Positions 1-64,000 of a stretch of 64,000 nucleotides of DNA are shown one piece after another (the first letter of the stretch is position 1; every line of letters begins with the position of its first letter). The position numbers and the translations under genes are program-made. Under the pieces are notes generated by a model that saw only the letters and a program-made list of their open reading frames with translations, had not been told where the DNA came from and made no database searches. The stretch comes from Caulobacter sp. UNC358MFTsu5.1 (GTDB lineage Bacteria; Pseudomonadota; Alphaproteobacteria; Caulobacterales; Caulobacteraceae). The DNA is taken from contig NZ_JONW01000006.1 of the NCBI RefSeq assembly GCF_000712075.1, positions 248,001 to 312,000 on the forward strand. Direction: 5' to 3'.

Positions 1-102
1 CCGCGCCAGGGCCCCGAGGCCGCGTAACCCAGGGTTGTCGCCGGCGCGAAGTCGGTCCAGGATCGCCGCCGATTGGCGCGGGTAGGCGTTTCGGGGGCGT
101 GC

Positions 103-1332
103 ATGGTCAAGGAACGGATTGGTCTGCTGGACTCGCTGCGGGGTCTGGCGGTGCTGGGCATCCTGTTGTGCAACATCCCGATCGCGGCCGAGCCGCACTC
201 GGTGGCCACCAGCCTCACCCTGTGGCCGCTGGGCATGGAACCCGCGTCGGTGGCCGTCTGGTGGGTCACCCAGGTGTTCTTCCAGCAGAAGTTCTATTCG
301 ATGTTCGCCATGCTGTTCGGCGGCTCGATCCTGATGGTCGGCGGCGACGGCGCGGGCGCCGACGCCGGGGAGCGCCGGCGGATCCTGATCCTGCGCCTGG
401 TCAGCCTGCTGGCCATCGGTCTGTTCCATGGGTTCGTGATCTGGCAGGGCGACGTGCTCAACACCTATGCGGTGGTCGGCCTGCTGGTGCTGTGGGCCCG
501 GTCTTGGCCGGCCAAGCGCCTGCTGCAGGCGGGGATCGCCGTGCACCTGTCGCTGTCGGGCTGGTCGGCGTGGAAGCTGCTGCAGCACGCGGCCCAGGGC
601 GGCGCGGACCCCTCGGCGGCCGAGATGGCCAAGTTCCTGGGCAAGGTCCACGCCGACAGCGTCCAGTACGCCGGGACCTTCCAGCAGTCCTTCGTCCAGA
701 ACGCCCGGGACTTCTGGGACTTCACCTTCAGTTCGTTCACCACCTGGCCGCAGACCTGGCCGATCCTGGTGCTGTCGCTGATGCTGATCGGCATGGGCCT
801 CTACAAGCTGGGCGTCCTGAGCGGCAAGGCGTCCGGCGGCGTCTACAAGGCCCTGATCGGGGCGGGTCTGGGCGCCCTGGCGATCGTCGGCATGGCCGAG
901 ACGCTCTACATGGTCCTGCCCGATCATCCCTGGGCGCCGCGCGCCCTGGCCCGCTGGCTGCAGAGCGCCACCGCGCCCGTGGTCAGCCTGGGCTATGTGA
1001 GTCTGATGGTCATGGCGACGCGGACCCGGGTCTGGAAGGCGATCCCCGCCGTCCTGGCCCCCGTGGGCCAGATGGCCTTCACCAACTACCTGACCCAGTC
1101 GATCCTGATGACGGCGCTGCTGTACGGCGGACGCGGGCCGGGCCTGTACAACAGGCTCGACCGGCCGGGCCTGGCCGCCGCCGTCGCGACGATCTGGCTG
1201 ATCCAGATCCTGTGGTCGCACTGGTGGATGGCCCGCTTCACCATGGGGCCGCTGGAATGGCTGTGGCGGCTGGCCTATCGCGGCCCCATGCCCCTGCGCC
1301 GGGCGCGCGGGGCGGCGACGGTCCCGGCCTAG
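103..1332 (+). CDS. DUF418-type multi-pass membrane protein
   Basis: 409-residue inner-membrane protein. It opens with a short cytoplasmic arm (KERIGLLDSLRGLAVLGILLCN) of the kind that starts DUF418 and acyltransferase-like membrane proteins. Many hydrophobic segments follow, and a DUF418-like C-terminal half carries a Gly-Gln-Met-Ala-Phe-Thr-Asn-Tyr stretch near residue 325. The family is widespread, with no agreed reaction; a transport or acyl-transfer role is only inferred. The frame opens earlier with TTG at 73, but ATG 103 puts the conserved N-terminus first, so it is preferred. The gene downstream is convergent. Confidence 0.8.
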   Translation: MVKERIGLLDSLRGLAVLGILLCNIPIAAEPHSVATSLTLWPLGMEPASVAVWWVTQVFFQQKFYSMFAMLFGGSILMVGGDGAGADAGERRRILILRLVSLLAIGLFHGFVIWQGDVLNTYAVVGLLVLWARSWPAKRLLQAGIAVHLSLSGWSAWKLLQHAAQGGADPSAAEMAKFLGKVHADSVQYAGTFQQSFVQNARDFWDFTFSSFTTWPQTWPILVLSLMLIGMGLYKLGVLSGKASGGVYKALIGAGLGALAIVGMAETLYMVLPDHPWAPRALARWLQSATAPVVSLGYVSLMVMATRTRVWKAIPAVLAPVGQMAFTNYLTQSILMTALLYGGRGPGLYNRLDRPGLAAAVATIWLIQILWSHWWMARFTMGPLEWLWRLAYRGPMPLRRARGAATVPA

Positions 1333-1345
1333 CCGGACGTCCCGG

Positions 1346-1690
1346 TCAGCCTGCCGGGCGCGACTTGAGGAAGGTGTCGATCGCGGTGTTGATCACGCTG
1401 ACGGTCACCGCGTCGCGCAGGCGCTGGGCCTCGGCCTGGCTGATGCCGGCGGCGGTGTAGCCGGCGATCTCGGTCAGGTCGGTCTCGCCCTTCACCAGGT
1501 TCTCGAATTCGGCCTGGGTCAGCTGGCCCGCCGCCAACTGGCCCGTCCAGAGCGCCAGATTGACCTTGGCCTTGTCGAGCGCGGCCTCGGCCATGGCTTT
1601 CACCTGGTCGGAATAGCCGTCGAAGCTGTCCTTGCCCAGGACGGTGAGGTTGGCCTTGGCGGCCGCCAGGAAATCGTCGAACTGGCTCAT
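1346..1690 (-). CDS. Small helical protein, partner of the upstream lipoprotein
   Basis: 114 residues, Ala- and Asp-rich, predicted mostly alpha-helical, with no signal peptide and no family I recognise. The start ATG overlaps the stop of the upstream lipoprotein gene (ATGA, 4 bp), so the two are almost certainly translationally coupled. A similar arrangement (lipoprotein followed by a small soluble helical protein) recurs at 25.1-25.9 kb. The frame is open further upstream, but that part is antisense-like sequence within the lipoprotein gene. Function unknown. Confidence 0.7.
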   Translation of the reverse strand: MSQFDDFLAAAKANLTVLGKDSFDGYSDQVKAMAEAALDKAKVNLALWTGQLAAGQLTQAEFENLVKGETDLTEIAGYTAAGISQAEAQRLRDAVTVSVINTAIDTFLKSRPAG

Positions 1691-2151
1691 GACGCGCCGC
1701 CTTCCTCGGGTTGGCCGCAAGAGGTGGTCTGGGCCTTGTTGGCCTCCAGGCACAGGATGTAGTCGAACGCCCGGCCGATCTGGATCTTCTTCTGGTCGCG
1801 GAAAGCCGGACCCAGCGTGCCCTGGCTCTGCCACAGGGCGATCGTGCCGCCGTAGAGCGCGCGGTTCGGGTCGCGCAGCACGTCCCACTGCCGGGCCGAC
1901 AGGGCGTTGAGCGGATCGGCGGCCGCCGCGCTGGCCGCCGCGTCGATCTTCGCGGTCAGGGCTGTCACCTCGGCGGCGTGGTTGGCGTAGGGATCGCCCG
2001 CCACGTCCAGCAGCGACAGGGTCTGGGCCTTCAGGCTGGCGGCGGTGGCCTGGGCGACGGGATTGGGCGGCGGGGCCACGGGCGCGCAGGCGACGGGCGC
2101 CAGCAAAAGGGTCAGGACGAGCGCGGACCGCGCTATCGACGCCAGCTTCAT
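1687..2151 (-). CDS. Small lipoprotein, unknown function
   Basis: 154 residues. ATG 2151 gives a signal peptide (MKLASIARSALVLTLLLAP) ending in a Val-Ala-Cys lipobox, so a lipid-anchored envelope protein is predicted. The mature part is Ala-rich and helical, with two Cys near the C-terminus (Ile-Leu-Cys-Leu-Glu and Thr-Ser-Cys) that could form a disulfide. The longer GTG-type start at 2205 would place 18 charged residues before the signal peptide and is rejected. First gene of a two-gene unit with the 114-residue protein. No family recognised. Confidence 0.75.
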   Translation of the reverse strand: MKLASIARSALVLTLLLAPVACAPVAPPPNPVAQATAASLKAQTLSLLDVAGDPYANHAAEVTALTAKIDAAASAAAADPLNALSARQWDVLRDPNRALYGGTIALWQSQGTLGPAFRDQKKIQIGRAFDYILCLEANKAQTTSCGQPEEGGAS

Positions 2152-2239
2152 GAGAGACCTCCCGCGAGACGACGCAAGCCTGGCACACAATCGCGCCATC
2201 CACAATCTTCACGGGAGTGACGTGGGCGCCGGACCGGGC

Positions 2240-2995
2240 TCAGAGGTTGCGGACGATGCCCAGCGCCTTGGCGAAATAGGTCTGGGTCTGGCTGAACAGG
2301 TCCGGGCGGTAGCGGGCCCGCGGGTCATTGGCGCGGTCGTCGTCGAAGGCGTGGGTGGCGTCGGGATAGAAGACCGTGTCCACCGCCAGGCCGTCGCGCT
2401 TCAGGCGCTCCAGCGCCTTCTGCGGATATTTCCAGCCGACCACCTGGTCCTTGCCGCCGACCACGGAGAACACCTTCGGGCCCTGGCCCCAGCCGCGGCT
2501 GGCGGTGAGGGAGGGGTAGGCCGCGTACGGATAGACCAGCAGGGCGCCCTTGACGCGGGTCCGCAGCTTCAGCGGATCGGCGTCGGCGATCCCGGTGGCG
2601 CGGGCGGCGTTCACGCCGATCGCATAGCCGTCCATGATCGACCAGCCGCCATGGCTCCAGCCGGCCAGGAACACGCGCTGGGCGTCGGCCCAGGGCTGGC
2701 GCTCCAGCCAGGCCAGCATGGCGAAGATGTCGGCCGAGCGCTTGAGGCCCTGCAGCGTCATGCCCGTGCAGACGAACAGCTTGCCGTCCAGGGTGGACAT
2801 GCCGCGCGGCTTGAAGCTGTCGACCACCACGGCGGCCCAGCCGGCCTGCACCGCCACCTGGGCGTAGGTCTCCAGGAACGGGGTCTTGCCGCCGCAGCCG
2901 TGCAGGATCAGGGCGACCGGAAACGGACCCGGTCCCGCGGGCTTGAAGACCTTCGAGGCGTCGGCGACCTTGGTTCCCCAGTCGGCGCTCAGCAT
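2240..2995 (-). CDS. Dienelactone hydrolase-like alpha/beta hydrolase
   Basis: 251 residues. An oxyanion-side HGCGG is at 32-36 and the nucleophile elbow GWSHGG is at 112-117 (Ser114). Asp183 (GGKDQVVGW) and His215 (DATHAFDDD) complete a catalytic triad. This is the dienelactone hydrolase layout, although that family normally uses Cys as nucleophile, so the substrate is likely a generic ester or lactone. There is no signal peptide from this start. The 15 bases at the start codon (2981-2995) are repeated exactly at 2998-3012. The upstream copy's ATG runs into a TGA after seven codons, so the functional start is taken as 2995. A signal-bearing N-terminus may have been lost. Confidence 0.8.
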   Translation of the reverse strand: MLSADWGTKVADASKVFKPAGPGPFPVALILHGCGGKTPFLETYAQVAVQAGWAAVVVDSFKPRGMSTLDGKLFVCTGMTLQGLKRSADIFAMLAWLERQPWADAQRVFLAGWSHGGWSIMDGYAIGVNAARATGIADADPLKLRTRVKGALLVYPYAAYPSLTASRGWGQGPKVFSVVGGKDQVVGWKYPQKALERLKRDGLAVDTVFYPDATHAFDDDRANDPRARYRPDLFSQTQTYFAKALGIVRNL

Positions 2996-3012
2996 AAGTC
3001 GGCGCTCAGCAT
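2981..3012. repeat. 15-bp tandem duplication across the start codon of the hydrolase gene
   Basis: The block gtcggcgctcagcat is at 2981-2995 and again at 2998-3012, separated by two bases. On the coding strand each copy reads ATGCTGAGCGCCGAC. The 17-bp period puts the upstream ATG out of frame with the gene, and it terminates after a few codons. Confidence 0.85.
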
Positions 3013-3115
3013 GCGATCCTACGGCGCCCCCGCGCGAAAGTTCCGGCGGTCAGCATGGTCGAACGGCGGCGGAAACTCAATTTCTTTGGCCGTCTGGGGT
3101 CTGCGGCCCGAGACC

Positions 3116-4612
3116 TCAGATTTCCTGGTTGTACGCGCCGACCCGGTCGCCCAGGCGCGGCTTCACCTCCTGGCGGAACAGGGCGCGCATGTCGTCCTCG
3201 GAGCGGGTGCTCTCGACCACCACCACGACCTCGGGCTTGTTGGACGAGGCGCGGACCAGCACCCAGGAGCCGTCCTCCAGCTGGACCCGCGCGCCGTTGA
3301 CGGTGATCACCTCGGTGATCTTCCGCCCCAGGATCGAGCCGCCGGCCGCGAACAGGTCCTGGTATTCCTTCACCACCTCGTCGACGACGCCGTACTTCGC
3401 CTCGTCGGCGCAGCGGGGGCTCATGGTCAGGGAGGTGAAGGCCGTGGGCAGGGCCTTGCGAAGGTCCGACAGCTTCACGCCGCGATTGCGGTCCAGCATG
3501 GCCAGGATGGCGGCGGCGGCGCTCAGGCCGCAGTCGTAGCCGCGGCCCAGATCGCCGTTCATGAAGAAGTGGCCGCTCTTCTCGAAGCCGGCCAGGGCCC
3601 CCAGCTCGGCGCTCTTGCGCTTGAGGTAGCTGTGGCCGGTCTTCCAGTAGACCACCTTGCAGCCGTGGGCGGCCAGGATCGGGTCGGTGGCGAAGAGGCC
3701 GGTGGATTTGACGTCGACCACGAAGGTCGCGCCCGGGTGCAGCGGGGCCAGGTCGCGGGCCAGGATCAGGCCCATCTTGTCGGCGAAGATCTCGACGCCC
3801 TCGTCGTCGACCACGCCGCAGCGGTCGCCGTCTCCGTCGAAGCCGAAGGCCAGGTCGGCCCCCTGCGCGCGCACGGCGTCCGCCATCGCGTGCAGCATGG
3901 CGGCGTCTTCCGGGTTCGGATTGTATTTCGGGAAGGTGTAGTCGAGCTCGGCGTCCAGGCCGATCACCTCGGAGACGCCCATGCGCCGGAGGCCGTCGAC
4001 CGCGAAGGCGCCGGCCGTGCCGTTGCCGCAGGCGGCGATCACCTTCAGCGGCCGGGTGAGGCGGACGCGGCTCGCGACGTCGGCCAGATAGCGCTCGGCC
4101 TCGCCTTCGACGCGGACCAGCTTGCCGCCGTCGCGTTCGACGAACTGGCCGGAGAGCACGATCGCCTTCACGCGGGCCATCTCGTCGGGGCCGAAGGTCA
4201 GGGGCCTCTGGGCGCCCATCTTCACCCCGGTCCAGCCGTTCTCGTTGTGGCTGGCGGTGACCATGGCCACGCAGGGGATGTCCAGGTCGAACTGGGCGAA
4301 ATAGGCGGTGGGCGATAGGCTGAGGCCGATGTCGTGCACCTCGCAGCCGGCGCTCATCAGGCCCAGGGTCAGGGCCTGCTTGATCGACAGCGAATAGCTC
4401 CGGAAGTCGTGGCCGACCACGATCCGGGAATGGCCCAGCTCGTGGATGTAGGTCCCCAGACCCAGACCCAGGGCCTGGACGCCCAGCAGGTTGATCTCGG
4501 ACCCGAACAGCCAGCGCGCGTCGTATTCCCGAAACCCCGTGGCCTTGACCAGGGGCTCGTTCTCGTAGGCGACGGTGTTGGGAACGAGGTCGGCGCGGGG
4601 TGTGGGGAGCAT
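3116..4612 (-). CDS. manB: Phosphomannomutase/phosphoglucomutase
   Basis: 498-residue cytoplasmic alpha-D-phosphohexomutase. It interconverts hexose 6-phosphate and 1-phosphate to feed GDP-mannose or UDP-glucose synthesis. All four landmarks are visible: the phosphoserine loop TASHNENGW (Ser121), the metal loop DGDGDR (259-264), the sugar loop FEKSGHFF (343-350) and the C-terminal phosphate-binding RASSNKPE near residue 457. Length matches the PMM/PGM subfamily. The product could feed the polysaccharide locus 32 kb away. Followed closely by purH on the same strand. The symbol is by family; specificity for mannose versus glucose cannot be read from sequence. Confidence 0.88.
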   Translation of the reverse strand: MLPTPRADLVPNTVAYENEPLVKATGFREYDARWLFGSEINLLGVQALGLGLGTYIHELGHSRIVVGHDFRSYSLSIKQALTLGLMSAGCEVHDIGLSLSPTAYFAQFDLDIPCVAMVTASHNENGWTGVKMGAQRPLTFGPDEMARVKAIVLSGQFVERDGGKLVRVEGEAERYLADVASRVRLTRPLKVIAACGNGTAGAFAVDGLRRMGVSEVIGLDAELDYTFPKYNPNPEDAAMLHAMADAVRAQGADLAFGFDGDGDRCGVVDDEGVEIFADKMGLILARDLAPLHPGATFVVDVKSTGLFATDPILAAHGCKVVYWKTGHSYLKRKSAELGALAGFEKSGHFFMNGDLGRGYDCGLSAAAAILAMLDRNRGVKLSDLRKALPTAFTSLTMSPRCADEAKYGVVDEVVKEYQDLFAAGGSILGRKITEVITVNGARVQLEDGSWVLVRASSNKPEVVVVVESTRSEDDMRALFRQEVKPRLGDRVGAYNQEI

Positions 4613-4673
4613 CGAGGCTGCTTCGAAAGTCTTCGTACAGCCCTAGCTACCACACCCCGCCCGCTGTCGCAGA

Positions 4674-6263
4674 CTAGTGTCGGAACACCCGCACGCCGGT
4701 GAAGGCCATGGTCAGGCCCAGCTTGTCGGCGGCCTCGATCACCTCGGGGTCGCGCATTGAGCCGCCCGGCTGGATGATCGCCGTCGCCCCGGCCTCGGCG
4801 GCCTGGATCAGGCCGTCCGCGAACGGGAAGAAGGCTTCCGAGGCGCAGGCGCAGCCCTTCAGGTCCAGGCCGAAGTCGGCGGCGCGCAGGGCCGCGATCC
4901 GGGCCGAGTCCTTGCGGTTCATCTGGCCGGCCCCGACGCCCAGGGTCTGGCCGGCGCGGGCGTAGACGATGGCGTTGGACTTGACGTGCTTGCCGACGGT
5001 GAAGGCGAACAGCATGTCGCGCACTTCCTCGTCCGTGGGCTGACGCTGGGTGACGATCTTCAGGTCGGAGGCGGTGATGCGCGCGTCATCACGGGATTGC
5101 ACCAGGAAGCCGCCGGCCACCGACTTGAAGGTGTCGCCGGTCGACAGGGCGTCCGGCAGGCCGCCGGTGACCAGCAGGCGCAGGTTCTTCTTGGCGGCGA
5201 ACACGGCGACGGCGTCGTCGTCGGCTTCCGGGGCGATCACCACCTCGGTGAAGATCTCGACCATGGCCTCGGCCGCCTCGCGGGTCAGGCGGCTGTTGAC
5301 GGCGACGATGCCGCCGAAGGCGCTGGTGGGATCGCAGGCCAGGGCCCGCTCATAGGCCTCGCGCTGGGTCTTGCCGACGGCCACGCCGCAGGGATTGGCG
5401 TGCTTGATGATCGCCACGGCCGGGCCCTGGGCCGGATCGAACTCGGCGATCAGCTCGAAGGCCGCGTCGGTGTCGTTGATATTGTTGTAGCTGAGTTCCT
5501 TGCCCTGCAGCTGGGTGGCCGTGGCCACGCCCGGACGCGGGTTGGGGAAGGCGTAGAAGGCCGCCTTCTGGTGCGGGTTCTCGCCGTAGCGCATGGTCTG
5601 GCGCAGTTCGCCGGCGATGCTCTTCCGGGCCGGGAAGTCCTGACCCAGCTGGGCGGCGAACCAGCCGCTGATGGCCGCGTCGTAGGCCGCCGTGCGGGCA
5701 TAGGCGCGAGCGGCCAGGGTCTTGCGCAGGACCAGGGTGGTCCCGCCGGCCTTCAGGGCCTCCAGCACTTCGGCGAGGTCCGATGGGTCGGTGCAGACGG
5801 CGACATAGCCGTGGTTCTTGGCCGCCGAGCGGATCATGGCCGGGCCGCCGATGTCGATGTTCTCGACGCACTCCTCGTAGGAACCGCCCTTCGCGACCGT
5901 GGCCTCGAACGGATAGAGGTTCACGTACAGGATATCGATGCCGCCGATGCCGTGGTCGGCCATGGCCTTGGCGTGCTCGGGGGCGTCGCGCACGCCCAGC
6001 AGCCCGCCGTGCACGATCGGGTGCAGGGTCTTGACCCGGCCGTCCATCATCTCGGGGAAGCCCGTCAGGTCCGAGACGTCCTTGACCGGCAGGCCGGCCG
6101 CGGCGATGGCGGCCTTGGTGCCGCCGGTCGAGACCAGCTCGACGCCCGCCTCGTGCAGGACCTTGGCGGCCTCGACCAGGCCGGTCTTGTCGGAGACCGA
6201 CAGCAGGGCGCGCTTGGGGGCGACGAGATCGGGGGCGGACGGATAGTCGGGGGCGGCGGGCAC
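4674..6263 (-). CDS. purH: Bifunctional AICAR transformylase/IMP cyclohydrolase PurH
   Basis: 529 residues, last two steps of de novo purine synthesis. The N-terminal IMP cyclohydrolase (MGS-like) domain begins at [13 protein letters not shown]. The C-terminal AICAR transformylase domain contains [11 protein letters not shown] and ends in the typical [13 protein letters not shown]. The frame is open to 6353, but GTG 6263 is chosen because AGGAGT sits six bases upstream and the family N-terminus starts there; the extra 30 residues are low-quality sequence. No purine riboswitch is seen in the leader. Confidence 0.95.
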
Positions 6264-6442
6264 GGCGGACTCCTGGCTGGTCTGGTTGGACGAGAAAACG
6301 GAGCCCAGGCGCGCGGCATATGAGGTCCGCGCTCCCCGATGGTTGCCCATCACTAGCGCCAGTCACGCGAACGCGCGGAAAATACGGGGGAGGCGAGAGG
6401 AGTCAATCGGGGTCGGGGCCTCCTCCACAGGGGGAGACCGGG

Positions 6443-8170
6443 CTACCCCAGCCGCACCGGCAGCACCGCCCGCGCGCCGTCCGCCGCGAAGGTCAGTTCC
6501 GGCCGGCCGCCCAGGTCGCCGGCCAGGCCGCGCTCCAGCAGGCGGGTGCCGAAGCCCCGGCGTTCGGGGGGGCGCACCGGCGGCCCGCCGCGCTCGGTCC
6601 ATCTCAGGACCGCCCGGTCCTCGGCCGTCTGCTCCCAGGCGACGTCCACCCGGCCTCCCGCCGCCGACAGGGCGCCGTACTTGGCCGCGTTGGTGGCCAG
6701 CTCGTGCACGGCCAGGGCCAGGGACAGGGCGGTGCTGGCGCCCACCCGCAGGGCGGGGCCGCTGACCGCCACCCGGTCGGGATCCTGGTCGTCGACGAAC
6801 GGCGCCAGGCCCTGGCGGACGATGTCGTCCAGCGCCGCGCCCTCCCAGCTCTCGCGGGTCAGCACGTCGTGGACGGCCGACATCGCCAGCAGCCGCCCGA
6901 TCAGCCGCTCGCGCACGGCCTCGACCGCCTCTTCCGGCCGCAGGGTCTGGCGGACGATCGACTGGACCGAGGCCAGGGTGTTCTTCACGCGGTGGTTCAG
7001 CTCGTTGATCAGCAGGCGCTGACGGGCCTGGGCCGTCTTGGTCTCGGTCATGTCCATCGCCATGCCGATATAGCCCTGGAACTGACCCTGGGCGTCGATC
7101 TGCGGCCGGGCGTTGGCGACCATCCAGCGATAGTTTCCGTCGCCTCCCAGGAACCGCGCCTCGAAGCCGTAGGCCGTCGGCCCGCCCTCGGCGGTGCGCG
7201 CCGCCGCCCGTCGGGCGCCGACCCCGGGGATGTCGTCGGGATGGATCAGGCCGATCCAGGCGTCGCCCAGCAGGTCGGCCGGCGCCACCCCGGTGTATTC
7301 GCCGAAGGCTTCGTTGGCGAAGGTGATCCCGCCCTCCACCGAGGTCATCCACACCGGGGCCGGCGCGGAATCGGCCATGGCGCGGAACCGGGCCTCGCCC
7401 TCGCGCAGGCGTTCCTCGGCGCGCTTGCGTTCGGTGATGTCGGTGTGCACGCCGATCCATTCGCGGATCGAGCCGTCGGCCTCCAGGGCGGCGACGGCGC
7501 GGATGGCGAAGTCGCGCCACACCCCGTCGTGGCGACGCACCCGATGCTCGAAGGTGAAGGGGCCGCCCCGGGCGACGGCCTCGTTCCACGCCCGGATCGT
7601 CGGCTCGGCGTCGTCGGGATGGACGGCGTCGGCCCAGCCGAAGCCCTGATAGTCGTCGTGCGCCTGGCCGGTCAGGCTGGCCCAGCCGGGCTGGTCGCCG
7701 ACCATCCGGCCCGAGGCGTCGTTGGTCCACAGGATGCCGTCGACGGCGCCGATGGCGGCGCGGAACCGCGCCTCGCTGGCGGCCAGCCGTTCATGCACCT
7801 CGACCCGGTCGGTGATGTCGCGGATGAAGCCCAGGAACAGGGGAGCGTCCGGATCGCCGAACGCGGCCAGGGACACCTCGATCGGGATTTCGCTGCCGTT
7901 CTTGCGCACCGCCATCAGCTGCGAGCCCTGGCGCGCGGCCGGCGGCTCGGCCAGGGCCAGGCGCTTGGTCAGCAGTTGCCGGTAGTGGGCCTGATGGCGC
8001 AGCGGGGCCAGCAGGTCGATCAGGCCCCGGCCCAGGACCTCGTCGCGCGGCCAGCCGAAGGCCGCCTCGGCGCGGGCGTTCCAGTCCAGGATCGCGCCCT
8101 TGGCGTCCATGACGATGACGGGGTCGATCGCGGTGTTCAGGATGGGCCGCAGGGCGGCGAGGCTCGACAT
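6443..8170 (-). CDS. Triple-PAS HWE-family sensor histidine kinase
   Basis: 575 residues, no transmembrane segment, so a cytoplasmic sensor. Three PAS domains are seen at about 5-125, 132-250 and 258-378, the last two followed by PAC-type tails (ITERKR, MTETKT). The HWE-type dimerisation and phosphotransfer box is LINELNHRVKNTLASVQ (His393). The ATPase part has VHELATNAAKYGAL (His489-Glu490, Asn494), a WTE motif at 524-526 and GFGTRLLER. His-Glu in the N-box plus WxE define the HWE family, typical of alphaproteobacteria. ATG 8170 has a GGGAGGGG Shine-Dalgarno. No response regulator is adjacent. The ligand is unknown; light, redox or small molecules are all possible. Confidence 0.9.
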   Translation of the reverse strand: MSSLAALRPILNTAIDPVIVMDAKGAILDWNARAEAAFGWPRDEVLGRGLIDLLAPLRHQAHYRQLLTKRLALAEPPAARQGSQLMAVRKNGSEIPIEVSLAAFGDPDAPLFLGFIRDITDRVEVHERLAASEARFRAAIGAVDGILWTNDASGRMVGDQPGWASLTGQAHDDYQGFGWADAVHPDDAEPTIRAWNEAVARGGPFTFEHRVRRHDGVWRDFAIRAVAALEADGSIREWIGVHTDITERKRAEERLREGEARFRAMADSAPAPVWMTSVEGGITFANEAFGEYTGVAPADLLGDAWIGLIHPDDIPGVGARRAAARTAEGGPTAYGFEARFLGGDGNYRWMVANARPQIDAQGQFQGYIGMAMDMTETKTAQARQRLLINELNHRVKNTLASVQSIVRQTLRPEEAVEAVRERLIGRLLAMSAVHDVLTRESWEGAALDDIVRQGLAPFVDDQDPDRVAVSGPALRVGASTALSLALAVHELATNAAKYGALSAAGGRVDVAWEQTAEDRAVLRWTERGGPPVRPPERRGFGTRLLERGLAGDLGGRPELTFAADGARAVLPVRLG

Positions 8171-8273
8171 CTGCCCCTCCCTCAGCCGACGCGGTCGAAA
8201 ACAGCTACAGGACAGGGTGGGAGCTGTGAATTCCGCGCTCCGACGGGCGCGTGGGACGTAATGTCGCAGGGGA

Positions 8274-10052
8274 TCAGTGATCCGTCGCCCGGGCCAGCTT
8301 CCAGCGGATCTTCGCCCCCTTCTCGGGACGGACCTGGCTCTTGAGCACGATGGCGCCGGCGGGGCGGGCGTGGCCGTGGTCGAAATGGGCCGAGGGGGTG
8401 ATGGCCACATCGACCGCGTCGTTGCGCAACCACCAGCCGACGTTGGACGGCCCCTTGATCAGCACGCTCTTGCCGTCGCGCGCCAGCGAGGCGCGGGCGT
8501 CCGGATGCAGGTGGAAGGTGACCGAGAACGGCAGGTAGCGGCGCGGGCCGTCGGGATTGGCCGAGCCGATGGGGATCAGGCTGTCCTCGCCGCGCAACTC
8601 GTCGGCCTTGAGGTCCAGGTACAGCCGCCGGGCGTGGGTCAGGCCCAGGCGCCGCCAGCCGTCGTGGACGATGTCCAGCCACACCCCGACGTCGGCGTCG
8701 TGGCGCTTGACCTCGACCTCGGTCGCGCCGTCGACCAGCCACGGGCCCAGGGCGTCGGCGCGCCAGCCCGACAGCGGCCGGCCGGCCGAACCGTCGCCCA
8801 CCGAGACGGTCGAGGCGGCGGACGAAAGCCGGAAGGCGTTGGCGCCGGTCGCTTCCGGACTCCAGCCGCAGCTGGTGATCAGCCGGTCCTTGCCGAACAC
8901 GATCTCGACCGCGGCCGGCTGGGCGCAGGCGGTGACGCTGAGCACGCCCGTGGCCGGCGGCCCGGCGTCGGCCATCACCTGGAGGCTGCCGCCCTGCATC
9001 TTCTGATAGCCGACATGCGGCGCGCTCTGCGGCGGGCGCGGGCCGTGGTCGTCATGGGCCAGGGCCGCGGCGATCCGCTTCGGCTCGATCGCCTCGCCGC
9101 CCTGGAACGCGGCCAGATGACCGTCGGCCAGGGCGAAGAAGCGCACCGACGAGCTCAGGCGGTCGATGGCGCGGGTCAGGGCCTCGGGGACGGGACGGCC
9201 GCGCTGGCCCAGGGCGTCGTCCAGGGTCAGCAGGTCGAACAGCAGCTCCAGCCCGGCCTCCGGCGAGCGGCTGGCGTGGCCGCCGTCGGGCAGGACGACC
9301 AGGTCCAGCAGGGCGTGGACGCGCTTGAGGCCCTGGGCCGTCAGCCGGTCGCTGGCCTTGCCGGTCAGGGCGCAGCCGGCGATGGCCACCACCACGGCCC
9401 GCTCCAGCCGGCGCTCGGGCGCGTCGGAGGCCTTGAGCAGCTGGCGCGCGCCGCGGGCGATGTCCTGCGTCATGGCCGAGATCTCGGCGTCGGACGCCTC
9501 GGGCGCGAGGGCCTTGGCGGCGCAGGCCAGGTGGAAGGTGCGGCGCTCCAGCCGCTCGCCGCTCCACGAGAAGGCGTTCCAGGTCCCGAACACCCGCCGC
9601 CAGTCCTGCAGCAGCCGCAGGGCCAGGCGCGCCGATCCGGGGCCGGCGGCCAGCAGGTGCGGCAGCCAGTCGAAGCCGTGCAGGGCGGTGGCGAACTGGC
9701 GGGTCGGGCTGGGCTGGTCGAAGGGGTCGCCGGTCTCGCCCAGCCGCAGGGCGCCGCCGTCCAGCACCAGCAGGCCGTCCAGCAGTTGGCGGCCGCGGTC
9801 GGGATCGACGGGACGGGGGTCGTGGGGATGGCCGGCCAGGCCGACCGGCCTGGGCCGGCTGATCGAGGCGCGGTGCGGCGGCGAGCCGAACCATTCGCGT
9901 TCCAGGTTGCCCTTGATCGCCGCGCCGAGGGCCTTGAGCGTCACGCCCTTGGTGCGGGCTCCGCGGCCACGGGCTCCAGAGCCACGGGAGGAGGGGCCGC
10001 CGGCGAGGGCGGAGGACTTGCGGCTGGAACCTGTCGCGGGAGCCCCCTCCAT
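8274..10052 (-). CDS. Heparinase II/III-family protein
   Basis: 592 residues. The N-terminal half is an alpha/alpha-toroid-like region (FDWLPHLLAAG, WRRVFGTWNAFSWSGERLERRTFHL). The C-terminal half is beta-rich and resembles the heparinase II/III lyase domain (HAGYQK-like HVGYQKMQGG, VTFHLHPDA, with a late NVGWWLRND). Family members cleave uronic-acid polysaccharides or act in cell-envelope metabolism. No signal peptide is evident. The first 36 residues are low-complexity Ser/Gly/Arg, so a later start near VTLKALGAAIKG is possible. The gene lies nine bases downstream of rpe on the same strand, as one transcription unit. Confidence 0.8.
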   Translation of the reverse strand: MEGAPATGSSRKSSALAGGPSSRGSGARGRGARTKGVTLKALGAAIKGNLEREWFGSPPHRASISRPRPVGLAGHPHDPRPVDPDRGRQLLDGLLVLDGGALRLGETGDPFDQPSPTRQFATALHGFDWLPHLLAAGPGSARLALRLLQDWRRVFGTWNAFSWSGERLERRTFHLACAAKALAPEASDAEISAMTQDIARGARQLLKASDAPERRLERAVVVAIAGCALTGKASDRLTAQGLKRVHALLDLVVLPDGGHASRSPEAGLELLFDLLTLDDALGQRGRPVPEALTRAIDRLSSSVRFFALADGHLAAFQGGEAIEPKRIAAALAHDDHGPRPPQSAPHVGYQKMQGGSLQVMADAGPPATGVLSVTACAQPAAVEIVFGKDRLITSCGWSPEATGANAFRLSSAASTVSVGDGSAGRPLSGWRADALGPWLVDGATEVEVKRHDADVGVWLDIVHDGWRRLGLTHARRLYLDLKADELRGEDSLIPIGSANPDGPRRYLPFSVTFHLHPDARASLARDGKSVLIKGPSNVGWWLRNDAVDVAITPSAHFDHGHARPAGAIVLKSQVRPEKGAKIRWKLARATDH

Positions 10053-10061
10053 GCCGCTGGA

Positions 10062-10721
10062 TCAGCCGCCCTTCAGGGCGCGGATGTTGCCGGCATAGGC
10101 GGAGGGGCCGCCCTTGAACACCGCCGAGCCGGCGACCAGGGCCGTGGCCCCCGCCGCCACGCACTGCGGGGCGGTGACCGGGGTGACGCCGCCGTCGACC
10201 TCCAGGATGATGTCGAGGCCGGCCTTGTCGATCATCCTGCGCAGGGCCTCGACCTTGCGCAGCTGGCCGGGGATGAAGCTCTGGCCGCCGAAGCCGGGAT
10301 TGACCGACATCACCAGCAGGAGGTCGACGTCCTCGAGAATCCACTCGACGTGGTCGATCGAGGTCGAGGGGTTGAAGACCACCCCGGCCTTGGCCCCCAG
10401 CTCGCGGATGCGCTTGAGGCTGCGGTGCAGGTGCGGGCCGGCTTCCGGATGGATGCTGATCAGGTCGGCGCCGGCGGCGCGGAAGGCCTCCAGGTACGGA
10501 TCGGCCGGGCTGATCATCAGGTGGACGTCGAACGGGATCTTGGCGTGCGGCCGGATCGCGCGAACGACATCCGGGCCCAGGGTGATGTTGGGCACGAAAT
10601 GGCCGTCCATCACGTCGACATGCACCCAGTCGGCGCCGGCCGCCTCGATGGCGGCGACCTCTTCGCCCAGCTTGGCGAAGTCGGAGGCGAGGATGGACGG
10701 GGCGATCAGCGGCGCGGTCAT
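10062..10721 (-). CDS. rpe: Ribulose-phosphate 3-epimerase
   Basis: 219-residue cytoplasmic TIM-barrel enzyme of the pentose phosphate pathway that interconverts ribulose 5-phosphate and xylulose 5-phosphate. Diagnostic segments are [15 protein letters not shown], the metal and acid motif [32 protein letters not shown] and [11 protein letters not shown] 10721 follows an AGGGA element; the earlier ATG at 10751 adds ten non-conserved residues. Transcribed after rsmB and before the heparinase-like gene. Confidence 0.95.
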
Positions 10722-10851
10722 GGGTCCCTGGCTTAGCTGTGTCGGGCTCACGCCACAAGCGAGTGCTTCGCCCGGAAGCTTAACGCACTCATCCGCCTCA
10801 AGGTTGTCGTCCGCAAGCGCGGAGCTTGGGCCGGGACGCCGGCTTTCCAGG

Positions 10852-12132
10852 CTACCGTTTGACGAATCGCGCCGCGAAGAAGCCGTCCAGTCCGCCCTCG
10901 CGGTGGTGGGGCAGGATTCGCAGCGTGCCGCGCGCCGTCAGGCTGGCGGCCGGGGCGCCGCCTTCCTCCGGGGCGATGGGGTCCAGGGCCATGTCCGGAC
11001 GGCGGGCCAGGAAGGCCTCGACCTGGGCCTCGCCCTCTTCCGGCTCCAGCGAGCAGACGCAGTAGACCAGGCGGCCGCTGGGCTTCAGGCGGCCGGCGGC
11101 GCTGTCGAGCAGGCGGCTCTGGACGGCGGCCAGGCTGGCCACGTCGCCGGGGCGGGCGGCCCACAGCACGTCCGGATGGCGGCGGAAGGTGCCGGTGGCC
11201 GAGCAGGGCGCGTCCAGCAGCACGGCGTCGAAGGTCCGCGCGTCCTCCCAGGCCCCGGCGTCGGCGGCGACCACCTCGGCGGTCAGGGAAAGGCGGGCCA
11301 GGTTCTCGGTGACGCGCTGCAGGCGGGCTGCCGAGCGGTCGACGGCCACGGTCTGCGCGCCGGCGGCGGCCAGCTGCATCGTCTTGCCGCCGGGCGCGGC
11401 GCAGAGGTCGAGCGCGGTCTGTCCGGCCTTCACGTCCAGCAGGCGGGCGGGGATGGCGGCGGCGGCGTCCTGCACCCACCAGGTCCCCTCGTCGAAGGCC
11501 GGCCAGGCCGAGACGTCGCCCCGGCGCTCGGTGCGCAGCGTGCCGCCGGGCAGGATCTGGCCTTCCAGCCGGGCGGCCAGGTCGGCCGCGTCGGCGCCGG
11601 GCTTCAGCGACAGGTCGGTGGCCGGCTCGAAGGCGATCTGGCCGGCGACGGCGTCGGCGGTCTCCTTGCCCCAGGCGCCGACCCAGCGGGCGTAGAGCCA
11701 CGGCGGGGCCAGGTCCTCGGCGGCGTCGGACAGGCCGCCGTCGCGCAGGAGGCCGCGCAGCACCGCGTTGACCAGGCCCTTGAACGGGCGGCTGGTCTTG
11801 TTGGCGCCGGCCAGCTCGACGCTGGTGGCGACGGCGGCGAAGGCCGGCACCTCCAGGAAGAAGGCCTGGGTCGCGCCCAGGCGCAGCAGGTTGCGCACGC
11901 GCGGCGGCGGCTCCTTGGCCAGCTTACCGGCCAGGGCGCGGTCGATGGGCCCCAGATGGCGCAGGGCGGCCATGGCGAGGGCGCGCGCGAAGGCCCGCTC
12001 GCGCGGTTCCAGAAAGCGGAAGGCGTTGGCCGAGGCGGCTTCGTCGAGCCCGCCGCGCCGCGACAGGGCCGCGTCGATGAGGGCAAGGGCGCCTTCCCGT
12101 GCCGGGAGGCCGTCGTTGAGTTCCTGAGTCAC
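10852..12132 (-). CDS. rsmB: 16S rRNA m5C967 methyltransferase RsmB-like
   Basis: 426 residues. The N-terminal NusB-like domain ([31 protein letters not shown]) is followed by a Rossmann methyltransferase domain. SAM motif I is [13 protein letters not shown]. The cytosine-methylating cysteines lie in [15 protein letters not shown] and [16 protein letters not shown] 12132 gives the expected N-terminus; the frame extends upstream to 12249 only as a readthrough of non-conserved sequence. Likely first gene of rsmB-rpe-heparinase-like. Confidence 0.9.
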
Positions 12133-12173
12133 CCGCTCGCCGTGCCCAAAGGCGACGGCGAGCGCAAGCGGAA

Positions 12174-12578
12174 TCAGGCCGCGGCCGGTTTGCGCACCAG
12201 GCTCGTGATCACCGTCACGCCGAACAGCAGGAAGCCGGCGACGGTGCAAAGCCCGCCCACCGCCAGCAGCGGCCCGTAGATCGAGACAGGTCCGACCTGG
12301 CCCAGATACATGAAGAGGCCGCTGATCATGCAGATCACGCCCACGTTCGACAGGGTGAAGTTCGTCAGCTTGACCCAGTTGGGCACGTTCTGGCCCAGCA
12401 GGGCGTAGAAGGCGCCCATTAGCGCCAGGCTGACCCAGCCCAGCAGGTTCAGGTGGGCGTGGGCGGAATAGGTGGCGTGGTTCTGGGTGATGCTCATCGT
12501 CAGGCCCCAGCAGACGCCGATCATGGCGTAGGTGGCGGCGGCGGCGAAGAAGGCGTGAGGCCAGCGGCTGGTGGTCAT
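12174..12578 (-). CDS. Small four-TM heme-copper oxidase subunit I-like protein
   Basis: 134 residues with four hydrophobic segments. The stretch TYSAHAHLNLLGWVSLALMGAFYALL (His-x-His-x-Asn) matches helices of cytochrome oxidase subunit I/NnrS-like small proteins. The protein is far too short to be a complete oxidase, so heme binding or a sensing/assembly role is only inference. ATG 12578 is preceded by GGGGGAG; the longer frame to 12632 lacks such a site. It stands alone, divergent from the DUF1674 gene. Confidence 0.7.
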   Translation of the reverse strand: MTTSRWPHAFFAAAATYAMIGVCWGLTMSITQNHATYSAHAHLNLLGWVSLALMGAFYALLGQNVPNWVKLTNFTLSNVGVICMISGLFMYLGQVGPVSIYGPLLAVGGLCTVAGFLLFGVTVITSLVRKPAAA

Positions 12579-12676
12579 GGAAACTCCCCCGAGTTGCAGA
12601 ACGCGGTTATTCGGAAGCCGGGGGTTGAACACCAGAAGGATTTCGCGGGCAAGAGGGACGATGTTAAACCTTGGTC

Positions 12677-12892
12677 ATGTCCGAGCTTCCCTCCCCCCAG
12701 CCCGACCTTCCGCCCGGCGCCGCGCCGGACAAGCCGCTGACCCCGGCCGCCCGCCGCGCGCTTGAAGAAGCCGCGGCCCGCCGCGCGGCCGAGCACGCCG
12801 CCGCCTTGCCCACCGAGGAGGGCGGCCGCGACGGTCCCGAGCCGACGCGGTTCGGCGACTGGGAGCGCAAGGGCGTGGCGGTGGATTTCTAG
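12677..12892 (+). CDS. DUF1674/SDHAF4-like protein
   Basis: 71 residues. The disordered, Ala/Pro-rich N-terminal part is followed by the invariant C-terminal signature GPEPTRFGDWERKGVAVDF of DUF1674. The mitochondrial relative SDHAF4 is a succinate dehydrogenase flavoprotein assembly factor, so a similar role is plausible here. The TTG at 12671 is in frame, but ATG 12677 is preferred. The stop is followed directly by intergenic palindromes. Confidence 0.85.
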   Translation: MSELPSPQPDLPPGAAPDKPLTPAARRALEEAAARRAAEHAAALPTEEGGRDGPEPTRFGDWERKGVAVDF

Positions 12893-12898
12893 GGGCGA

Positions 12899-12943
12899 AG
12901 CCCCGTTCCTCCCCCTGTGGGGGAGGGCCTCGCTGGCGAGCGC
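12899..12943. repeat. Intergenic palindrome (C-rich repeat family), copy 1
   Basis: Consecutive hairpins lie between the DUF1674 gene and pyrF, which converge: GGGGC-GAA-GCCCC, then CCTCCCCC-TGT-GGGGGAGG (12908-12926), then CTCGC-TG-GCGAG. The CCTCCCCC/GGGGGAGG arm recurs at 18.7, 31.2 and 58.9 kb. Its position between convergent stops suggests a terminator or mRNA end stabiliser. No T-run follows. Confidence 0.75.
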
Positions 12944-13632
12944 TAGTGGCCCGCCATCTCCGCCACCACCTTCAGCGCCGCCTCGCGCGGGTCGTTGGCC
13001 GCCGTGATCGGACGGCCGCAGACCAGGTGGCTGGCGCCGGCCTTCAGGGCGTCGGCCGGGGTGGCGGCGCGGGCCTGGTCGTTCTTGGCCGACCAGAAGG
13101 GGCGCACGCCCGGCGTCACCACCAGGAAGTCGGGGCCGGCGATCTCGCGGGCCAGGGCGGCTTCCTGCGGGGACGAGACGATGCCGTCCACCCCGCACTC
13201 CACCGCCTGGCGGATGCGCCGGGCCACCAGGTCGCGCGCCGAGAAGGCGTAGCCCATCTCGATCAGGTCGGCGTCGGTCAGGCTGGTCAGCACGGTGACG
13301 GCCAGGATCTTCAGGTCCGAGCCGGCCTTGGCCTTGACGGCGGCCTGCATCACCTGCGGCTCGGCGTGGACGGTCAGCAGGTCGCAGCCGGCCCCGGCCA
13401 GCACCCGGGCCGAGCGCTCCACGGTGGCGCCGATGTCGTGCAGCTTCCAATCGAGGAAGATCTGCTTGCCCTCGCCCTTCAGCTGGCGCGCCAGGGCCAT
13501 GCCGTCGGTGGCCAGCAGCTCCAGGCCGATCTTGTAGAACGACACCGCATCGCCCAGGGTCTCGACCATTTGACGGGCCTCGGCTGTGCTGGGCAGGTCG
13601 AGCGGCAGGATCAGGCGCGGATCGGCGGTCAT
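12943..13632 (-). CDS. pyrF: Orotidine 5'-phosphate decarboxylase
   Basis: 229-residue cytoplasmic TIM-barrel enzyme, last step of UMP synthesis. The N-terminal LILPLDLPS strand and the catalytic FLDWKLHDIGATV (Asp61, Lys63, Asp66) are present, as is the phosphate-binding end VTPGVRPFWS followed by VCGRPITAA. Length is typical. Start ATG 13632 matches the family N-terminus. Stand-alone gene, convergent with the DUF1674 gene. Confidence 0.95.
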   Translation of the reverse strand: MTADPRLILPLDLPSTAEARQMVETLGDAVSFYKIGLELLATDGMALARQLKGEGKQIFLDWKLHDIGATVERSARVLAGAGCDLLTVHAEPQVMQAAVKAKAGSDLKILAVTVLTSLTDADLIEMGYAFSARDLVARRIRQAVECGVDGIVSSPQEAALAREIAGPDFLVVTPGVRPFWSAKNDQARAATPADALKAGASHLVCGRPITAANDPREAALKVVAEMAGH

Positions 13633-13717
13633 GGCGGTCCCCTTGGGGTTGGCGCGCGCGTTCGCATCACCCTAAGAAGGATGCGGATCCGCGCGAATTG
13701 AAGGCTAAGCACCCCGA

Positions 13718-14413
13718 ATGAGCCAGGCTGAGCTCGCCGTCAACTTCTTCGTCGCCCTGTTCGCCCTGATCGATCCGATCGGCAACGTGCCGCTGTTCGC
13801 CGCCGCCACCCTGGGCGCGGCCGCCGCCGGCCGCCGGATGGTGGCGGTCTATATCGGCCTGTTCGTCGCCGCCTTCCTGATCTTCTTCTTCTTCACGGGC
13901 GTCAGCCTGCTGGAGTTCTTCGGCATCTCGATGCCGGCCTTCCGCATCGCCGGCGGCATCATCCTGTTCATCCTGGGCCTGGACATGGTGCGCGACGACT
14001 TCACCACCATGTTCGCCGACGCGGCCGAGGGCGTGGAGGGCCAGTCGGCCCGGGTCTACGCCAAGCAGCGGTTCGAGCGGCTGATCGTGCCGTTCGCCAT
14101 GCCGCTGCTGATCGGGCCCGGTGCGATCTCGACCGTGATCATCTACGCCAGCGAGGCCCGGCCCCTGGGCCTGGCGGGCCTGGCCGCCGGCGTCGGGGTG
14201 ATCGCCGCCGTCTCGGTGGTGCTGGTCGCCGTGTTCTGGGCCGCGCCGGTGATCAGCAAGGTGCTGGGCCGGATCGGCATGAGCATCGTGGTGCGGGTGC
14301 TGGGCCTGATCCTCTGCGCCCTGGCGGTGCAGTTCGTGCTGATCGGCGTGGGCGACGCCACGCGGGGCCTGATCCGGGCCGACGCCAAGGCGCCGTACGC
14401 CGAGCACAGGTAG
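13718..14413 (+). CDS. MarC-family integral membrane protein
   Basis: 231 residues, six predicted transmembrane helices. FFVALFALIDPIGNVPLF at the N-terminus and RLIVPFAMPLLIGPGAIST in the middle are the paired signatures of the MarC family (UPF0056). Despite the name, members have no proven antibiotic-resistance role and their substrate is unknown. Single gene, divergent from pyrF and convergent with the SDR gene. Confidence 0.9.
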   Translation: MSQAELAVNFFVALFALIDPIGNVPLFAAATLGAAAAGRRMVAVYIGLFVAAFLIFFFFTGVSLLEFFGISMPAFRIAGGIILFILGLDMVRDDFTTMFADAAEGVEGQSARVYAKQRFERLIVPFAMPLLIGPGAISTVIIYASEARPLGLAGLAAGVGVIAAVSVVLVAVFWAAPVISKVLGRIGMSIVVRVLGLILCALAVQFVLIGVGDATRGLIRADAKAPYAEHR

Positions 14414-14493
14414 CGGACGAAGAAACACGCGCCGCATGGCGTCGGTGTGAAATCGGAGACGGTCGGGAGCGAGCGTGTGTCCCCCGTGTCGTC

Positions 14494-15294
14494 CTAGACC
14501 TTCCGGAACCGGCTTCCCTGGCTGGCCATCAGGGCCAGGGCCCAGTCGTCGGGGACCAGCTTGGCGATCGCCGCGATGGCCTTGTTGGGCGAGCCGGGCA
14601 CGCAGATCGCGCGATTGGCCTCGGCGGCCTCGTAGCCGGCGGCGGCCACCTCGTCGGCGCCCAGCCACAGCCAGGTCGGCAGGCTCTGGCTGACCTGGGC
14701 ACGGGTGCCGTTGACGTCGTGGAATTCCGAATAGGTGAAGCCCGGGCACAGGGCGCTGACGTGCACGCCCGCCGCCTGGTTCTCCAGGTGCAGGCTCTGG
14801 GAGAACTTCACGAGAAAGCTCTTGGTCGCCGCGTAGAGGGTGTGGCCCGCCGCGCCGGGGGCCAGGCCCGCCAGGGAGGCGACGTTGACGATGCGGCCGA
14901 AGCCGCGCTCGACCATGCCCGGCAGCACCTTGTGGGTCAGGCCGCAGACCGAGACCAGCAGCACCTGCAGGAAGGCGCTCTGGTCGGCCCAGGTGGTCTG
15001 GGCGTAGGCGCCGGACAGGCCGTAGCCGGCGTTGTTGACCAGGGCGTCGACCACCCGGCCCTCGGCCTCGATCGCCGCCAGCACCTGGTCGACGGCCTCG
15101 GCCTGGGCCAGGTCGGCGGCGATCGGATAGGCCTCGACGCCGAACCGCAGGCGGATCTCGGCGGCCAGGGCCTCCAGCCGGTCCAGCCGGCGCGCGGTCA
15201 GAGCCACGTCGTAGCCGTGGCTGGCGTAGATGCGGGCGAAGGCGGCCCCGATGCCGGCGGAGGCGCCGGTGATCAGGGCGAGACGGCGGGCCAT
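14494..15294 (-). CDS. Short-chain dehydrogenase/reductase
   Basis: 266 residues, classical SDR. It has the NAD(P) motif TGASAGIGAAF, the structural NNAGYG, and Ser/Tyr-x-x-x-Lys as VASLAGLAPGAAGHTLYAATKSF (Tyr and Lys of YAATK). A basic residue after the second strand (ALTARRLDRL) suggests NADPH. The frame is open to 15405, but ATG 15294 gives the conserved MARRLALITG start. Substrate unknown. Convergent with marC. Confidence 0.9.
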   Translation of the reverse strand: MARRLALITGASAGIGAAFARIYASHGYDVALTARRLDRLEALAAEIRLRFGVEAYPIAADLAQAEAVDQVLAAIEAEGRVVDALVNNAGYGLSGAYAQTTWADQSAFLQVLLVSVCGLTHKVLPGMVERGFGRIVNVASLAGLAPGAAGHTLYAATKSFLVKFSQSLHLENQAAGVHVSALCPGFTYSEFHDVNGTRAQVSQSLPTWLWLGADEVAAAGYEAAEANRAICVPGSPNKAIAAIAKLVPDDWALALMASQGSRFRKV

Positions 15295-15479
15295 GCGGCG
15301 AGTGTCCAGCGAAACGGTGAAACTTGGCCGGAGTCGAGCACGGGCGGGCGTTTGGTTCAAGGCGGGGCGGCGGCGCCTTGGCCTGATCACGGCCTCGGGG
15401 GTCATGACCTCGAATTAAGTCGTCTCCCGCCGGAGCCGTCGCTATCTCTGGCCGCACCCCTTTTCGAGAGTAGTGAAGC

Positions 15480-16331
15480 ATGCGCGCATTTTCGATCCTC
15501 GCCGCCGCCGCCGCCGCCCTGGGCCTTGCCGACGCCGCTTCGGCCGCGTCGTCGATCGACATCACCAACGCCGTCGCCCGCGTGACCGTGATCCCCGAGG
15601 TGCGGAGCGACGTGAAGGTCGATATCCAGAATTCCAACCCCAGGCTGCCGCTGCAGGTCCGGCCATCGGGATCGCGCATCGTGATCGACGGCGGACTGGC
15701 GGGCGGCGTCGACGGCGACCGGATCAAGGGCTGCGACGTCGAGGACGGCAAGCCCGTCGTCGCGGTGCGCGACATCGGCGACGTGGCCTGGGCCGACATG
15801 CCGCAAGTGGTGATCCACGCGCCGATGGGCGTCGAGCTGGCCACCAGCGGCGCCGTGTTCGGCGAGGTCGGTCGCACCGACAGCCTGGAACTGTCCAACG
15901 CCGGCTGCGGCGACTGGACGGTGGGTGACGTCAAGGGCGCGTTCGAACTGAACCAGGCGGGCCCGGGCGACGCCAAGGCCGGCCGGGCCGGCGAGGCCGA
16001 GGTCCACATCGCCGACTCGGGACATCTGACGCTCCAGGGCGTCGACGGCGACCTGAAGATCTTCGTCGCCGGCTCGGGCGGCGTGGCGGCGACCAGCGTG
16101 GGCCGCAAGTTCGAGGCCCATGTCGCCGGTCCGGGCCGCGTCAGCGTGGCGGGCGGCCGGTCGACCGAGGTCGAGGTCAGTATCCTGGGAGCGGGCGAGG
16201 TCGACTTCAACGGCGTGGCCGGCAAGGTCTCGGCCTCGGTCTCGGGCTCCGGCAGGGTGGTGGTCGCCAAGGCCGAGGGGCCGGTCAGCAAGGCGGTCGC
16301 CGGGTCGGGCCAGGTTGTGGTCGGACCGTAG
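15480..16331 (+). CDS. Secreted GIN-domain (DUF2807) protein
   Basis: 283 residues. An Ala-rich signal peptide ends near ADAASAA. The mature part is a long series of short beta-strands with repeated Gly-Ser-Gly turns (VAGSGGVAATS, VSGSGRVVVAKAEG, VAGSGQVVV), as in the right-handed beta-solenoid GIN domain, once called putative autotransporter adhesin. No outer-membrane barrel is present, so a periplasmic or surface role is inferred. Monocistronic; ATG 15480 directly precedes the signal peptide. Confidence 0.8.
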   Translation: MRAFSILAAAAAALGLADAASAASSIDITNAVARVTVIPEVRSDVKVDIQNSNPRLPLQVRPSGSRIVIDGGLAGGVDGDRIKGCDVEDGKPVVAVRDIGDVAWADMPQVVIHAPMGVELATSGAVFGEVGRTDSLELSNAGCGDWTVGDVKGAFELNQAGPGDAKAGRAGEAEVHIADSGHLTLQGVDGDLKIFVAGSGGVAATSVGRKFEAHVAGPGRVSVAGGRSTEVEVSILGAGEVDFNGVAGKVSASVSGSGRVVVAKAEGPVSKAVAGSGQVVVGP

Positions 16332-16333
16332 GC

Positions 16334-16412
16334 CGGCGACGCCCCCTCCGTCACGACGCGTATCCGCGTCGCGCCACCTTCCCCGCTTCGCGAGGGAGGA
16401 AGGGGGAGGGGA
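16334..16412. repeat. Intergenic palindrome (C-rich repeat family), copy 2
   Basis: Begins GACGCCCCCTCCGTCACGA, contains the stem GACGCG-TATC-CGCGTC and continues GCGCCACCTTCCCC before a second hairpin. About 45 of 47 positions match the reverse complement of the repeat at 58.83-58.88 kb. The stem differs there by a compensatory pair (GATGCG-TATC-CGCATC). Lies between the convergent GIN-domain and flavodoxin genes. Confidence 0.8.
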
Positions 16413-16502
16413 CGCTCGGGCTCAAGCGTCCCCTCGGGCGGCGCCGGAGCGCCGCGGGCCCGTCCTTCGGGCTGGGGGATCAGGAAGGACGGGCGGACTT
16501 CG

Positions 16503-17108
16503 TTACGCCGCTTCGCTGAGCGCCGGCTGGGCGCCGCGCGTCCAGCGGACGGCGGCCTCGGCGATGCGGACGCCGAACAGGCGGGCGGTCTCGCGGTCGC
16601 CGGCCGGCGGGGTGATCTCGGGCGAGGCGTTGTCCGACTGGGCGGCCAGGCCGATGAACGAGCCGACGCGGTTCAGCGTGTCGGGGCCGCGTTCGGCGGC
16701 GGTCACTCCGGGAGGGGCCAGGCCCAGGTTCACCCAGTTCATGCCGTGCTGGGCGGCCAGGATGGTCAGGCTCTCCAGGGCGTGGCCCTTGTCGCCCGCG
16801 AAGCTGTGCGAGTTGGTGAAGCCCGCGGCCAGCTTGTCCTTCCAAGCGCCGGTGAAGAAGACGCCGGCGGTGGCGTCGGCGAACACTTTGAACACGCCCG
16901 AGACGTCGCCCATGTAGGTCGGGGCGCCGAACACCACGGCGTCGGCCGCGGTGATCTGTTCGATGATCGAGGCGAAGTCCTGGGCGGCGTTCTCGATCTT
17001 CAGCAGCACCGGGGTCTGGCCGGCGTCGCGGACGCCTTCCGCGATCTTGTCGGCGAGGACGGCGGTGTGGCCGTAGCCCGAATGGTAGACGATGGCGACC
17101 TTGGTCAT
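16503..17108 (-). CDS. Flavodoxin-family NAD(P)H:quinone oxidoreductase
   Basis: 201 residues. The FMN phosphate loop is YHSGYGHTAVLADKIAEGV, and the flavin-contact loop is FGAPTYMGDVSGVFKVF, as in WrbA/flavodoxin-like reductases. A later loop SHSFAGDKGHALESL also fits. It probably performs two-electron quinone reduction in the cytoplasm. The frame extends to 17198, but ATG 17108 gives the standard MTKVAIVYHSG start. Divergent from an MFS exporter across a 321-bp region rich in inverted repeats, suggesting joint stress- or drug-responsive control. Confidence 0.85.
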   Translation of the reverse strand: MTKVAIVYHSGYGHTAVLADKIAEGVRDAGQTPVLLKIENAAQDFASIIEQITAADAVVFGAPTYMGDVSGVFKVFADATAGVFFTGAWKDKLAAGFTNSHSFAGDKGHALESLTILAAQHGMNWVNLGLAPPGVTAAERGPDTLNRVGSFIGLAAQSDNASPEITPPAGDRETARLFGVRIAEAAVRWTRGAQPALSEAA

Positions 17109-17429
17109 TGGAATGAGCCCTAGTTGATGGTTGGTTTCGCAACTGAAACCGTGACGATTACGTATGATCGTCTCGGGCGGTTTCCAGGGGATCGGCAACA
17201 GAAGGTGATGCAGTTATTCTGCAAGCCGATTCAGCGCCGGTAGGGTCGGTTTCGGGCGAACGGCGGAATCTGGGGGCTGATCAACGCTTCAACCTTGTGA
17301 CAACGTTGTCATTATCTTATTTAGCGCGATAACCAGACAACAGCATCAGCTGAAGGCGCGCCGTCCCAAGGCATCCTTGGGGGCGCGTCCCGGGCCGTCC
17401 TGCGGCGTGTGTATCGAAAGGCGGCGATC
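17109..17429. promoter_or_regulatory. Divergent control region, flavodoxin / MFS exporter
   Basis: Three operator-like inverted repeats are visible. GGTTTC-N6-GAAACC is at 17133-17150. GACGAT-N8-ATCGTC is at 17153-17172. A perfect 14-bp palindrome, TGACAACGTTGTCA, is at 17298-17311, followed by an AT-rich stretch (attatcttattta). The first two sit just upstream of the flavodoxin start and the third on the exporter side. No regulator gene is adjacent, so the binding protein is unknown. Confidence 0.5.
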
Positions 17430-18641
17430 GTGAGCTCCAATCCTGTCCCTGACGTCCAGCAGGTGAAGGTCCATGCGCCGGGCGCGGTGCTGGCGGCCCT
17501 GGCCCTGGGCGGGTTCGCGATCGGCACCACCGAGTTCGCCTCGATGAGCCTGCTGCCGGACTTCGCCGCCGGCCTGGGCGTCGACGCGCCGACGGCGGGG
17601 CACGCGATCAGCGCCTACGCCCTGGGCGTGGTGGTCGGGGCGCCGGTGATCGCCGTGCTGGCCGCGCGCCTGCCGCGCCGGATCATCCTGGTGGCCCTGA
17701 TGGCGGTGTTCGCGGTCGGCAACCTGCTCAGCGCCCTGGCGCCGACGTTCGGATGGATGATGGCGTTCCGCTTCTTCAGCGGCCTGCCGCACGGGGCCTA
17801 TTTCGGCGTCGCGGCCCTGGTCGCCGCCAGCGTCGCGCCGCCGGAGCGAAGAGCTCAATCGGTGGCCATGGTGATGATCGGCCTGACCGTGGCGACCATC
17901 GTCGGGGTGCCCATGGCCAATGTGGTCGGCCAGTGGATCGGCTGGCGCTGGGGCTTCGTGATCGTGGCCATCCTGGCCGCGATGACCGCGACGGCCGTCT
18001 ATGTCTTCGCGCCACGCGCCCCGGCCGACGCGGGGGCCAGCCCCCTGCGCGAGCTGGGCGCCCTGGCCAAGGGCCGGGTGTGGCTGACCCTGGGCATCGG
18101 GGCGATCGGCTTCGGCGGCATGTTCTGCGTCTACACCTACCTGGCCTCGACCATGCGCGAGGTGACCCACGCCTCGGCCGCCCTGCCGGTGGTGCTGGCG
18201 GTGTTCGGGGCCGGCATGACCGTCGGGACCCTGGCCTGCGCCTGGGCCGCCGACCGCGCCCAGATGCCGGCCATCGGCGGGGTGCTGCTGTGGAGCGCCG
18301 CCGCCCTGGCCCTCTATCCGATGGCGACCGGCACCCTGTGGACCCTGATCCCCGTGGTCTTCCTGATCGGCTGCGGCGGCGGGCTGGGCGCGGTGCTGCA
18401 GACCCGGCTGATGGACGTGGCCGGCGACGCCCAGACCCTGGCGGCGGCCCTGAACCACTCGGCCTTCAACTTCGCCAACGCCCTGGGCCCGTGGCTGGGC
18501 GGCCTGGCCATCGCGGCCGGCATGGGGTGGACCTCGACCGGCTATGTCGGCGCGGCCCTGGCCCTGGGCGGCTTCACGATCTGGGTCGTGGCGGCGCTGG
18601 ACGTGCGGCGCGAACGCCTGGCGCTGGCGGCGGCGGAGTAA
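17430..18641 (+). CDS. MFS transporter, drug/sugar efflux (DHA1) type
   Basis: 403 residues, twelve predicted transmembrane helices. GGFAIGTTEFASMSLLPDFAAGLG in helix 1 is typical of AraJ/YdhP-type exporters of the DHA1 group. The loop 2-3 region VVVGAPVIAVLAARLPRR and the proline-rich helix 5 fit the same family. Substrate unknown. GTG 17430 is preferred over GTG 17409 because AGGCGG lies four bases upstream. Convergent with the Rrf2 gene across a palindromic repeat. Confidence 0.85.
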   Translation: MSSNPVPDVQQVKVHAPGAVLAALALGGFAIGTTEFASMSLLPDFAAGLGVDAPTAGHAISAYALGVVVGAPVIAVLAARLPRRIILVALMAVFAVGNLLSALAPTFGWMMAFRFFSGLPHGAYFGVAALVAASVAPPERRAQSVAMVMIGLTVATIVGVPMANVVGQWIGWRWGFVIVAILAAMTATAVYVFAPRAPADAGASPLRELGALAKGRVWLTLGIGAIGFGGMFCVYTYLASTMREVTHASAALPVVLAVFGAGMTVGTLACAWAADRAQMPAIGGVLLWSAAALALYPMATGTLWTLIPVVFLIGCGGGLGAVLQTRLMDVAGDAQTLAAALNHSAFNFANALGPWLGGLAIAAGMGWTSTGYVGAALALGGFTIWVVAALDVRRERLALAAAE

Positions 18642-18645
18642 GACA

Positions 18646-18758
18646 CCCTCCCCCCTGTGGGGGAGGCGGCCGAAGGCCGGTGGGGGGGATAAGGGCGGCG
18701 GAAGCCTGATCACGCCTCCCTCCGTCGGCTGCGCCGACACCTCCCCCACAGGGGGAGG
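18646..18758. repeat. Intergenic palindrome pair (C-rich repeat family), copy 3
   Basis: Two inverted copies face each other. One has CCTCCCCC-TGT-GGGGGAGG (within 18646-18666) and CGGCC-GAA-GGCCG. The other has GTCGGC-TGC-GCCGAC and CCTCCCCC-ACA-GGGGGAGG (18740-18758). The whole can fold into one long hairpin between the convergent stops of the MFS and Rrf2 genes, so it likely acts as a bidirectional terminator. Confidence 0.8.
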
Positions 18759-18769
18759 ACCTTAAGCCG

Positions 18770-19207
18770 CTAAGCCGCGGCCTCGGTCGCCGCGCCGTTC
18801 AGCAGGTCGGCCACCGAGATCGTCGACAGGCGCTCGGCCACGGCGGTGTCGGCGGCGATCATCGCCCCGCGGACGGCGTCGGGGATCTTCTCGCCGACAG
18901 GGCAGCCCTTCACGCCCTTGGGCGCGACGCCCAGGTGGGCGCAGCCGTTCACGGCCCGCAGCACGACGTCCAGGGTGATGGTCTCGGGGGCCTTCAGCAG
19001 CCAGGCCCCGCCGTTGGCGCCGGCGCGCGCGCCGATCAGCCCCGCCTTGCCCAGCATGGCCGTCACGCGACGCACCACGACCGGGTTGGTCGGGACCGAG
19101 GCGGCGAGCTCGGCGCTGGCCACGGCGCGATCGGCCGAAAAGGCGCTCTTGTGCGCCAGATAGGCCAGGGCGTGCGCGGCGACGGGGAATTTCTGACTGT
19201 CTGACAT
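18770..19207 (-). CDS. Rrf2-family transcriptional regulator
   Basis: 145 residues. The N-terminal winged helix-turn-helix is AAHALAYLAHKSAFSADRAVASAELAASVPTNPVVVRRVTAMLGKAGLI, and the wing is ARAGANGGAWL. The dimerisation helix carries only two cysteines (Cys89 and Cys102 in NGCAHLGVAPKGVKGCPVG), not the three of IscR/NsrR iron-sulfur sensors, so a Cys-pair redox switch or no cofactor is more likely. Starts 171 bp from kup on the opposite strand and may control it. Confidence 0.85.
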   Translation of the reverse strand: MSDSQKFPVAAHALAYLAHKSAFSADRAVASAELAASVPTNPVVVRRVTAMLGKAGLIGARAGANGGAWLLKAPETITLDVVLRAVNGCAHLGVAPKGVKGCPVGEKIPDAVRGAMIAADTAVAERLSTISVADLLNGAATEAAA

Positions 19208-19378
19208 TTTTCCGTGGCAGGACCCTAAGGGCGTCGTTCGTGCGTTCAACCAAAAACTATCGTTGTTATCCCGCTTCAGGTCGCGATTGAACCGGAGCAG
19301 GATTGGGTGTATCGCGCCCCGCTTGATCGATATGGGGCTCCGCACCGCGTTTTGCGAGGGCGACCCCGGAGGGATTGA
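19208..19378. promoter_or_regulatory. Shared upstream region of the Rrf2 regulator and kup
   Basis: 171 bp between two divergent starts. It holds an AT-rich segment (caaaaactatcgttgttatc) near 19250-19270, and a strong Shine-Dalgarno CGGAGGGA lies just before the kup ATG. This is the natural place for an Rrf2 operator, but I cannot name a specific palindrome. Confidence 0.35.
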
Positions 19379-21337
19379 ATGGCTTCCGAAGCCTCTGGCG
19401 CTCCTGCTGCAGACAGCGCCGCCCCGTGTGATGTCCCTCCGCAAGCCGGCCATGACCTGAAAGGGCATGGCTTCCTGGCGCTTGCGCTCGGCGCCGTGGG
19501 CGTCGTGTTCGGCGATATCGGGACCAGCCCGCTCTACGCCATGCGCGAGGCCCTGGCCCATTCGCGCAGCACCACCGCCACCGAGCACGCCGTGCTGGGG
19601 GTGGTGTCGCTGGTGCTGTGGACCCTGACCCTGTTCGTCACGATCAAGTACGTGATCTTCTTCATGCGGGCCGACAACAAGGGCGAGGGCGGCACCCTGG
19701 CCCTGATGGCCCTGGCCCAGAAGGCCCTGGGCAAGGCGGCGCGCAAGCGCTCGACCGCCGTGTTCTTCCTGGGCGTGATCGGCGCGGCGCTGTTCTATGG
19801 CGACGGCATCATCACCCCGGCCATCTCGGTGCTGTCGGCGGTGGAAGGCATGAAGGACGCGCCGCATGTCGGCCATGCCCTGTCGGCCTACGTCCTGCCG
19901 ATCTCGGCCGGCATCCTGGTCGCCCTGTTCCTGGTGCAGGCCAAGGGCACGCACCGCATGGCCGCCCTGTTCGGCCCGGTCATGGCCGCCTGGTTCCTGA
20001 TCCTGGGCGGGCTGGGCCTGTTCCACCTCGTCGACGATCTGTCGATCCTGCGCGCCTTCAATCCCTGGTACGGCGTGCGTTTCCTGCTGGAGAACGGCTT
20101 CCTGGGCTTCGTGATCCTGGGCAGCGTGTTCCTGGCGGTGACCGGCGCCGAGGCGCTGTACGCCGACATGGGCCACTTCGGGAAGAAGCCCATCCGGGCG
20201 GCCTGGCTGTACCTGGCCTTCCCGTGCCTGGCCCTGAACTATCTGGGCCAGGGCTCGCTGGTGCTGGATCACCCGGCCTCGCGCCACAATCCGTTCTGGG
20301 ACATGGTCCCGACCTTCGCCTACTGGCCGGTGCTGCTGATGGCCACCGTGGCCACGGTCATCGCCAGCCAGGCGGTGATCACCGGCGCGTTCTCGATGAC
20401 CCAGCAGGCGGTGCAGCTGGGCCTGCTGCCGCGCCTGGACATCAAGCGCACCTCCGAGACCCAGGCCGGCCAGATCTACGTCCCGGCGGTCAACACCTTC
20501 CTGCTGATCGGCGTGCTGGTGCTGCTGATCATGTTCCAGAGCTCGCACAAGCTGGCCAGCGCCTACGGCATCGCCGTGACCGGCGCGATGTTCGTCGACA
20601 CCCTGCTGGCTTATGTCGTGCTGCGCCTGGTGTGGAAGTGGAGCCTCTGGCAGACCGCCGCCCTGCTGGTGCCGCTGGCCATGATCGACCTGGTGTTCAT
20701 CGCCTCGAACGCGCTGAAGATTCCCGACGGCGCCTGGCTGCCGCTGGTGTTCGGCGCGGTGCTGGTGCTGATCATGTGGACCTGGACGCGCGGCGCCCAG
20801 ATCCTGACCGACAAGACCCGCCGCGACAGCGTGCCCCTGGTCGACCTGATGGAGATCCTGCGCGCCCGGGCCCCGCACCGCGCCCCCGGCACGGCGATCT
20901 TCCTGACCTCCGACCCGGACATGACCCCGGTCGCCCTGATGCACAACCTCAAGCACAACAAGGTGCTGCACGAGCGCAACGTGGTGCTGACCGTCCGCAC
21001 CGCCGAGACCCCGCGCGTCGCCGACGAGGACCGCGTGCGCACCCAGGCGATCAACGCCGACTTCAAGAAGGTCGAGATCTTCTACGGCTTCATGGAAAGC
21101 CCGAACGTGCCCAAGGCCCTGGCCATCCTGCGCAAGCAGCAGGGGCTGAAGTTCGACATCATGGCCACCAGCTTCTTCCTGGGCCGCCGCTCGATCGTGC
21201 CGTCGGCCAACAGCGGCATGCCGCTGTGGCAGGACCGGATCTTCATCTTCCTGATGAAGAACGCCACCAACCCGACCGACTTCTTCAAGATTCCGCCCGG
21301 CCGCGTGGTCGAACTGGGCGCGCAGGTGACGGTCTAG
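19379..21337 (+). CDS. kup: Low-affinity potassium uptake protein Kup
   Basis: 652 residues, inner-membrane K+/H+ symporter. The family opening ALGAVGVVFGDIGTSPLYAMREAL is followed by about twelve helices, with DGIITPAISVLSAVEG, VTGAEALYADMGHFG, GQGSLVL and ITGAFSMTQQAVQLGLLPR. A cytoplasmic C-terminal domain (GTAIFLTSDPDMTPVALMHNLKHNKVLHE) follows. ATG 19379 has a good Shine-Dalgarno. Three bases separate its stop from the next ATG, so the small membrane gene is co-translated. Confidence 0.95.
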   Translation: MASEASGAPAADSAAPCDVPPQAGHDLKGHGFLALALGAVGVVFGDIGTSPLYAMREALAHSRSTTATEHAVLGVVSLVLWTLTLFVTIKYVIFFMRADNKGEGGTLALMALAQKALGKAARKRSTAVFFLGVIGAALFYGDGIITPAISVLSAVEGMKDAPHVGHALSAYVLPISAGILVALFLVQAKGTHRMAALFGPVMAAWFLILGGLGLFHLVDDLSILRAFNPWYGVRFLLENGFLGFVILGSVFLAVTGAEALYADMGHFGKKPIRAAWLYLAFPCLALNYLGQGSLVLDHPASRHNPFWDMVPTFAYWPVLLMATVATVIASQAVITGAFSMTQQAVQLGLLPRLDIKRTSETQAGQIYVPAVNTFLLIGVLVLLIMFQSSHKLASAYGIAVTGAMFVDTLLAYVVLRLVWKWSLWQTAALLVPLAMIDLVFIASNALKIPDGAWLPLVFGAVLVLIMWTWTRGAQILTDKTRRDSVPLVDLMEILRARAPHRAPGTAIFLTSDPDMTPVALMHNLKHNKVLHERNVVLTVRTAETPRVADEDRVRTQAINADFKKVEIFYGFMESPNVPKALAILRKQQGLKFDIMATSFFLGRRSIVPSANSGMPLWQDRIFIFLMKNATNPTDFFKIPPGRVVELGAQVTV

Positions 21338-21340
21338 GCC

Positions 21341-21703
21341 ATGGAAGCGGCGCTGCGCATCCTGGGCGACGGCCTGTCGATCGCCGCCCTGGCGATCATC
21401 GCCTCCACCGCCCAAAGCGCCTGGAAGCGCATCCCCAAGGGCGCGCGCATCCCCATGCAATGGGGGCTGGACGGCCGGCCGACCTGGCGGGCGTCCAAGG
21501 GCGTGGGCCTGCTGGCGATCCCGGTCCTGGCGATCCTGATCCTGCTGTCGTTCACCCTGACCCAGCTCACCTATCGGGTGGACGGCGCCAGCGCGGTGAT
21601 CGTGCTGTGCGTGCGCGCCACCCTGGCCGCCGCCCTGGCGCTGAGCCAGCTGGTGCACCTGCGCAAGGTCATGGAGACCTTGAGCGACGAAGGCGATCTC
21701 TAG
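21341..21703 (+). CDS. Small membrane protein, DUF1648-like
   Basis: 120 residues with three or four hydrophobic segments. The segment WKRIPKGARIPMQWGLDGRPTWRASKGVGL resembles the first helix-loop of DUF1648/SdpI-like proteins (Pro-x-Ile-Pro-Met-x-Trp-x-x-Asp-Gly). The ATG lies three bases after the kup stop, so translation is coupled and a role linked to potassium uptake is possible. I do not recognise a characterised homologue. Confidence 0.7.
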   Translation: MEAALRILGDGLSIAALAIIASTAQSAWKRIPKGARIPMQWGLDGRPTWRASKGVGLLAIPVLAILILLSFTLTQLTYRVDGASAVIVLCVRATLAAALALSQLVHLRKVMETLSDEGDL

Positions 21704-21724
21704 GGCCGATCTTTGGGATCGGCC
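21704..21724 (+). terminator. Hairpin after the kup operon
   Basis: Perfect 8-bp stem GGCCGATC / GATCGGCC around a TTTGG loop, starting at the base after the stop of the small membrane gene. No T-run follows, so it is a stem-loop 3' end or attenuator rather than a classical intrinsic terminator. Confidence 0.5.
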
Positions 21725-21831
21725 AACACGCCGTTTCAATCGTCGTGAAACCGCGCTAAACGCCCCGCGACCCGGTGTTTCTCAGAAGGAGAGACGCTTG
21801 CGACTTTGTGTTTCCTCGGAAGGACCCCCTC

Positions 21832-23061
<1,230 letters not shown>

Positions 23062-23074
23062 GGCGCGTCCAAAT

Positions 23075-23106
23075 CGGCCTGGCGTTCCCGAGCGGACGCC
23101 AGGCCG
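23075..23106. terminator. Bidirectional hairpin between argG and the beta-helix gene
   Basis: 11-bp perfect stem, CGGCCTGGCGT pairing with ACGCCAGGCCG, around a ten-base loop (23086-23095). It sits 13 bases past the argG stop and nine bases past the stop of the convergent gene. No T-run is present on either side. Confidence 0.6.
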
Positions 23107-23115
23107 TCCGGCGTC

Positions 23116-24066
23116 CTATTTCAGCGGGATGACCGGCATGGCGGTGCCCGGCGACGTGTTGTCGTCGACGTGGTTGTTGCCATACGACAGCAGGTTGGTA
23201 GTCGACGAATTGATGCCCACCCCGTTGCCGGTGACCATCGAGCTGCCCACGCGGATGACCGCGCCGGTTCCCGAAAGGTTGACGCCGACGCCGTTGTTCA
23301 CCGACGCCGAACGGTCGATGTTCAGCGAGACCGCGCCGCTGCCCGCCGTCTGGGCGACCACGAAGCCCGAATAGACGTTGCCGGCCGCCGTGGTGTCGAC
23401 CGCCGCGGCGGTGATGGCGCCGGTCCCCGCGATGGAGTTCTCCAGCCGCAGCCCCAGCACGTTGTTGACCAGCCGCGTGGTGCTGAAGTCGACCGCCGCC
23501 GACCCGGTCCCGGTGGGACGCACCAGCACGCCGCCGCCGGTGGTGCCCGATCCGTTGCTCTCGACCGTGGTGTCCTGGATGTTCACGCGCCCGGCCGTGC
23601 TGGGTTGCACCAGGATCCCGTAGTTCGAGAAGCCCGAGATGCTGACGTTCTCGACGCTGAGCGAAGCGCCGGAATTGAACACGATACCGTTCACCCCGGT
23701 GCCCACGCCGTTGAACGTGATCCCTCGAATGGTGATCTTGTCGGTGGCCGCGGCGTTTATGACGAAGCCGTTGGTGCCCGCCGCCAGCACGCCGGCTTCC
23801 CCGGCGCCGTCATTGGCGATGGTGATCGCCTTGGTGATCGTCAGGGCGCCGAAGCCGCCCGGATCCAGGGTGTTGATCTCACCGCCGGCCGCCGTTTTCG
23901 AAATGGCGCCCGCGAAGGTCTTGCAGGGGGCCGTGCGGCTGCAGGGGTTGGCGTCGTCGCCGACGCCCGAGACCCAGGTTCGGGTCGCCTGGGCGCTGGC
24001 CGGCGCGACGTGGATCAGGAGCGCCAGGCTCGCGGCGCCGAGTATCGATAGAGCGGATATTTTCAT
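23116..24066 (-). CDS. Secreted right-handed parallel beta-helix protein
   Basis: 316 residues. The signal peptide (MKISALSILGAASLALLIHVAPASA) ends before QATRTWVSGVGDDANPCSRTAPCKTF, the common opening of secreted pectate-lyase-like solenoids. Successive coils follow with regularly spaced Ile/Val and Asn/Gly turns (ITIRGITFNGVGTGV, VSISGFSNYGILVQ). No catalytic Asp/Lys cluster is obvious, so binding rather than cleavage of a glycan is possible. ATG 24066 has GGGGAGG upstream; the frame to 24162 adds no conserved sequence. Divergent from a sulfotransferase gene. Confidence 0.8.
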   Translation of the reverse strand: MKISALSILGAASLALLIHVAPASAQATRTWVSGVGDDANPCSRTAPCKTFAGAISKTAAGGEINTLDPGGFGALTITKAITIANDGAGEAGVLAAGTNGFVINAAATDKITIRGITFNGVGTGVNGIVFNSGASLSVENVSISGFSNYGILVQPSTAGRVNIQDTTVESNGSGTTGGGVLVRPTGTGSAAVDFSTTRLVNNVLGLRLENSIAGTGAITAAAVDTTAAGNVYSGFVVAQTAGSGAVSLNIDRSASVNNGVGVNLSGTGAVIRVGSSMVTGNGVGINSSTTNLLSYGNNHVDDNTSPGTAMPVIPLK

Positions 24067-24294
24067 GATCGCCTCCCCGATTGGCAACGATCGTCTCGCC
24101 TGTGAACGATCTTCAAGCTCAACCGTTGGGAACAGTACCGTTCCAACTCCCGCAAAAGGCAACTAGTTTCGAACCTAAGCCTTGGATCGAGGGGAACAGT
24201 CCGTGATAGGATCGCCCGACAAGCACGGTCGGCGGGGAGGCCGGCGTGCGGGAAAACCATCCGGACACGGAACGATGACACGCGCGAGGTGTGC
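24067..24294. promoter_or_regulatory. Divergent region between beta-helix and sulfotransferase genes
   Basis: 228 bp with lower GC than its surroundings. It carries an inverted repeat at 24125-24147, GTTGGGAAC and GTTCCAAC arms around AGTACC with one bulged base. Either gene could be controlled from it. No named operator fits. Confidence 0.4.
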
Positions 24295-25053
24295 ATGCTG
24301 GTTCTGATCACGGCTTTTCCCAAGAGCGGATCGACGTTCTTGTCCTCGGTGATCGCTTCCCTGCCGGGTTTCGGTCGCGCCACCTTCGCCGACTGGGCCG
24401 GCACCCTGCCGCTGGTCGCGCCCGACGGCCTGCCCAGTTCCAGCCGCCGCGAGCAGGAGCTGTCCCATCGCCTGATCGAGAGCCTGGCGGGCCAGAACCT
24501 GGTGGCGCAGCATCACACCTGCGCGTCGGAATACAGCCTGCGGGTCATCGACGGCTACGCCATCACCACGTTGGTGCTCGTGCGCGACATCCACGACTGC
24601 ATGGTCAGCCTGGCCGAGCACATCGCCACGGAAAGCCCGGAAATCCCGTGGGCCTATTTCGATCAGAGCATCTGCCAGCGGGACTTCCACTACCGGGTCG
24701 ACGCGGTCGTCGACCTGGTCGCCGCCTGGTACCTGAAGTTCTACGCGTCCTGGATGAGCACCCGTCCGGCCAACGTCTTCCACTACGAGAACATCGTGCT
24801 GGGCGGCGCCGAAGGGGTGCGCGATGTGCTGGATCGATCCGGCCTGCTGGCGCGTGAACCCCAGACCTTCGCGGCCGCCGACCTCGAACAGCGGGTGGCC
24901 CAGGCGCGCGGACCCGACAATCGCTTCAACGTCGGCGTCAGCGGCCGGGGCGCCCAGCTGCTCAGCGCCGCCAACCGGGCCGCCATCGAGCGGATGGCCG
25001 GCTACTATCCGGAGATCGACTTCCGGCCGATCGGCATCGGCGCCGAGGCCTAG
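24295..25053 (+). CDS. P-loop sulfotransferase-family protein
   Basis: 252 residues. The 5'-phosphosulfate loop is ITAFPKSGSTFLSSVI (residues 5-20), and the 3'-phosphate motif is TTLVLVRDIHDCMVSLAEH near residue 95 (Arg-Asp, then Ser). This is the PAPS-dependent sulfotransferase fold. The acceptor cannot be predicted. ATG 24295 follows GAGGTG; GTG 24289 is also in frame. No PAPS-synthesis genes are in the window. It is divergent from a secreted solenoid and followed by two small convergent genes. Confidence 0.75.
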   Translation: MLVLITAFPKSGSTFLSSVIASLPGFGRATFADWAGTLPLVAPDGLPSSSRREQELSHRLIESLAGQNLVAQHHTCASEYSLRVIDGYAITTLVLVRDIHDCMVSLAEHIATESPEIPWAYFDQSICQRDFHYRVDAVVDLVAAWYLKFYASWMSTRPANVFHYENIVLGGAEGVRDVLDRSGLLAREPQTFAAADLEQRVAQARGPDNRFNVGVSGRGAQLLSAANRAAIERMAGYYPEIDFRPIGIGAEA

Positions 25054-25066
25054 GTCCGGCCGTTCG

Positions 25067-25453
25067 TCAGCTCGCCGCGGTCCCCGCCGGCTGCACCAGG
25101 CTGGGCGCCAGGTTCACGCCGGTCTTGTTGTAGATCACCCAGCCGATCACCCGGAACGTCGCATCCAGCAGCTGCTGGGCCAGGACCAGGGTCATGAACT
25201 TGGTGAACTGCAGGGTCTGGTTGAAGGCCAGCTGCTGGTTGCGCATGATCATGTCGGCCGCTTCGGCCGGGATCTGCTGGTTGGTCAGGGCGACCTGGGT
25301 CTGCAGCGTCGCCTCGGCCAGGCTGCGCAGGTAGCCGGCCACCACCGACTTGTTGGCGTTCCACCACTGGGTGGACACCCCGCCCAGCTCGTCCTCGAGG
25401 GTCGAGACCAGCTGGTCCACGTTGTCGATCCGCAGGTTGGCGAAATCCAGCAT
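25067..25453 (-). CDS. Small helical protein, second gene of a lipoprotein pair
   Basis: 128 residues, no signal peptide. Long predicted helices contain many Gln and Asn (TQVALTNQQIPAEAADMIMRNQQLAFNQTLQF), followed by a hydrophobic stretch (FMTLVLAQQLLDATFRVIGWVIYN) that may be a membrane-associated helix. No family recognised. It begins 22 bases after the stop of the lipoprotein gene. This gene order repeats that at 1.3-2.2 kb, though the proteins are not obviously alike at residue level. Confidence 0.7.
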   Translation of the reverse strand: MLDFANLRIDNVDQLVSTLEDELGGVSTQWWNANKSVVAGYLRSLAEATLQTQVALTNQQIPAEAADMIMRNQQLAFNQTLQFTKFMTLVLAQQLLDATFRVIGWVIYNKTGVNLAPSLVQPAGTAAS

Positions 25454-25475
25454 CGGTCAGTCTCCCCCTGGGCCT

Positions 25476-25928
25476 CTAGTTGTTCTTCATGGCGCCGACG
25501 GCCTTGGCCGCCTGGTCGCAGCTGACCATCATGGCCTGGGTGGCGCCGGTGTTCGGGACCACGCCGTAGGTCTGGTGCAGTTTCGCCAGGCCCGAGACCT
25601 GGGCGCTGCAGCCCTTGATGAAGCCGACGGTCATGTCGCGCGCCTGTTCGGCCCGCTTGCCGGCCACCGGGGCCGAGGCGGCGCGCACGGCCACCACGGC
25701 CAGGGCCCCCTGGATCGTGGCGTAGGTGTCGACCGTCGCGGGATAGGTGGCCTTGTCCTGGTAGAGGCCCATCTCGGCCTGGGCCGCCAGCTTGGCCACG
25801 CTCTCGTAGGCGCTGGTGGTCTTCTCATCCAGGGTGGCGTCGTAGGGCGGGGCGAACAGCGCGCAGGCGCTCAAGGCCAGCGCCAGACCGGCGACGCCCA
25901 CGGTGCGGATGGCTTGGGCCAGGTTCAT
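25476..25928 (-). CDS. Small lipoprotein, unknown function
   Basis: 150 residues. The signal peptide MNLAQAIRTVGVAGLALALSAC ends in a Leu-Ser-Ala-Cys lipobox. The mature part is helical and Ala-rich, with two further Cys (FIKGCSAQ, MVSCDQAA). The central YPATVDTYATIQGALAVVAVRAAS could be a helical hairpin. No recognised family. Promoter-proximal gene of the pair with the 128-residue protein. Confidence 0.75.
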   Translation of the reverse strand: MNLAQAIRTVGVAGLALALSACALFAPPYDATLDEKTTSAYESVAKLAAQAEMGLYQDKATYPATVDTYATIQGALAVVAVRAASAPVAGKRAEQARDMTVGFIKGCSAQVSGLAKLHQTYGVVPNTGATQAMMVSCDQAAKAVGAMKNN

Positions 25929-25988
25929 GTCGTGTCTCCCCGAAAGCCAACCATGGGCTGCAATCGCGTTCCGCTCAAGCCGCCTTGC

Positions 25989-28205
25989 CTACTCGCCCGG
26001 CCGGTAGTTGCGTTCGACGTGACCCGTCAGTTGGTCCGGGTAGAAGTAGGCCGGCCGCAGGGCCCCGTCGGCGTAGCGCTGGGCCTGGTCCAGGAAGTGC
26101 TTCGACTTCGGATCGCCGCTCTCGCCGCCCGCCGACACCGCCAGGGCCTTCACCCGCGGCCCGAACTCGACCACGGCCACGAAGCTGTTGCCGCTGGTCC
26201 CGTAATACTTCTTCGTGCCCGGATAGCGCTTGGCCCCGAACGAGGCCAGCGACCCCCACTGGCCCGAGGCGAAGGGCACCGGGATCGAGGCCTTGGCGTC
26301 GTCGAAGGTCTGGACGATGGCGCCGTCGTTGCGCTGGAAGCGGTTGATCGTCCCCCAGGGCGTGCGCCAGTCGCCGAAGTCGGCGCTCAGGCGATCCGAG
26401 GCCTCGGCCAGGGCTTCCAGCTTCTGGGCCGGGGTCGTGCGTTCGGCCATGTACTTGTAGACCGAAACGCCCTCCTTCCGGGCCTGGGGCGCCGACTTGG
26501 CCCACAGTGCCTCGCCCCAGAACACCGCCAGCGAGGTCTCGGTTGAGGCCGCCGACCACTTCAGGTCCCAGGCCTTCAGCGCCGCCATCTGGGCCGCCAG
26601 CCGCGCCTTCGTCGGATCGCCGTCGGGCGTCGCGTCATAGGCCTTGGACAAGGTCGGGATCAGATCGGCGAAGGCGGTCAGGTAGGGGTCGTAGGCGGCC
26701 TGGATCAGGGTGGGCAGGGTGAAGTCCTTGCGGGCGCTCAGGACCCGCGTGGCGTGGACCCCGCGCGGCGTCTCGCCGACGCTGTCCATGTAGCGCGGAT
26801 AGTCGGCCGGCTTGGGGCTGTAGGGACCGGCGGCCGAATAGGGCCAGTTGTTGGTGTTCATCAGCCAGCCGTTGGGCGGGTTCTTCAGGTGCGGCGCCTC
26901 GGACAGGGCGTGCAGGCCCTTCCAGTCGGCGGCCGGGTTCGCGCCGTCGACGGGTTTGGTGTAGTCGAAGCGGTCGTCGCGCCGGGGGATGAACTGCGGG
27001 TGCAGATAGGCCACCTCGCCCTTGTCGTCGGCGAACAGGGTGTTGTTCGAGGAATTGGCCTTCAGCTCGGCCACCTTCAGGAAGCTCGCATAGTCCACGG
27101 CCTTGGTGCGCAGGAACGACTGCTCCAGCGCCTCGACCGGCTTGTACATCATGGCGAAGGCCACCCACTTGCCGTCCGCCGCCCGGACGATGGGACCGTG
27201 GTGGGTGCGGTAGGTGGTGAAGCTCTTCTTAGCCAGCGAACCGTCGGCGGCGCGATAGGCGATCTCGACCGCGCGTGTCTCGACCGGCCGCTGTTCGGCT
27301 CCGTATTTGTAGAAGAGCTTGCCGCCCTGGCTCTGGATCGTCTCGGCGAACTCGTCGACCACGTCGACCGTGCTGGAGGTGTGCATCCAGCCGGCGTGGG
27401 CGTTGAAGCCCTGATAGACGAAGAACTGGCCCCAGGTCGCCGCGCCATACGCGTTCAGCCCCGCGTCGCTGGTCACCTGCAGCTCGGAGCGGAAGAAGAA
27501 CGAGGTGTGCGGGTTGATCAGCAGCAGGGCGTGGCCGTCCTTGGTGTTGGACGGGGCGATGGCGAAGCCGTTCGAGCCGGTGGGTTCGCGGAACGCCACG
27601 GCCTGGGCGAACTCCCGCGCCCGGACCTCGGTCGAGGCTTGCATCCGGGGCTTGCCGTAGAAGGCCTCCAGCTCGCCCAGCGAGATCCGCTCGACGTCGC
27701 CGCCGATGCTGCCCTCGGTGAAGCTCAGCGCCATCCACGGCTCGAACCGGGTCAGCACCTTGGGCTTCACGTCCGGATGGGTGGCCAGGTAGTAGTTCAG
27801 CCCGTCGGCCCAGGCGTCCATCAGCGCCTTCAGCCAGGCGGGGCTCCTGTCGTAGCGGGCCTGCAGGTCGGCCGGATCGACGAACAGCCGCATCCGCAGA
27901 TCCTGCCAGACCGCCTTCTCGCCTTCAGCCTCGGCCGTGCGGCCCAGATTGGTCAGGTAATTGGCCTCGATGCGCGGGAAGTCGTCCTCGGCCTGGGCGT
28001 AGATCATGCCGAACACCGCGTCGGCGTCGCTCTTGCCGTGGACGTGGGCGATCCCCCAGTCGTCGCGGGTGATCTGGACCCGCTGCGCCGTGGCCTGCTG
28101 GCGGGCCAGGTCGCCGGCGGGCTGGGCCAGGGCTGTCGAGGAAAGGGCCGGCCCGGAGAGCGCAGCGCAGGCGGCCGACAACAGAAGCAGTTTTCCGATA
28201 CGCAA
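25989..28205 (-). CDS. Penicillin acylase-family (Ntn) secreted acylase
   Basis: 738 residues with an N-terminal signal peptide (RIGKLLLLSAACAALSGPALSSTALA). The precursor has the usual order: alpha subunit (ITRDDWGIAHVHGKSDADAVFGMIYAQAEDDF), a spacer, then the autocleavage site PTG-SNGFAIAPSNT, where Ser211 becomes the beta-chain N-terminal nucleophile. NPHTSFFFRSEL and the late TSGNSFVAVVEFG also fit. Members cleave acyl-amides such as acyl-homoserine lactones, penicillins or aculeacin; substrate unknown. The start is TTG at 28205, supported by GGGAGGG six bases upstream and by the signal peptide. No ATG is suitably placed. Confidence 0.88.
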   Translation of the reverse strand: MRIGKLLLLSAACAALSGPALSSTALAQPAGDLARQQATAQRVQITRDDWGIAHVHGKSDADAVFGMIYAQAEDDFPRIEANYLTNLGRTAEAEGEKAVWQDLRMRLFVDPADLQARYDRSPAWLKALMDAWADGLNYYLATHPDVKPKVLTRFEPWMALSFTEGSIGGDVERISLGELEAFYGKPRMQASTEVRAREFAQAVAFREPTGSNGFAIAPSNTKDGHALLLINPHTSFFFRSELQVTSDAGLNAYGAATWGQFFVYQGFNAHAGWMHTSSTVDVVDEFAETIQSQGGKLFYKYGAEQRPVETRAVEIAYRAADGSLAKKSFTTYRTHHGPIVRAADGKWVAFAMMYKPVEALEQSFLRTKAVDYASFLKVAELKANSSNNTLFADDKGEVAYLHPQFIPRRDDRFDYTKPVDGANPAADWKGLHALSEAPHLKNPPNGWLMNTNNWPYSAAGPYSPKPADYPRYMDSVGETPRGVHATRVLSARKDFTLPTLIQAAYDPYLTAFADLIPTLSKAYDATPDGDPTKARLAAQMAALKAWDLKWSAASTETSLAVFWGEALWAKSAPQARKEGVSVYKYMAERTTPAQKLEALAEASDRLSADFGDWRTPWGTINRFQRNDGAIVQTFDDAKASIPVPFASGQWGSLASFGAKRYPGTKKYYGTSGNSFVAVVEFGPRVKALAVSAGGESGDPKSKHFLDQAQRYADGALRPAYFYPDQLTGHVERNYRPGE

Positions 28206-28345
28206 GAGAGGCCCTCCCGATCCAGGGAGCGGAACGTCGGGCGCCGCGCGACCCTTGTCCAGGTCCGCGCGGGCGTGCGACGCGATCCGGCGGACCCCGC
28301 GCGAAAAGCGGGCGGGTCGGCGTCAAAGGATGTCTGGAAGGTCCT

Positions 28346-28421
28346 TGGTGGAGCCGAGGGGAATCGAACCCCTGACCTCCTCATTGCGAACGAGGCGCTC
28401 TACCATCTGAGCTACGGCCCC
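28346..28421 (-). tRNA. tRNA-Ala (anticodon CGC)
   Basis: 76 nt including an encoded CCA. The acceptor stem GGGGCCG/CGGCTCC has one G-T pair. The D arm is GCTC-AGATGGTA-GAGC. The anticodon stem is CCTCG/TGAGG with loop TTCGCAA, and the T arm is AGGGG-TTCGATT-CCCCT. Anticodon CGC reads GCG, a common Ala codon in this GC-rich genome. It lies alone between the acylase gene and yggT. Confidence 0.95.
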
Positions 28422-28545
28422 AAGGAAGCGCGGAGATACGTTGGGGCGGCGGCCTCGTCAAGCGCCCGGTTGGCCGATCTGCGGCCTTTGCTTGCCAGGG
28501 CCGCCAAGGCGCGGCAATGAAGCGGGACACTCGGACGGGAAGCCC

Positions 28546-28875
28546 ATGGTCGCCATCATCAACTTCGTCTTCTTCATCGCCGGCGCGCTGCTCAGCCTGC
28601 TGTGGTGGGCGATCATCATCTCGGCCGTGCTGAGCTGGCTGGTGGCGTTCGACATCATCAACCTGCGCAATCCCTATCTCCGCCAGATCGCCGAGTTCCT
28701 CGACCGGGTGACCGATCCGGTCCTGCGGCCGTTCCGCCGCATCATCCCGCCGCTGGGCGGCGTCGACATCAGCCCGATCATCGTGCTGCTGATCATCACC
28801 GGCGTGCGGGTCTATCTGCTGCCGGCCCTGCACGACGCCCTGGTGGGCCTGGTCACCGGCGGCAGCTACTACTGA
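28546..28875 (+). CDS. YggT-family membrane protein
   Basis: 109 residues with two hydrophobic regions. WWAIIISAVLSWLVAF and NPYLRQIAEFLDRVTDPVLRPFRRIIPPLGGVDISPIIVLLII are the repeated YggT signature, found in envelope and division-associated proteins of many bacteria and in chloroplast CCB3-like proteins. ATG 28546 follows GGACGGGAAG; the upstream open frame overlaps the tRNA region and is not coding. Its stop is four bases from the next ATG, so it is paired with the DUF167 gene as in many proteobacteria. Confidence 0.9.
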   Translation: MVAIINFVFFIAGALLSLLWWAIIISAVLSWLVAFDIINLRNPYLRQIAEFLDRVTDPVLRPFRRIIPPLGGVDISPIIVLLIITGVRVYLLPALHDALVGLVTGGSYY

Positions 28876-28879
28876 TCCC

Positions 28880-29182
28880 ATGTCGTCCAAGGTCCGCCTG
28901 GCGGTCCGCCTCACCCCGCGCGGCGGGCGCGAGGCCGTCGACGGCTGGGCGGTGGACGGCGAGGGGCGGCCCTATCTGAAGGTGCGGGTCGCCGCCCCGC
29001 CGGTCGAGGGCGCGGCCAACGCGGCGCTGCTGGCCCTGCTGGCCAAGACCCTGGGCTTGGCCAAGTCGTCCCTGTCCATCGCCTCGGGCGCCGGGGCGCG
29101 GCTGAAGCTGGTCGAGATCGAGGGCTGCGACGCGTTGTCGCTGGAGCGGGTCCTGGGGCGGCCGCCGGACGGCGTTTCCTGA
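28880..29182 (+). CDS. DUF167 (YggU) family protein
   Basis: 100 residues. The core signature GRPYLKVRVAAPPVEGAANAALLALLAKTLGL and the strand-helix SSLSIASGAGARLKLVEIEG identify DUF167. Structures of this small cytoplasmic alpha/beta fold exist, but the function is unknown. It is co-transcribed with yggT, the usual arrangement. ATG 28880 is four bases after the upstream stop. Confidence 0.9.
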   Translation: MSSKVRLAVRLTPRGGREAVDGWAVDGEGRPYLKVRVAAPPVEGAANAALLALLAKTLGLAKSSLSIASGAGARLKLVEIEGCDALSLERVLGRPPDGVS

Positions 29183-29392
29183 TACGTCCAGGCAAGCCGT
29201 GATCACGAATCTCATCCCGCCATCGCCCGCGAGTTGAAAATGCCCCTTCAGGGCGGGAATGCGGGCAGGTTCCGTCCGTGGTCGGTCGAAAACCCCGCGA
29301 ACGAATCAGGGTCTTTCACCCCCTCTTAGCGACGATGTTTCATGCTATGGGCATTCCGCGCGTGGTGGGGACCACGTGACACGGGGGGCTGT

Positions 29393-31126
29393 GTGGACGA
29401 CGGACGGCATCAGTCTGCTGAGGTGAGGGCGGCGCTCGCGCGGCGCGGCAACCTGTACCTGCGTGTCGTCGCCACGGTGATGATCGCCCTGATGCTGCAC
29501 GTCTTCATGGGCGCCAGCTGGACCTGGCTGTGGGCGGGGACCTATTCGGCCGCCCAGCTGCTGGAGCTGATCCTGATCCGCCGGATGGTGCGCCGGCCCA
29601 ATCCCGGCCGCGCCTTGCGGTTCGCCGTCGCCGCCATGCCGGCGGTGACCTCGGTCATCTTCGGCTTCCTGTCTCTGCCGCTGTTCGCCTCGTCGGTGCG
29701 GTTCGCCCCCACCCTGGGCGGCATGCTGCTGGCCGGGGCCCTGCTCAACGTCATCGTCGTCAATTCCAGCCTGAGGTCGGCGACGATCTCGGCGGCCGCG
29801 CCCCACGTGGTCTATCTGCTGATCGTGCCGTTCGTGGCCCGGGCGGCCAATCCGCACGCCCCGCTGGCCAACGCCCTGTGGTTCGGGGTGGCCCTGCTGA
29901 TCGTCTCGGTGTTCGTCGCCGCCCGCACCCTGGAGCGGGCCCTGCGCGCCGAGGCCGCGGCCAAGGAGGAGGCCGAGCGCCGTCGTCACGAGGCCGAGGA
30001 GGCCGTCGCCGCCAAGTCGGCCTTCGTGGCCATGATCAGCCACGAGCTGCGCACGCCGATCAGCGCCATCCTGGCCGGGGCGGCGCGCCTGCACAGCGAC
30101 GTGCCCGAGGCCGCCTCCAAGCTGCACGCCCAGCTGATCGGCGACGCCGGGGCGATGATGCGCACCCTGCTCAACGACCTGCTGGACCTATCGCGCCTGG
30201 ACGCCGGGCGGATGGCGGTCGAGCAGGCCCCGTTCGACCTGCGCCAGGCCATGGCCGACACCCTGCGGCTGTGGCGACCCGACGCCAACAAGAAGGGCCT
30301 GCGCCTGCGGGTCGAGGGCGCGGCGCATCTTCCGAGGTGGGTGGCCGGCGACGCCATGCGCCTGCGCCAGGTGCTGAACAACCTGCTGTCCAACGCCATC
30401 AAGTTCACCGACCGCGGCGCGGTCACCGTGCGCCTGTCGGCGCGCGAGGCCGACGATCACCTGGTGTTCGAGGCGGTGGTCGCCGACACCGGGCGCGGCC
30501 TGACCGAGGACCAACTGGCGCGGCTGTTCACGCCCTTCGACCAGCTGGCGTCCAACGTCGCCCGCGAGCACGGCGGTTCGGGCCTGGGCCTGGTGATCAG
30601 CCGCGAGCTGGCCCGGCTGATGGGCGGCGACCTGATGGTGACCAGCAGGCCCGGCAAGGGTTCGCGCTTCCGGCTGGAGGTGCGCGTCGAGGCGGCCGAG
30701 GCCCCGGGCTCCCAGGCCGGCGGCGTCGTCGTCGAGGGCGCGCGGGTGCTGGTGGTCGACGACCACGTGGTCAACCGCCGGGCCATCGAGCTGGTCCTGC
30801 AGTCGTTCGGCATCCAGCCCACCCTGGCCGAGTCCGGCGAGCGGGCCTTGGAGCTGCTGCAGTCCGAGGTGTTCGACGTCATGCTGATGGACGTCTACAT
30901 GCCCGGCATGGACGGCCGCGACGCCACGCGCCAGCTGCGCGCCGCCGAGGGGCCCAACCGCGACATCCCGGTGATCGCCGTCACCGCCTCGGCCACCGCC
31001 AAGGACTGGGAAGCCTGCCACGCGGCCGGGATGAACGCCCACGTCGCCAAGCCGATCGACCCCAGCCAACTGCACGCGGCCCTGAGCGAGGTGCTGCCGA
31101 CGGGGACGGCGCGGGCGGCGGCCTAG
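29393..31126 (+). CDS. Membrane hybrid histidine kinase with receiver domain
   Basis: 577 residues from GTG 29393. A membrane domain of about six helices covers residues 15-180. A short coiled coil (AEAAAKEEAERRRHEAEEAVAAK) leads to the HisKA box FVAMISHELRTPISAI (His217). The ATPase domain has N, G1 and G2 boxes NNLLSNAIKF, VADTGRGL and GGSGLGLVIS. A REC domain has phospho-acceptor Asp500 in VMLMDVYMPGMDG and the conserved Lys in HVAKPI. ATG 29342 is in frame but has no Shine-Dalgarno and overlaps a hairpin (CGTGGT-GGGG-ACCACG); GTG 29393 follows GGGGGG. Signal and downstream partner unknown. Confidence 0.88.
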   Translation: MDDGRHQSAEVRAALARRGNLYLRVVATVMIALMLHVFMGASWTWLWAGTYSAAQLLELILIRRMVRRPNPGRALRFAVAAMPAVTSVIFGFLSLPLFASSVRFAPTLGGMLLAGALLNVIVVNSSLRSATISAAAPHVVYLLIVPFVARAANPHAPLANALWFGVALLIVSVFVAARTLERALRAEAAAKEEAERRRHEAEEAVAAKSAFVAMISHELRTPISAILAGAARLHSDVPEAASKLHAQLIGDAGAMMRTLLNDLLDLSRLDAGRMAVEQAPFDLRQAMADTLRLWRPDANKKGLRLRVEGAAHLPRWVAGDAMRLRQVLNNLLSNAIKFTDRGAVTVRLSAREADDHLVFEAVVADTGRGLTEDQLARLFTPFDQLASNVAREHGGSGLGLVISRELARLMGGDLMVTSRPGKGSRFRLEVRVEAAEAPGSQAGGVVVEGARVLVVDDHVVNRRAIELVLQSFGIQPTLAESGERALELLQSEVFDVMLMDVYMPGMDGRDATRQLRAAEGPNRDIPVIAVTASATAKDWEACHAAGMNAHVAKPIDPSQLHAALSEVLPTGTARAAA

Positions 31127-31135
31127 GCGGAGCCA

Positions 31136-31237
31136 GCCCCCTCCGGCCCTCCGGGCCACCTCCCCCAGAGGGGGAGGATCTATGCCGCGCCAGATGCTCC
31201 CCCTCTGGGGGAGCTGTCGCGAAGCGACTGAGGGGGT
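31136..31237. repeat. Intergenic palindrome pair (C-rich repeat family), copy 4
   Basis: Two inverted copies lie between the convergent kinase and vsr genes. The first has GGCCC-TCC-GGGCC followed by CCTCCCCC-AGA-GGGGGAGG (31159-31177). The second has CTCCCCC-TCT-GGGGGAG (31197-31213) followed by a GTCGC-GAA-GCGAC hairpin. The C-rich borders match copies 1, 3 and 5; the inner stems differ. Confidence 0.8.
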
Positions 31238-31675
31238 CTACGCGGGCGGGGTCTCGTCCAACAACTTCGCCAGCCGCCCCTTCAACCCCTCCCGATCCTT
31301 CATCTCGCACTCCCACACCGTTTCCACCCGCCAGCCGGCCGCCGCCAGGTCGGTGCGGTTGCGCGCGTCCCGGGCGACGTTCCGCGCCACCTTGGCCAGC
31401 CAGTAGTCGCGGTTGGCCTTGGGCACGCGCGAGCCGCGCGGGCAGTCGTGGCCGTGCCAGAAGCAGCCGTGGACGAAGATCGCCAGCCGGCGGCCGGGCA
31501 TGGCCACGTCGGGCGAGCCGGGCAGGTCCTTGCGGTGCAGGCGGTAGCGCGCGCCGAGATCGGTCAGCAGCCGGCGCAGCAGCAGCTCGGGCTTGGTGTC
31601 CCGGCTCCTGACCCGGGCCATCACGGCCGAGCGCTTGGCGGGGTCGAAGACGTCCGTGGACTTGGGGGCGGTCAT
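31238..31675 (-). CDS. vsr: Very short patch repair endonuclease Vsr
   Basis: 145 residues. Vsr nicks DNA 5' of T-G mismatches that arise when 5-methylcytosine deaminates. The family run RSAVMARVRSRDTKPELLLRRLL is followed by GSPDVAMPGRRLAIFVHGCFWHGHDC, with catalytic Asp56 and the zinc and active-site Cys and His of the second segment. WRVETVWECEMKD closes the fold. Its ATG overlaps the stop of the FAD monooxygenase gene by four bases (ATGA). A C5 methyltransferase gene lies 2.3 kb upstream on the same strand. Confidence 0.92.
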   Translation of the reverse strand: MTAPKSTDVFDPAKRSAVMARVRSRDTKPELLLRRLLTDLGARYRLHRKDLPGSPDVAMPGRRLAIFVHGCFWHGHDCPRGSRVPKANRDYWLAKVARNVARDARNRTDLAAAGWRVETVWECEMKDREGLKGRLAKLLDETPPA

Positions 31676-32874
31676 GGCCGTGTAACGCGCGGGAACCGTC
31701 CCAGGCGCAGGGTCCCCGTCAGCAGGCGCGCCGCCACCTGCTTGACGCCGGGCAAGCCCGACATCGGGGTGAAGATCCAGTCGCGCACCGCGGGCCAGAA
31801 GCCGCCGTGCGACTGGAACAGCGGGGTCAGGGCCTTGGACGCCACCTGGTAGAGGGCCGTGTGGCGGCGGCGGTCGGCCTGCCAGGCACCAACCGAAACG
31901 GCGACGGGGCGGCTGTCGCGGCCCAGGCGCTCGGCCAGCTCGACCGCGTCCATCAGAGCCAGGTTCGCGCCCTGTCCCAGCTGCGGGCTGGTGCCGTGGG
32001 CCGCGTCGCCCAGCAGGGTGCAGGCCTGATGGTTCCAGCGGCCCACCGAGACGTCGCGATAGAGCGCCTTGGAGAAGCCGTTCCAGTCGTCGCGTTCGGC
32101 CAGCAGGGCGGCCAGGTCGGGCCACAGGGGTTTGAGGCGCTGGTCGCGCCAGGCGGCGAAGTCGCCGGCCAGGAAGGCGTCGAGGCCGGCGACCGGCACG
32201 GACCAGAACATCGCCAGGCCGGTGGGCGACAGGCCGTCCGGATCGCGACCGACGGGCAGGGCGCCGACCATCACCTCGGCGCGATGGTAGATCTGGCGCA
32301 GCGCCCCGCCGAACCGGTCGCAGGGATCGGCCACGTGGGTCCAGACCGCGCCCCACGGATAGACCGGCGCCCGGGCGCCGGGGCGCAGGACCGGCCGCAG
32401 CGGCGAGGCCGAGCCGTCGGCGACCACCGCCAGGTCGAACGGTCCCCAGGACCGGCCGCGCTCGTCGTGCAGGATGGGGCGTGCGGGGTGCTCGATCCGG
32501 ACGATGCGGGCCCCGGTCACCACCTCGACGCCCGCGCCGGGCAGGGCGTCGTGCAGGGTCTGGAACAGCACGCCGCGATGGATGCCGACGCCGTGCCCCC
32601 CGGGCCGCCAGTCGTTGTAGTCCAGGTCCATGACCTTGCGGCCGCGGCTGTCCTGGCCTTCCAGCCGACCGACCACGGCGCCGGCGGCGCGGACCTGTTC
32701 GTCCAGCTGGAGCGCACGCAGGGCCGCCAGGCCCGTCGGCTGGAGGAGCAGGCCCGAACCCAGCGGGCGCGGGGCCTCGAAGGCCTCCAGCAGGGTGACG
32801 GCGTGGCCGGCGCGCGCCAGGGCGAGGGCGGCGGCCATGCCGCCCACCCCGCATCCGACGATCCCGACGCGCAC
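31672..32874 (-). CDS. FAD-dependent aromatic-ring-type monooxygenase
   Basis: 400 residues. The N-terminal FAD Rossmann motif is VGIVGCGVGGMAAALALARAGHAVTLLEAF. A middle motif VVADGSASPLR is of the Asp-Gly type, and the second FAD motif is LLGDAAHGTSPQLGQGANLALMDAVELA. Together these are typical of group A flavin hydroxylases (salicylate hydroxylase, UbiH-like). Substrate unknown. The ATG at 32874 directly precedes the Rossmann strand. The 4-bp overlap with vsr shows co-translation despite unrelated functions. Confidence 0.88.
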   Translation of the reverse strand: MRVGIVGCGVGGMAAALALARAGHAVTLLEAFEAPRPLGSGLLLQPTGLAALRALQLDEQVRAAGAVVGRLEGQDSRGRKVMDLDYNDWRPGGHGVGIHRGVLFQTLHDALPGAGVEVVTGARIVRIEHPARPILHDERGRSWGPFDLAVVADGSASPLRPVLRPGARAPVYPWGAVWTHVADPCDRFGGALRQIYHRAEVMVGALPVGRDPDGLSPTGLAMFWSVPVAGLDAFLAGDFAAWRDQRLKPLWPDLAALLAERDDWNGFSKALYRDVSVGRWNHQACTLLGDAAHGTSPQLGQGANLALMDAVELAERLGRDSRPVAVSVGAWQADRRRHTALYQVASKALTPLFQSHGGFWPAVRDWIFTPMSGLPGVKQVAARLLTGTLRLGRFPRVTRP

Positions 32875-32900
32875 GCCCCCGCGTTCCGCCTAGGTCCGGG

Positions 32901-33887
32901 TCAGAGGCCTTCGAACAGGGCGGTCGACAGGTAGCGCTCGGCGAAGCTGGGGATGATCGCCACGATCAGCTTGCCGGCGTACTCGTCGCGCATGGCCAAG
33001 TCGAAGGCCGCGGTCAGGGCCGCGCCCGAGCTGATGCCCACCGGCAGGCCTTCGGTCGAGGCCGCCTTGCGGGCCATGGCGAAGCTGTCGTCGTTCGACA
33101 CCTGGATGACCTCGTCGATCACGCCGCGGTCCAGGATGCCCGGCACGAAGCCGGCGCCGATCCCCTGGATCTTGTGCGGGCCGGGCGCGCCGCCCGACAG
33201 CACGGCCGAGGCTTCCGGCTCGACCGCGACCATCTTCACCGACGGCTTGCGGGCCTTCAGCACCTGGCCGACGCCCGAGATGGTGCCGCCGGTGCCCACG
33301 CCCGAGACCACGGCGTCCACGGCGCCGGCGGTGTCGTTCCAGATCTCTTCCGCCGTCGAGACGCGGTGGATCAGCGGGTTGGCGGTGTTCTCGAACTGCT
33401 GGGGCATCACCGCGCCGGGGATGGCCTCGATGATCTCCTGGGCGCGGGCGACGGCGCCGCGCATGCCCTTCTCGGCCGGGGTCAGCTCCAGCTTGGCGCC
33501 CAGCAGCAGCAGCATCTTGCGGCGCTCGATCGACATGCTTTCCGGCATGACCAGGGTCAGCTTGTAGCCCTTGGCGGCGGCCACGAAGGCCAGGGCGATG
33601 CCGGTGTTGCCCGAGGTCGGCTCGACGATCACGCCACCCGGCTTCAAGAGACCTTTCGCCTCCAGGTATTCGATCATCGCCACGCCGATGCGGTCCTTGA
33701 CCGAGGCCAGCGGGTTGAAGAACTCCAGCTTGGCCACGACCGTGCCCTTGGGCTTCAGCTCGGCGGTCAGGTTGGGCAGGCGGACCAGCGGCGTGTCGCC
33801 GACCGTGTCCAGGATCGAGTCGAAGATCTTGCCGCGCCCGGCGCGCTTGAACCGCGCGGCGTCGTAGATCGAGGAGGCGTCGTCCAT
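32901..33887 (-). CDS. cysK: Cysteine synthase A
   Basis: 328-residue PLP enzyme that converts O-acetylserine and sulfide to cysteine. The cofactor lysine is Lys64 in [11 protein letters not shown]. The substrate loop [12 protein letters not shown] and the phosphate loop [13 protein letters not shown] are present, and the C-terminal [12 protein letters not shown] closes the active site. The first 20 residues are an unusual polar extension. It lies upstream of the monooxygenase gene in the same direction. Confidence 0.95.
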
Positions 33888-33950
33888 GGGAAGTCTCGCT
33901 TGAGAAGGATTTAACCCACCTTAGGCCGTGGGTTTTGACGTGTCAGCGGC

Positions 33951-35096
33951 TCATTCGGCCGCCAGAGGCGCAGATTTTCTTGAGGCCAGCGGAGTCAGCA
34001 GCCGCTCGGACAGCCAGCGCACCACCGGGGCGGCCACCCCGTCGCCGATCACGTGCAGGCCGGCCGTGGCGCTGCGGGGCAGGCGATAGCCGTCGGGCAG
34101 GCCCATCAGCCGGGCGCCCTCGCGCGGGGTGACCAGGCGCGAGCGTACCTGGCCCTTGTCGATCACCAGCAGGGTCTGGCGCGAGGAGCCGCCGCGCGGC
34201 GTGCGCAGGCAGCCAGCCAGGCCGTCGAAGCGCACCTCGGCCCGCTGGTCGCCGCCGCGCATGCGCCGGAAGACCGCGCCGACCGCGCGCTCGCCGCTCC
34301 GGATGCGCGCGTCGACCGAAGCGCGGTGCGACGGGGCCATCAGGTCCAGCAGGGCGGCGGTGGCCTCCTCGCCGCGCCATTCGACCTGATCGTCGGGCTC
34401 CAGCACGGCGGCGAGGTCGGCGTTACGGGCGGGCGGGGCGTCCAGGCCCCACCAGATCCAGCGCTCTTTCAGATCGGCCGGCAGGCGGGCGGCGGCCTCG
34501 CGCACGGCCCGGCCGTGTAACGGGCTCTGGCCCTCCAGGCCGTCGACCGGCAGGCGGGTGGCCACCACGAAGACGCGCGGCCGCGACTGGGGCACGAAGT
34601 GCGAGGCGTCGATCTCGAGGGCGCCGAAGCGATAGCCGCGCGCCGCCAGCAGGCCGCACAGGGCGGTGAAGTCGTCGCCCCGGTGCGAGGTCAGCAGGCC
34701 CACCACGTTCTCGACCACCACGGTGTCGGGCGCGCGGCCCTGGTCGTCCAGCGCCTCGATCAGCTTCCAGAAGCCGAAGAAGGCCGATGATCGCTCGCCC
34801 GCCAGGCCCTTGCGGGCGCCGGCCAGGCTGAGGTCCTGGCAGGGGCTGGACGCCCAGGCCAGGTCGGCGCGGCCCGGCAGGTCGTCGGCGGTCAGGTCCC
34901 AGACGTCGCCTTGGTGGAAGTGCCCCTTTCCATCCTTCATGCCGAGGCCGGGAAAGTTGTCGGCGTAGGTCGCCGCCTTGACGGCGTCGAAGTCGTTGGC
35001 GAAGGCGCAGTCCCAGGCCTGGCCCAGGCCCAGGCGGGCCATGCCGCCGCCGGCGAAGAACTCGAAGAAGGAGAGGGGAGAGGCGTTCCGATTCAT
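33951..35096 (-). CDS. C5-cytosine DNA methyltransferase (Dcm-like)
   Basis: 381 residues. Motif I is FFEFFAGGGMARLGLG. Motif IV is ASSPCQDLSLAG with catalytic Cys86. Motif VI is VVVENVVGLL (Glu129-Asn130), and motif VIII is QSRPRVFVVA. A target-recognition region covers about 185-320, and motifs IX-X are RLMGLPDGYRLP and VIGDGVAAPVVRWL. The recognition sequence cannot be read. The frame is open upstream to 35462, but that part is antisense to the lipoprotein gene, and ATG 35096 starts at the conserved N-terminus. No cognate restriction enzyme is seen; vsr lies downstream on the same strand. Confidence 0.92.
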   Translation of the reverse strand: MNRNASPLSFFEFFAGGGMARLGLGQAWDCAFANDFDAVKAATYADNFPGLGMKDGKGHFHQGDVWDLTADDLPGRADLAWASSPCQDLSLAGARKGLAGERSSAFFGFWKLIEALDDQGRAPDTVVVENVVGLLTSHRGDDFTALCGLLAARGYRFGALEIDASHFVPQSRPRVFVVATRLPVDGLEGQSPLHGRAVREAAARLPADLKERWIWWGLDAPPARNADLAAVLEPDDQVEWRGEEATAALLDLMAPSHRASVDARIRSGERAVGAVFRRMRGGDQRAEVRFDGLAGCLRTPRGGSSRQTLLVIDKGQVRSRLVTPREGARLMGLPDGYRLPRSATAGLHVIGDGVAAPVVRWLSERLLTPLASRKSAPLAAE

Positions 35097-35141
35097 CGCG
35101 GGGGAGTCTAGCGTGAGCCGCCCTCCGGAGGATAGCGCCGC

Positions 35142-35591
35142 ATGCTTCGAACCCTCGCCGCCGCCCCTTTTGCCCTGAGCCTGGTCCTGGCCCTCGCCGG
35201 ATGCGGGGAGTCGCCGATGGGCGCCTCCGAGGGCGCCTCGACCGCGCCCGCCGACGCGCCGGCCTCGACCCCGCCCGGACCGGACTTCTCCGGCGACTTC
35301 CAGCTGGTCGGGACCGAACCGTTCTGGGGCGGGCGGATCCAGGAAGACGGCCTGACCCTGTCGCGCGCCGGCCAGCCCGACGTCAGCGCCGCCAACGCCG
35401 GCGTGAAGGTCGAGGGCGACGTCGGGGTGTGGGGCGTGGGCGGCCTCGTGTTCCGGCTGCATCCCGAGCCCTGCACGGACGGCATGTCGGATCGCAAGTA
35501 CGACTACCGCGCCGAGGTGACGATCAACGGCCAGGTCCTGAGGGGCTGCGCGTCGTCGCCGCTGGGGCTGGAGGACCAGCCGAGGCCCTGA
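35142..35591 (+). CDS. Small lipoprotein with COG3650-like domain
   Basis: 149 residues. The signal peptide ends in a Leu-Ala-Gly-Cys lipobox (Cys21), followed by a Ser/Ala/Pro linker to about residue 48. The domain starts with FQLVGTEPFWGGRI and ends with PCTDGMSDRKYDYRAEVTINGQVLRGCA. The GTEPFW and CSDGMSD-type motifs match uncharacterised COG3650 envelope proteins, and the two Cys probably pair. It is divergent from the DNA methyltransferase gene with only 45 bp between starts. Confidence 0.8.
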   Translation: MLRTLAAAPFALSLVLALAGCGESPMGASEGASTAPADAPASTPPGPDFSGDFQLVGTEPFWGGRIQEDGLTLSRAGQPDVSAANAGVKVEGDVGVWGVGGLVFRLHPEPCTDGMSDRKYDYRAEVTINGQVLRGCASSPLGLEDQPRP

Positions 35592-35600
35592 CGGGGAAGG

Positions 35601-35741
35601 CTAGTTCCCGACGTCCATCAGCTCGTAGTGACCACGCGCGTCGAGATTCTGATGCACGCCGCCCGGCACGGGCAGCAGCAGGCCGATCGAGACGGCGGCG
35701 ACGGTGGCGAGGGCGAAGAGGGCCTTGACGGTGGAGGCCAT
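35601..35741 (-). CDS. 46-residue single-TM protein
   Basis: Small ORF from ATG 35741 to TAG 35601. It begins MASTVKALFALATVAAVSIG and continues with a short Leu/Pro stretch and a polar tail ending YELMDVGN. One N-terminal hydrophobic helix (about 7-24) could be an anchor or uncleaved signal. AGGA lies ten bases before the ATG. Many alphaproteobacteria encode similar tiny membrane proteins, but I do not recognise this one. Convergent with the lipoprotein gene, nine bases apart. Confidence 0.55.
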   Translation of the reverse strand: MASTVKALFALATVAAVSIGLLLPVPGGVHQNLDARGHYELMDVGN

Positions 35742-36118
35742 GGCGGCGGGGTCCTGGTTGCGATCTCCACCGGGATAGGCGGCCGATCGGCAACAAAGAT
35801 GGTTGCTGTTTGTCGGCGTTCAAGAGGGGCGGCGTCGCCCGCGGCCGCCGCCGCCGGGCCTTGGTCGGCAAGCGGAGCAAGACGCCCCGCGGGAGAACAT
35901 TTGTTCGCCCAGTTCTGCGGCTACCGGCGCTCCGGCGGGCCGGAGAGTTCCACGCTTCTGTAGAGCGCCACGGCTGATTTCGCCGAGACTTTGACCATTT
36001 GGAGGCTGTGCACAAATGTCACGTGAATGCACTTGCACCTCTAGGCCAAGCGGGCGATAGCAGCCCGAGAAACTCTTGTCCGATCAACTTGGATCGGGAA
36101 CCATAACGTGGGGATATC
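35742..36118. other. Non-coding region upstream of ugd
   Basis: 377 bp with no convincing gene. The right half is less GC-rich and should hold the ugd promoter. It contains GTGCA and TGCAC arms flanking CACGTG (about 36008-36035), and a GATCAACTTGGATC hairpin near 36080. The short open frames here lack start signals and family features. Confidence 0.5.
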
Positions 36119-37429
36119 ATGCGCGTAGCGATGATCGGCACCGGCTATGTGGGTCTGGTGTCTGGGGCGTGTTTCGCCGATTTCGGTCACGTGGTGACCT
36201 GCATCGACAAGGATCCGAGCAAGATCGAGCGCCTTGAGAAGGGCGAGATCCCGATCTTCGAGCCCGGTCTGGACGACCTGGTGGCCCGCAACGTCCGCGA
36301 AGGCCGCCTGTTCTTCACGCTGGAAGGCGCCCAGGCGATCAAGGAAGCCGACGCGGTGTTCATCGCCGTGGGCACCCCCACCCGCCGCGGCGACGGCCAC
36401 GCCGACCTGACCTACGTCTACGCGGCCGCCGAGGAGATCGCCGGCCTGATCGAGGACTTCACCGTGGTGGTCACCAAGTCGACCGTGCCGGTCGGCACCG
36501 GCGACGAGGTCGAGGCGATCATCAAGAAGGTCCGTCCGGACGCCCAGTTCGCCGTGGTCTCCAACCCCGAGTTCCTGCGCGAAGGCGCCGCGATCGAGGA
36601 CTTCAAACGTCCCGACCGGGTCGTGGTCGGCACCGAGGACGAGCGCGCCCAGGCGGTGATGCGCGAGCTGTACCGCCCGCTGTCGCTGAACGAGACGCCG
36701 ATCGTCTTCACCGGCCGCCGCACCAGCGAGCTGATCAAGTACGCGGCCAACGCCTTCCTGGCGATGAAGATCACCTTCATCAACGAGATGGCCGACCTCT
36801 GCGAAAAGGTCGGGGCCGACGTCCAGCAGGTGGCCAAGGGCATCGGCCTGGACAAGCGGATCGGCAGCAAGTTCCTGAACGCCGGCCCCGGCTACGGCGG
36901 TTCGTGCTTCCCGAAGGACACCATCGCCCTGGTGCGCACCGCCCAGCAGTACGGCGCGCCGACCAAGCTGATCGAGACCACGGTCGCCGTGAACGACTCC
37001 CGCAAGAAGGCCATGGCCGAGAAGGTCGCCGCCGTGCTGGGCACGGACGACCTGGCCGGCAAGATCGTCGGGGTCCTGGGCGTGACCTTCAAGCCCAACA
37101 CCGACGACATGCGCGACGCCCCCAGCCTCGACATCCTGCCGGCCCTGCAGGCCAAGGGCGCCAAGGTCCAGGCCTTCGACCCGGAAGGCGCCAAGGAAGC
37201 CTCGCACATGATGCCGGGTGTCACCTTCGTCTCGGGCCCCTACGAGGCCGCCCAAGGCGCGGACGTGCTGCTGATCCTCACCGAGTGGGACCAGTTCCGC
37301 GCCCTGGACCTGACGCGCCTGAAGGGCCTGCTCAACGCCCCGGTCGTCGTCGACCTGCGCAACGTCTACAAGCCGGCCGAAATGGTCCGCGCCGGCTTCA
37401 CCTACGCCTCCATCGGGCGCGGCGCATGA
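36119..37429 (+). CDS. ugd: UDP-glucose 6-dehydrogenase
   Basis: 436 residues. It oxidises UDP-glucose to UDP-glucuronate with two NAD+. The N-terminal Rossmann motif is VAMIGTGYVGLVSGACFADFGH, EPGLDDLV is at about residue 45, and the catalytic Cys263 lies in GPGYGGSCFPKD. The C-terminal domain starts with VLGVTFKPNTDDMRDAPS. First gene of the polysaccharide locus; its stop overlaps the start of the epimerase gene (ATGA), so the two steps are translated together. Confidence 0.95.
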   Translation: MRVAMIGTGYVGLVSGACFADFGHVVTCIDKDPSKIERLEKGEIPIFEPGLDDLVARNVREGRLFFTLEGAQAIKEADAVFIAVGTPTRRGDGHADLTYVYAAAEEIAGLIEDFTVVVTKSTVPVGTGDEVEAIIKKVRPDAQFAVVSNPEFLREGAAIEDFKRPDRVVVGTEDERAQAVMRELYRPLSLNETPIVFTGRRTSELIKYAANAFLAMKITFINEMADLCEKVGADVQQVAKGIGLDKRIGSKFLNAGPGYGGSCFPKDTIALVRTAQQYGAPTKLIETTVAVNDSRKKAMAEKVAAVLGTDDLAGKIVGVLGVTFKPNTDDMRDAPSLDILPALQAKGAKVQAFDPEGAKEASHMMPGVTFVSGPYEAAQGADVLLILTEWDQFRALDLTRLKGLLNAPVVVDLRNVYKPAEMVRAGFTYASIGRGA

Positions 37430-38409
37430 GTCAGGGGCCGGTCATCGTCACCGGCGCCGCCGGCTTCATCGGCATGCACGTGGCCGAGCGCCTGCTCGAC
37501 CGCGGGGAGACGGTGATCGGCGTCGATGTCTTCAACGACTACTATGACCCGACCCTGAAGGCCGCCCGCGCCGCCCGTCTCGACGGGCGGCCGGGGTTCA
37601 CCATGGTCCGCCTCGACATCGCCGACGACGCGGCGGTGATGGAGCTGGTCCGGTCCAGCGGGGCCAAGCGGATCGTCCACCTGGCCGCCCAGGCCGGGGT
37701 GCGCTACTCGATCGACAACCCGTTCGCCTACCAACGCTCGAACCTGGCCGGCCACCTGTCGATCCTGGAGGCCGCGCGCCACAACGGCGTGACCCACCTG
37801 GTCTACGCCTCGTCCAGCTCGGTCTACGGCGATCGCCCGCAGTCCCTGGCCGGCGGCGAGGGCGCGGGCTTCAAGGAGACCGACGCGGTCGACGCGCCGG
37901 TGTCGCTCTATGCGGCGACCAAGCGCGCCAACGAGCTGATGAGCATCAGCTACGCCAAGCTCTACGGCTTCCCGATGTCGGGCCTGCGGTTCTTCACCGT
38001 CTACGGCCCGTGGGGACGCCCCGACATGGCCTATTACGGCTTCACCCAGAAGATCCTGAAGGGCGAGCCCATCGAGGTCTATGGCGAGGGCAGGATGGCC
38101 CGCGACTTCACCTATATCGACGACATCGTCGACGGGATCGTCGGCGTGCTGGACCGTCCGCCGGCCCAGGGCGGCCACGAGATCTACAACATCGGCGACA
38201 ACGATCCCGTCGGCCTGATGGACATGATCACCACGCTCGAGAAGGCCATCGGCCGCGAGGCGGTGAAGATCATGCGCCCGATGCAGCCGGGCGACGTCAC
38301 CGCCACCTACGCCGACATCACCAAGCTCAACGCCTTGACCGGCTACAAGCCCAAGGTGAAGCTGGAGGAGGGGCTGGGCCGGTTCGCCGCGTGGTGGAAG
38401 TCGCGCTGA
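37426..38409 (+). CDS. UDP-glucuronate 4-epimerase-like SDR
   Basis: 327 residues, extended SDR. The NAD motif TGAAGFIGMHVAERLL is at 9-24. The UDP-GlcA 4-epimerase-type segments VFNDYYDPTLKAAR and HLAAQAGVRYSIDNPFAY are present, with catalytic Tyr162 and Lys166 in SLYAATKRANE. RFFTVYGPWGRPDMAY is also typical. It converts UDP-glucuronate to UDP-galacturonate, matching the upstream dehydrogenase with a 4-bp overlap. Specificity is inferred from motifs and context. Confidence 0.9.
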   Translation: MSQGPVIVTGAAGFIGMHVAERLLDRGETVIGVDVFNDYYDPTLKAARAARLDGRPGFTMVRLDIADDAAVMELVRSSGAKRIVHLAAQAGVRYSIDNPFAYQRSNLAGHLSILEAARHNGVTHLVYASSSSVYGDRPQSLAGGEGAGFKETDAVDAPVSLYAATKRANELMSISYAKLYGFPMSGLRFFTVYGPWGRPDMAYYGFTQKILKGEPIEVYGEGRMARDFTYIDDIVDGIVGVLDRPPAQGGHEIYNIGDNDPVGLMDMITTLEKAIGREAVKIMRPMQPGDVTATYADITKLNALTGYKPKVKLEEGLGRFAAWWKSR

Positions 38410-38410
38410 C

Positions 38411-39229
38411 CTAGTCCAGCGGCGGCGGATTGGCCCGGAACACCTCGGCCGGAACCGTGGTCATGTTGTAGGACCGCCAGCAGGCGCCCACCCGCTTGAA
38501 GCGGCCGATGCCGGCGTCGCCGTTCGAGACCTTGTCGCCCTTGTAGGCCGAGTGGGTCGCGGTCCAGTAGTCCAGCCCCGCGCTGAGCAGGTAGTTGGCC
38601 TTGTCGCGGTCGTCGACGCCGGACTCGTCGGGAACCAGCCGGGCCTGCACGGTGACGAACACCCCGCCCAGCCTGTCGTGGTCGAACGGCTTCTTGCCGC
38701 TGGTCGGCCAGAAGTGGAAGTTCCGGTCGGGGATCATCCGCACCAGGGTCCCGCCGTCGGGCGCCGGCTTGGCGTCGGCGGCAATGGCGGGCTTGGAGTG
38801 GAAGTCCTCCGGGAAGGCCCGGCCCGCGACGTTCTCCGACGCCTGCACCTGTTCCCAGCGGCCCGTCGTCCTGTCGAGCAGATAGGTGCGGTAGCGGCGC
38901 AGCTCGACCAGGGTGTGGCTGGAAGTGCTGGGATCGACGCTCTGCCACAGCTGGCCCCAGCCCTGGACCGCGCCGTACCGCGGGGGCGGCTTGCTGCCGT
39001 AGAAGATGCGCGGCTTGACCGCGTAGGTGGGGTACGAGCGGCCGGTCTTCTTGTCGGTCCAGATCAGCTTGGCGCCGTGCGGCAGGGTCTCGCTGTGCAG
39101 CTTCATGTCGCTGAGCACGGTGTCGACGTCGTTGGCGGCTTCCGGGCAGGTCGCGTCGCCGGGCCGGGCCTGGGCCGCGCCTGCCCAAAAAAGACCCAGC
39201 AGGCCGAGTGTCATGACGAACGAACGCAT
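38411..39229 (-). CDS. Secreted protein, unknown function
   Basis: 272 residues. The signal peptide MRSFVMTLGLLGLFWAGAAQA is cleaved before RPGDATCPEAAND. The mature part is polar with several Trp and aromatic clusters (YGAVQGWGQLWQSVD, RNFHFWPTSGKKPFDHDRLGG). There are two Cys (Cys27 and one in VGACWRSYN) and no recognised domain. ATG 39229 is chosen over 39271 because it starts the signal peptide. It points against the polysaccharide genes; its stop is one base from the epimerase stop. Confidence 0.7.
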   Translation of the reverse strand: MRSFVMTLGLLGLFWAGAAQARPGDATCPEAANDVDTVLSDMKLHSETLPHGAKLIWTDKKTGRSYPTYAVKPRIFYGSKPPPRYGAVQGWGQLWQSVDPSTSSHTLVELRRYRTYLLDRTTGRWEQVQASENVAGRAFPEDFHSKPAIAADAKPAPDGGTLVRMIPDRNFHFWPTSGKKPFDHDRLGGVFVTVQARLVPDESGVDDRDKANYLLSAGLDYWTATHSAYKGDKVSNGDAGIGRFKRVGACWRSYNMTTVPAEVFRANPPPLD

Positions 39230-39424
39230 GGCGAGCTCCTGATTAAACCGAGACAACGACGAATCCGCCAAGCTTCGTCACACAAAGGTGCTAAGGCGCG
39301 TGGCGTTGGGTGCATTGCAGCATCGATGATCATCAAGACGATAAAACGGCCCGAAACGATGTCCATTTCAGCCCCCCTCGTCGGGGCGCCGGAAAGAAGT
39401 TGACCCGGCGACGGGTTATGGGGG

Positions 39425-41113
39425 ATGAGGGGCCTCAGTGCTGACAGCTTCGGGGGCGGTGACTTGACTGGATTTATGTCATTTTTTCAGCATATTTCCA
39501 TTCCTCATCGCGACCCGAATGAAGCGTCCGTTATTCTATTCAATAGCTGGACGTTCTTCTTCTTTATGCTGGTGGCCTATCCCGCCTTCCTGGTGGTGCG
39601 GCGCCATCTGACACTGCGCAATATTGTCCTCTGCCTGTTCAGCTACGTCTTCTACGGCTGGTGGGACCCGCGTTTCCTGATCCTGGTGGCCGTCTCCACG
39701 TCGGTCGACTACATGGCCGCGCTCGGCGCGGCCGGTAAGCTGGTGTCCTGGACGGACCGCTGGAAGGCCGCCGCCTGGCTGATCGGCGTGACCCTGCTGT
39801 CGCTGCTGTTCTCGCCGCCCGGCAATCTCTGGATCGTGCCGGCCGCGTTCGGCGGGACCGCCGCGGTGCTGGGCGTGACGGCGCTGTTCGACCGCATGGA
39901 AGAACGCCGCCGCCGGGTCGCCTGGCTGTGCCTGTCGCTGTTCACGAACCTCGGCATCCTGGCGTTCTTCAAGTATTTCAACTTCTTCTACGAGTCCCTG
40001 CACGACGCGATCAGCCTGGCCGGTTTGAACATCCCGCGCCTGGGCCTGGAGGTCGTGCTGCCCGTCGGCCTGTCGTTCTACACCTTCCAGGCCATCAGCC
40101 GGACGATCGACAGCTTCCAGGGGCGCTACGACCCGCAGTACTCGCTGGTCAACTACGCGGCGTTCCACGCCTTCTTCCCCCAGCTGGTCGCCGGTCCGAT
40201 CGAGCGCGCCTGGCACCTGATGCCGCAGTTCGAACGCATCCTGCCCCTGGACATGAACATGGTCTGGTCGGGCCTCCGGGTGTTCATCTGGGGCCTCTAT
40301 ATGAAGCTCGTCATCGCCGACAACATCGCGCCGGTGGCCAACCAGGTGTTCGCCGGCCACAGCGACGGGTCGGCCGGGGCGGCGATGGCCGGGCTGCTGG
40401 CCTTCACCTTCCAGATCTATTGCGACTTCGCCGGCTATTCGAACATGGCCCGCGGCGTGGCCCGGATGCTGGGCTTCGACCTGATGGTCAATTTCAACCT
40501 GCCCTACTTCTCGCGCACCCCGTCCGAGTTCTGGCAGCGCTGGCACATCAGCCTGTCGCAGTGGCTGCGCGACTATCTGTACATCCCGCTGGGCGGCAAC
40601 CGCGCCGGGGTGTCCAAGACCTATCGCAACCTGATGCTGACCATGCTGCTGGGCGGGCTGTGGCACGGCGCGGCCTGGACCTTCGTGGTCTGGGGCGCGA
40701 TCCACGGCGGCATCCTGGTGATCTTCCGGTTCTTCAAGATCGACGACGTGGCCAAGGACGCGCCGAACGGTCCCAAGGGCTGGGTGATCAACATCGGCCT
40801 GTGGGCGGCGACCATGCTGCTGGTCGTGCTGGCCTGGGCCTTCTTCCGCGCCCAGAACCTGGGCGAGGCGACGCGCGTCCTGCAGCAGGCGGTCGGCGGG
40901 CTGGACGGCTACAGCTGGGCGACCTTCGGGCCGGTGATCTCGTTCATCTTCCCGCTGGTGCTGGTCGAGGCCTGGCAGCGCTGGAAGAAGAACATCGAGT
41001 TCCTGAACGCGGGGCCGTTCATCGTGCGCTACACCACGACCATGGCGACGCTGCTGGCGATCATCGCGCTCAGCGCCAGCCAGGCCCAGCCTTTCATCTA
41101 CTTCAACTTCTGA
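39425..41113 (+). CDS. MBOAT-family O-acyltransferase (AlgI-like)
   Basis: 562 residues with about eleven hydrophobic segments. It begins with an AlgI-like FNSWTFFFFMLVAYPAFLVVRRHLTLRN, and the central PQLVAGPIERAWHLMPQF, FCDFAGYSNMARG-like YCDFAGYSNMARGVARMLGF and WRHIS-type FWQRWHISLSQWLRDYLYIPLGGN follow. The catalytic His is in LLGGLWHGAAWTF. Such proteins pass acetyl groups across the inner membrane to exported polysaccharide. ATG 39476 is an alternative start. It pairs with the SGNH gene ten bases downstream, like AlgI with AlgJ/AlgX. Confidence 0.9.
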   Translation: MRGLSADSFGGGDLTGFMSFFQHISIPHRDPNEASVILFNSWTFFFFMLVAYPAFLVVRRHLTLRNIVLCLFSYVFYGWWDPRFLILVAVSTSVDYMAALGAAGKLVSWTDRWKAAAWLIGVTLLSLLFSPPGNLWIVPAAFGGTAAVLGVTALFDRMEERRRRVAWLCLSLFTNLGILAFFKYFNFFYESLHDAISLAGLNIPRLGLEVVLPVGLSFYTFQAISRTIDSFQGRYDPQYSLVNYAAFHAFFPQLVAGPIERAWHLMPQFERILPLDMNMVWSGLRVFIWGLYMKLVIADNIAPVANQVFAGHSDGSAGAAMAGLLAFTFQIYCDFAGYSNMARGVARMLGFDLMVNFNLPYFSRTPSEFWQRWHISLSQWLRDYLYIPLGGNRAGVSKTYRNLMLTMLLGGLWHGAAWTFVVWGAIHGGILVIFRFFKIDDVAKDAPNGPKGWVINIGLWAATMLLVVLAWAFFRAQNLGEATRVLQQAVGGLDGYSWATFGPVISFIFPLVLVEAWQRWKKNIEFLNAGPFIVRYTTTMATLLAIIALSASQAQPFIYFNF

Positions 41114-41123
41114 GGGGCGCCAG

Positions 41124-42284
41124 GTGTCTTCCGTGTCGCAAGAAACCGCATCGCCCGCCGCGTCCGACCGTCCCCTGGCCGCGCGCCTGGCGCTGGGCGC
41201 GCTGAAGGTCGTGGGACTGGTCGTCTACACCCTGCTGTTCGCCGAGCTGTTCATCCGGCTGGTGGTGCACCAGCCGATCCTGCCGCGCTACGTGACCGAC
41301 ACCCCCTGGGGCGTGCGGGGCAACATCCCCAACGCGCGGTTCTGGCAGCGCACCTCCGAGGTGACGGCCGCCTTCCACTACAACAGCCAGGGCATGCGGG
41401 ACGACCGGGTCTTCCCGCTGGCCAAGCCGGCGGGCGTCTGCCGCGTGGCCCTGTTCGGCGACTCCTACTTCGCCGGCTTCGAGCTGAAGTATCCCGACAC
41501 CTACGCCCACCGCCTGGAAGAGGCCCTGCGCCAGCGCGGCTACAAGGTGGAGGTCCTGAACTTCGCGGTCAGCGGCTTCGGCACCGCCGAGCACAACCGG
41601 ACCTATGAAGGCTTCGCCAGGAAGTTCTCGCCGGACCTGGTGCTCTACGAGTGGCACCTGACCGACTTCGACGACAACGTCCGCTCGGGCCTCTATCGCC
41701 TGAAGGACGGCCAGCTGCAGCCGGGAGGGGCCACGTTCCTGCCGTCGATCAGCGTGCAGAACAAGCTGATGAAGTCGAGCGCCTATCGTTTCTTGGCCGA
41801 CAACAGCCAGCTCTACAACTTCCTGCGCGAGAACCTGGCGCGCTACGCCAAGCGGGCGCTGAAGGTGGTCAACGCCAAGGCGGCGGGCGACGAGGAAGGC
41901 GGCGGCGCCGGCAACCTCGGGGCGGCGGTCTACGCCAAGGCCTCGCCCTACGCGGTGTCGCTGTCCCAGGCGCTGCTCGACCAGGCCAAGGCCTCGGCGG
42001 CCCGCGACGGCGCCGGCTTCTACGTGATGGAGATCCCGCGTCCGGTGTCGCGGACCCAGTTCGAGCCGTCGATCACCCAGATGTCGCCCCAATTCCTGGG
42101 CACGCTGAACCTGATCCAACCGACGCCGCAGCTGACCGCGGCCGGCCGGCCCGATCGCAAGCTCTATCTGGAGCACGGCGCGCAGCACCTGTCGCCCGAC
42201 GGCGTCGGCGTGATCCTCGCCGCGTCCCTCGACCGGATCGCCAGCGATCCCCGACTGCAAAGGTGCCATGGCGACCCGTCCTGA
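41124..42284 (+). CDS. Membrane-anchored SGNH hydrolase, AlgJ/AlgX-like partner
   Basis: 386 residues. One transmembrane helix near 26-50 (ALGALKVVGLVVYTLLFAELFIRLVV) leaves a periplasmic SGNH domain. Block I is CRVALFGDSYFAGFE, with a possible block V as QHLSPDG near residue 360. Followed by a second SGNH gene with a 17-bp overlap. It likely accepts the acetyl group delivered by the MBOAT protein and places it on the polymer, or removes it. GTG 41124 follows GAGGGG. Confidence 0.8.
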   Translation: MSSVSQETASPAASDRPLAARLALGALKVVGLVVYTLLFAELFIRLVVHQPILPRYVTDTPWGVRGNIPNARFWQRTSEVTAAFHYNSQGMRDDRVFPLAKPAGVCRVALFGDSYFAGFELKYPDTYAHRLEEALRQRGYKVEVLNFAVSGFGTAEHNRTYEGFARKFSPDLVLYEWHLTDFDDNVRSGLYRLKDGQLQPGGATFLPSISVQNKLMKSSAYRFLADNSQLYNFLRENLARYAKRALKVVNAKAAGDEEGGGAGNLGAAVYAKASPYAVSLSQALLDQAKASAARDGAGFYVMEIPRPVSRTQFEPSITQMSPQFLGTLNLIQPTPQLTAAGRPDRKLYLEHGAQHLSPDGVGVILAASLDRIASDPRLQRCHGDPS

Positions 42285-43062
42285 CATCGTCGCCCGCGCC
42301 GCCGGCCTGCTCCTGCGCCTGACGACGGGCCTGACAGTGGGACTGGCGGCGGGATCGGCGGCGGCCTCGCCCGCGCCGATCCGGATGATCCTGGTCGGCG
42401 ACTCCACGGTCGCGCCCCATTCCGGCTACGGCGACGCCCTGTGCGCGCGGATGGCGGTCGAGGCCACGTGCGTGAACACCGCGCGGGGCGGCCGCAGCTC
42501 GGCCAGTTTCCGCGCCGACGGGTCGTGGGACAGGGTGGCCCGCCTGCTCGGCCGACGCGGGCCCTGGACCGCGACCTACGTGCTGGTCCAGTTCGGCCAC
42601 AACGACCAGCCCGGCCGGCCGGGCCGCTCGACGGACGTGGCGACCACCTTCCCCGCCAACATGGCCCGCTACGTCGCCGACATCCGGGCCGCCGGCGCGC
42701 GCCCCATCCTGGTGACGCCCTTGTGCCGGCGGATGTTCAAGGACGGCGAGCTCCAGGACACCCTGACGCCCTGGGCCGACGCCACCCGCCGCGTCGCGGC
42801 CGAAGCGGGCGTTCCGGTCATCGACCTGCACGCCGACAGCTGCCGGGCGGTGCGCGGCATGGGCCCCGAGGCGTCCCTCGCGCTCGGCGCGGGAACGATC
42901 TCGCCGCCCGAGCCCGACGGCCAACCCGCGCCGAAAGGCCGGCCTCGGATCGACTACACGCATCTGGGACCCGACGGCGCGGCGACCTTCGCCAAGATGG
43001 TCGCCGGCGAACTGGCGCGCGCCGAGCCGCGCCTGACGCCCTATCTCGAGGACGGCCGATGA
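42268..43062 (+). CDS. Secreted SGNH esterase, rhamnogalacturonan acetylesterase-like
   Basis: 264 residues with a signal peptide ending around AAGSAAASPA. SGNH block I is ILVGDSTVAPHSGYGDAL, block II NTARGGRSSASF, block III VLVQFGHNDQPG, and block V DYTHLGPDGA (Asp, His). The GDST/QFGHND/THL set is that of rhamnogalacturonan acetylesterases, which remove acetyl groups from galacturonate chains. It overlaps the SGNH gene before it by 17 bp and the 47-codon ORF after it by 4 bp. Confidence 0.85.
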   Translation: MATRPDIVARAAGLLLRLTTGLTVGLAAGSAAASPAPIRMILVGDSTVAPHSGYGDALCARMAVEATCVNTARGGRSSASFRADGSWDRVARLLGRRGPWTATYVLVQFGHNDQPGRPGRSTDVATTFPANMARYVADIRAAGARPILVTPLCRRMFKDGELQDTLTPWADATRRVAAEAGVPVIDLHADSCRAVRGMGPEASLALGAGTISPPEPDGQPAPKGRPRIDYTHLGPDGAATFAKMVAGELARAEPRLTPYLEDGR

Positions 43063-43202
43063 GCGCATCTCTCGCCCGCGTTATGGAAGCCGTCGGACTT
43101 TCTCTGCTAGGGGAGGGCCCGGCGGACTCGGAAGGATCGGCGATCGTCATGCACAGTGTTCGGACGGCCCGCTTCCCGCGCGACGAGGGGAGCCTGACAT
43201 GA
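43059..43202 (+). CDS. 47-codon ORF coupled at both ends (small protein or coupling leader)
   Basis: ATG 43059 overlaps the esterase stop (ATGA), and its TGA (43200-43202) overlaps the polymerase ATG at 43199 in the same way. The product begins MSASLARVMEAVGLSLLGEGP and ends FPRDEGSLT. It is mildly hydrophobic at the N-terminus and otherwise polar, with no recognised family. The tiling suggests real translation, either as a small protein or as a device that carries ribosomes into the polymerase gene. GAGGGGAG within the ORF lies seven bases before the polymerase ATG. Low-to-moderate certainty. Confidence 0.45.
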   Translation: MSASLARVMEAVGLSLLGEGPADSEGSAIVMHSVRTARFPRDEGSLT

Positions 43203-44578
43203 CCGCCATCGACGCCGTTCGCCGGGGCGGCCGCAAGCTGGCCGACAGGATCGCCGCCGCCGAACCCAACGCCGACCTCGTCTGGGGACTGGTGCTGGGC
43301 ACGGTGGTCCGGGTGCTGGGCCAAGCCAACTTCCTGAGCCTGTTCTACGGCTACGGCGCGCAGGGCGGTAACCCGCTCATGAAGATCTCGCCGGGCACCT
43401 ACATCATCATGATCGTCTTCTGCCGGGCCTGGAACCGCAAGAGCCCGCCCGGCATGGAGACCTTCAAGCTGGCCGCCTCGATGGTCATGACCATCGTGGT
43501 GGGCGGCGTGGCCTGGGCGATGGTGACCGGCCAGGCGGTGGCGGTCGGCTATCTGGTCGACTCCTACGCGGTCGCGGCGGCCGGCCTGTTCATCCTGGGC
43601 AAGGTGGGCGCGGAGGGGCGGACCAAGGTGTACGCCGCCCTGATCTGGGCCCTGCTGTTCAACGCCCTGCTGCTGTTCCCCGAATTCATCCTCAAGCGAC
43701 GCTTCGTCCCGGCGCCGCTGGAAGGCGCCCGCGGCATCTTCCGGCCGGCCGCGCTGCTCAATCACCCGCTGATGAGCGGCCTGATGTACGCCACCGCCGC
43801 GCCGCTGGTCATGCGCTGGCGCAAGCCGTTCCTGGTCAAGGCCGGGGTGTCGCTGCTGTTCGTGCTGTGCGTGTTCTTCTCCGGCGCGCGGGTCTCGACG
43901 GTGCTGGCGGGCGCGGCCTTCGTGCCGGCCGCGCTGATCGCCCTGGGCAAGGAAAAGCCCAAGAGCCAGATCGGCCAGACCTGGCTGGTCAGCCAGTCCC
44001 TGCTGATCGCGGCCCTGATCCCGATCGTGGTGATCGTGGCCATCGCCAGCGGGGCGCTGGATCGCATCGGCGGCGGGCTCTACGACAAGAGCGCGGCCAC
44101 CCGGGTCTGGCAGTTCGGCATGATCCAGTATCTGAGCCCGCACCAGCTGATCTTCGGGATCGGCAACACGACGGCCGCCGACTGGTCGGTCCGCCTGTTC
44201 CAGACCCCCAGCGTCGAGAGCGCCTTCGTGCTGGGCGTGTTCATGTACGGCATGCCGTTCACGATCTTCTACCTCGGCATGGTGGTGGTGATCGTGGCGT
44301 GGTTCGCCCTGCGGGGCGACACCCTGGTCAAATTGTCGGCGGTGATCTTCCTGACGGCGGCGATGTCGAACAACACGCTCGGCGCCAAGAATCCCGCGGT
44401 GTTCTATTTCCTGATGTTCGCGGGATCGACCATGACCCATGCGGTGCGGCGCCTGCCCAGGCTGCGGATGCCGTGGTTGGTGACCGAACAGCCGCCGGAC
44501 CTGATGACGGCCCAGCATAGCCGCGACCTCGGTTCCCGGACCTTGCCCGGCGGGGATCCTCCCCGCTCGTCGATCTAA
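43199..44578 (+). CDS. O-antigen polymerase/VpsF-like membrane protein
   Basis: 459 residues, about eleven hydrophobic helices. A large loop with RIGGGLYDKSAATRVWQFGMIQYLSPHQLIFGIGN, followed by SVESAFVLGVFMYGMPFTIFYLG, resembles the Wzy/O-antigen ligase (VpsF-type) pattern, in which a conserved Arg/His loop lies between late helices. Expected to polymerise lipid-linked repeat units on the periplasmic side. The C-terminal tail of about 40 polar residues is cytoplasmic. ATG 43199 is overlapped by the short ORF. Confidence 0.8.
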   Translation: MTAIDAVRRGGRKLADRIAAAEPNADLVWGLVLGTVVRVLGQANFLSLFYGYGAQGGNPLMKISPGTYIIMIVFCRAWNRKSPPGMETFKLAASMVMTIVVGGVAWAMVTGQAVAVGYLVDSYAVAAAGLFILGKVGAEGRTKVYAALIWALLFNALLLFPEFILKRRFVPAPLEGARGIFRPAALLNHPLMSGLMYATAAPLVMRWRKPFLVKAGVSLLFVLCVFFSGARVSTVLAGAAFVPAALIALGKEKPKSQIGQTWLVSQSLLIAALIPIVVIVAIASGALDRIGGGLYDKSAATRVWQFGMIQYLSPHQLIFGIGNTTAADWSVRLFQTPSVESAFVLGVFMYGMPFTIFYLGMVVVIVAWFALRGDTLVKLSAVIFLTAAMSNNTLGAKNPAVFYFLMFAGSTMTHAVRRLPRLRMPWLVTEQPPDLMTAQHSRDLGSRTLPGGDPPRSSI

Positions 44579-44596
44579 TCCAGCACAGGCTCCATT

Positions 44597-45736
44597 GTGG
44601 CGAAGACCGACGCGAACTACCTCTTCGTGATCAACTCCCTGGCGGGCGGCGGCGCGGAGCGGGTGATGACCACCCTGCTGGCGCGGTCGAAGGACCGCGC
44701 GCCGGACGGGCGTCTGCACCTGGCCCTGCTGGACAACGAGCCGGCGGCCTACACCCCGCCCGATTTCGTGACCGTCCACCAGCTGGACGCGCGGGGCGGC
44801 CAACTGGCCAGCATCCGCCAGCTGCTGAAGCTGGTCCGGACCCTGAAGCCCAGGCTGATGCTCAGCTTCCTGACCCGGGCCAACGTCGCCGCCGTGGCCG
44901 TGGGCCGGCTGACGGGCGTGCGCTGCGTGATCAGCGAACGGGTCGACACCGCCTCGCACTTCAGCACCACGCGCCTGAAGGCGGTGAAGATGCTGACCGT
45001 GCGCACGGCCTATCGCCTGGCCGAGCGCATCATCGCCGTCTCGGCCGGCGTCGCCGACAGCCTGGTCGAGAACTTCGGCATCGCCCGCGACAAGATCGTG
45101 GTGATCGAGAACCCCGTCGACGTCGAGGCCATCCGGGCCAAGGGCGCCGAAGCGCCGTCGATCCCGCTGGAGCCGCCGTTCGTGGTGGGGGTGGGGCGCC
45201 TGGTGCCCAACAAGAACTTCCGCCTGCTGATCGACGCCTTCGCCGCCTCGGGCGCGCCCGGCAAGCTGGTGATCCTGGGCGAGGGGCCCGAGCGGCCGGC
45301 CCTGGTCCAGCGGATCGCCGAGCTGGGCCTGACCGACCGGATCGCCTTGCCGGGCTTCGCGGCCAATCCGTTCGCCGTGGTCTCGCGGGCCGAGATCTTC
45401 GTGCTGCCGTCCAACGCCGAGGGCTTCCCCAACGGCCTGCTGGAGGGCATGTCGCTGGGCGTGCCGGTGATCTCGACCAACTGCGCCTCGGGACCGTCGG
45501 AGGTGCTGGCCGACGAGCCGCGCCGCCCGCTCGACGACAAGGTCGCGGCGACCTACGGCGTGCTCACGCCGGTCGACCGGGTCGACGCCATGGCCTCGGC
45601 CCTGCAACTGCTGCAGGACCCCGAGCTGCGGCGGCGCTACGGCGCCCTGGCCGAACAACGGGCCCGGATGTACTCGCCGGAGATGGCCACCAGCCGCTAC
45701 TGGGCCGTGCTCGAGCCGGACGCTCCGACGGGCTGA
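44597..45736 (+). CDS. GT4-family glycosyltransferase
   Basis: 379 residues, GT-B fold. The N-terminal acceptor motif NSLAGGGAERVM is followed by FVVGVGRLVPNKNFRLLIDAF for sugar-nucleotide binding. The donor motif is PSNAEGFPNGLLEGMSLGVPVISTNCASGPSEVL (Glu-x7-Glu). It transfers a sugar to a lipid-linked intermediate in the cytoplasm. The linkage is unknown. Start GTG 44597, 18 bases after the polymerase stop. It converges with the flippase gene. Confidence 0.9.
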   Translation: MAKTDANYLFVINSLAGGGAERVMTTLLARSKDRAPDGRLHLALLDNEPAAYTPPDFVTVHQLDARGGQLASIRQLLKLVRTLKPRLMLSFLTRANVAAVAVGRLTGVRCVISERVDTASHFSTTRLKAVKMLTVRTAYRLAERIIAVSAGVADSLVENFGIARDKIVVIENPVDVEAIRAKGAEAPSIPLEPPFVVGVGRLVPNKNFRLLIDAFAASGAPGKLVILGEGPERPALVQRIAELGLTDRIALPGFAANPFAVVSRAEIFVLPSNAEGFPNGLLEGMSLGVPVISTNCASGPSEVLADEPRRPLDDKVAATYGVLTPVDRVDAMASALQLLQDPELRRRYGALAEQRARMYSPEMATSRYWAVLEPDAPTG

Positions 45737-45774
45737 CGCCGGCGCCAGGCCCCTTCGCGTCAGGCCCCTTCGCC

Positions 45775-47235
45775 TCAGGCCTGGGCCGGGGCGCGCTTCA
45801 GCAGCTTGCGGGTGAGCTTGTCCACCGGGCCGCGGATCAGCTTGGGGCGCAGCAGGACGGCGGCGACCGCCCAGACGGTCAGGCCGGCGGTCGCGGCCGC
45901 GGCGAACACCGCCAGGGCCGGCAGATGGGCCGGCAGGGCCATCCAGGTCAGGTGGCCGACGCCGCCGCCGATCACGCCCAGCGCCACGGCCTTGGCCAGC
46001 TCGACCATGTTCAGGCGGGCGTTGATGAACCGGCGCGACAGCAGGTAGCTGGACATCAGGCCGCAGAACGATCCCAGCAGGAACGACAGGGCCGCGCCCA
46101 GGGCGCCCAGGCGCGGGATCAGCAGCAGCGAGGCGGCGACGGTGACCAGGCCCGCCGGGGCGTAGGTCGAGAACTGCAGCCAGTTCTTCCGCGTGGCGTG
46201 GAAGATGTTGTCGAAGACATAGGCCTTCAGGCTGATGCACACCGCGCCGGCGGTGATTATCGGCAGCAGGTGGATGGCCGCGTCGCGATAGGCCGGCGGC
46301 AGGACGGCGTTGGCGATCGCGTGCGACAGGCCGGCGCTGAAGCCCAGCACGGTGAACTGCAGCACCGTCATCAGTTCGAAGGCGTTGCGGACGAACTGCG
46401 CCGCGCCGTCGACGCCGGCCTGGTCGTGGCGGCGCATCAGCTCGGGGAAGCCGCCCTGGTTCATGGCGTTGCCGATGATGTCGCTGGGCGTGCGGGCGAT
46501 CGAATAGGAGGCGGCGTAGATGCCGACGCTGGCCGCGCCGCCCAGCAGCTTCAGGAACACCCGGTCGGAGCTGGCCACCATGTAGGACACGAAGGTCAGG
46601 GCCACGATCGGCAGGCCGTATTCGATCCGGCTGCGATAGCTGGCGCCGACCGCGCCGCCGGCCGGCAGGGTCAGGGCGCCGCGGGTCAGGACGATGGCGG
46701 CGAAGGCCCCCGTCACGGCCGCGTTGGCCAGGGCCACCGAGGCGAAGTCCGGATGCAGGCCGCTGGCGATCCAGCCCGAGCACAGCAAGCCGGCCGCCCG
46801 GGCGGTCTCCAGGGCGCTCTGCTCAAGCTTGCGGCCCTGGAGCTGCAGGGTGGCCAGGCCCAGGCGCAGGGCCGAGTTCGAGACGACATAGGCTGCGACG
46901 GCGACGGCGAAGGTCAGGGCGCGGCCGGGCGCGATCCAGTAGGCGACGCCCAGGCCGACCAGGCAGGCCAGGCTCATGAAGGCCACGCTCAGCCGGGCCG
47001 ACTTGACCAGGCCGTCGCGCCACACTGCGGGGGTGGAGATGTCGCTGCGCAGCAGGGAGAAGCGGATCCAGTTGGACGATCCCATGTCCAGCATCTCGCC
47101 GACCAGGGTCACCAGGGCGTAGAGGCCGAACTCGGCCGGTCCCAGCCGCCGGGTCAGCAGCAGGACCAGGATGAACGCCGCGGCCCGGGGCGCCATGATG
47201 GCGGGGGCGTAGAGGACGGTGGACTTGATGATCAT
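45775..47235 (-). CDS. Wzx-type polysaccharide flippase
   Basis: 486 residues with about twelve to fourteen hydrophobic helices. The N-terminal signature FILVLLLTRRLGPAEFGLYALVTLVGEML is that of the polysaccharide_synt/MATE-like flippase family. Later segments (SSDRVFLKLLGGAASVGIYAASYSIARTPSDII) repeat the pattern. Expected to move lipid-linked repeat units across the inner membrane. Start ATG 47235 is the natural N-terminus. Transcribed after the acyltransferase-3/SGNH gene, 30 bases apart. Confidence 0.9.
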   Translation of the reverse strand: MIIKSTVLYAPAIMAPRAAAFILVLLLTRRLGPAEFGLYALVTLVGEMLDMGSSNWIRFSLLRSDISTPAVWRDGLVKSARLSVAFMSLACLVGLGVAYWIAPGRALTFAVAVAAYVVSNSALRLGLATLQLQGRKLEQSALETARAAGLLCSGWIASGLHPDFASVALANAAVTGAFAAIVLTRGALTLPAGGAVGASYRSRIEYGLPIVALTFVSYMVASSDRVFLKLLGGAASVGIYAASYSIARTPSDIIGNAMNQGGFPELMRRHDQAGVDGAAQFVRNAFELMTVLQFTVLGFSAGLSHAIANAVLPPAYRDAAIHLLPIITAGAVCISLKAYVFDNIFHATRKNWLQFSTYAPAGLVTVAASLLLIPRLGALGAALSFLLGSFCGLMSSYLLSRRFINARLNMVELAKAVALGVIGGGVGHLTWMALPAHLPALAVFAAAATAGLTVWAVAAVLLRPKLIRGPVDKLTRKLLKRAPAQA

Positions 47236-47265
47236 CGAAACCTGGGGCGCTCGAGAGGCGAAGGA

Positions 47266-49323
47266 TCAGCGCTGGGCGCCGCGGGGCAGGATGTAGGGGT
47301 CGAGGAAGGCGAAAGCCGGGCTGGACACGGTGTTGGTCCGGATATGGCTGACATCGTAGTAGAGCGGCGTTCCGTCGGTGACGAGCGGGCAGTCGGCGCC
47401 GCACAGGTGGTCCAGCGGATCCACCAGGACCGCGCCGTCCGGGCCGCCCAGGCTATCGACCAGCTGGTTCGGATAGGCGGCCGTCTGGCGCATCTGGCCG
47501 GTCGGCACGCCGAAGTCGTCCAGCGCCCGGGTCCGGTAGAGGCGGGCGAACAGGCGCTTGGGGTCGGCTTCGGAGGCCTGGGGGAAGGTCTTGGTGACCA
47601 TCACCTCGGCGCCCTTGGCCCGCAGGTCGCGGATCACCAGGCCAAGGCGCGCGAAGGCGGCGGTGGCGTCCTGCAGATAGACCGTCTCGTCGCCGCTGGC
47701 CCGGCAGGTCAGGCCGCGCTCGAAGCACACCCGGCCGCGGGAGGGCTCGCCCTCGGCCTTGTTGAAGCTGCCCAGCCACGAGGCGACGATGGCCACGCGC
47801 GGATAGTTCCCCGTCTTGGCCATGGCCAGGGCCTCGTCGGTGGAGGCGCCGCAGTTCTTGATCGAGCCGCGCAGCTGGACGCCGGGCAGGGGCGCGCAGC
47901 CGGGGCGGGTGACGAACACCACGGCCGGGTCGGCGGGGCCGCGCGGCAGGGTGCGGTAGCGAGGCGCGATCTCCTCGCTGTAGGAGTCGCCGATCACGAA
48001 GGTCTCGACCGGTCCGCCGCCGCCCTGGCGGCAGATGCGCAGCCCCGTGCGGGTCACGTGATAGGTCGCGCAGGACTTGGGGAAGCTCCAGTCGCCGGCG
48101 GCCACCTTGATCCGGTCGGCGGCGGCCACCACCGTGGGCTCGCTGCGCGGGAACTTCAGGGCTTCCAGGCCGCGGGTGGCGAAGACGCCGGCGGTCAGCA
48201 CCAGCAGGGCGGCGATCGCGCCGTTGAGGATCACGCCGGGCCGGGCCGAGGGGCTGCGGCGGTCGAACAGGCGGCGGGTCAGCTTCTGCTCGATCAGGAC
48301 GTAGGAGAGCCAGCCCAGGGCGATCGACAGGACGACGCCCGCGACGATCGCCAGGGCGGTGTTCTCGACGGCGAAATAGGTGAAGCCGGCGATCACCGGC
48401 CAGTGCCAGAGATAGATCGAATAGGACCAGCGCCCCAGCGGCTGCACGCCCGGCAAGCGGGTCCAGCCGGCCGAGCCGTGGCCGGCGGCGATGACCAGGG
48501 CCGCACCCGCCACGGGGATCACCGTCGCCAGGCTGGGCCAGGCCGTGCCGCCGTTGAAGGCCAGCACCGAGGCCAGGATCAGCGCCAGGCCGACCACCAG
48601 GGCGGCGGTCTTGGCGCGGCGGCCCAGGCGGTCGCACGGCGCCAGGGCGACCAGGCCGCCGGCGATCAGCTCCCAGGCGCGGGCGGGCAGCAGGAAGAAG
48701 CTGGTGCGCAGCAGGGCGTCGTAGCGGGTCAGGGGCACGGCCGCGCACAGCAGCAGCGACAGCAGGCCGATGGCGACCAGCACCGCGATCTTGCGCCCCC
48801 GCAGCGGCGCCCAGGCGGCGATGATCACGAACAGCAGCGGATAGAGCAGGTAGAACTGCCATTCGACCGACAGCGACCAGGTGTGCAGCAGCCAGTTGGC
48901 CTCGGACGCCCCGCCGAAATAGCCGCCCTGGGTGGCGTAGTCGAAGTTCGACAGGAAGGTGATCGAGCTGGCCACGCTGCGGGCCACGCCGCGCAGGCTC
49001 AGGGGGTCCAGCCAGATCGAGGTCCCGATCAGGATGGCGAAGCAGACGGTCCAGAGGGCCGGCACGATCCGGTAGAACCGGTCGGCGTAGAACGTCCAGA
49101 CACTGAAATTGCCCTGGGCCTGCCGCTTGGTGACGATCTGCGTCATCAGGAAGCCGGAGATGACGAAGAAGACGTCCACCCCCACGAAGCCGCCCCAGGC
49201 GTAGGGCAGGTGGAAATGGTACAGCACCACCGAGGTCACGGCGATGGCCCGAAGGGCGTTGATGTCGTGCCGGAAGGCCAGCTTGTCGTGCGGGGACGGC
49301 GCGGCCGCGCCTGAGCTGGTCAT
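47266..49323 (-). CDS. Acyltransferase-3 / SGNH fusion (OafA-like)
   Basis: 685 residues. The N-terminal acyltransferase-3 domain (about 1-370) has the family opening FRHDINALRAIAVTSVVLYHFHLPYAWGGFVGVDVFFVISGFLMT, with the catalytic His of LYHF. A linker follows. The periplasmic C-terminal SGNH domain has block I VIGDSYSEE near residue 440 and VSHIRTNT at the end. Such fusions O-acetylate lipopolysaccharide, exopolysaccharide or peptidoglycan. ATG 49323 is chosen over 49383. Divergent from the beta-helix acyltransferase. Confidence 0.9.
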   Translation of the reverse strand: MTSSGAAAPSPHDKLAFRHDINALRAIAVTSVVLYHFHLPYAWGGFVGVDVFFVISGFLMTQIVTKRQAQGNFSVWTFYADRFYRIVPALWTVCFAILIGTSIWLDPLSLRGVARSVASSITFLSNFDYATQGGYFGGASEANWLLHTWSLSVEWQFYLLYPLLFVIIAAWAPLRGRKIAVLVAIGLLSLLLCAAVPLTRYDALLRTSFFLLPARAWELIAGGLVALAPCDRLGRRAKTAALVVGLALILASVLAFNGGTAWPSLATVIPVAGAALVIAAGHGSAGWTRLPGVQPLGRWSYSIYLWHWPVIAGFTYFAVENTALAIVAGVVLSIALGWLSYVLIEQKLTRRLFDRRSPSARPGVILNGAIAALLVLTAGVFATRGLEALKFPRSEPTVVAAADRIKVAAGDWSFPKSCATYHVTRTGLRICRQGGGGPVETFVIGDSYSEEIAPRYRTLPRGPADPAVVFVTRPGCAPLPGVQLRGSIKNCGASTDEALAMAKTGNYPRVAIVASWLGSFNKAEGEPSRGRVCFERGLTCRASGDETVYLQDATAAFARLGLVIRDLRAKGAEVMVTKTFPQASEADPKRLFARLYRTRALDDFGVPTGQMRQTAAYPNQLVDSLGGPDGAVLVDPLDHLCGADCPLVTDGTPLYYDVSHIRTNTVSSPAFAFLDPYILPRGAQR

Positions 49324-49356
49324 GTGTGGGTACGCTCGAATAGCCGGAGGCGACTT

Positions 49357-49378
49357 GCGAGCCCAGATAGAGGCTCGC
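49357..49378. promoter_or_regulatory. Inverted repeat in the divergent promoter region
   Basis: Perfect 7-bp arms GCGAGCC and GGCTCGC around an 8-base spacer, 34 bp upstream of the acyltransferase-3 gene and about 200 bp from the opposite gene. It could be an operator or a leader hairpin. The rest of 49324-49581 shows no gene and is less GC-rich than the surroundings. Confidence 0.4.
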
Positions 49379-49581
49379 ACCAAACCGGGTCAAGTGAAGC
49401 TAAAACAACGGCCAAAGAGATTTGCTGGACGTGTGAACGTGATCATCAATGCATCAGCTGTCGCCAAACCGTGCGACGCTGTTTATCGCCAGACTTGGAC
49501 CGAACGGCGGCGGCGCGCGGCGTTCGCGACGACCATCGGGTTCGGTCCTTACGGTAGAGTTTCGACGGGTAAGAGGATCGG

Positions 49582-50169
49582 ATGATCAAGAAGGTGTTCG
49601 CCAAGCTCTACGATCGGGTGCTGTCCGTCGTGCTCAAGGGCGACGTCTATGCGCGGCGCTGCGGGGTGAAGGTCGGGCAGGGATGCCGGATCCTCAGCCA
49701 CAATTTCGGGACCGAGCCGTTCCTGATCGAGATCGGCGACCGGGTCACGATCTCGGGCTACGTGAATTTCGTGAACCACGACGGTTCGGGCTGGCTGATG
49801 CGCGACGAGCGCGGCCGCCGCTTCACCTATCGCCGGATCCGGATCGGCGACGACGTGTTCGTCGGGGCGGGCACGATCATCCTGCCGGGCGTGTCGATCG
49901 GCAATCGGGTGGTGGTCGGGGCCGGCAGCGTGGTCACCCGGTCGATCCCCGACGGCTGCGTGGTCGCCGGCAACCCCGCCCGGCTGATCACCACCTACGA
50001 CGCCTTCGAGGCGCGGGTGCTGAAGGACTGGCCGGCCGACGCCGACCTGCCCAAGGACGTCGACTACGAGGCCCGCGTGCGGGCGGTGATGGACGAGAGC
50101 TTCAAGCCGCCGATCGCCGTGGCGCCCGAGACGCCTCAGGCCGCCCGCGGCCGGACGACGGCCAGGTAG
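49582..50169 (+). CDS. Left-handed beta-helix acyltransferase (WbbJ-like)
   Basis: 195 residues. Hexapeptide-repeat turns are visible as VKVGQGCRILSHNF, IEIGDRVTISGYVNFVNHDG and IRIGDDVFVGAGTIILPGVSIGNRVVVGAGSVVTRSIPDGCVVAGNPARLI. His in VNHDG is the usual catalytic residue of acetyl-CoA-dependent sugar O-acetyltransferases. Cytoplasmic. Its last 34 bp overlap the end of the oppositely oriented glycosyltransferase gene. Confidence 0.88.
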   Translation: MIKKVFAKLYDRVLSVVLKGDVYARRCGVKVGQGCRILSHNFGTEPFLIEIGDRVTISGYVNFVNHDGSGWLMRDERGRRFTYRRIRIGDDVFVGAGTIILPGVSIGNRVVVGAGSVVTRSIPDGCVVAGNPARLITTYDAFEARVLKDWPADADLPKDVDYEARVRAVMDESFKPPIAVAPETPQAARGRTTAR

Positions 50170-51269
50170 CGGTCGACCACCTTCTCCGGCGAGAACTCCA
50201 GGCCGCGATCGACCAGCAGCTGGCTCGGCAGCGGATTGTCCAGCGTGTCGGCCATGGCCTTGGCCAGGGCCGAGACGTCGTCGACCGGCGGCAGCAGGCC
50301 GTAGCGGCCGTTGTCGAGGATCTCGGCCGGGCCGTGCGGGCAATCGGTGCTGACCGTCGGCGTGCCGCAGGCCAGGGCCTCGACCAGCACGTTGCCGAAA
50401 CCCTCGAACCGCGAGCTGAGCACGAACAGGTCGGCGCGGCGTAGGTACTTGGCGGGGTTGGCCTGGAAGCCGAGGAACTTCACGCGGTCGTCCAGGCCCA
50501 GGGCCTGGACCTGCGCCTTCAGCGGCGCCTCCAGGGCGCCCACGCCGCAGATCGCCAGCCGGGCCGGACGCCGGGCGGCCAGTTCCGCGAAGGCGGCGAT
50601 CAGGGTGTCGAAGCCCTTCTGGGCATGCAGCCGGCCGATCGCCAGGACCACCGGCTCGTCGGTGTCGAAGAACGGGTCGTCGACCGGCTCGGCGGCCTGG
50701 GCCTCCAGGTTCTCGGGCGCGGCGGGATTGTAGAGCACGTTGATGCGCTCGCGCGGGAAGCCGGCGACCTTGGCCATGTCGTCGGCGATGCCCTTGGACA
50801 CCGCCAGGACGCCGTCGGCCATCGGCAGCACGAAGCGGTAGAGCAGGGGCACCAGCCCCAGCTTGGCCTGGCCGGTCTGGCTGGACTGGGAGCTGAGGTT
50901 GTTGTGCTGGGTGACGAACACCCGGGTCGGCTTGCCCGCCAGCCGGTTGGCCAACACCGCGACGGTGTTGTGGTAGCCCAGGCTGGAGATCATCAGGTCG
51001 GGCCGGGTCTCCCGCAGGTATTTGACCATCGGCAGCAGGCTGTTGACCGTGCGCGGCGCCTTCAGATCGACGACCCGCACCCCTTCGGGGATCTGGGCCA
51101 TGTACTCGCCCTTGGTCTGGCACAGCACCAGGTCCACGCGGTAGCCGCGCCGCAGCAGCTCGCGGGCGATCACCAGACGCATCTTCTCGGCGCCGCCCGA
51201 GGCCATGCTGTTGATGTGCAGGGCGATCAGCGGTGCCGGCTGGGCCGCGACCTCGGATTGGGACGCCAT
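50136..51269 (-). CDS. GT4-family glycosyltransferase
   Basis: 377 residues, GT-B fold. The N-terminal LHINSMASGGAEKMRLVIARELL is followed by VLAIGRLHAQKGFDTLIAAFAELA, and the donor motif is SSRFEGFGNVLVEALACGTPTVSTDCPHGPAEIL. Start ATG 51269 shares a base with the stop of the preceding glycosyltransferase gene (TGATG), so the two are co-translated. The long upstream frame is an antisense-like extension and is not used. Confidence 0.9.
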   Translation of the reverse strand: MASQSEVAAQPAPLIALHINSMASGGAEKMRLVIARELLRRGYRVDLVLCQTKGEYMAQIPEGVRVVDLKAPRTVNSLLPMVKYLRETRPDLMISSLGYHNTVAVLANRLAGKPTRVFVTQHNNLSSQSSQTGQAKLGLVPLLYRFVLPMADGVLAVSKGIADDMAKVAGFPRERINVLYNPAAPENLEAQAAEPVDDPFFDTDEPVVLAIGRLHAQKGFDTLIAAFAELAARRPARLAICGVGALEAPLKAQVQALGLDDRVKFLGFQANPAKYLRRADLFVLSSRFEGFGNVLVEALACGTPTVSTDCPHGPAEILDNGRYGLLPPVDDVSALAKAMADTLDNPLPSQLLVDRGLEFSPEKVVDRYLAVVRPRAA

Positions 51270-52396
51270 CAGGTTCTGCCGCACACTTGGTTGTAGAAGC
51301 TGGCGGTCCGTCGGGTGACCTCCTCCCAGCGGTACTTCTGGAGCTTGTCGCTCCAGTCGATCCGCCGTTCGGCCTGGCCGCCCATCACCGCGTCCAGCGC
51401 CTGGGCCAGGCTGTCGGTGTCGCCCAGCGGGTAGTAGCAGGCGGCCGGCAGCTCGATCTCGAGATTGGGCGGGATGTCGCTGGCCAGGATCGGCAGGCTC
51501 GCGGACATCGCCTCCAGCATGGCGATCGGATTGCCCTCGTGGCTCGAGGGCAGGACGAACAGGTCGGCGCCGGCGAAGGCGGCGGCCAGGTCGTCGCCGG
51601 TCTGGTGGCCCAGGCAGTGGATGCGCGAGCCCGGCGCGGCGGCCTGCAGGATCTCGGCCTCGTAGGGCGAGGCGGTGACGGCCGAGCCGACCAGCACCAG
51701 CGACCAGTCCGGATGCTTGTCGCGCACCTTCTCGAACGCGCGCACCAGGTCGATCTGGCGCTTCTCGGGCACCAGGCGGGCGACGTTGAGGATGTATTTC
51801 TGGCCGGGGTCGACGCCGTTGGGCCAGGTCTTGCGCGGGGCGGGCGTCGGCGGCACGCCGTTGGGCACGTGCTCGACGCGCTGGCGCGGATAGTCGGTCC
51901 GCAGGCGGTTGGCCGCCAGGCCCGAGACGCTGATGATGCCGTTGGAGAAGCGGCCCGCCATCTGTTCGCCCAGGCGGATCATGGTCTTGGCGAACTTGCT
52001 CCACTTCTCGCGATTGTAGTCGTCGCCATGGTGGGTGACGACCACGCGCATGCCCATCAGGCGGCCGAGCGGGGTGACCAGGGCTGGGCCGATCGCGTGG
52101 ACGTGCAGCACGTCCGGGCGCCACCAGGCCGCGGCGAACACCCCGATCGTCGAGTGGATCAGCGCCTCCAGGTGCTTGTCCTTGGGCGCGGGCAGCGACC
52201 AGCGCTTGACGTTGGCCGGGTCGACCGGGTCGTCGGGCGTGACGTAGGGCGCGCGTTCCAGGACCAGCACCTCGGCGTCGCCTTCAGCCAGGCGATGGGC
52301 GAGGTGCTTGATGTGGGTCTCGACGCCGCCGTGTCCGCCGTGAAGGCTCCGGAGCCCGAGCATCGCGATGCGCAAGCGCCGCTTGGATTGTGTCAT
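51269..52396 (-). CDS. GT4-family glycosyltransferase
   Basis: 375 residues, GT-B fold. LGLRSLHGGHGGVETHIKHLAHRL at the N-terminus, a DVLHVHAIGPALV acceptor-side loop, ILNVARLVPEKRQIDLVRAF, and the donor motif SSHEGNPIAMLEAMSASLPILASDIPPNLEI. First of two tandem glycosyltransferases. The promoter probably lies in 52397-52660. Confidence 0.9.
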   Translation of the reverse strand: MTQSKRRLRIAMLGLRSLHGGHGGVETHIKHLAHRLAEGDAEVLVLERAPYVTPDDPVDPANVKRWSLPAPKDKHLEALIHSTIGVFAAAWWRPDVLHVHAIGPALVTPLGRLMGMRVVVTHHGDDYNREKWSKFAKTMIRLGEQMAGRFSNGIISVSGLAANRLRTDYPRQRVEHVPNGVPPTPAPRKTWPNGVDPGQKYILNVARLVPEKRQIDLVRAFEKVRDKHPDWSLVLVGSAVTASPYEAEILQAAAPGSRIHCLGHQTGDDLAAAFAGADLFVLPSSHEGNPIAMLEAMSASLPILASDIPPNLEIELPAACYYPLGDTDSLAQALDAVMGGQAERRIDWSDKLQKYRWEEVTRRTASFYNQVCGRT

Positions 52397-52665
52397 TGCG
52401 GCTCAAGTCTTTCGAGCCCGACGACCAGCGCCGAGCATCAAGTCCAAGGGTGATCACGAGGTAGTCAACCGGCCCCTTCACTGTCAACGCCAAGAGGACA
52501 GCGCCCCACGGCCTGAAGTGAAATTGCCAGTTTTGCCGCTTTTAGAAGCATTCGCGCCGGATGGCCATGAGGTTGTTCATGGCCGGCGCCGCGACGGGGG
52601 AGCGGTCTTGTGGAACGTACTATCGCCCGCCTCGATGACGCTTTTTTGGGGCGAGATCACGCGCG
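52397..52665. other. Non-coding leader of the glycosyltransferase pair with a large hairpin
   Basis: No gene is supported here. A strong stem-loop is at 52554-52589: GGCCATGA / TCATGGCC (8 bp, six-base loop GGTTGT), extended by GCGCC / GGCGC after a four-base bulge. Several T- and A-rich tracts (ttttgccgctttta, cttttttggggcg) could belong to the promoter of the downstream minus-strand gene. Confidence 0.5.
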
Positions 52666-52694
52666 AAAAAAGGCGCGTCCGAGCCGGACGCGCC
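52666..52694 (-). terminator. Rho-independent terminator of the thiolase transcript
   Basis: Perfect 10-bp GC-rich stem GGCGCGTCCG / CGGACGCGCC with a three-base loop (52672-52694), directly followed on the minus strand by TTTTTT (A-run at 52666-52671). This is the clearest intrinsic terminator in the window. Confidence 0.85.
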
Positions 52695-52718
52695 TTGATA
52701 GCTCCGTAGGGATCAATC

Positions 52719-52852
52719 CGGGATCAGAAGATCTCGAACAGACCGGCGGCGCCCCACCGAAATCGGCTTGCCGATTTCGGCGTCCTCAAGTGATGGGCGC
52801 CGTCGTCCGGCCTGTTCGGGATCAGAAGATCTCGAACAGGCCGGCGGCGCCC
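52719..52852. repeat. Duplicated thiolase 3' end with palindromes
   Basis: The last 36 bp around the thiolase stop (52817-52852) are repeated at 52719-52754 with one mismatch. The 62 bp between them hold a perfect palindrome, CCGAAATCGGC-TT-GCCGATTTCGG (52757-52780). They also hold the left arm of a larger hairpin, 52795-52818 pairing with 52833-52852 (12 + 8 bp stem, 4-base bulge, 14-base loop containing the stop codon). The outer copy lies next to the terminator, so it probably marks the original gene end. Confidence 0.8.
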
Positions 52853-54009
52853 ATGCCGCCACCGATGCACATGGTCACCACGCCCAGCTTGGCCTTGCGG
52901 CGCTTGCCTTCCAGCAGCAGGTGGCCGGCGCAGCGGGCGCCGGTCATGCCGAACGGGTGGCCGATGGCGATCGAGCCGCCGTTGACGTTGTACTTCTCCG
53001 GGTCGATGCCCAGGCGGTCGCGGCTGTAGAGGCACTGGCTGGCGAAGGCCTCGTTCAGCTCCCACAGGTCGATGTCGTCGACCTTCAGGCCGTGGCGTTC
53101 CAGCAGGCGCGGCACGGCGAAGACCGGGCCGATGCCCATCTCGTCGGGCTCGCAGCCGGCGATGGCGAAGCCTTTGAACAGGCCCAGCGGCTCGAGGTTG
53201 CGGCGGGCGGCCTCCTTGGCGTCCATGATCACCACGGCGGCGGCGCCGTCCGACAGCTGGCTGGCGTTGCCGGCGGTGATGAAGTTGCCCGGACCCTTGA
53301 CCGGCTCCAGCTTGGCCAGGCCTTCCAGGGTGGTCTCGGGACGATTGCACTCGTCCTTGGTGACCACGTAGTCGACCAGGCTCTCTTCCTTGGTCTCCTT
53401 GTTGACCACCTTCATCTTGGTGGCCATCGGGACGATCTCGTTGTCGAACAGGCCGGCGGCCTGGGCGGCGGCGATGCGCTGCTGGCTGCGCAGCGAATAT
53501 TCGTCCTGGTATTCGCGGCTGATGTTGTAGCGCTTGGCCACGATATCGGCGGTGTCGATCATCGCCATCCACAGGGCCGGCTTTTCCTTCATCAGCTTGT
53601 CTTCGGTGATGTGGAAGCGGTTCATGTGGCCGCCGCCCTGGACCAGCGAGATCGACTCCACCCCGCCGCCGATGGCGACCGGGGCGCCGTCGTTGCGCAC
53701 GTAGTTGGCGGCGGTGGCGATGGCCTGCAGGCCCGAGGAGCAGAAGCGGTTGACGGTCTGGCCCGAGGTGGTGACCGGCAGGCCGGCCCAGATGGCCGCG
53801 TTGCGGGCGACGTTCATGCCGGTGGCGCCTTCGGGACCGCCGCAGCCCAGGACCACGTCCTCCACTTCCGGGCCTTCCAGGCCGGCGCGCGACACGGCGT
53901 GCTGGATGGCGTGGCCGGCCATGGCCGCGCCGTGGGTGTTGTTGAACCCGCCGCGGTTGGACTTGGCCAGGCCCGTCCGGGCGTAAGAGACGATGACCGC
54001 TTCGCGCAT
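52822..54009 (-). CDS. Acetyl-CoA C-acyltransferase (thiolase)
   Basis: 395 residues. The nucleophilic Cys90 is in [13 protein letters not shown]. The active-site His is in [17 protein letters not shown], and the second Cys is in [14 protein letters not shown]. Asn-Glu-Ala-Phe (ELNEAFASQ) completes the set. It acts as a degradative beta-ketothiolase in fatty-acid oxidation or as a biosynthetic acetoacetyl-CoA thiolase; length and motifs fit the FadA type. ATG 54009 has AGGGGAG eight bases upstream, while GTG 54018 is too close to it. The 3' end carries the duplicated palindromic sequence described separately. Confidence 0.93.
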
Positions 54010-54345
54010 TGGGCGCACTCCCCTTTAAACGTTAGTTTGAATTGGCGGCCACCCTAGACCGGGATTTCCGCCGGCGAAAGGTCACGCGAACGTAAAGCGG
54101 GCGACGCGCCGATAGCGGTAACGCTTGGCAGGAAAAGGCTCCGAGCTTGACTGTAGCGTGATCCCGCTCGCCAAGAACTCATTGGACATTGTTGCCCGTA
54201 ATCCACGCGCACGGGGAAAGATCATTGCGCCTCGGCAATGGTCTGGTTTGGCGTTGACTTTCAATGATTCGAGCAAGAACGCTTAGGTTGTGGCCGAAAA
54301 TTATAATTTTAAATGGTCGCTGAAAACCGAAAGCGGGAGGAATTC
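54010..54345. promoter_or_regulatory. Divergent region thiolase / TonB receptor
   Basis: 336 bp with no convincing gene. The receptor-proximal end holds TTGACT (54254-54259), a perfect 14-bp AT palindrome AAAATTATAATTTT (54297-54310) that contains TATAAT, and a strong GGGAGG Shine-Dalgarno before ATG 54346. On the thiolase side, AAACGTTAGTTT may be a small operator. The AT palindrome is exceptional in this GC-rich background. Confidence 0.5.
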
Positions 54346-56733
54346 ATGCGTTCTGTAAAGCACCGGCGGCAGGCATGGCTGGCCGCGTCTGCGCTGGCGG
54401 CGGCGTCGATCGCCGCGCCCGTGGCCGCCCTGGCCCAGCAGTCCAACACCAACAACACCGTCGAGGAGCTGGTCGTCACCGCCACCAAGCGCGACGCGAC
54501 GATCCTGGACGTGCCCTTCTCGATCAACGCCCAGACCGAGGCCGACATCCAGAAGAGCGGCGCGGTGACGCTGGAGGACCTGTCGCGCAACGTGGCCGGC
54601 CTGACGATCCAGAACCTGGGGCCGGGCCAGAGCCAGGTGGCCGTGCGCGGCGTCTCGGCCGGCCAGGTGGTCCGCGACCAGCCGGGGGTGAAGGAGCAGG
54701 TCGGGGTCTATCTCGACGAGTCGGTGATCTCGCTGTCGCTGTTCACGCCCGACGTCGACCTGTTCGACCTGAACCGGGTGGAGACCCTGCGCGGGCCGCA
54801 GGGCACGCTGTTCGGCTCGGGCTCGGTCGGCGGCACCATCCGCTACATCACCAACCAGCCCAAGCTGGGCGCCTATGACGGCACGGTGGAGGCCAATTTC
54901 AACGTGCTGCAGGGCGGCGACGTCGGCGGCTACCTGAAGGGCGTGGTCAACCTGCCGCTGTCGGACAAGGCCGCCCTGCGGGTGGTCGGCTACGACACCG
55001 AATACGCCGGCTTCGTCGACGCCCTGGGCGAGGGCGGGACGCGCAAGAAGAACGTCAACGACGGCTCCCGTCGCGGCGGCCGGGTCTCGCTGCTGCTGCA
55101 GCCGACCGAGGCCATCAGCATCACCCCGCGCCTGGTCTATCAGGAGATCAAGGCCGGCGGCTTCAACCGCCAGGAGGCGTTCAACCTGTTCGCCAACCCG
55201 TTCACCACCACCCGCCCGGCCATCACGATGGGCGAGCGCGAGCAGTACCTGCTGCTGGACGAGAGCTTCGGCGACAAGACCTTCCTGGGCGACCTGACCG
55301 CCACCTTCGGCTTCGACACCGTCGAGCTGACCTCGGTCACCAGCTACATCGACCGCAAGATCGACGTGAACCGCGACGCCAGCGCCCTGACCGGCAGCGT
55401 CTCGGTGGACCTGGGCTTCCCTGACGCGGCGGTCACCCTGCCGTCCAAGCTGGTCGACACCACCGACCTGGAGCAGTTCACCCAGGAGGTGCGGCTCAGC
55501 TCGCACAGCGACAGCCCGCTGCAGTGGCTGGTCGGGGCGTTCTATTCGAAGGTCGACCGGGTCTATAACCAGCGCCTGCCGACGCCGGGCTACGACGCCT
55601 ATACCGACGCCACCCTGGGCGCGGGCACCTCGGCCGCCGTGGCCAACGGCTTCCCGGCCAACTCGCCCTACAACGCCTCGCTGCCCTACGACATCAAGCA
55701 GAAGGCGGTGTTCGGCGAGGCCAGCTACGAATACGGCAAGCTGACCGTGACGGCCGGCGGCCGCTACTACGACTTCAACGAGGAGCGCCGCTTCACCTCG
55801 GGCGGCCTGTTCGCCAACGGCGACGACCAGACCGACAAGACCTCGTCCGATGGTTTCACCCCGCGCCTACTGCTCAGCTACAAGGCCGACGCCGACCTGA
55901 CCTTCAACGCCCAGGCGTCCAAGGGCTTCCGGCTGGGCGGGGTCAATGACCCGCTGAACCTGCCGCTCTGCTCGCCGCAGGACGAGGCCATCTTCGGCGG
56001 TTACCAGAGCTATGACGACGAGACCCTGTGGAACTACGAGGGCGGGATGAAGTCGCGGATGGGCCGCGTCAGCTTCAACGGCGCGGTGTTCTACACCGAC
56101 ATCAAGAACCTGCAGACGACCCTGGACGCCGGCTCGTGCTCGTCGCGCGTGGTGTTCAACGTGCCCAAGGCCCACACCATGGGGGTCGAGGGCGAGCTGA
56201 CGGCCCGCCTGGCCAACGGCTTCGACCTGGGTGTCTCGGGCAGCCTGGTGGAGGCCGAGTTCGACTCCACGGTCACGGACGGCACGGGCGCGGTGATCGG
56301 CGGCATCCGCGACGGCAACCGCCTGCCGTCGGTGCCGAAGTTCCAGATCTCGATCAACGCCACCTATACCCGCAGCCTGACCGAGACCATGGACGGCTAC
56401 GTCACCGCCTCGTTCCAGCACGTGGGCAGCCGCTACACCCAGCCCAGCGACCAGGAGGACAACCCGCGCGACTTCGTCTCGGGCCTGCCGTTCGGCGGGG
56501 CCTCGGGCGACGACGCCACGACCCTGAACCTGAAGCTGCCCAGCTACGACATCATCAACCTCAGCGCCGGCGTGCAGATGGACAACGGCCTGGACGTCAT
56601 CGTCTACGTCAACAACGTCAACGACGAGAACGCCCTGCTGTCGTTCGACCGCGAACGCGGCGGGCGGGCGCGGCTGGGCTACACGATCGGCCAGCCGCGC
56701 ACGGCGGGCCTGACGATCCGCAAGTCGTTCTAG
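54346..56733 (+). CDS. TonB-dependent outer-membrane receptor
   Basis: 795 residues. The signal peptide ends near VAALAQ. The TonB-box-like segment VEELVVTATKR leads to a plug domain (VPFSINAQTEADIQKSGAVTLEDL, QVAVRGVSAG, RGPQGTLFGSGSVGGTIRYIT), then a 22-strand barrel ending in the sorting sequence GLTIRKSF with terminal Phe. No TonB, ExbB or substrate genes are adjacent, so the ligand is unknown; oligosaccharides, aromatics or siderophores are all possible. GTG- and ATG-type alternatives upstream of 54346 lack the Shine-Dalgarno. Confidence 0.93.
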   Translation: MRSVKHRRQAWLAASALAAASIAAPVAALAQQSNTNNTVEELVVTATKRDATILDVPFSINAQTEADIQKSGAVTLEDLSRNVAGLTIQNLGPGQSQVAVRGVSAGQVVRDQPGVKEQVGVYLDESVISLSLFTPDVDLFDLNRVETLRGPQGTLFGSGSVGGTIRYITNQPKLGAYDGTVEANFNVLQGGDVGGYLKGVVNLPLSDKAALRVVGYDTEYAGFVDALGEGGTRKKNVNDGSRRGGRVSLLLQPTEAISITPRLVYQEIKAGGFNRQEAFNLFANPFTTTRPAITMGEREQYLLLDESFGDKTFLGDLTATFGFDTVELTSVTSYIDRKIDVNRDASALTGSVSVDLGFPDAAVTLPSKLVDTTDLEQFTQEVRLSSHSDSPLQWLVGAFYSKVDRVYNQRLPTPGYDAYTDATLGAGTSAAVANGFPANSPYNASLPYDIKQKAVFGEASYEYGKLTVTAGGRYYDFNEERRFTSGGLFANGDDQTDKTSSDGFTPRLLLSYKADADLTFNAQASKGFRLGGVNDPLNLPLCSPQDEAIFGGYQSYDDETLWNYEGGMKSRMGRVSFNGAVFYTDIKNLQTTLDAGSCSSRVVFNVPKAHTMGVEGELTARLANGFDLGVSGSLVEAEFDSTVTDGTGAVIGGIRDGNRLPSVPKFQISINATYTRSLTETMDGYVTASFQHVGSRYTQPSDQEDNPRDFVSGLPFGGASGDDATTLNLKLPSYDIINLSAGVQMDNGLDVIVYVNNVNDENALLSFDRERGGRARLGYTIGQPRTAGLTIRKSF

Positions 56734-56741
56734 GTGGGGCC

Positions 56742-56835
56742 GGGGACATGCCCTTGGGCGTGTCCCCATCAGCATCCACGGGGCCAGGACTTGGGGACAC
56801 GCCGCAAGGGCGCGTCCCCGGTTGGGGGGCGCGTC
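56742..56835. repeat. GGGGAC palindromes after the TonB receptor gene
   Basis: Two related hairpins: GGGGACATGCCC-TT-GGGCGTGTCCCC (56742-56767) and GGGGACACGCC with GGGCGCGTCCCC (56793-56819), plus a partial third GGGGGCGCGTCCCC. The arms share GGGGACxxGCC. They sit between two convergent genes and look like REP-type elements distinct from the C-rich family. Confidence 0.75.
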
Positions 56836-56842
56836 CCCGGTC

Positions 56843-57259
56843 CTATTTCGGCTGCGGTTCGGCCAGCAGGTCGGCGTGGCGGTGGATCATCTTCCAGTCG
56901 CCGTCCTCGCGGCGGAAGATCTCGGTCACCCGCAGGTGCATCTCCACCGGCTGGTCCTTGCCCGCGAACAGCACGCTGGCGTGCTGCAGGCCGGTCCAAT
57001 AGGCCAGCTCGCCGCTGGCCTGGCTGTGCAGGATCTCCAGGGTCGTCTCGCCGCCGGGCGCCATGCTGCGCGCGCCGCGGGCGTTGACGGCGGTCACGTG
57101 GCCGGCCCCCTGCTCGCGCCCCCCGCCCGGCGGGAAGAAGCTGGCCGGATTGGCCTGGGCGGCGATCTCGCCCAGCGGCCCGGCGTCGCCGTTCACATAG
57201 GCCTGGGCCACGGCCCGGCGCCGGTCGAGGAAGGCGGTGAAGTCGTCCTGGTCGCTCAT
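56843..57259 (-). CDS. NTF2-like/SnoaL protein
   Basis: 138 residues, no signal peptide. The C-terminal [20 protein letters not shown] is the typical last strand pair of DUF4440/SnoaL-like NTF2 folds. The N-terminal helix [23 protein letters not shown] fits the same fold. Function is unknown in most cases; small-molecule binding or isomerase-like chemistry. A near-perfect AGGAGGA lies six bases before ATG 57259. Possibly co-transcribed with the TPM genes upstream. Confidence 0.8.
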
Positions 57260-57323
57260 CGGATCCTCCTGGTCGTCACGCCCAGAACGCGCGACGGCGG
57301 CGGATGTAGCCCGCGCGGCGGTC

Positions 57324-58019
57324 CTATCGTGGCAGCACCGTCAGACCGTCGGGCAGCTCGTTGACGTCGCCCGGGCGCGGCGGGACGTGGGCGGCCAGGA
57401 TCGCGCCGGTGCGGGCGATGGCGGCCACGAAGCCGTCGGCCACGGCTCCGCGCTTGAGGCCGGCGACCAGGTCGGCCACCACCGCGTCCCACACCGCCGC
57501 CGGCGCGGCGGCGTGGATGCCGGCGTCGGCGATCACCTCGACGCGGTGCTCGGCCAGGGCCGCGAAGATCAGCACCCCGGTCCGCTCGCGGGTCAGGTGC
57601 AGGTCCTTGGCCAGGAAATAGTCCATGGCCGCGTGGCGGACCCGCGCCGTCTTGACCGGCCCGGGGATCAGGCCCCGGCGCACGGCGGGGATCGAGACCA
57701 GGGCGGCCGTGACCGCGAAGATCGCCGCCTGCAGGCCGACATAGGTCAGCAGGGCCGAGAGGATGGCCACGTCGTGGGCGGCCTCGTGGCCGACGCTCCA
57801 GCCGCCGAACAGCCGGCTCAGCATCTCGGGGCGGAAGCCCGCCAGCAGGGCCAGGGCCGGCAGCAGCAGGGCCGCGCTGGCCGCCCAGATCAGCGGCACG
57901 GCGCGGTCGTCGCCGACCTCTGGGGCCAGCACGCAATAGATCTCGCCGGCGGTGGTCTTCTCGGCCTCGGCCACGGCCTTGGCGATGCGTTCCTGGTCGG
58001 TCTGCGAAAGCGTGTGCAT
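57324..58019 (-). CDS. TPM-domain membrane protein
   Basis: 231 residues. The TPM domain is split: [18 protein letters not shown] opens it, and [28 protein letters not shown] closes it. Two hydrophobic segments ([20 protein letters not shown] and a second near 95-115) sit in between. TPM proteins are found with LemA in bacteria, and a plant relative (TLP18.3) is a thylakoid phosphatase. The start overlaps the upstream TPM stop by one base (TGATG). GTG 58022 is also in frame. Confidence 0.82.
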
Positions 58020-58822
58020 CACCAGCTCCCCGAAGATCCGCCGCCGCCGAACGAGCCGCCGCCGCCGGAGAAGCCTCCGCCGCCACCGCCGCCGCCGGAG
58101 AAACCGCCGCCGCCGCCCCGGCCGCCGCTCAGCATGCCGTTCAGGATGATCCAGGGCAGGGCCGAGCCCAGGCCGCCGCGCCGGCCGCGCCGGCTGAACA
58201 TGTTGCTCAGGATCACGATGACGATGAACAGCACGATCAGGACCAGGATCGGCGAGGGGCCGGTGTTGCGCTCGGCCTGTTGCGAGACCTTGAACGCCTG
58301 CTCGGCCTTGGCCCTGGCTTCCTCGTCGGGCAGGCCCAGCTGCTGGATGATCGCGTCGGTCCCGGCCGTGACCCCGCCCTCAAGGTCGCCGGCCTTGAAC
58401 TTGGGCAGGATGGCCGTCTGGATGATGACGCTGGACAGGGCGTCGGTCAGGATCGGCTCCAGGCCGTAGCCGACCTCGATCCGCACCTTGCGCTCGGCCG
58501 GGGCGACGATCAGCAGGGCGCCGGTGTTGGTCCCCTTCTCGCCGATGCCCCAGGCGCGGCCCAGCTGGTAGCCGTAGTCCTCGATCTCGTAGCCCTGCAG
58601 GCTGGGCACGGTGGCCACCACCAGCTGGCGGCCGCTGGTCTTCTCCAGGTTCTCCAGCTTGGTCGTCAGCTCGGCTTCGACCTGCGGCGACAGGATGTTC
58701 GCGCCGTCGACGACGCGCCCGGTCAGGGGCGGGAAGGTCGGGGCGGCGGCCAGGGCGGACGTGGGAAGAGCGGGGAGGGCGAAGAGGAACAGCGCCAGGA
58801 AGACGAGCACATAGCTCCTCAC
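58019..58822 (-). CDS. Exported TPM-domain protein with Gly-rich tail (YgcG-like)
   Basis: 267 residues. The signal peptide (VRSYVLVFLALFLFALPALPTSALAA) is followed by a TPM domain (LTGRVVDGANILSPQVEAELTTKLENLEKTSGRQLVV, GVLLIVAPAERKVRIEVGYGLEP-type). A transmembrane helix follows (ILVLIVLFIVIVILSNMF), then a Gly-Ser tail of more than 40 residues, typical of YgcG. GTG 58822 begins the signal peptide. The upstream frame to 58975 runs through a palindromic repeat and is not coding. Confidence 0.83.
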   Translation of the reverse strand: MRSYVLVFLALFLFALPALPTSALAAAPTFPPLTGRVVDGANILSPQVEAELTTKLENLEKTSGRQLVVATVPSLQGYEIEDYGYQLGRAWGIGEKGTNTGALLIVAPAERKVRIEVGYGLEPILTDALSSVIIQTAILPKFKAGDLEGGVTAGTDAIIQQLGLPDEEARAKAEQAFKVSQQAERNTGPSPILVLIVLFIVIVILSNMFSRRGRRGGLGSALPWIILNGMLSGGRGGGGGFSGGGGGGGGFSGGGGSFGGGGSSGSW

Positions 58823-58831
58823 CCGCGCGGC

Positions 58832-58953
58832 GGGGGAGGTGGCGCGATGCGGATACGCATCGTGACGGAGGGGGCGTCGAGCGGGCGCGTCGCGGCGGCG
58901 GGACGCCCCCTCCGACCGCTGCGCGGCCACCTCCCCCGTTTCACGGGGGAGGA
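58832..58953. repeat. Intergenic palindrome pair (C-rich repeat family), copy 5
   Basis: It starts GGGGGAGGTGGCGC, then the stem GATGCG-GATA-CGCATC and GTGACGGAGGGGGCGTC. An inverted second copy has CCGC-TGC-GCGG between the same C-rich borders and ends with CCTCCCCC. The first half nearly equals copy 2 with a compensatory change in the stem. It lies inside the lemA operon, between lemA and the TPM gene. Confidence 0.8.
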
Positions 58954-58975
58954 GAGATGCGCCCGGCGCGATCAC

Positions 58976-59620
58976 CTAGTTCCCCGGGGCGGGCTGGGTG
59001 CTGGCCGCCGGGGCCGGCGGGGCGCTGAAGTCGATGCTGGGCGCCGACTGGGCGTTGGCCGTGGCCTGGAACAGCTGGGCCGGCTTCTGGCTGCCGTACA
59101 GGGTCTTGGCCCAGATGATGCTGGGGAAGGTCCGCAGTGTGGTGTTGTAGACCTGGGCGGTGTTGTTGTAGTCGCGCCGGGCGATCGAGATGCGGTTCTC
59201 GGTGCCCTCCAGCTGGCTCTGCAGGGCCAGGAAGTTCTGGTTGGACTTCAGCTCCGGATAGCTTTCCTGGATCATCATCAGCCGGCCCAGCACGCCCGAC
59301 AGCTTGTCCTGGGCGGCGGCGTACTGCTCGAACTGCGCCGGGTCGGTGATGGTCGAGGCGTCGACCTTGACCTGGGTGGCGCTGGCGCGCGCCTGGGTGA
59401 CCTCGACCAGCACGCCCTTCTCCTGGGCCGCGTAGCCCTTCACCGTCGCCACCAGGTTGGGGATCAGGTCGGAGCGGCGCTGATACTGGTTCTGCACCTC
59501 GGCCCAGGCGGTCTTGGTCGCCTCGTCCTGGGTGGGGATGGTGTTGATCCCGCAGCCCGCCAGCAGGATCGTGGCGGCTAGAACAGGCGCGAGACGGGTG
59601 AGGGTTCTGAGCATGCGCAT
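58976..59620 (-). CDS. LemA-family lipoprotein
   Basis: 214 residues. The signal peptide ends in LLAGC (lipobox). The conserved LemA block NQYQRRSDLIPNLVATVKGYAAQEKGVLVEVTQARASA follows, then LMMIQESYPELKSNQNFLALQSQLEGTENRISIARRDYN and the closing FPSIIWAKTLYG. A Pro/Ala tail ends the protein. ATG 59620 follows AAGGGA; the frame to 59734 adds no conserved sequence. First gene of lemA - TPM - TPM, the standard grouping. Role in envelope maintenance inferred. Confidence 0.92.
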   Translation of the reverse strand: MRMLRTLTRLAPVLAATILLAGCGINTIPTQDEATKTAWAEVQNQYQRRSDLIPNLVATVKGYAAQEKGVLVEVTQARASATQVKVDASTITDPAQFEQYAAAQDKLSGVLGRLMMIQESYPELKSNQNFLALQSQLEGTENRISIARRDYNNTAQVYNTTLRTFPSIIWAKTLYGSQKPAQLFQATANAQSAPSIDFSAPPAPAASTQPAPGN

Positions 59621-59886
59621 GGAAGTCCCTTCGAACCGGGTTGGATCCAAGTATGGCGGCGTTCCAGGCACACTAACGACGCGCGTCCCGCCGATGCAAA
59701 CGCGATAACGACCTGAGCTTGTATTTTCACGCAATGCGCGCGCTTGTCATCATGGAAACGTCAGGCGCGTAGGGACGGTCGAAGGCGCGGCCCCACGGGT
59801 TTCCACGCCCTGGCTCCGGGGTCTCCCCGATTGCGGGCGGTCGCCGTCGCCCTTGATCCTGTGGGGGTCCACAGGAAGGGCGCGTC

Positions 59887-60840
59887 ATGTCCGTGATTGT
59901 AAACGCCGACAATTTCGTCCGGGCCGAAACCGACAACTACATGCTCGGCTTCGTCAGGAACGGAGCGCTCGGGAAATTCTCCCACGTCAGGGAGCCGGCC
60001 GCGATCGACAAGCAGGATGTCGTCCGGCTCAATCGCGACACGCTGTACAGTCAGGGACTCTTCGACCTGGACGCCGGCGACGTGACGATCACCTTGCCCG
60101 ACGCCGGCGCGCGGTACATGGCGCTGCAGATCATCGACGAGGACCACTATACGCACGGCGTCGAGCACGCGCCGGCCCGCAGGGTCCTGACCAAGGCCGA
60201 CATCGGCACGCGATATGTCGCCGCGCTGGTGCGCACGTTGGTCGATCCGACCGACGACGCCGACGTGAAGGCGGTTCATCGGCTGCAGGACGCGGTGACC
60301 GTCACCCAGGCCGGGGTCGGAGCCGCCGATTTTCCCGATTGGGACCAGGCCAGCCTGACCCAGGTTCGCGACGCCCTGAAGGTGCTGGGCTCGGGGCTCT
60401 CGAACTTCGAGCACGCGTTCGGTTCGCGGACGGAGGTTGATCCGTTTCGCCGCCTGGTCGGCGCCGCCGCGGGCTGGGGCGGCAATCCGGACTCCGAGGC
60501 GATGTACATCGGCGGTCAACCGGAGGCCAACGACGGCCGGACCGTCCATCGGCTGACGGTCAAGGACGTGCCGGTCGACGGCTTCTGGTCGATCAGCATC
60601 TATAATGCGGCCGGCTATTTCGAGCCCAACAGCCGCGACAGCTACACCATCAACAGCATCACCGCCGACAAGGACGCCGACGGCTCCATCACGGTGCGGT
60701 TCGGGGGATGCGAGGGCGGTGGCCCCAACTGCCTCTCGGTTCCCCCCGGCTGGAACTACCTCGTGCGCCTCTATCGGCCGCGCGCGGAAGTGCGGGAGGG
60801 ACGATGGGTCTTTCCGAAGCCCGAGCCGGTGGCGGGATAA
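59887..60840 (+). CDS. DUF1254/DUF1214 protein
   Basis: 317 residues, no clear signal peptide. The DUF1254 half has VVRLNRDTLYSQGLFDLDAGDVTITLPDAGARYMALQIIDEDHYT. The DUF1214 half has VDGFWSISIYNAAGYFEPNSRDSYTINS and a GWNYLVRLYRPR end. These paired domains are common in bacteria and have no fixed biochemical role. The gene lies directly before a convergent acyl-CoA dehydrogenase gene with a gap of three bases. Confidence 0.88.
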   Translation: MSVIVNADNFVRAETDNYMLGFVRNGALGKFSHVREPAAIDKQDVVRLNRDTLYSQGLFDLDAGDVTITLPDAGARYMALQIIDEDHYTHGVEHAPARRVLTKADIGTRYVAALVRTLVDPTDDADVKAVHRLQDAVTVTQAGVGAADFPDWDQASLTQVRDALKVLGSGLSNFEHAFGSRTEVDPFRRLVGAAAGWGGNPDSEAMYIGGQPEANDGRTVHRLTVKDVPVDGFWSISIYNAAGYFEPNSRDSYTINSITADKDADGSITVRFGGCEGGGPNCLSVPPGWNYLVRLYRPRAEVREGRWVFPKPEPVAG

Positions 60841-60843
60841 GAC

Positions 60844-62142
60844 CTACACCCCCTCGGCCGCGAACGCCGCCTTGCGCGGGCCGATGTAGCCGAACAGCCA
60901 GGCGGCGACCTTGCGCATCTGGATCTCCTCGCTGCCCTCGGTGATCCGGTAGCGGCGGTGGTGGCGGTAGATGTGCTCGAACGGCTTGTGGCGCGAATAG
61001 CCCAGGCCCCCGTGCACCTGCATGGCCCGGTCGGCGGCCTCGCAGCACAGGCGGTTAGCCCAGTAGTTGCACATCGAGACCTTGTCGGAGAGCCGCTTCT
61101 CGACCTCCGGCTTGGTCATCTGGTCCATCTCCCAGGCGGTCTTGCGGATCAGCAGGCGCAGCATCTCGGCCTGGGTGGCCAGCTCGACCAGCGGGAACTG
61201 GATGGCCTGGTTCTCGGCCAGGGCCTTGCCGAACGGCTTGCGCGTGCGCGCGTACTTGACGCTCTCTTCTATGCAGAAGACCGCCGCCCCCAGGCTGGAG
61301 GCCGCCTGGCGGATGCGGTTCTCGTGCACGAAGTGCTGGGCCAGGGCCAGGCCGCCGCCCTCGGGACCGAACATCGCCCCGTCCGGGACCCAGACGTTGG
61401 TGAAGCTGACCCGCGGGTGGTCTGTGGGCATGTTGAAGGTCCAGAGGTACTCCTCGATCTTCACGCCCGGCGCATGGGCCGGCACGAGGAAGCAGGTGAT
61501 CCCCCGCGCGTCGCCGTCCTCGCCGCCGGTGCGGGCGAACAGGGCGCAGTGGGTGGCCACGTGCATGCCGGTGGTCCACATCTTCTCGCCGTCGATCCGC
61601 CATCCTGGTTGGCCGTGGCGCTCCTCGCGGACGGCGCGGGTCTCCATGAAGGTGGCGTCCGAGCCGTGGTTCGGCTCGGTCAGGCCGAAGGTCGGGCGGA
61701 AGGCGTGGCGGTCCAGCATGTCGGGGATCAGGTGCTGCTGGTCGGGCCGGCCGAAGTCGCGGATCATCAGCACGAACGGATTGTTGCCGACGATCGAGTG
61801 CTCGTTCTGCAGGTCGTTGAACAGGCCCAGGCCCTTGGCCGCCAGGTGCTCGCGGATCACCGCCATCCAGAGGTTCGAGCCGTCCTGGCCGCCGTACGTC
61901 TTGGGCAGGGCGAAGCGGTAGTGGCCGGCGGCGTCGGCCAGGCCCCGGGCCTTGGCCAGCAGCTCTTCCCACTCGCGCCGGGGCAGGCCGCCGCCGTCCC
62001 AGTCGGTGCGGGCCCATTCGCGGCGGTGGTCGAAGAAGCGCTCGTTGTCGTGCTCGGCCTGCAGGGGCGCGATGGTGTCGGCGATGAACGCGTCCAGAGT
62101 CGCCAGATATGCCGTCAGTTCCGCCGGCGGATTGAAGTCCAT
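60844..62142 (-). CDS. Acyl-CoA dehydrogenase
   Basis: 432 residues. FAD- and substrate-binding signatures are FGLTEPNHGSDATFMETRAV and WRIDGEKMWTTGMHVATHCALFARTG. The C-terminal helical domain has RIRQAASSLGAAVFCIEESVKYARTRKPFGKALAENQAIQF and QVHGGLGYSRHKPFEHIYRHHRRYRITEGSEEIQ. Substrate chain length unknown; the thiolase in this window may act in the same pathway. ATG 62142 follows GAGGAGA, and the frame above 62142 is antisense to the oxidase gene. Confidence 0.93.
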   Translation of the reverse strand: MDFNPPAELTAYLATLDAFIADTIAPLQAEHDNERFFDHRREWARTDWDGGGLPRREWEELLAKARGLADAAGHYRFALPKTYGGQDGSNLWMAVIREHLAAKGLGLFNDLQNEHSIVGNNPFVLMIRDFGRPDQQHLIPDMLDRHAFRPTFGLTEPNHGSDATFMETRAVREERHGQPGWRIDGEKMWTTGMHVATHCALFARTGGEDGDARGITCFLVPAHAPGVKIEEYLWTFNMPTDHPRVSFTNVWVPDGAMFGPEGGGLALAQHFVHENRIRQAASSLGAAVFCIEESVKYARTRKPFGKALAENQAIQFPLVELATQAEMLRLLIRKTAWEMDQMTKPEVEKRLSDKVSMCNYWANRLCCEAADRAMQVHGGLGYSRHKPFEHIYRHHRRYRITEGSEEIQMRKVAAWLFGYIGPRKAAFAAEGV

Positions 62143-62289
62143 GACCGCGTCTCCTCGAAGCTTCTGTGAGCCTTGAAAAGCAGCATGCGCCCCCCTTCGG
62201 GCGGACGACAACCGTGACGTGGGGGAACGCGCTTGGCGGGAGCCCGGGCCCCTGGTTAGGGTCGGCGCGGTCAGTATGGGGAGGCGTCC

Positions 62290-63480
62290 ATGATCACGAC
62301 GAGCAGTCGGCGGGCCATGCTGGCGGGACTGGGCGGGCTTGGCGCGACCAGCCTGGCCGGCTGCGTGACCCAGGGCGGAACCGCGAGCGGCCTGATCGCC
62401 CCGTCCCGGCCCGCCTTCGTCGTGCCGCCGCTGGCCCCGCTGCGGATGAGCGTCGACCGCATCACCAAGATCACCGTCTGCCTGCGCCCGTTCCGAGCCG
62501 CCGGACCCCGCCTCGACGTCGAGCAGGTCGCCGGAAAGCGGGTGGTGCACAACTACGGCCACGGCGGCAGCGGCTGGTCGCTGTCGTGGGGCTCCAGCAC
62601 CATCGCCGCCGGCAAGGCCCTGGAGGGCGGGACCAAGGAGGTCGCGGTGATCGGCTGCGGCGCCCTGGGCCTGACCTCGGCCCTGCTGCTGCAGCGGGCC
62701 GGCGCCAAGGTGACGATCTACGCCAAGGAGCGCACGCCCCAGACCCGCTCGTTCCGCGCCACCGGCACCTGGTCGCCGGACTCGCGCGTCGCCGACGCCG
62801 ACAAGGCAGCCCCCGGCTTCCCGGCCCTGTGGGAGGAGATGGCCCGCGCGTCCTACGCCGCCTACCAGACCCTTCTGGGCCTGCCGGGCGAGCCGGTGTC
62901 GTGGAGCGACCGCTACACGCTGCTCGGCGGCGGGGCCGGCGGTCCGCGCGGGCCCCGTCCCGCCGGGTCGGTCCATTTCGCCGAGTACGGCGAGCGGCTG
63001 CACGACATCGTGCCCGGCTTCCAGGACCTGCCGGCCGGGTCGCACCCGTTCCCGGTCGAGCGGGTCCGGCACGGGACCTCGATGCAGTTCAACGTCAGCG
63101 ACCTGGCCCACATGCTGACCAACGACTTCCTGGCCGAGGGCGGCCGGATCGTGGCCATGACCTTCGACACCCCCGCCGACCTGGCGCGGCTGAGCGAGCC
63201 GGTGGTGGTCAACTGCACCGGCTACGGCGCGCGGGCGCTGTGGAAGGACGAGACCATCACCCCGGTGCGCGGCCAGATCGCCTGGCTGGCCGCCCAGCCC
63301 GAGGTCCACTACGGGGTCTACTACAAGCACGTATCGGTGCTGCCGCGGCCGGACGGGATCGTCGTGCAGTATGTCGGCGACAGCGACATGTGGGGCTACG
63401 GGATCGACGTCGAGCGACCCGACCGGGCCGAGGCGGAGAACGCCGTGACGACCATCGCGAGCCTCTACGAAAGGGCGTGA
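62290..63480 (+). CDS. FAD amino-acid-oxidase-like protein, permuted motif order
   Basis: 396 residues. The N-terminus has a twin-Arg stretch (SSRRAMLAGLGGLGATSLAGC) ending in a lipobox-like LAGC, so a Tat-exported lipoprotein is likely. The D-amino-acid oxidase C-terminal hallmark, a Pro-Phe-Arg segment then HNYGHGGSGWSLSWG, is at 61-101, before the FAD Rossmann motif VAVIGCGALGLTSALLL at 118-134. The body then runs to NCTGYGARALW and TPVRGQIAWL and stops soon after VQYVGDSDMWGYG. Order of motifs is reversed relative to classical oxidases. Substrate unknown. Confidence 0.82.
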   Translation: MITTSSRRAMLAGLGGLGATSLAGCVTQGGTASGLIAPSRPAFVVPPLAPLRMSVDRITKITVCLRPFRAAGPRLDVEQVAGKRVVHNYGHGGSGWSLSWGSSTIAAGKALEGGTKEVAVIGCGALGLTSALLLQRAGAKVTIYAKERTPQTRSFRATGTWSPDSRVADADKAAPGFPALWEEMARASYAAYQTLLGLPGEPVSWSDRYTLLGGGAGGPRGPRPAGSVHFAEYGERLHDIVPGFQDLPAGSHPFPVERVRHGTSMQFNVSDLAHMLTNDFLAEGGRIVAMTFDTPADLARLSEPVVVNCTGYGARALWKDETITPVRGQIAWLAAQPEVHYGVYYKHVSVLPRPDGIVVQYVGDSDMWGYGIDVERPDRAEAENAVTTIASLYERA

Positions 63481-63613
63481 GCGCCGCGCCGTTTTCTCCA
63501 GGACCCCGCCGTTTCCTCAGCGCGGCCGGGCCGTTTCCGGAAAAGGCGCCCGTTTCACTAAAAAATGCTCATGCGAAATAATTTTCGCTTGCGCAATTTC
63601 TGAACGCTGATAT

Positions 63614-63672
63614 CTAAGCAGTGCTTAGTTCTGATCCGAAGCATCGGTGGGGATACCGATGCCGACATCCCC
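63614..63672. promoter_or_regulatory. Palindrome and possible RNA pseudoknot before the last gene
   Basis: A perfect palindrome CTAAGCA-G-TGCTTAG (63614-63628) may be an operator. Then GCATCGGT (63641-63648) pairs with ACCGATGC (63655-63662), enclosing GGGGAT, which is complementary to ATCCCC at 63667-63672. The two pairings could form a pseudoknot or alternative hairpins in the leader. The gene start is 75 bases further on. Confidence 0.45.
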
Positions 63673-63747
63673 GGGTTGGAGCGACCAGTACAGCTTATCG
63701 CCGATCATTCGATCTCCACTCCCCTGTACACGCTGGAGGGCTCTCTC

Positions 63748-64000
63748 ATGAAGCTCCAATCCCTGGCGGCTGCCGCCGCCCTGACGACCTGCCTGTTCGC
63801 CGGCTCGGCCTTCGCCGACGGCCGCATCGCCGTCGCCCTGCAAAACCCGGTCGCCGCCAAGACCAAGGTCGTCGCCGGCGGCGCCGTCTTCGTCTGCGAC
63901 GGCGCCGAGTGCGTCTCGACCGCCGCCCCGTCGCGGGCCCTGACCGCCGTGGCGTGCAAGGCGCTCGCCAAGGAAGTCGGCCCCGTGGCCGCCTTCGGCG
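63748..64000 (+). CDS. Secreted CC_3452-family-like protein, truncated by the window end
   Basis: First 84 residues only. The signal peptide ends near SAFA. The mature protein starts DGRIAVALQNPVAAKTKVVAGGAVFVCDGAECVSTAAPSRALTAVACKALAKEVGPVAAFG, with three Cys visible (the pair Cys-Asp-Gly-Ala-Glu-Cys and a later one). This matches my memory of the small CC_3452-type Caulobacter family of unknown function. GGAGGG lies seven bases before ATG 63748. The end is off the window. Confidence 0.7.
   Translation, partial: MKLQSLAAAAALTTCLFAGSAFADGRIAVALQNPVAAKTKVVAGGAVFVCDGAECVSTAAPSRALTAVACKALAKEVGPVAAFG

Follow-up and report, generated by a model that had tools for sequence, protein, structure and literature searches.

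The window, a 64,000 nt stretch of the forward strand of Caulobacter sp. UNC358MFTsu5.1 (contig NZ_JONW01000006.1, positions 248,001 to 312,000), carries near its end an ATG-initiated open reading frame of 396 amino acids, P0001 (62290–63480, + strand), with a Shine-Dalgarno-like GGGGAGG read upstream of the ATG (62278–62284, +). The Pfam model DAO (PF01266), for which the cut-off is 27.9 bits, covers residues 118–391 of the product with 82.2 bits (E 6.6e-23), and both Pfam and a PDB sequence search identify it as resembling D-amino acid oxidase (DAAO), a much studied flavoenzyme. Searching the source genome with P0001 (E 0.001) returned a single match, P0001 itself. An acyl-CoA dehydrogenase gene (Pfam) lies upstream on the opposite strand, beside which a DUF1254/DUF1214 protein is encoded at 59887–60837 (+) of the window.

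Inspection of the P0001 sequence found the blocks of a DAAO in an unusual order. A leader (residues 1–25; 62290–62364, +), MITTSSRRAMLAGLGGLGATSLAGC, contains a twin Arg (R7 R8) and an LAGC lipobox (residues 22–25), and its assignment draws on the sequence, the AlphaFold2 pLDDT and a leader survey. It is followed by a segment (residues 56–110; 62455–62619, +) that corresponds to the C-terminal block of classical DAAOs in PDB alignments, the rotation test and the helix/strand comparison described below, and that contains LRPFR (residues 65–69, including Arg66; 62482–62496, +) and the HNYGHGGSGWSLSWG motif (residues 87–101; 62548–62592, +), whose YGHGGxG block occupies residues 89–95. In the model, DSSP assigns a helix at 99–110 and then a strand at 117–121, so that residues 111–116 (62620–62637, +) form the linker by which the helix that was formerly the last leads into the opening strand of the Rossmann part. 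The remainder, residues 117–394 (62638–63471, +), is the FAD/substrate core, which Pfam, the model and the rotation test match with the N-terminal and middle part of classical DAAOs; it includes the GxGxxG dinucleotide-binding motif (residues 122–127; 62653–62670, +) and Ser349 (63334–63336, +), placed by joint alignments in the column of human DAAO Tyr228. P0001 thus lacks the classical chain order, in which the Rossmann motif comes first and the YGHGG block last. An earlier note made from the DNA letters had placed an HNYGHGG-type block ahead of the Rossmann motif, behind a twin-Arg, LAGC-bearing leader, and had the C-terminus end where the Arg-rich segment would normally begin; the block order (residues 87–101 versus 122–127) and the leader are present as described, and the new C-terminus falls just before the place of the RPxR strand.

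The swapped order was observed in the PDB sequence search, in which residues 59–107 of P0001 aligned gap-free with residues 321–369 of the fungal DAAO 7ct4 and residues 114–152 paired with its residues 22–60. Profiles of classical-order DAAOs were built from 9 and later 16 sequences collected in this analysis. Against the 16-DAAO profile, native P0001 gave two matches in swapped order, one of 96.2 bits (profile positions 3–237) and one of 52.7 bits (260–308), and these became one collinear match of 155.4 bits over positions 4–308 when the chain was rotated at the junction. As the scores of the native matches add up to 148.9 bits before any rotation, rotating mainly merges the matches and adds little score; a chance origin of the N-terminal block is implausible, since this block alone reaches 52.7 bits with the C-terminal end of the classical profile. 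A scan of rotation points in 3-residue steps against the 9-sequence profile placed the optimal new start at residues 111–114, at the junction that separates the final helix of the moved block from the opening strand of the Rossmann part.

The rotation test was also applied to 75 permuted proteins. These were selected by motif order, so that any statement of 75/75 permuted holds partly by construction, and they leave out loci duplicating others, the gene L113, which is annotated as two ORFs, and six further permuted relatives whose YGHGGxG block varies, namely L126 and L127 with TNYGHGG and L133, L142, L144 and L149 with Phe for Tyr. The median best match rose from 99.3 bits in native order to 153.1 after rotation and 157.3 after rotation and trimming. 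Rotation raised the best match by more than 20 bits in 62/75 untrimmed proteins (13/75 gained 20 bits or less) and in 74/75 once long tails were trimmed, L111 being the lone protein without a gain. An earlier version of the test, with the 9-sequence profile and 59 permuted proteins, had found no gain in 12/59.

Structure prediction, a check proposed in the earlier note, gave a DAAO-like fold with its elements in rotated order. The AlphaFold2 model of P0001, built on a 32-row alignment, has a mean pLDDT of 86.6 and a pTM of 0.83, with pLDDT below 50 at residues 1–42 and 215–218; the Rossmann start is modelled as a strand at 117–121 followed by a helix at 125–136. A Foldseek search of the PDB with this model ranked DAAO or D-aspartate oxidase (DASPO) chains at all of positions 1–33, ahead of other DAO families, counting 4qfc and 4qfd, which we take to be human DAAO, among the 33. 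The control, a model of the classical-order DAAO L135 from an Acidobacteriota genome (pLDDT 91.6, pTM 0.90), likewise had DAAO or DASPO chains at ranks 1–33. On 4qfd_A, the control reached a TMt of 0.88 at 2.3 Å and the permuted model a TMt of 0.65 at 4.3 Å. Because Foldseek aligns in chain order, some loss of score is expected for any block left without a place; the drop does not come from order alone, as the permuted model is also more diverged from 4qfd_A (21% identity versus 32% for the control). The TMt difference is consistent with a permutation and is no proof of it by itself.

A direct comparison of the two models was made at the level of secondary structure. Helix/strand agreement between P0001 and the control was 0.87 over 302 aligned residues, with 0.88 over 248 residues of the core and 0.80 over 54 residues of the moved block, the last value falling to 0.40–0.63 when the block was slid by 5–10 residues. 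By eye, the 22 post-leader elements of P0001 pair in rotated order with 22 of the 24 control elements, E109-112 and H256-260 of the control having no partner. The elements E58-69, E77-80, E83-87 and H99-110 of P0001 correspond to E263-273, E278-284, E287-293 and H299-316 at the classical end, and E117-121, H125-136 and those following correspond to E6-10, H14-25 and so on from the classical start. Together, the rotation test, the helix/strand order relative to the classical control model and the many homologues of the same order support the circular permutation proposed in the earlier note, as judged from sequence and predicted structure.

Two other explanations of the N-terminal block were weighed against these data. 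The block could be a separate fused domain (the tail of an adjacent DAAO gene, for instance) that acts in trans or by a domain swap between subunits. Duplication and truncation are regarded as a frequent route to circular permutations, which makes a fusion step likely at some point in the past of the gene; nevertheless, the block is modelled with confidence in the monomer (10-residue pLDDT means of 95–98 over residues 51–110), the linker between the blocks spans only about six residues, and GHGG occurs once in each of 59 proteins (L084 has a second NYGH string), all of which makes a separate domain a very unlikely account. The second explanation, that P0001 is a non-DAAO FAD oxidoreductase of the wider DAO superfamily, akin to glycine oxidase or D-amino acid dehydrogenase, with an HNYGHGG-like motif present by chance, is favoured by NCBIfam matches to the models for ThiO and D-amino acid dehydrogenase, which are weak and far below the cut-offs, and by the presence of YGHGGxG in some glycine oxidases, as stated in PMC9844085. 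Against it, the Foldseek ranks 1–33 are filled before other DAO families appear, the moved segment and the classical control have 39% identity over 54 aligned residues, and the rotated chain spans positions 4–308 of the classical DAAO profile, and we thus regard a chance resemblance of this kind as highly improbable. An intermediate of duplication was considered as well and rejected, as two GHGG blocks were found in 0/59 proteins and the candidate L153 is a classical DAAO with a different C-terminal part. In the L153 frame, of 733 residues, that other part makes up about 350 residues after the classical-order DAAO.

A survey of homologues, also called for in the earlier note, found the same permuted order in many of them. 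Among 61 genomes near the source genome, itself included, 26 had matches, with long permuted-protein matches at 21 places (counting the window itself and one cut by a contig end). A scan of named genomes gave 14 loci, namely five in Caulobacter, one in a Caulobacteraceae, those in Phenylobacterium, Reyranella, Vineibacter, Rhizomicrobium and Sphingomonas, and those in a Rhizobiales, an unplaced proteobacterium and an Acidobacteriaceae bacterium. Of 385 genomes of the class (E 1e-10), 17 matched, 14 of them over most of the model, the other three being a distant permuted protein (L079), a classical one (L080) and one with the Rossmann part only; of 398 genomes of the phylum, a sample overlapping that of the class, 20 had matches, each of which spanned most of the model, and one of the 20 lies outside the class. 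In the phylum of G797, the genome of the Acidobacteriaceae bacterium with L044, 28 of 247 genomes matched: 20 with permuted genes (19 in one piece, G994 in two), seven with classical ones, and G949 with a classical-order DAAO bearing a long C-terminal extension. These genome counts are lower bounds, as 4 or 7 candidates were scored per genome, and a few of the matches carry one stop, internal or terminal. One genome of the G797 phylum, G838, holds four permuted DAAO genes (L143, L144, L145 and L146).

Seven plasmid records matched as well, of which five (Niveispirillum, Kozakia, Nonomuraea, Bradyrhizobium and Rhizobium) have the permuted gene in one frame, one, from Mesorhizobium, has a permuted gene annotated as two ORFs, and one, from Streptomyces, has a classical gene. 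In the Mesorhizobium onobrychidis record (L113:2735-3798), the two ORFs overlap and part within the GxGxxG region. The product of the permuted gene is labelled 'FAD-dependent oxidoreductase' in L109, L110, L111 and L113, and the gene is unannotated in L108 and L112. No relatives were found in the phage collection. The permuted order is a trait of a family found in Alphaproteobacteria and Acidobacteriota, in one Nonomuraea and in a single proteobacterium that does not belong to the class. That P0001 is an ordinary gene whose two parts were swapped by an assembly or annotation artefact can hardly be true, since the same order appears in one open frame in many separately sequenced genomes, and this reading was rejected on the strength of these independent homologues.

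The relationship between the two orders was inspected in quick trees, which are unrooted, contain no outgroup or bootstrap and gave long-branch warnings. In a tree of 59 permuted and 9 classical proteins, the orders were split by one branch with an SH-aLRT of 99, and in one of 74 permuted and 16 classical proteins by one branch with an SH-aLRT of 100, L079 having been dropped from the larger tree for its long branch. The classical chain order is presumably the ancestral one. The single-branch split agrees with one permutation event in these sequences and neither roots nor proves it.

The residues of the DAAO active site were then compared in joint alignments. Arg66 and Pro67 were kept in 75/75 permuted and 16/16 classical proteins, and the three Gly of GxGxxG in 75/75 permuted proteins. 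In the PDB sequence search, Arg290-Leu291 of human DAAO aligned with Arg74-Leu75 of P0001, which makes Arg66 the counterpart of human Arg283, in what we take to be the numbering of the carboxylate-binding Arg of RPxR. P0001 accordingly has, in Arg66, the carboxylate-binding Arg of the DAAO/DASPO family, and it has YGHGGxG, the conservation of which among the 75 follows from their selection on the motif. The column of Tyr228, presumably an active-site residue of human DAAO, is occupied by Ser349, so that P0001 lacks this Tyr. Over the 75 permuted proteins the column holds Tyr in 25, Ser in 22, Asn in 9, His in 5 and others, and over the classical proteins Tyr in 14/16; in the clade of P0001, Tyr was found in 0/42 proteins of the smaller set and in 2/45 of the larger tree (L123 and L124). 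With Ser at this position in P0001 and Tyr in 25/75 permuted proteins, D-amino acid oxidase activity is uncertain, and the alignment suggests that the substrate range of P0001 is probably changed because of the Ser. Tyr228 was not treated as strictly defining, since it varies among DAAOs and is not conserved in all, according to PMC9844085.

To describe the N-termini, a home-made rule was applied to the 75 permuted proteins, and 67 were found to have a twin-Arg leader and 55 also a lipobox-like Cys, the rule missing at least L130 and L131. P0001 carries the signature of a Tat lipoprotein, SSRRAML...LAGC, with a twin Arg, a hydrophobic stretch and a lipobox Cys, and we infer its export from this leader alone. 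The eight proteins without a twin-Arg leader by the rule comprise L021, L096, L108, L109 and L110, which look cytosolic, L079, whose start is Sec-like, L071, which lies near a contig end, and L091, whose frame is cut by a stop. Export is therefore no necessary part of the permuted family. A first rule on 59 proteins had given 47 Tat-like leaders, 40 of them with a lipobox, and a stricter earlier rule, since replaced, had left 28/75 leaderless, several of which plainly contain RR.

Compared with known enzymes, P0001 has in common with DAAO and D-aspartate oxidase (pig 1kif, human 2du8 and 4qfd, Rasamsonia 7ct4 and human DASPO 6rkf) the fold, GxGxxG, the RPxR Arg, YGHGGxG and the helix/strand order once rotated; it differs in the rotated chain, the Tat-type leader with a lipobox and Ser for Tyr228, and its own activity is only putative. 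Owing to the swapped order, P0001 is filed as a permuted variant rather than as an ordinary member of the DAAO/DASPO set. The bacterial classical-order DAAOs (L135 and others from Acidobacteriota, those of actinobacterial plasmids, and L027 from a genome of Caulobacter) are relatives with the same motif positions, but they begin with the Rossmann motif, have no leader in the 15 aligned and lie on the opposite side of one tree branch. Glycine oxidase ThiO and D-amino acid dehydrogenase (TIGR02352, NF001933), whose chain order is presumably classical, have the DAO superfamily FAD domain in common with P0001, which falls far below their cut-offs. P0001 is thus a real variant of a known enzyme fold, and the permutation belongs to a whole family rather than to the source genome alone. 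Just over ten bacterial DAAO genes, all from one bacterial group, had been identified before the survey for bacterial DAAOs in PMC9844085, in passages of which no mention of permutation was found. In PMC2916828, 'permuted' concerns other flavoproteins, and PMC12502724 counts a 'D-amino acid oxidase' among the proteins that Asaia releases. No naturally permuted D-amino acid oxidase was found among the titles and abstract openings of the literature matches listed, from a collection with few subscription papers and no bioRxiv preprints.

Taken as a whole, we consider it very probable that P0001 is a natural circular permutant of the DAAO fold. The last three strands and the last helix of a classical DAAO, that is, the RPxR strand, the YGHGGxG loop and the final helix, would now lead the chain and run through the short linker directly into the first FAD-binding strand. 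P0001 would fold and bind FAD in the cytoplasm, would be exported in folded form by Tat and may be anchored as a lipoprotein through Cys25; it could then oxidise an amino-acid-like substrate, the carboxylate of which would be held by Arg66, and pass the electrons on, either to O2 or to cytochrome c in the periplasm. In Kozakia baliensis (L111:3914-5574), a small cytochrome c gene (Pfam) begins five bases past the permuted DAAO gene, which points, in this one genome, to a periplasmic electron carrier. A wider reading, which we offer tentatively and think rather unlikely to hold in full, is that the family represents an undescribed natural DAAO permutant of single origin in at least three bacterial phyla, in which the permutation freed the enzyme for export, as a membrane-tethered periplasmic amino-acid dehydrogenase or oxidase coupled to cytochrome c in some species (adjacent in Kozakia, L111). 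The permutation could have this effect because the classical N-terminus enters the buried FAD-binding strand, whereas the permuted one can carry a signal and a lipid anchor. Such a family, which goes under generic labels in four annotated records, would widen the known set of bacterial DAAOs, would offer a natural test of the tolerance of the DAAO fold for new termini, and points to a form of the enzyme that is tethered to the membrane in the periplasm; its members would be undervalued by searches that assume the normal motif order.

Finally, the gene neighbourhoods were compared by eye in 17 loci of the P0001 clade and then in 23 of 32, the other nine giving no frame by the motif and length rule, and no partner gene or operon common to the clade was found in them. 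Close kin have their surroundings in common: P0001 and L031–L033 all have the acyl-CoA dehydrogenase gene upstream, and L034 and L035 have a common downstream gene, which we take to be CoA-transferase-like. A different arrangement was observed for the cytosolic-looking permuted DAAOs of the rhizobial plasmids (L109, L110 and the split L113) and of Nonomuraea (L108), which lie beside a thiamine-diphosphate enzyme gene. This gene follows the DAAO gene in the three rhizobial records, and a similar enzyme frame adjoins L108; in L109 and L110 it is preceded by an 'FAD-binding oxidoreductase' gene, which in L110 is of the berberine-bridge type (Pfam). The gene group of these four loci looks like a small biosynthetic cluster.
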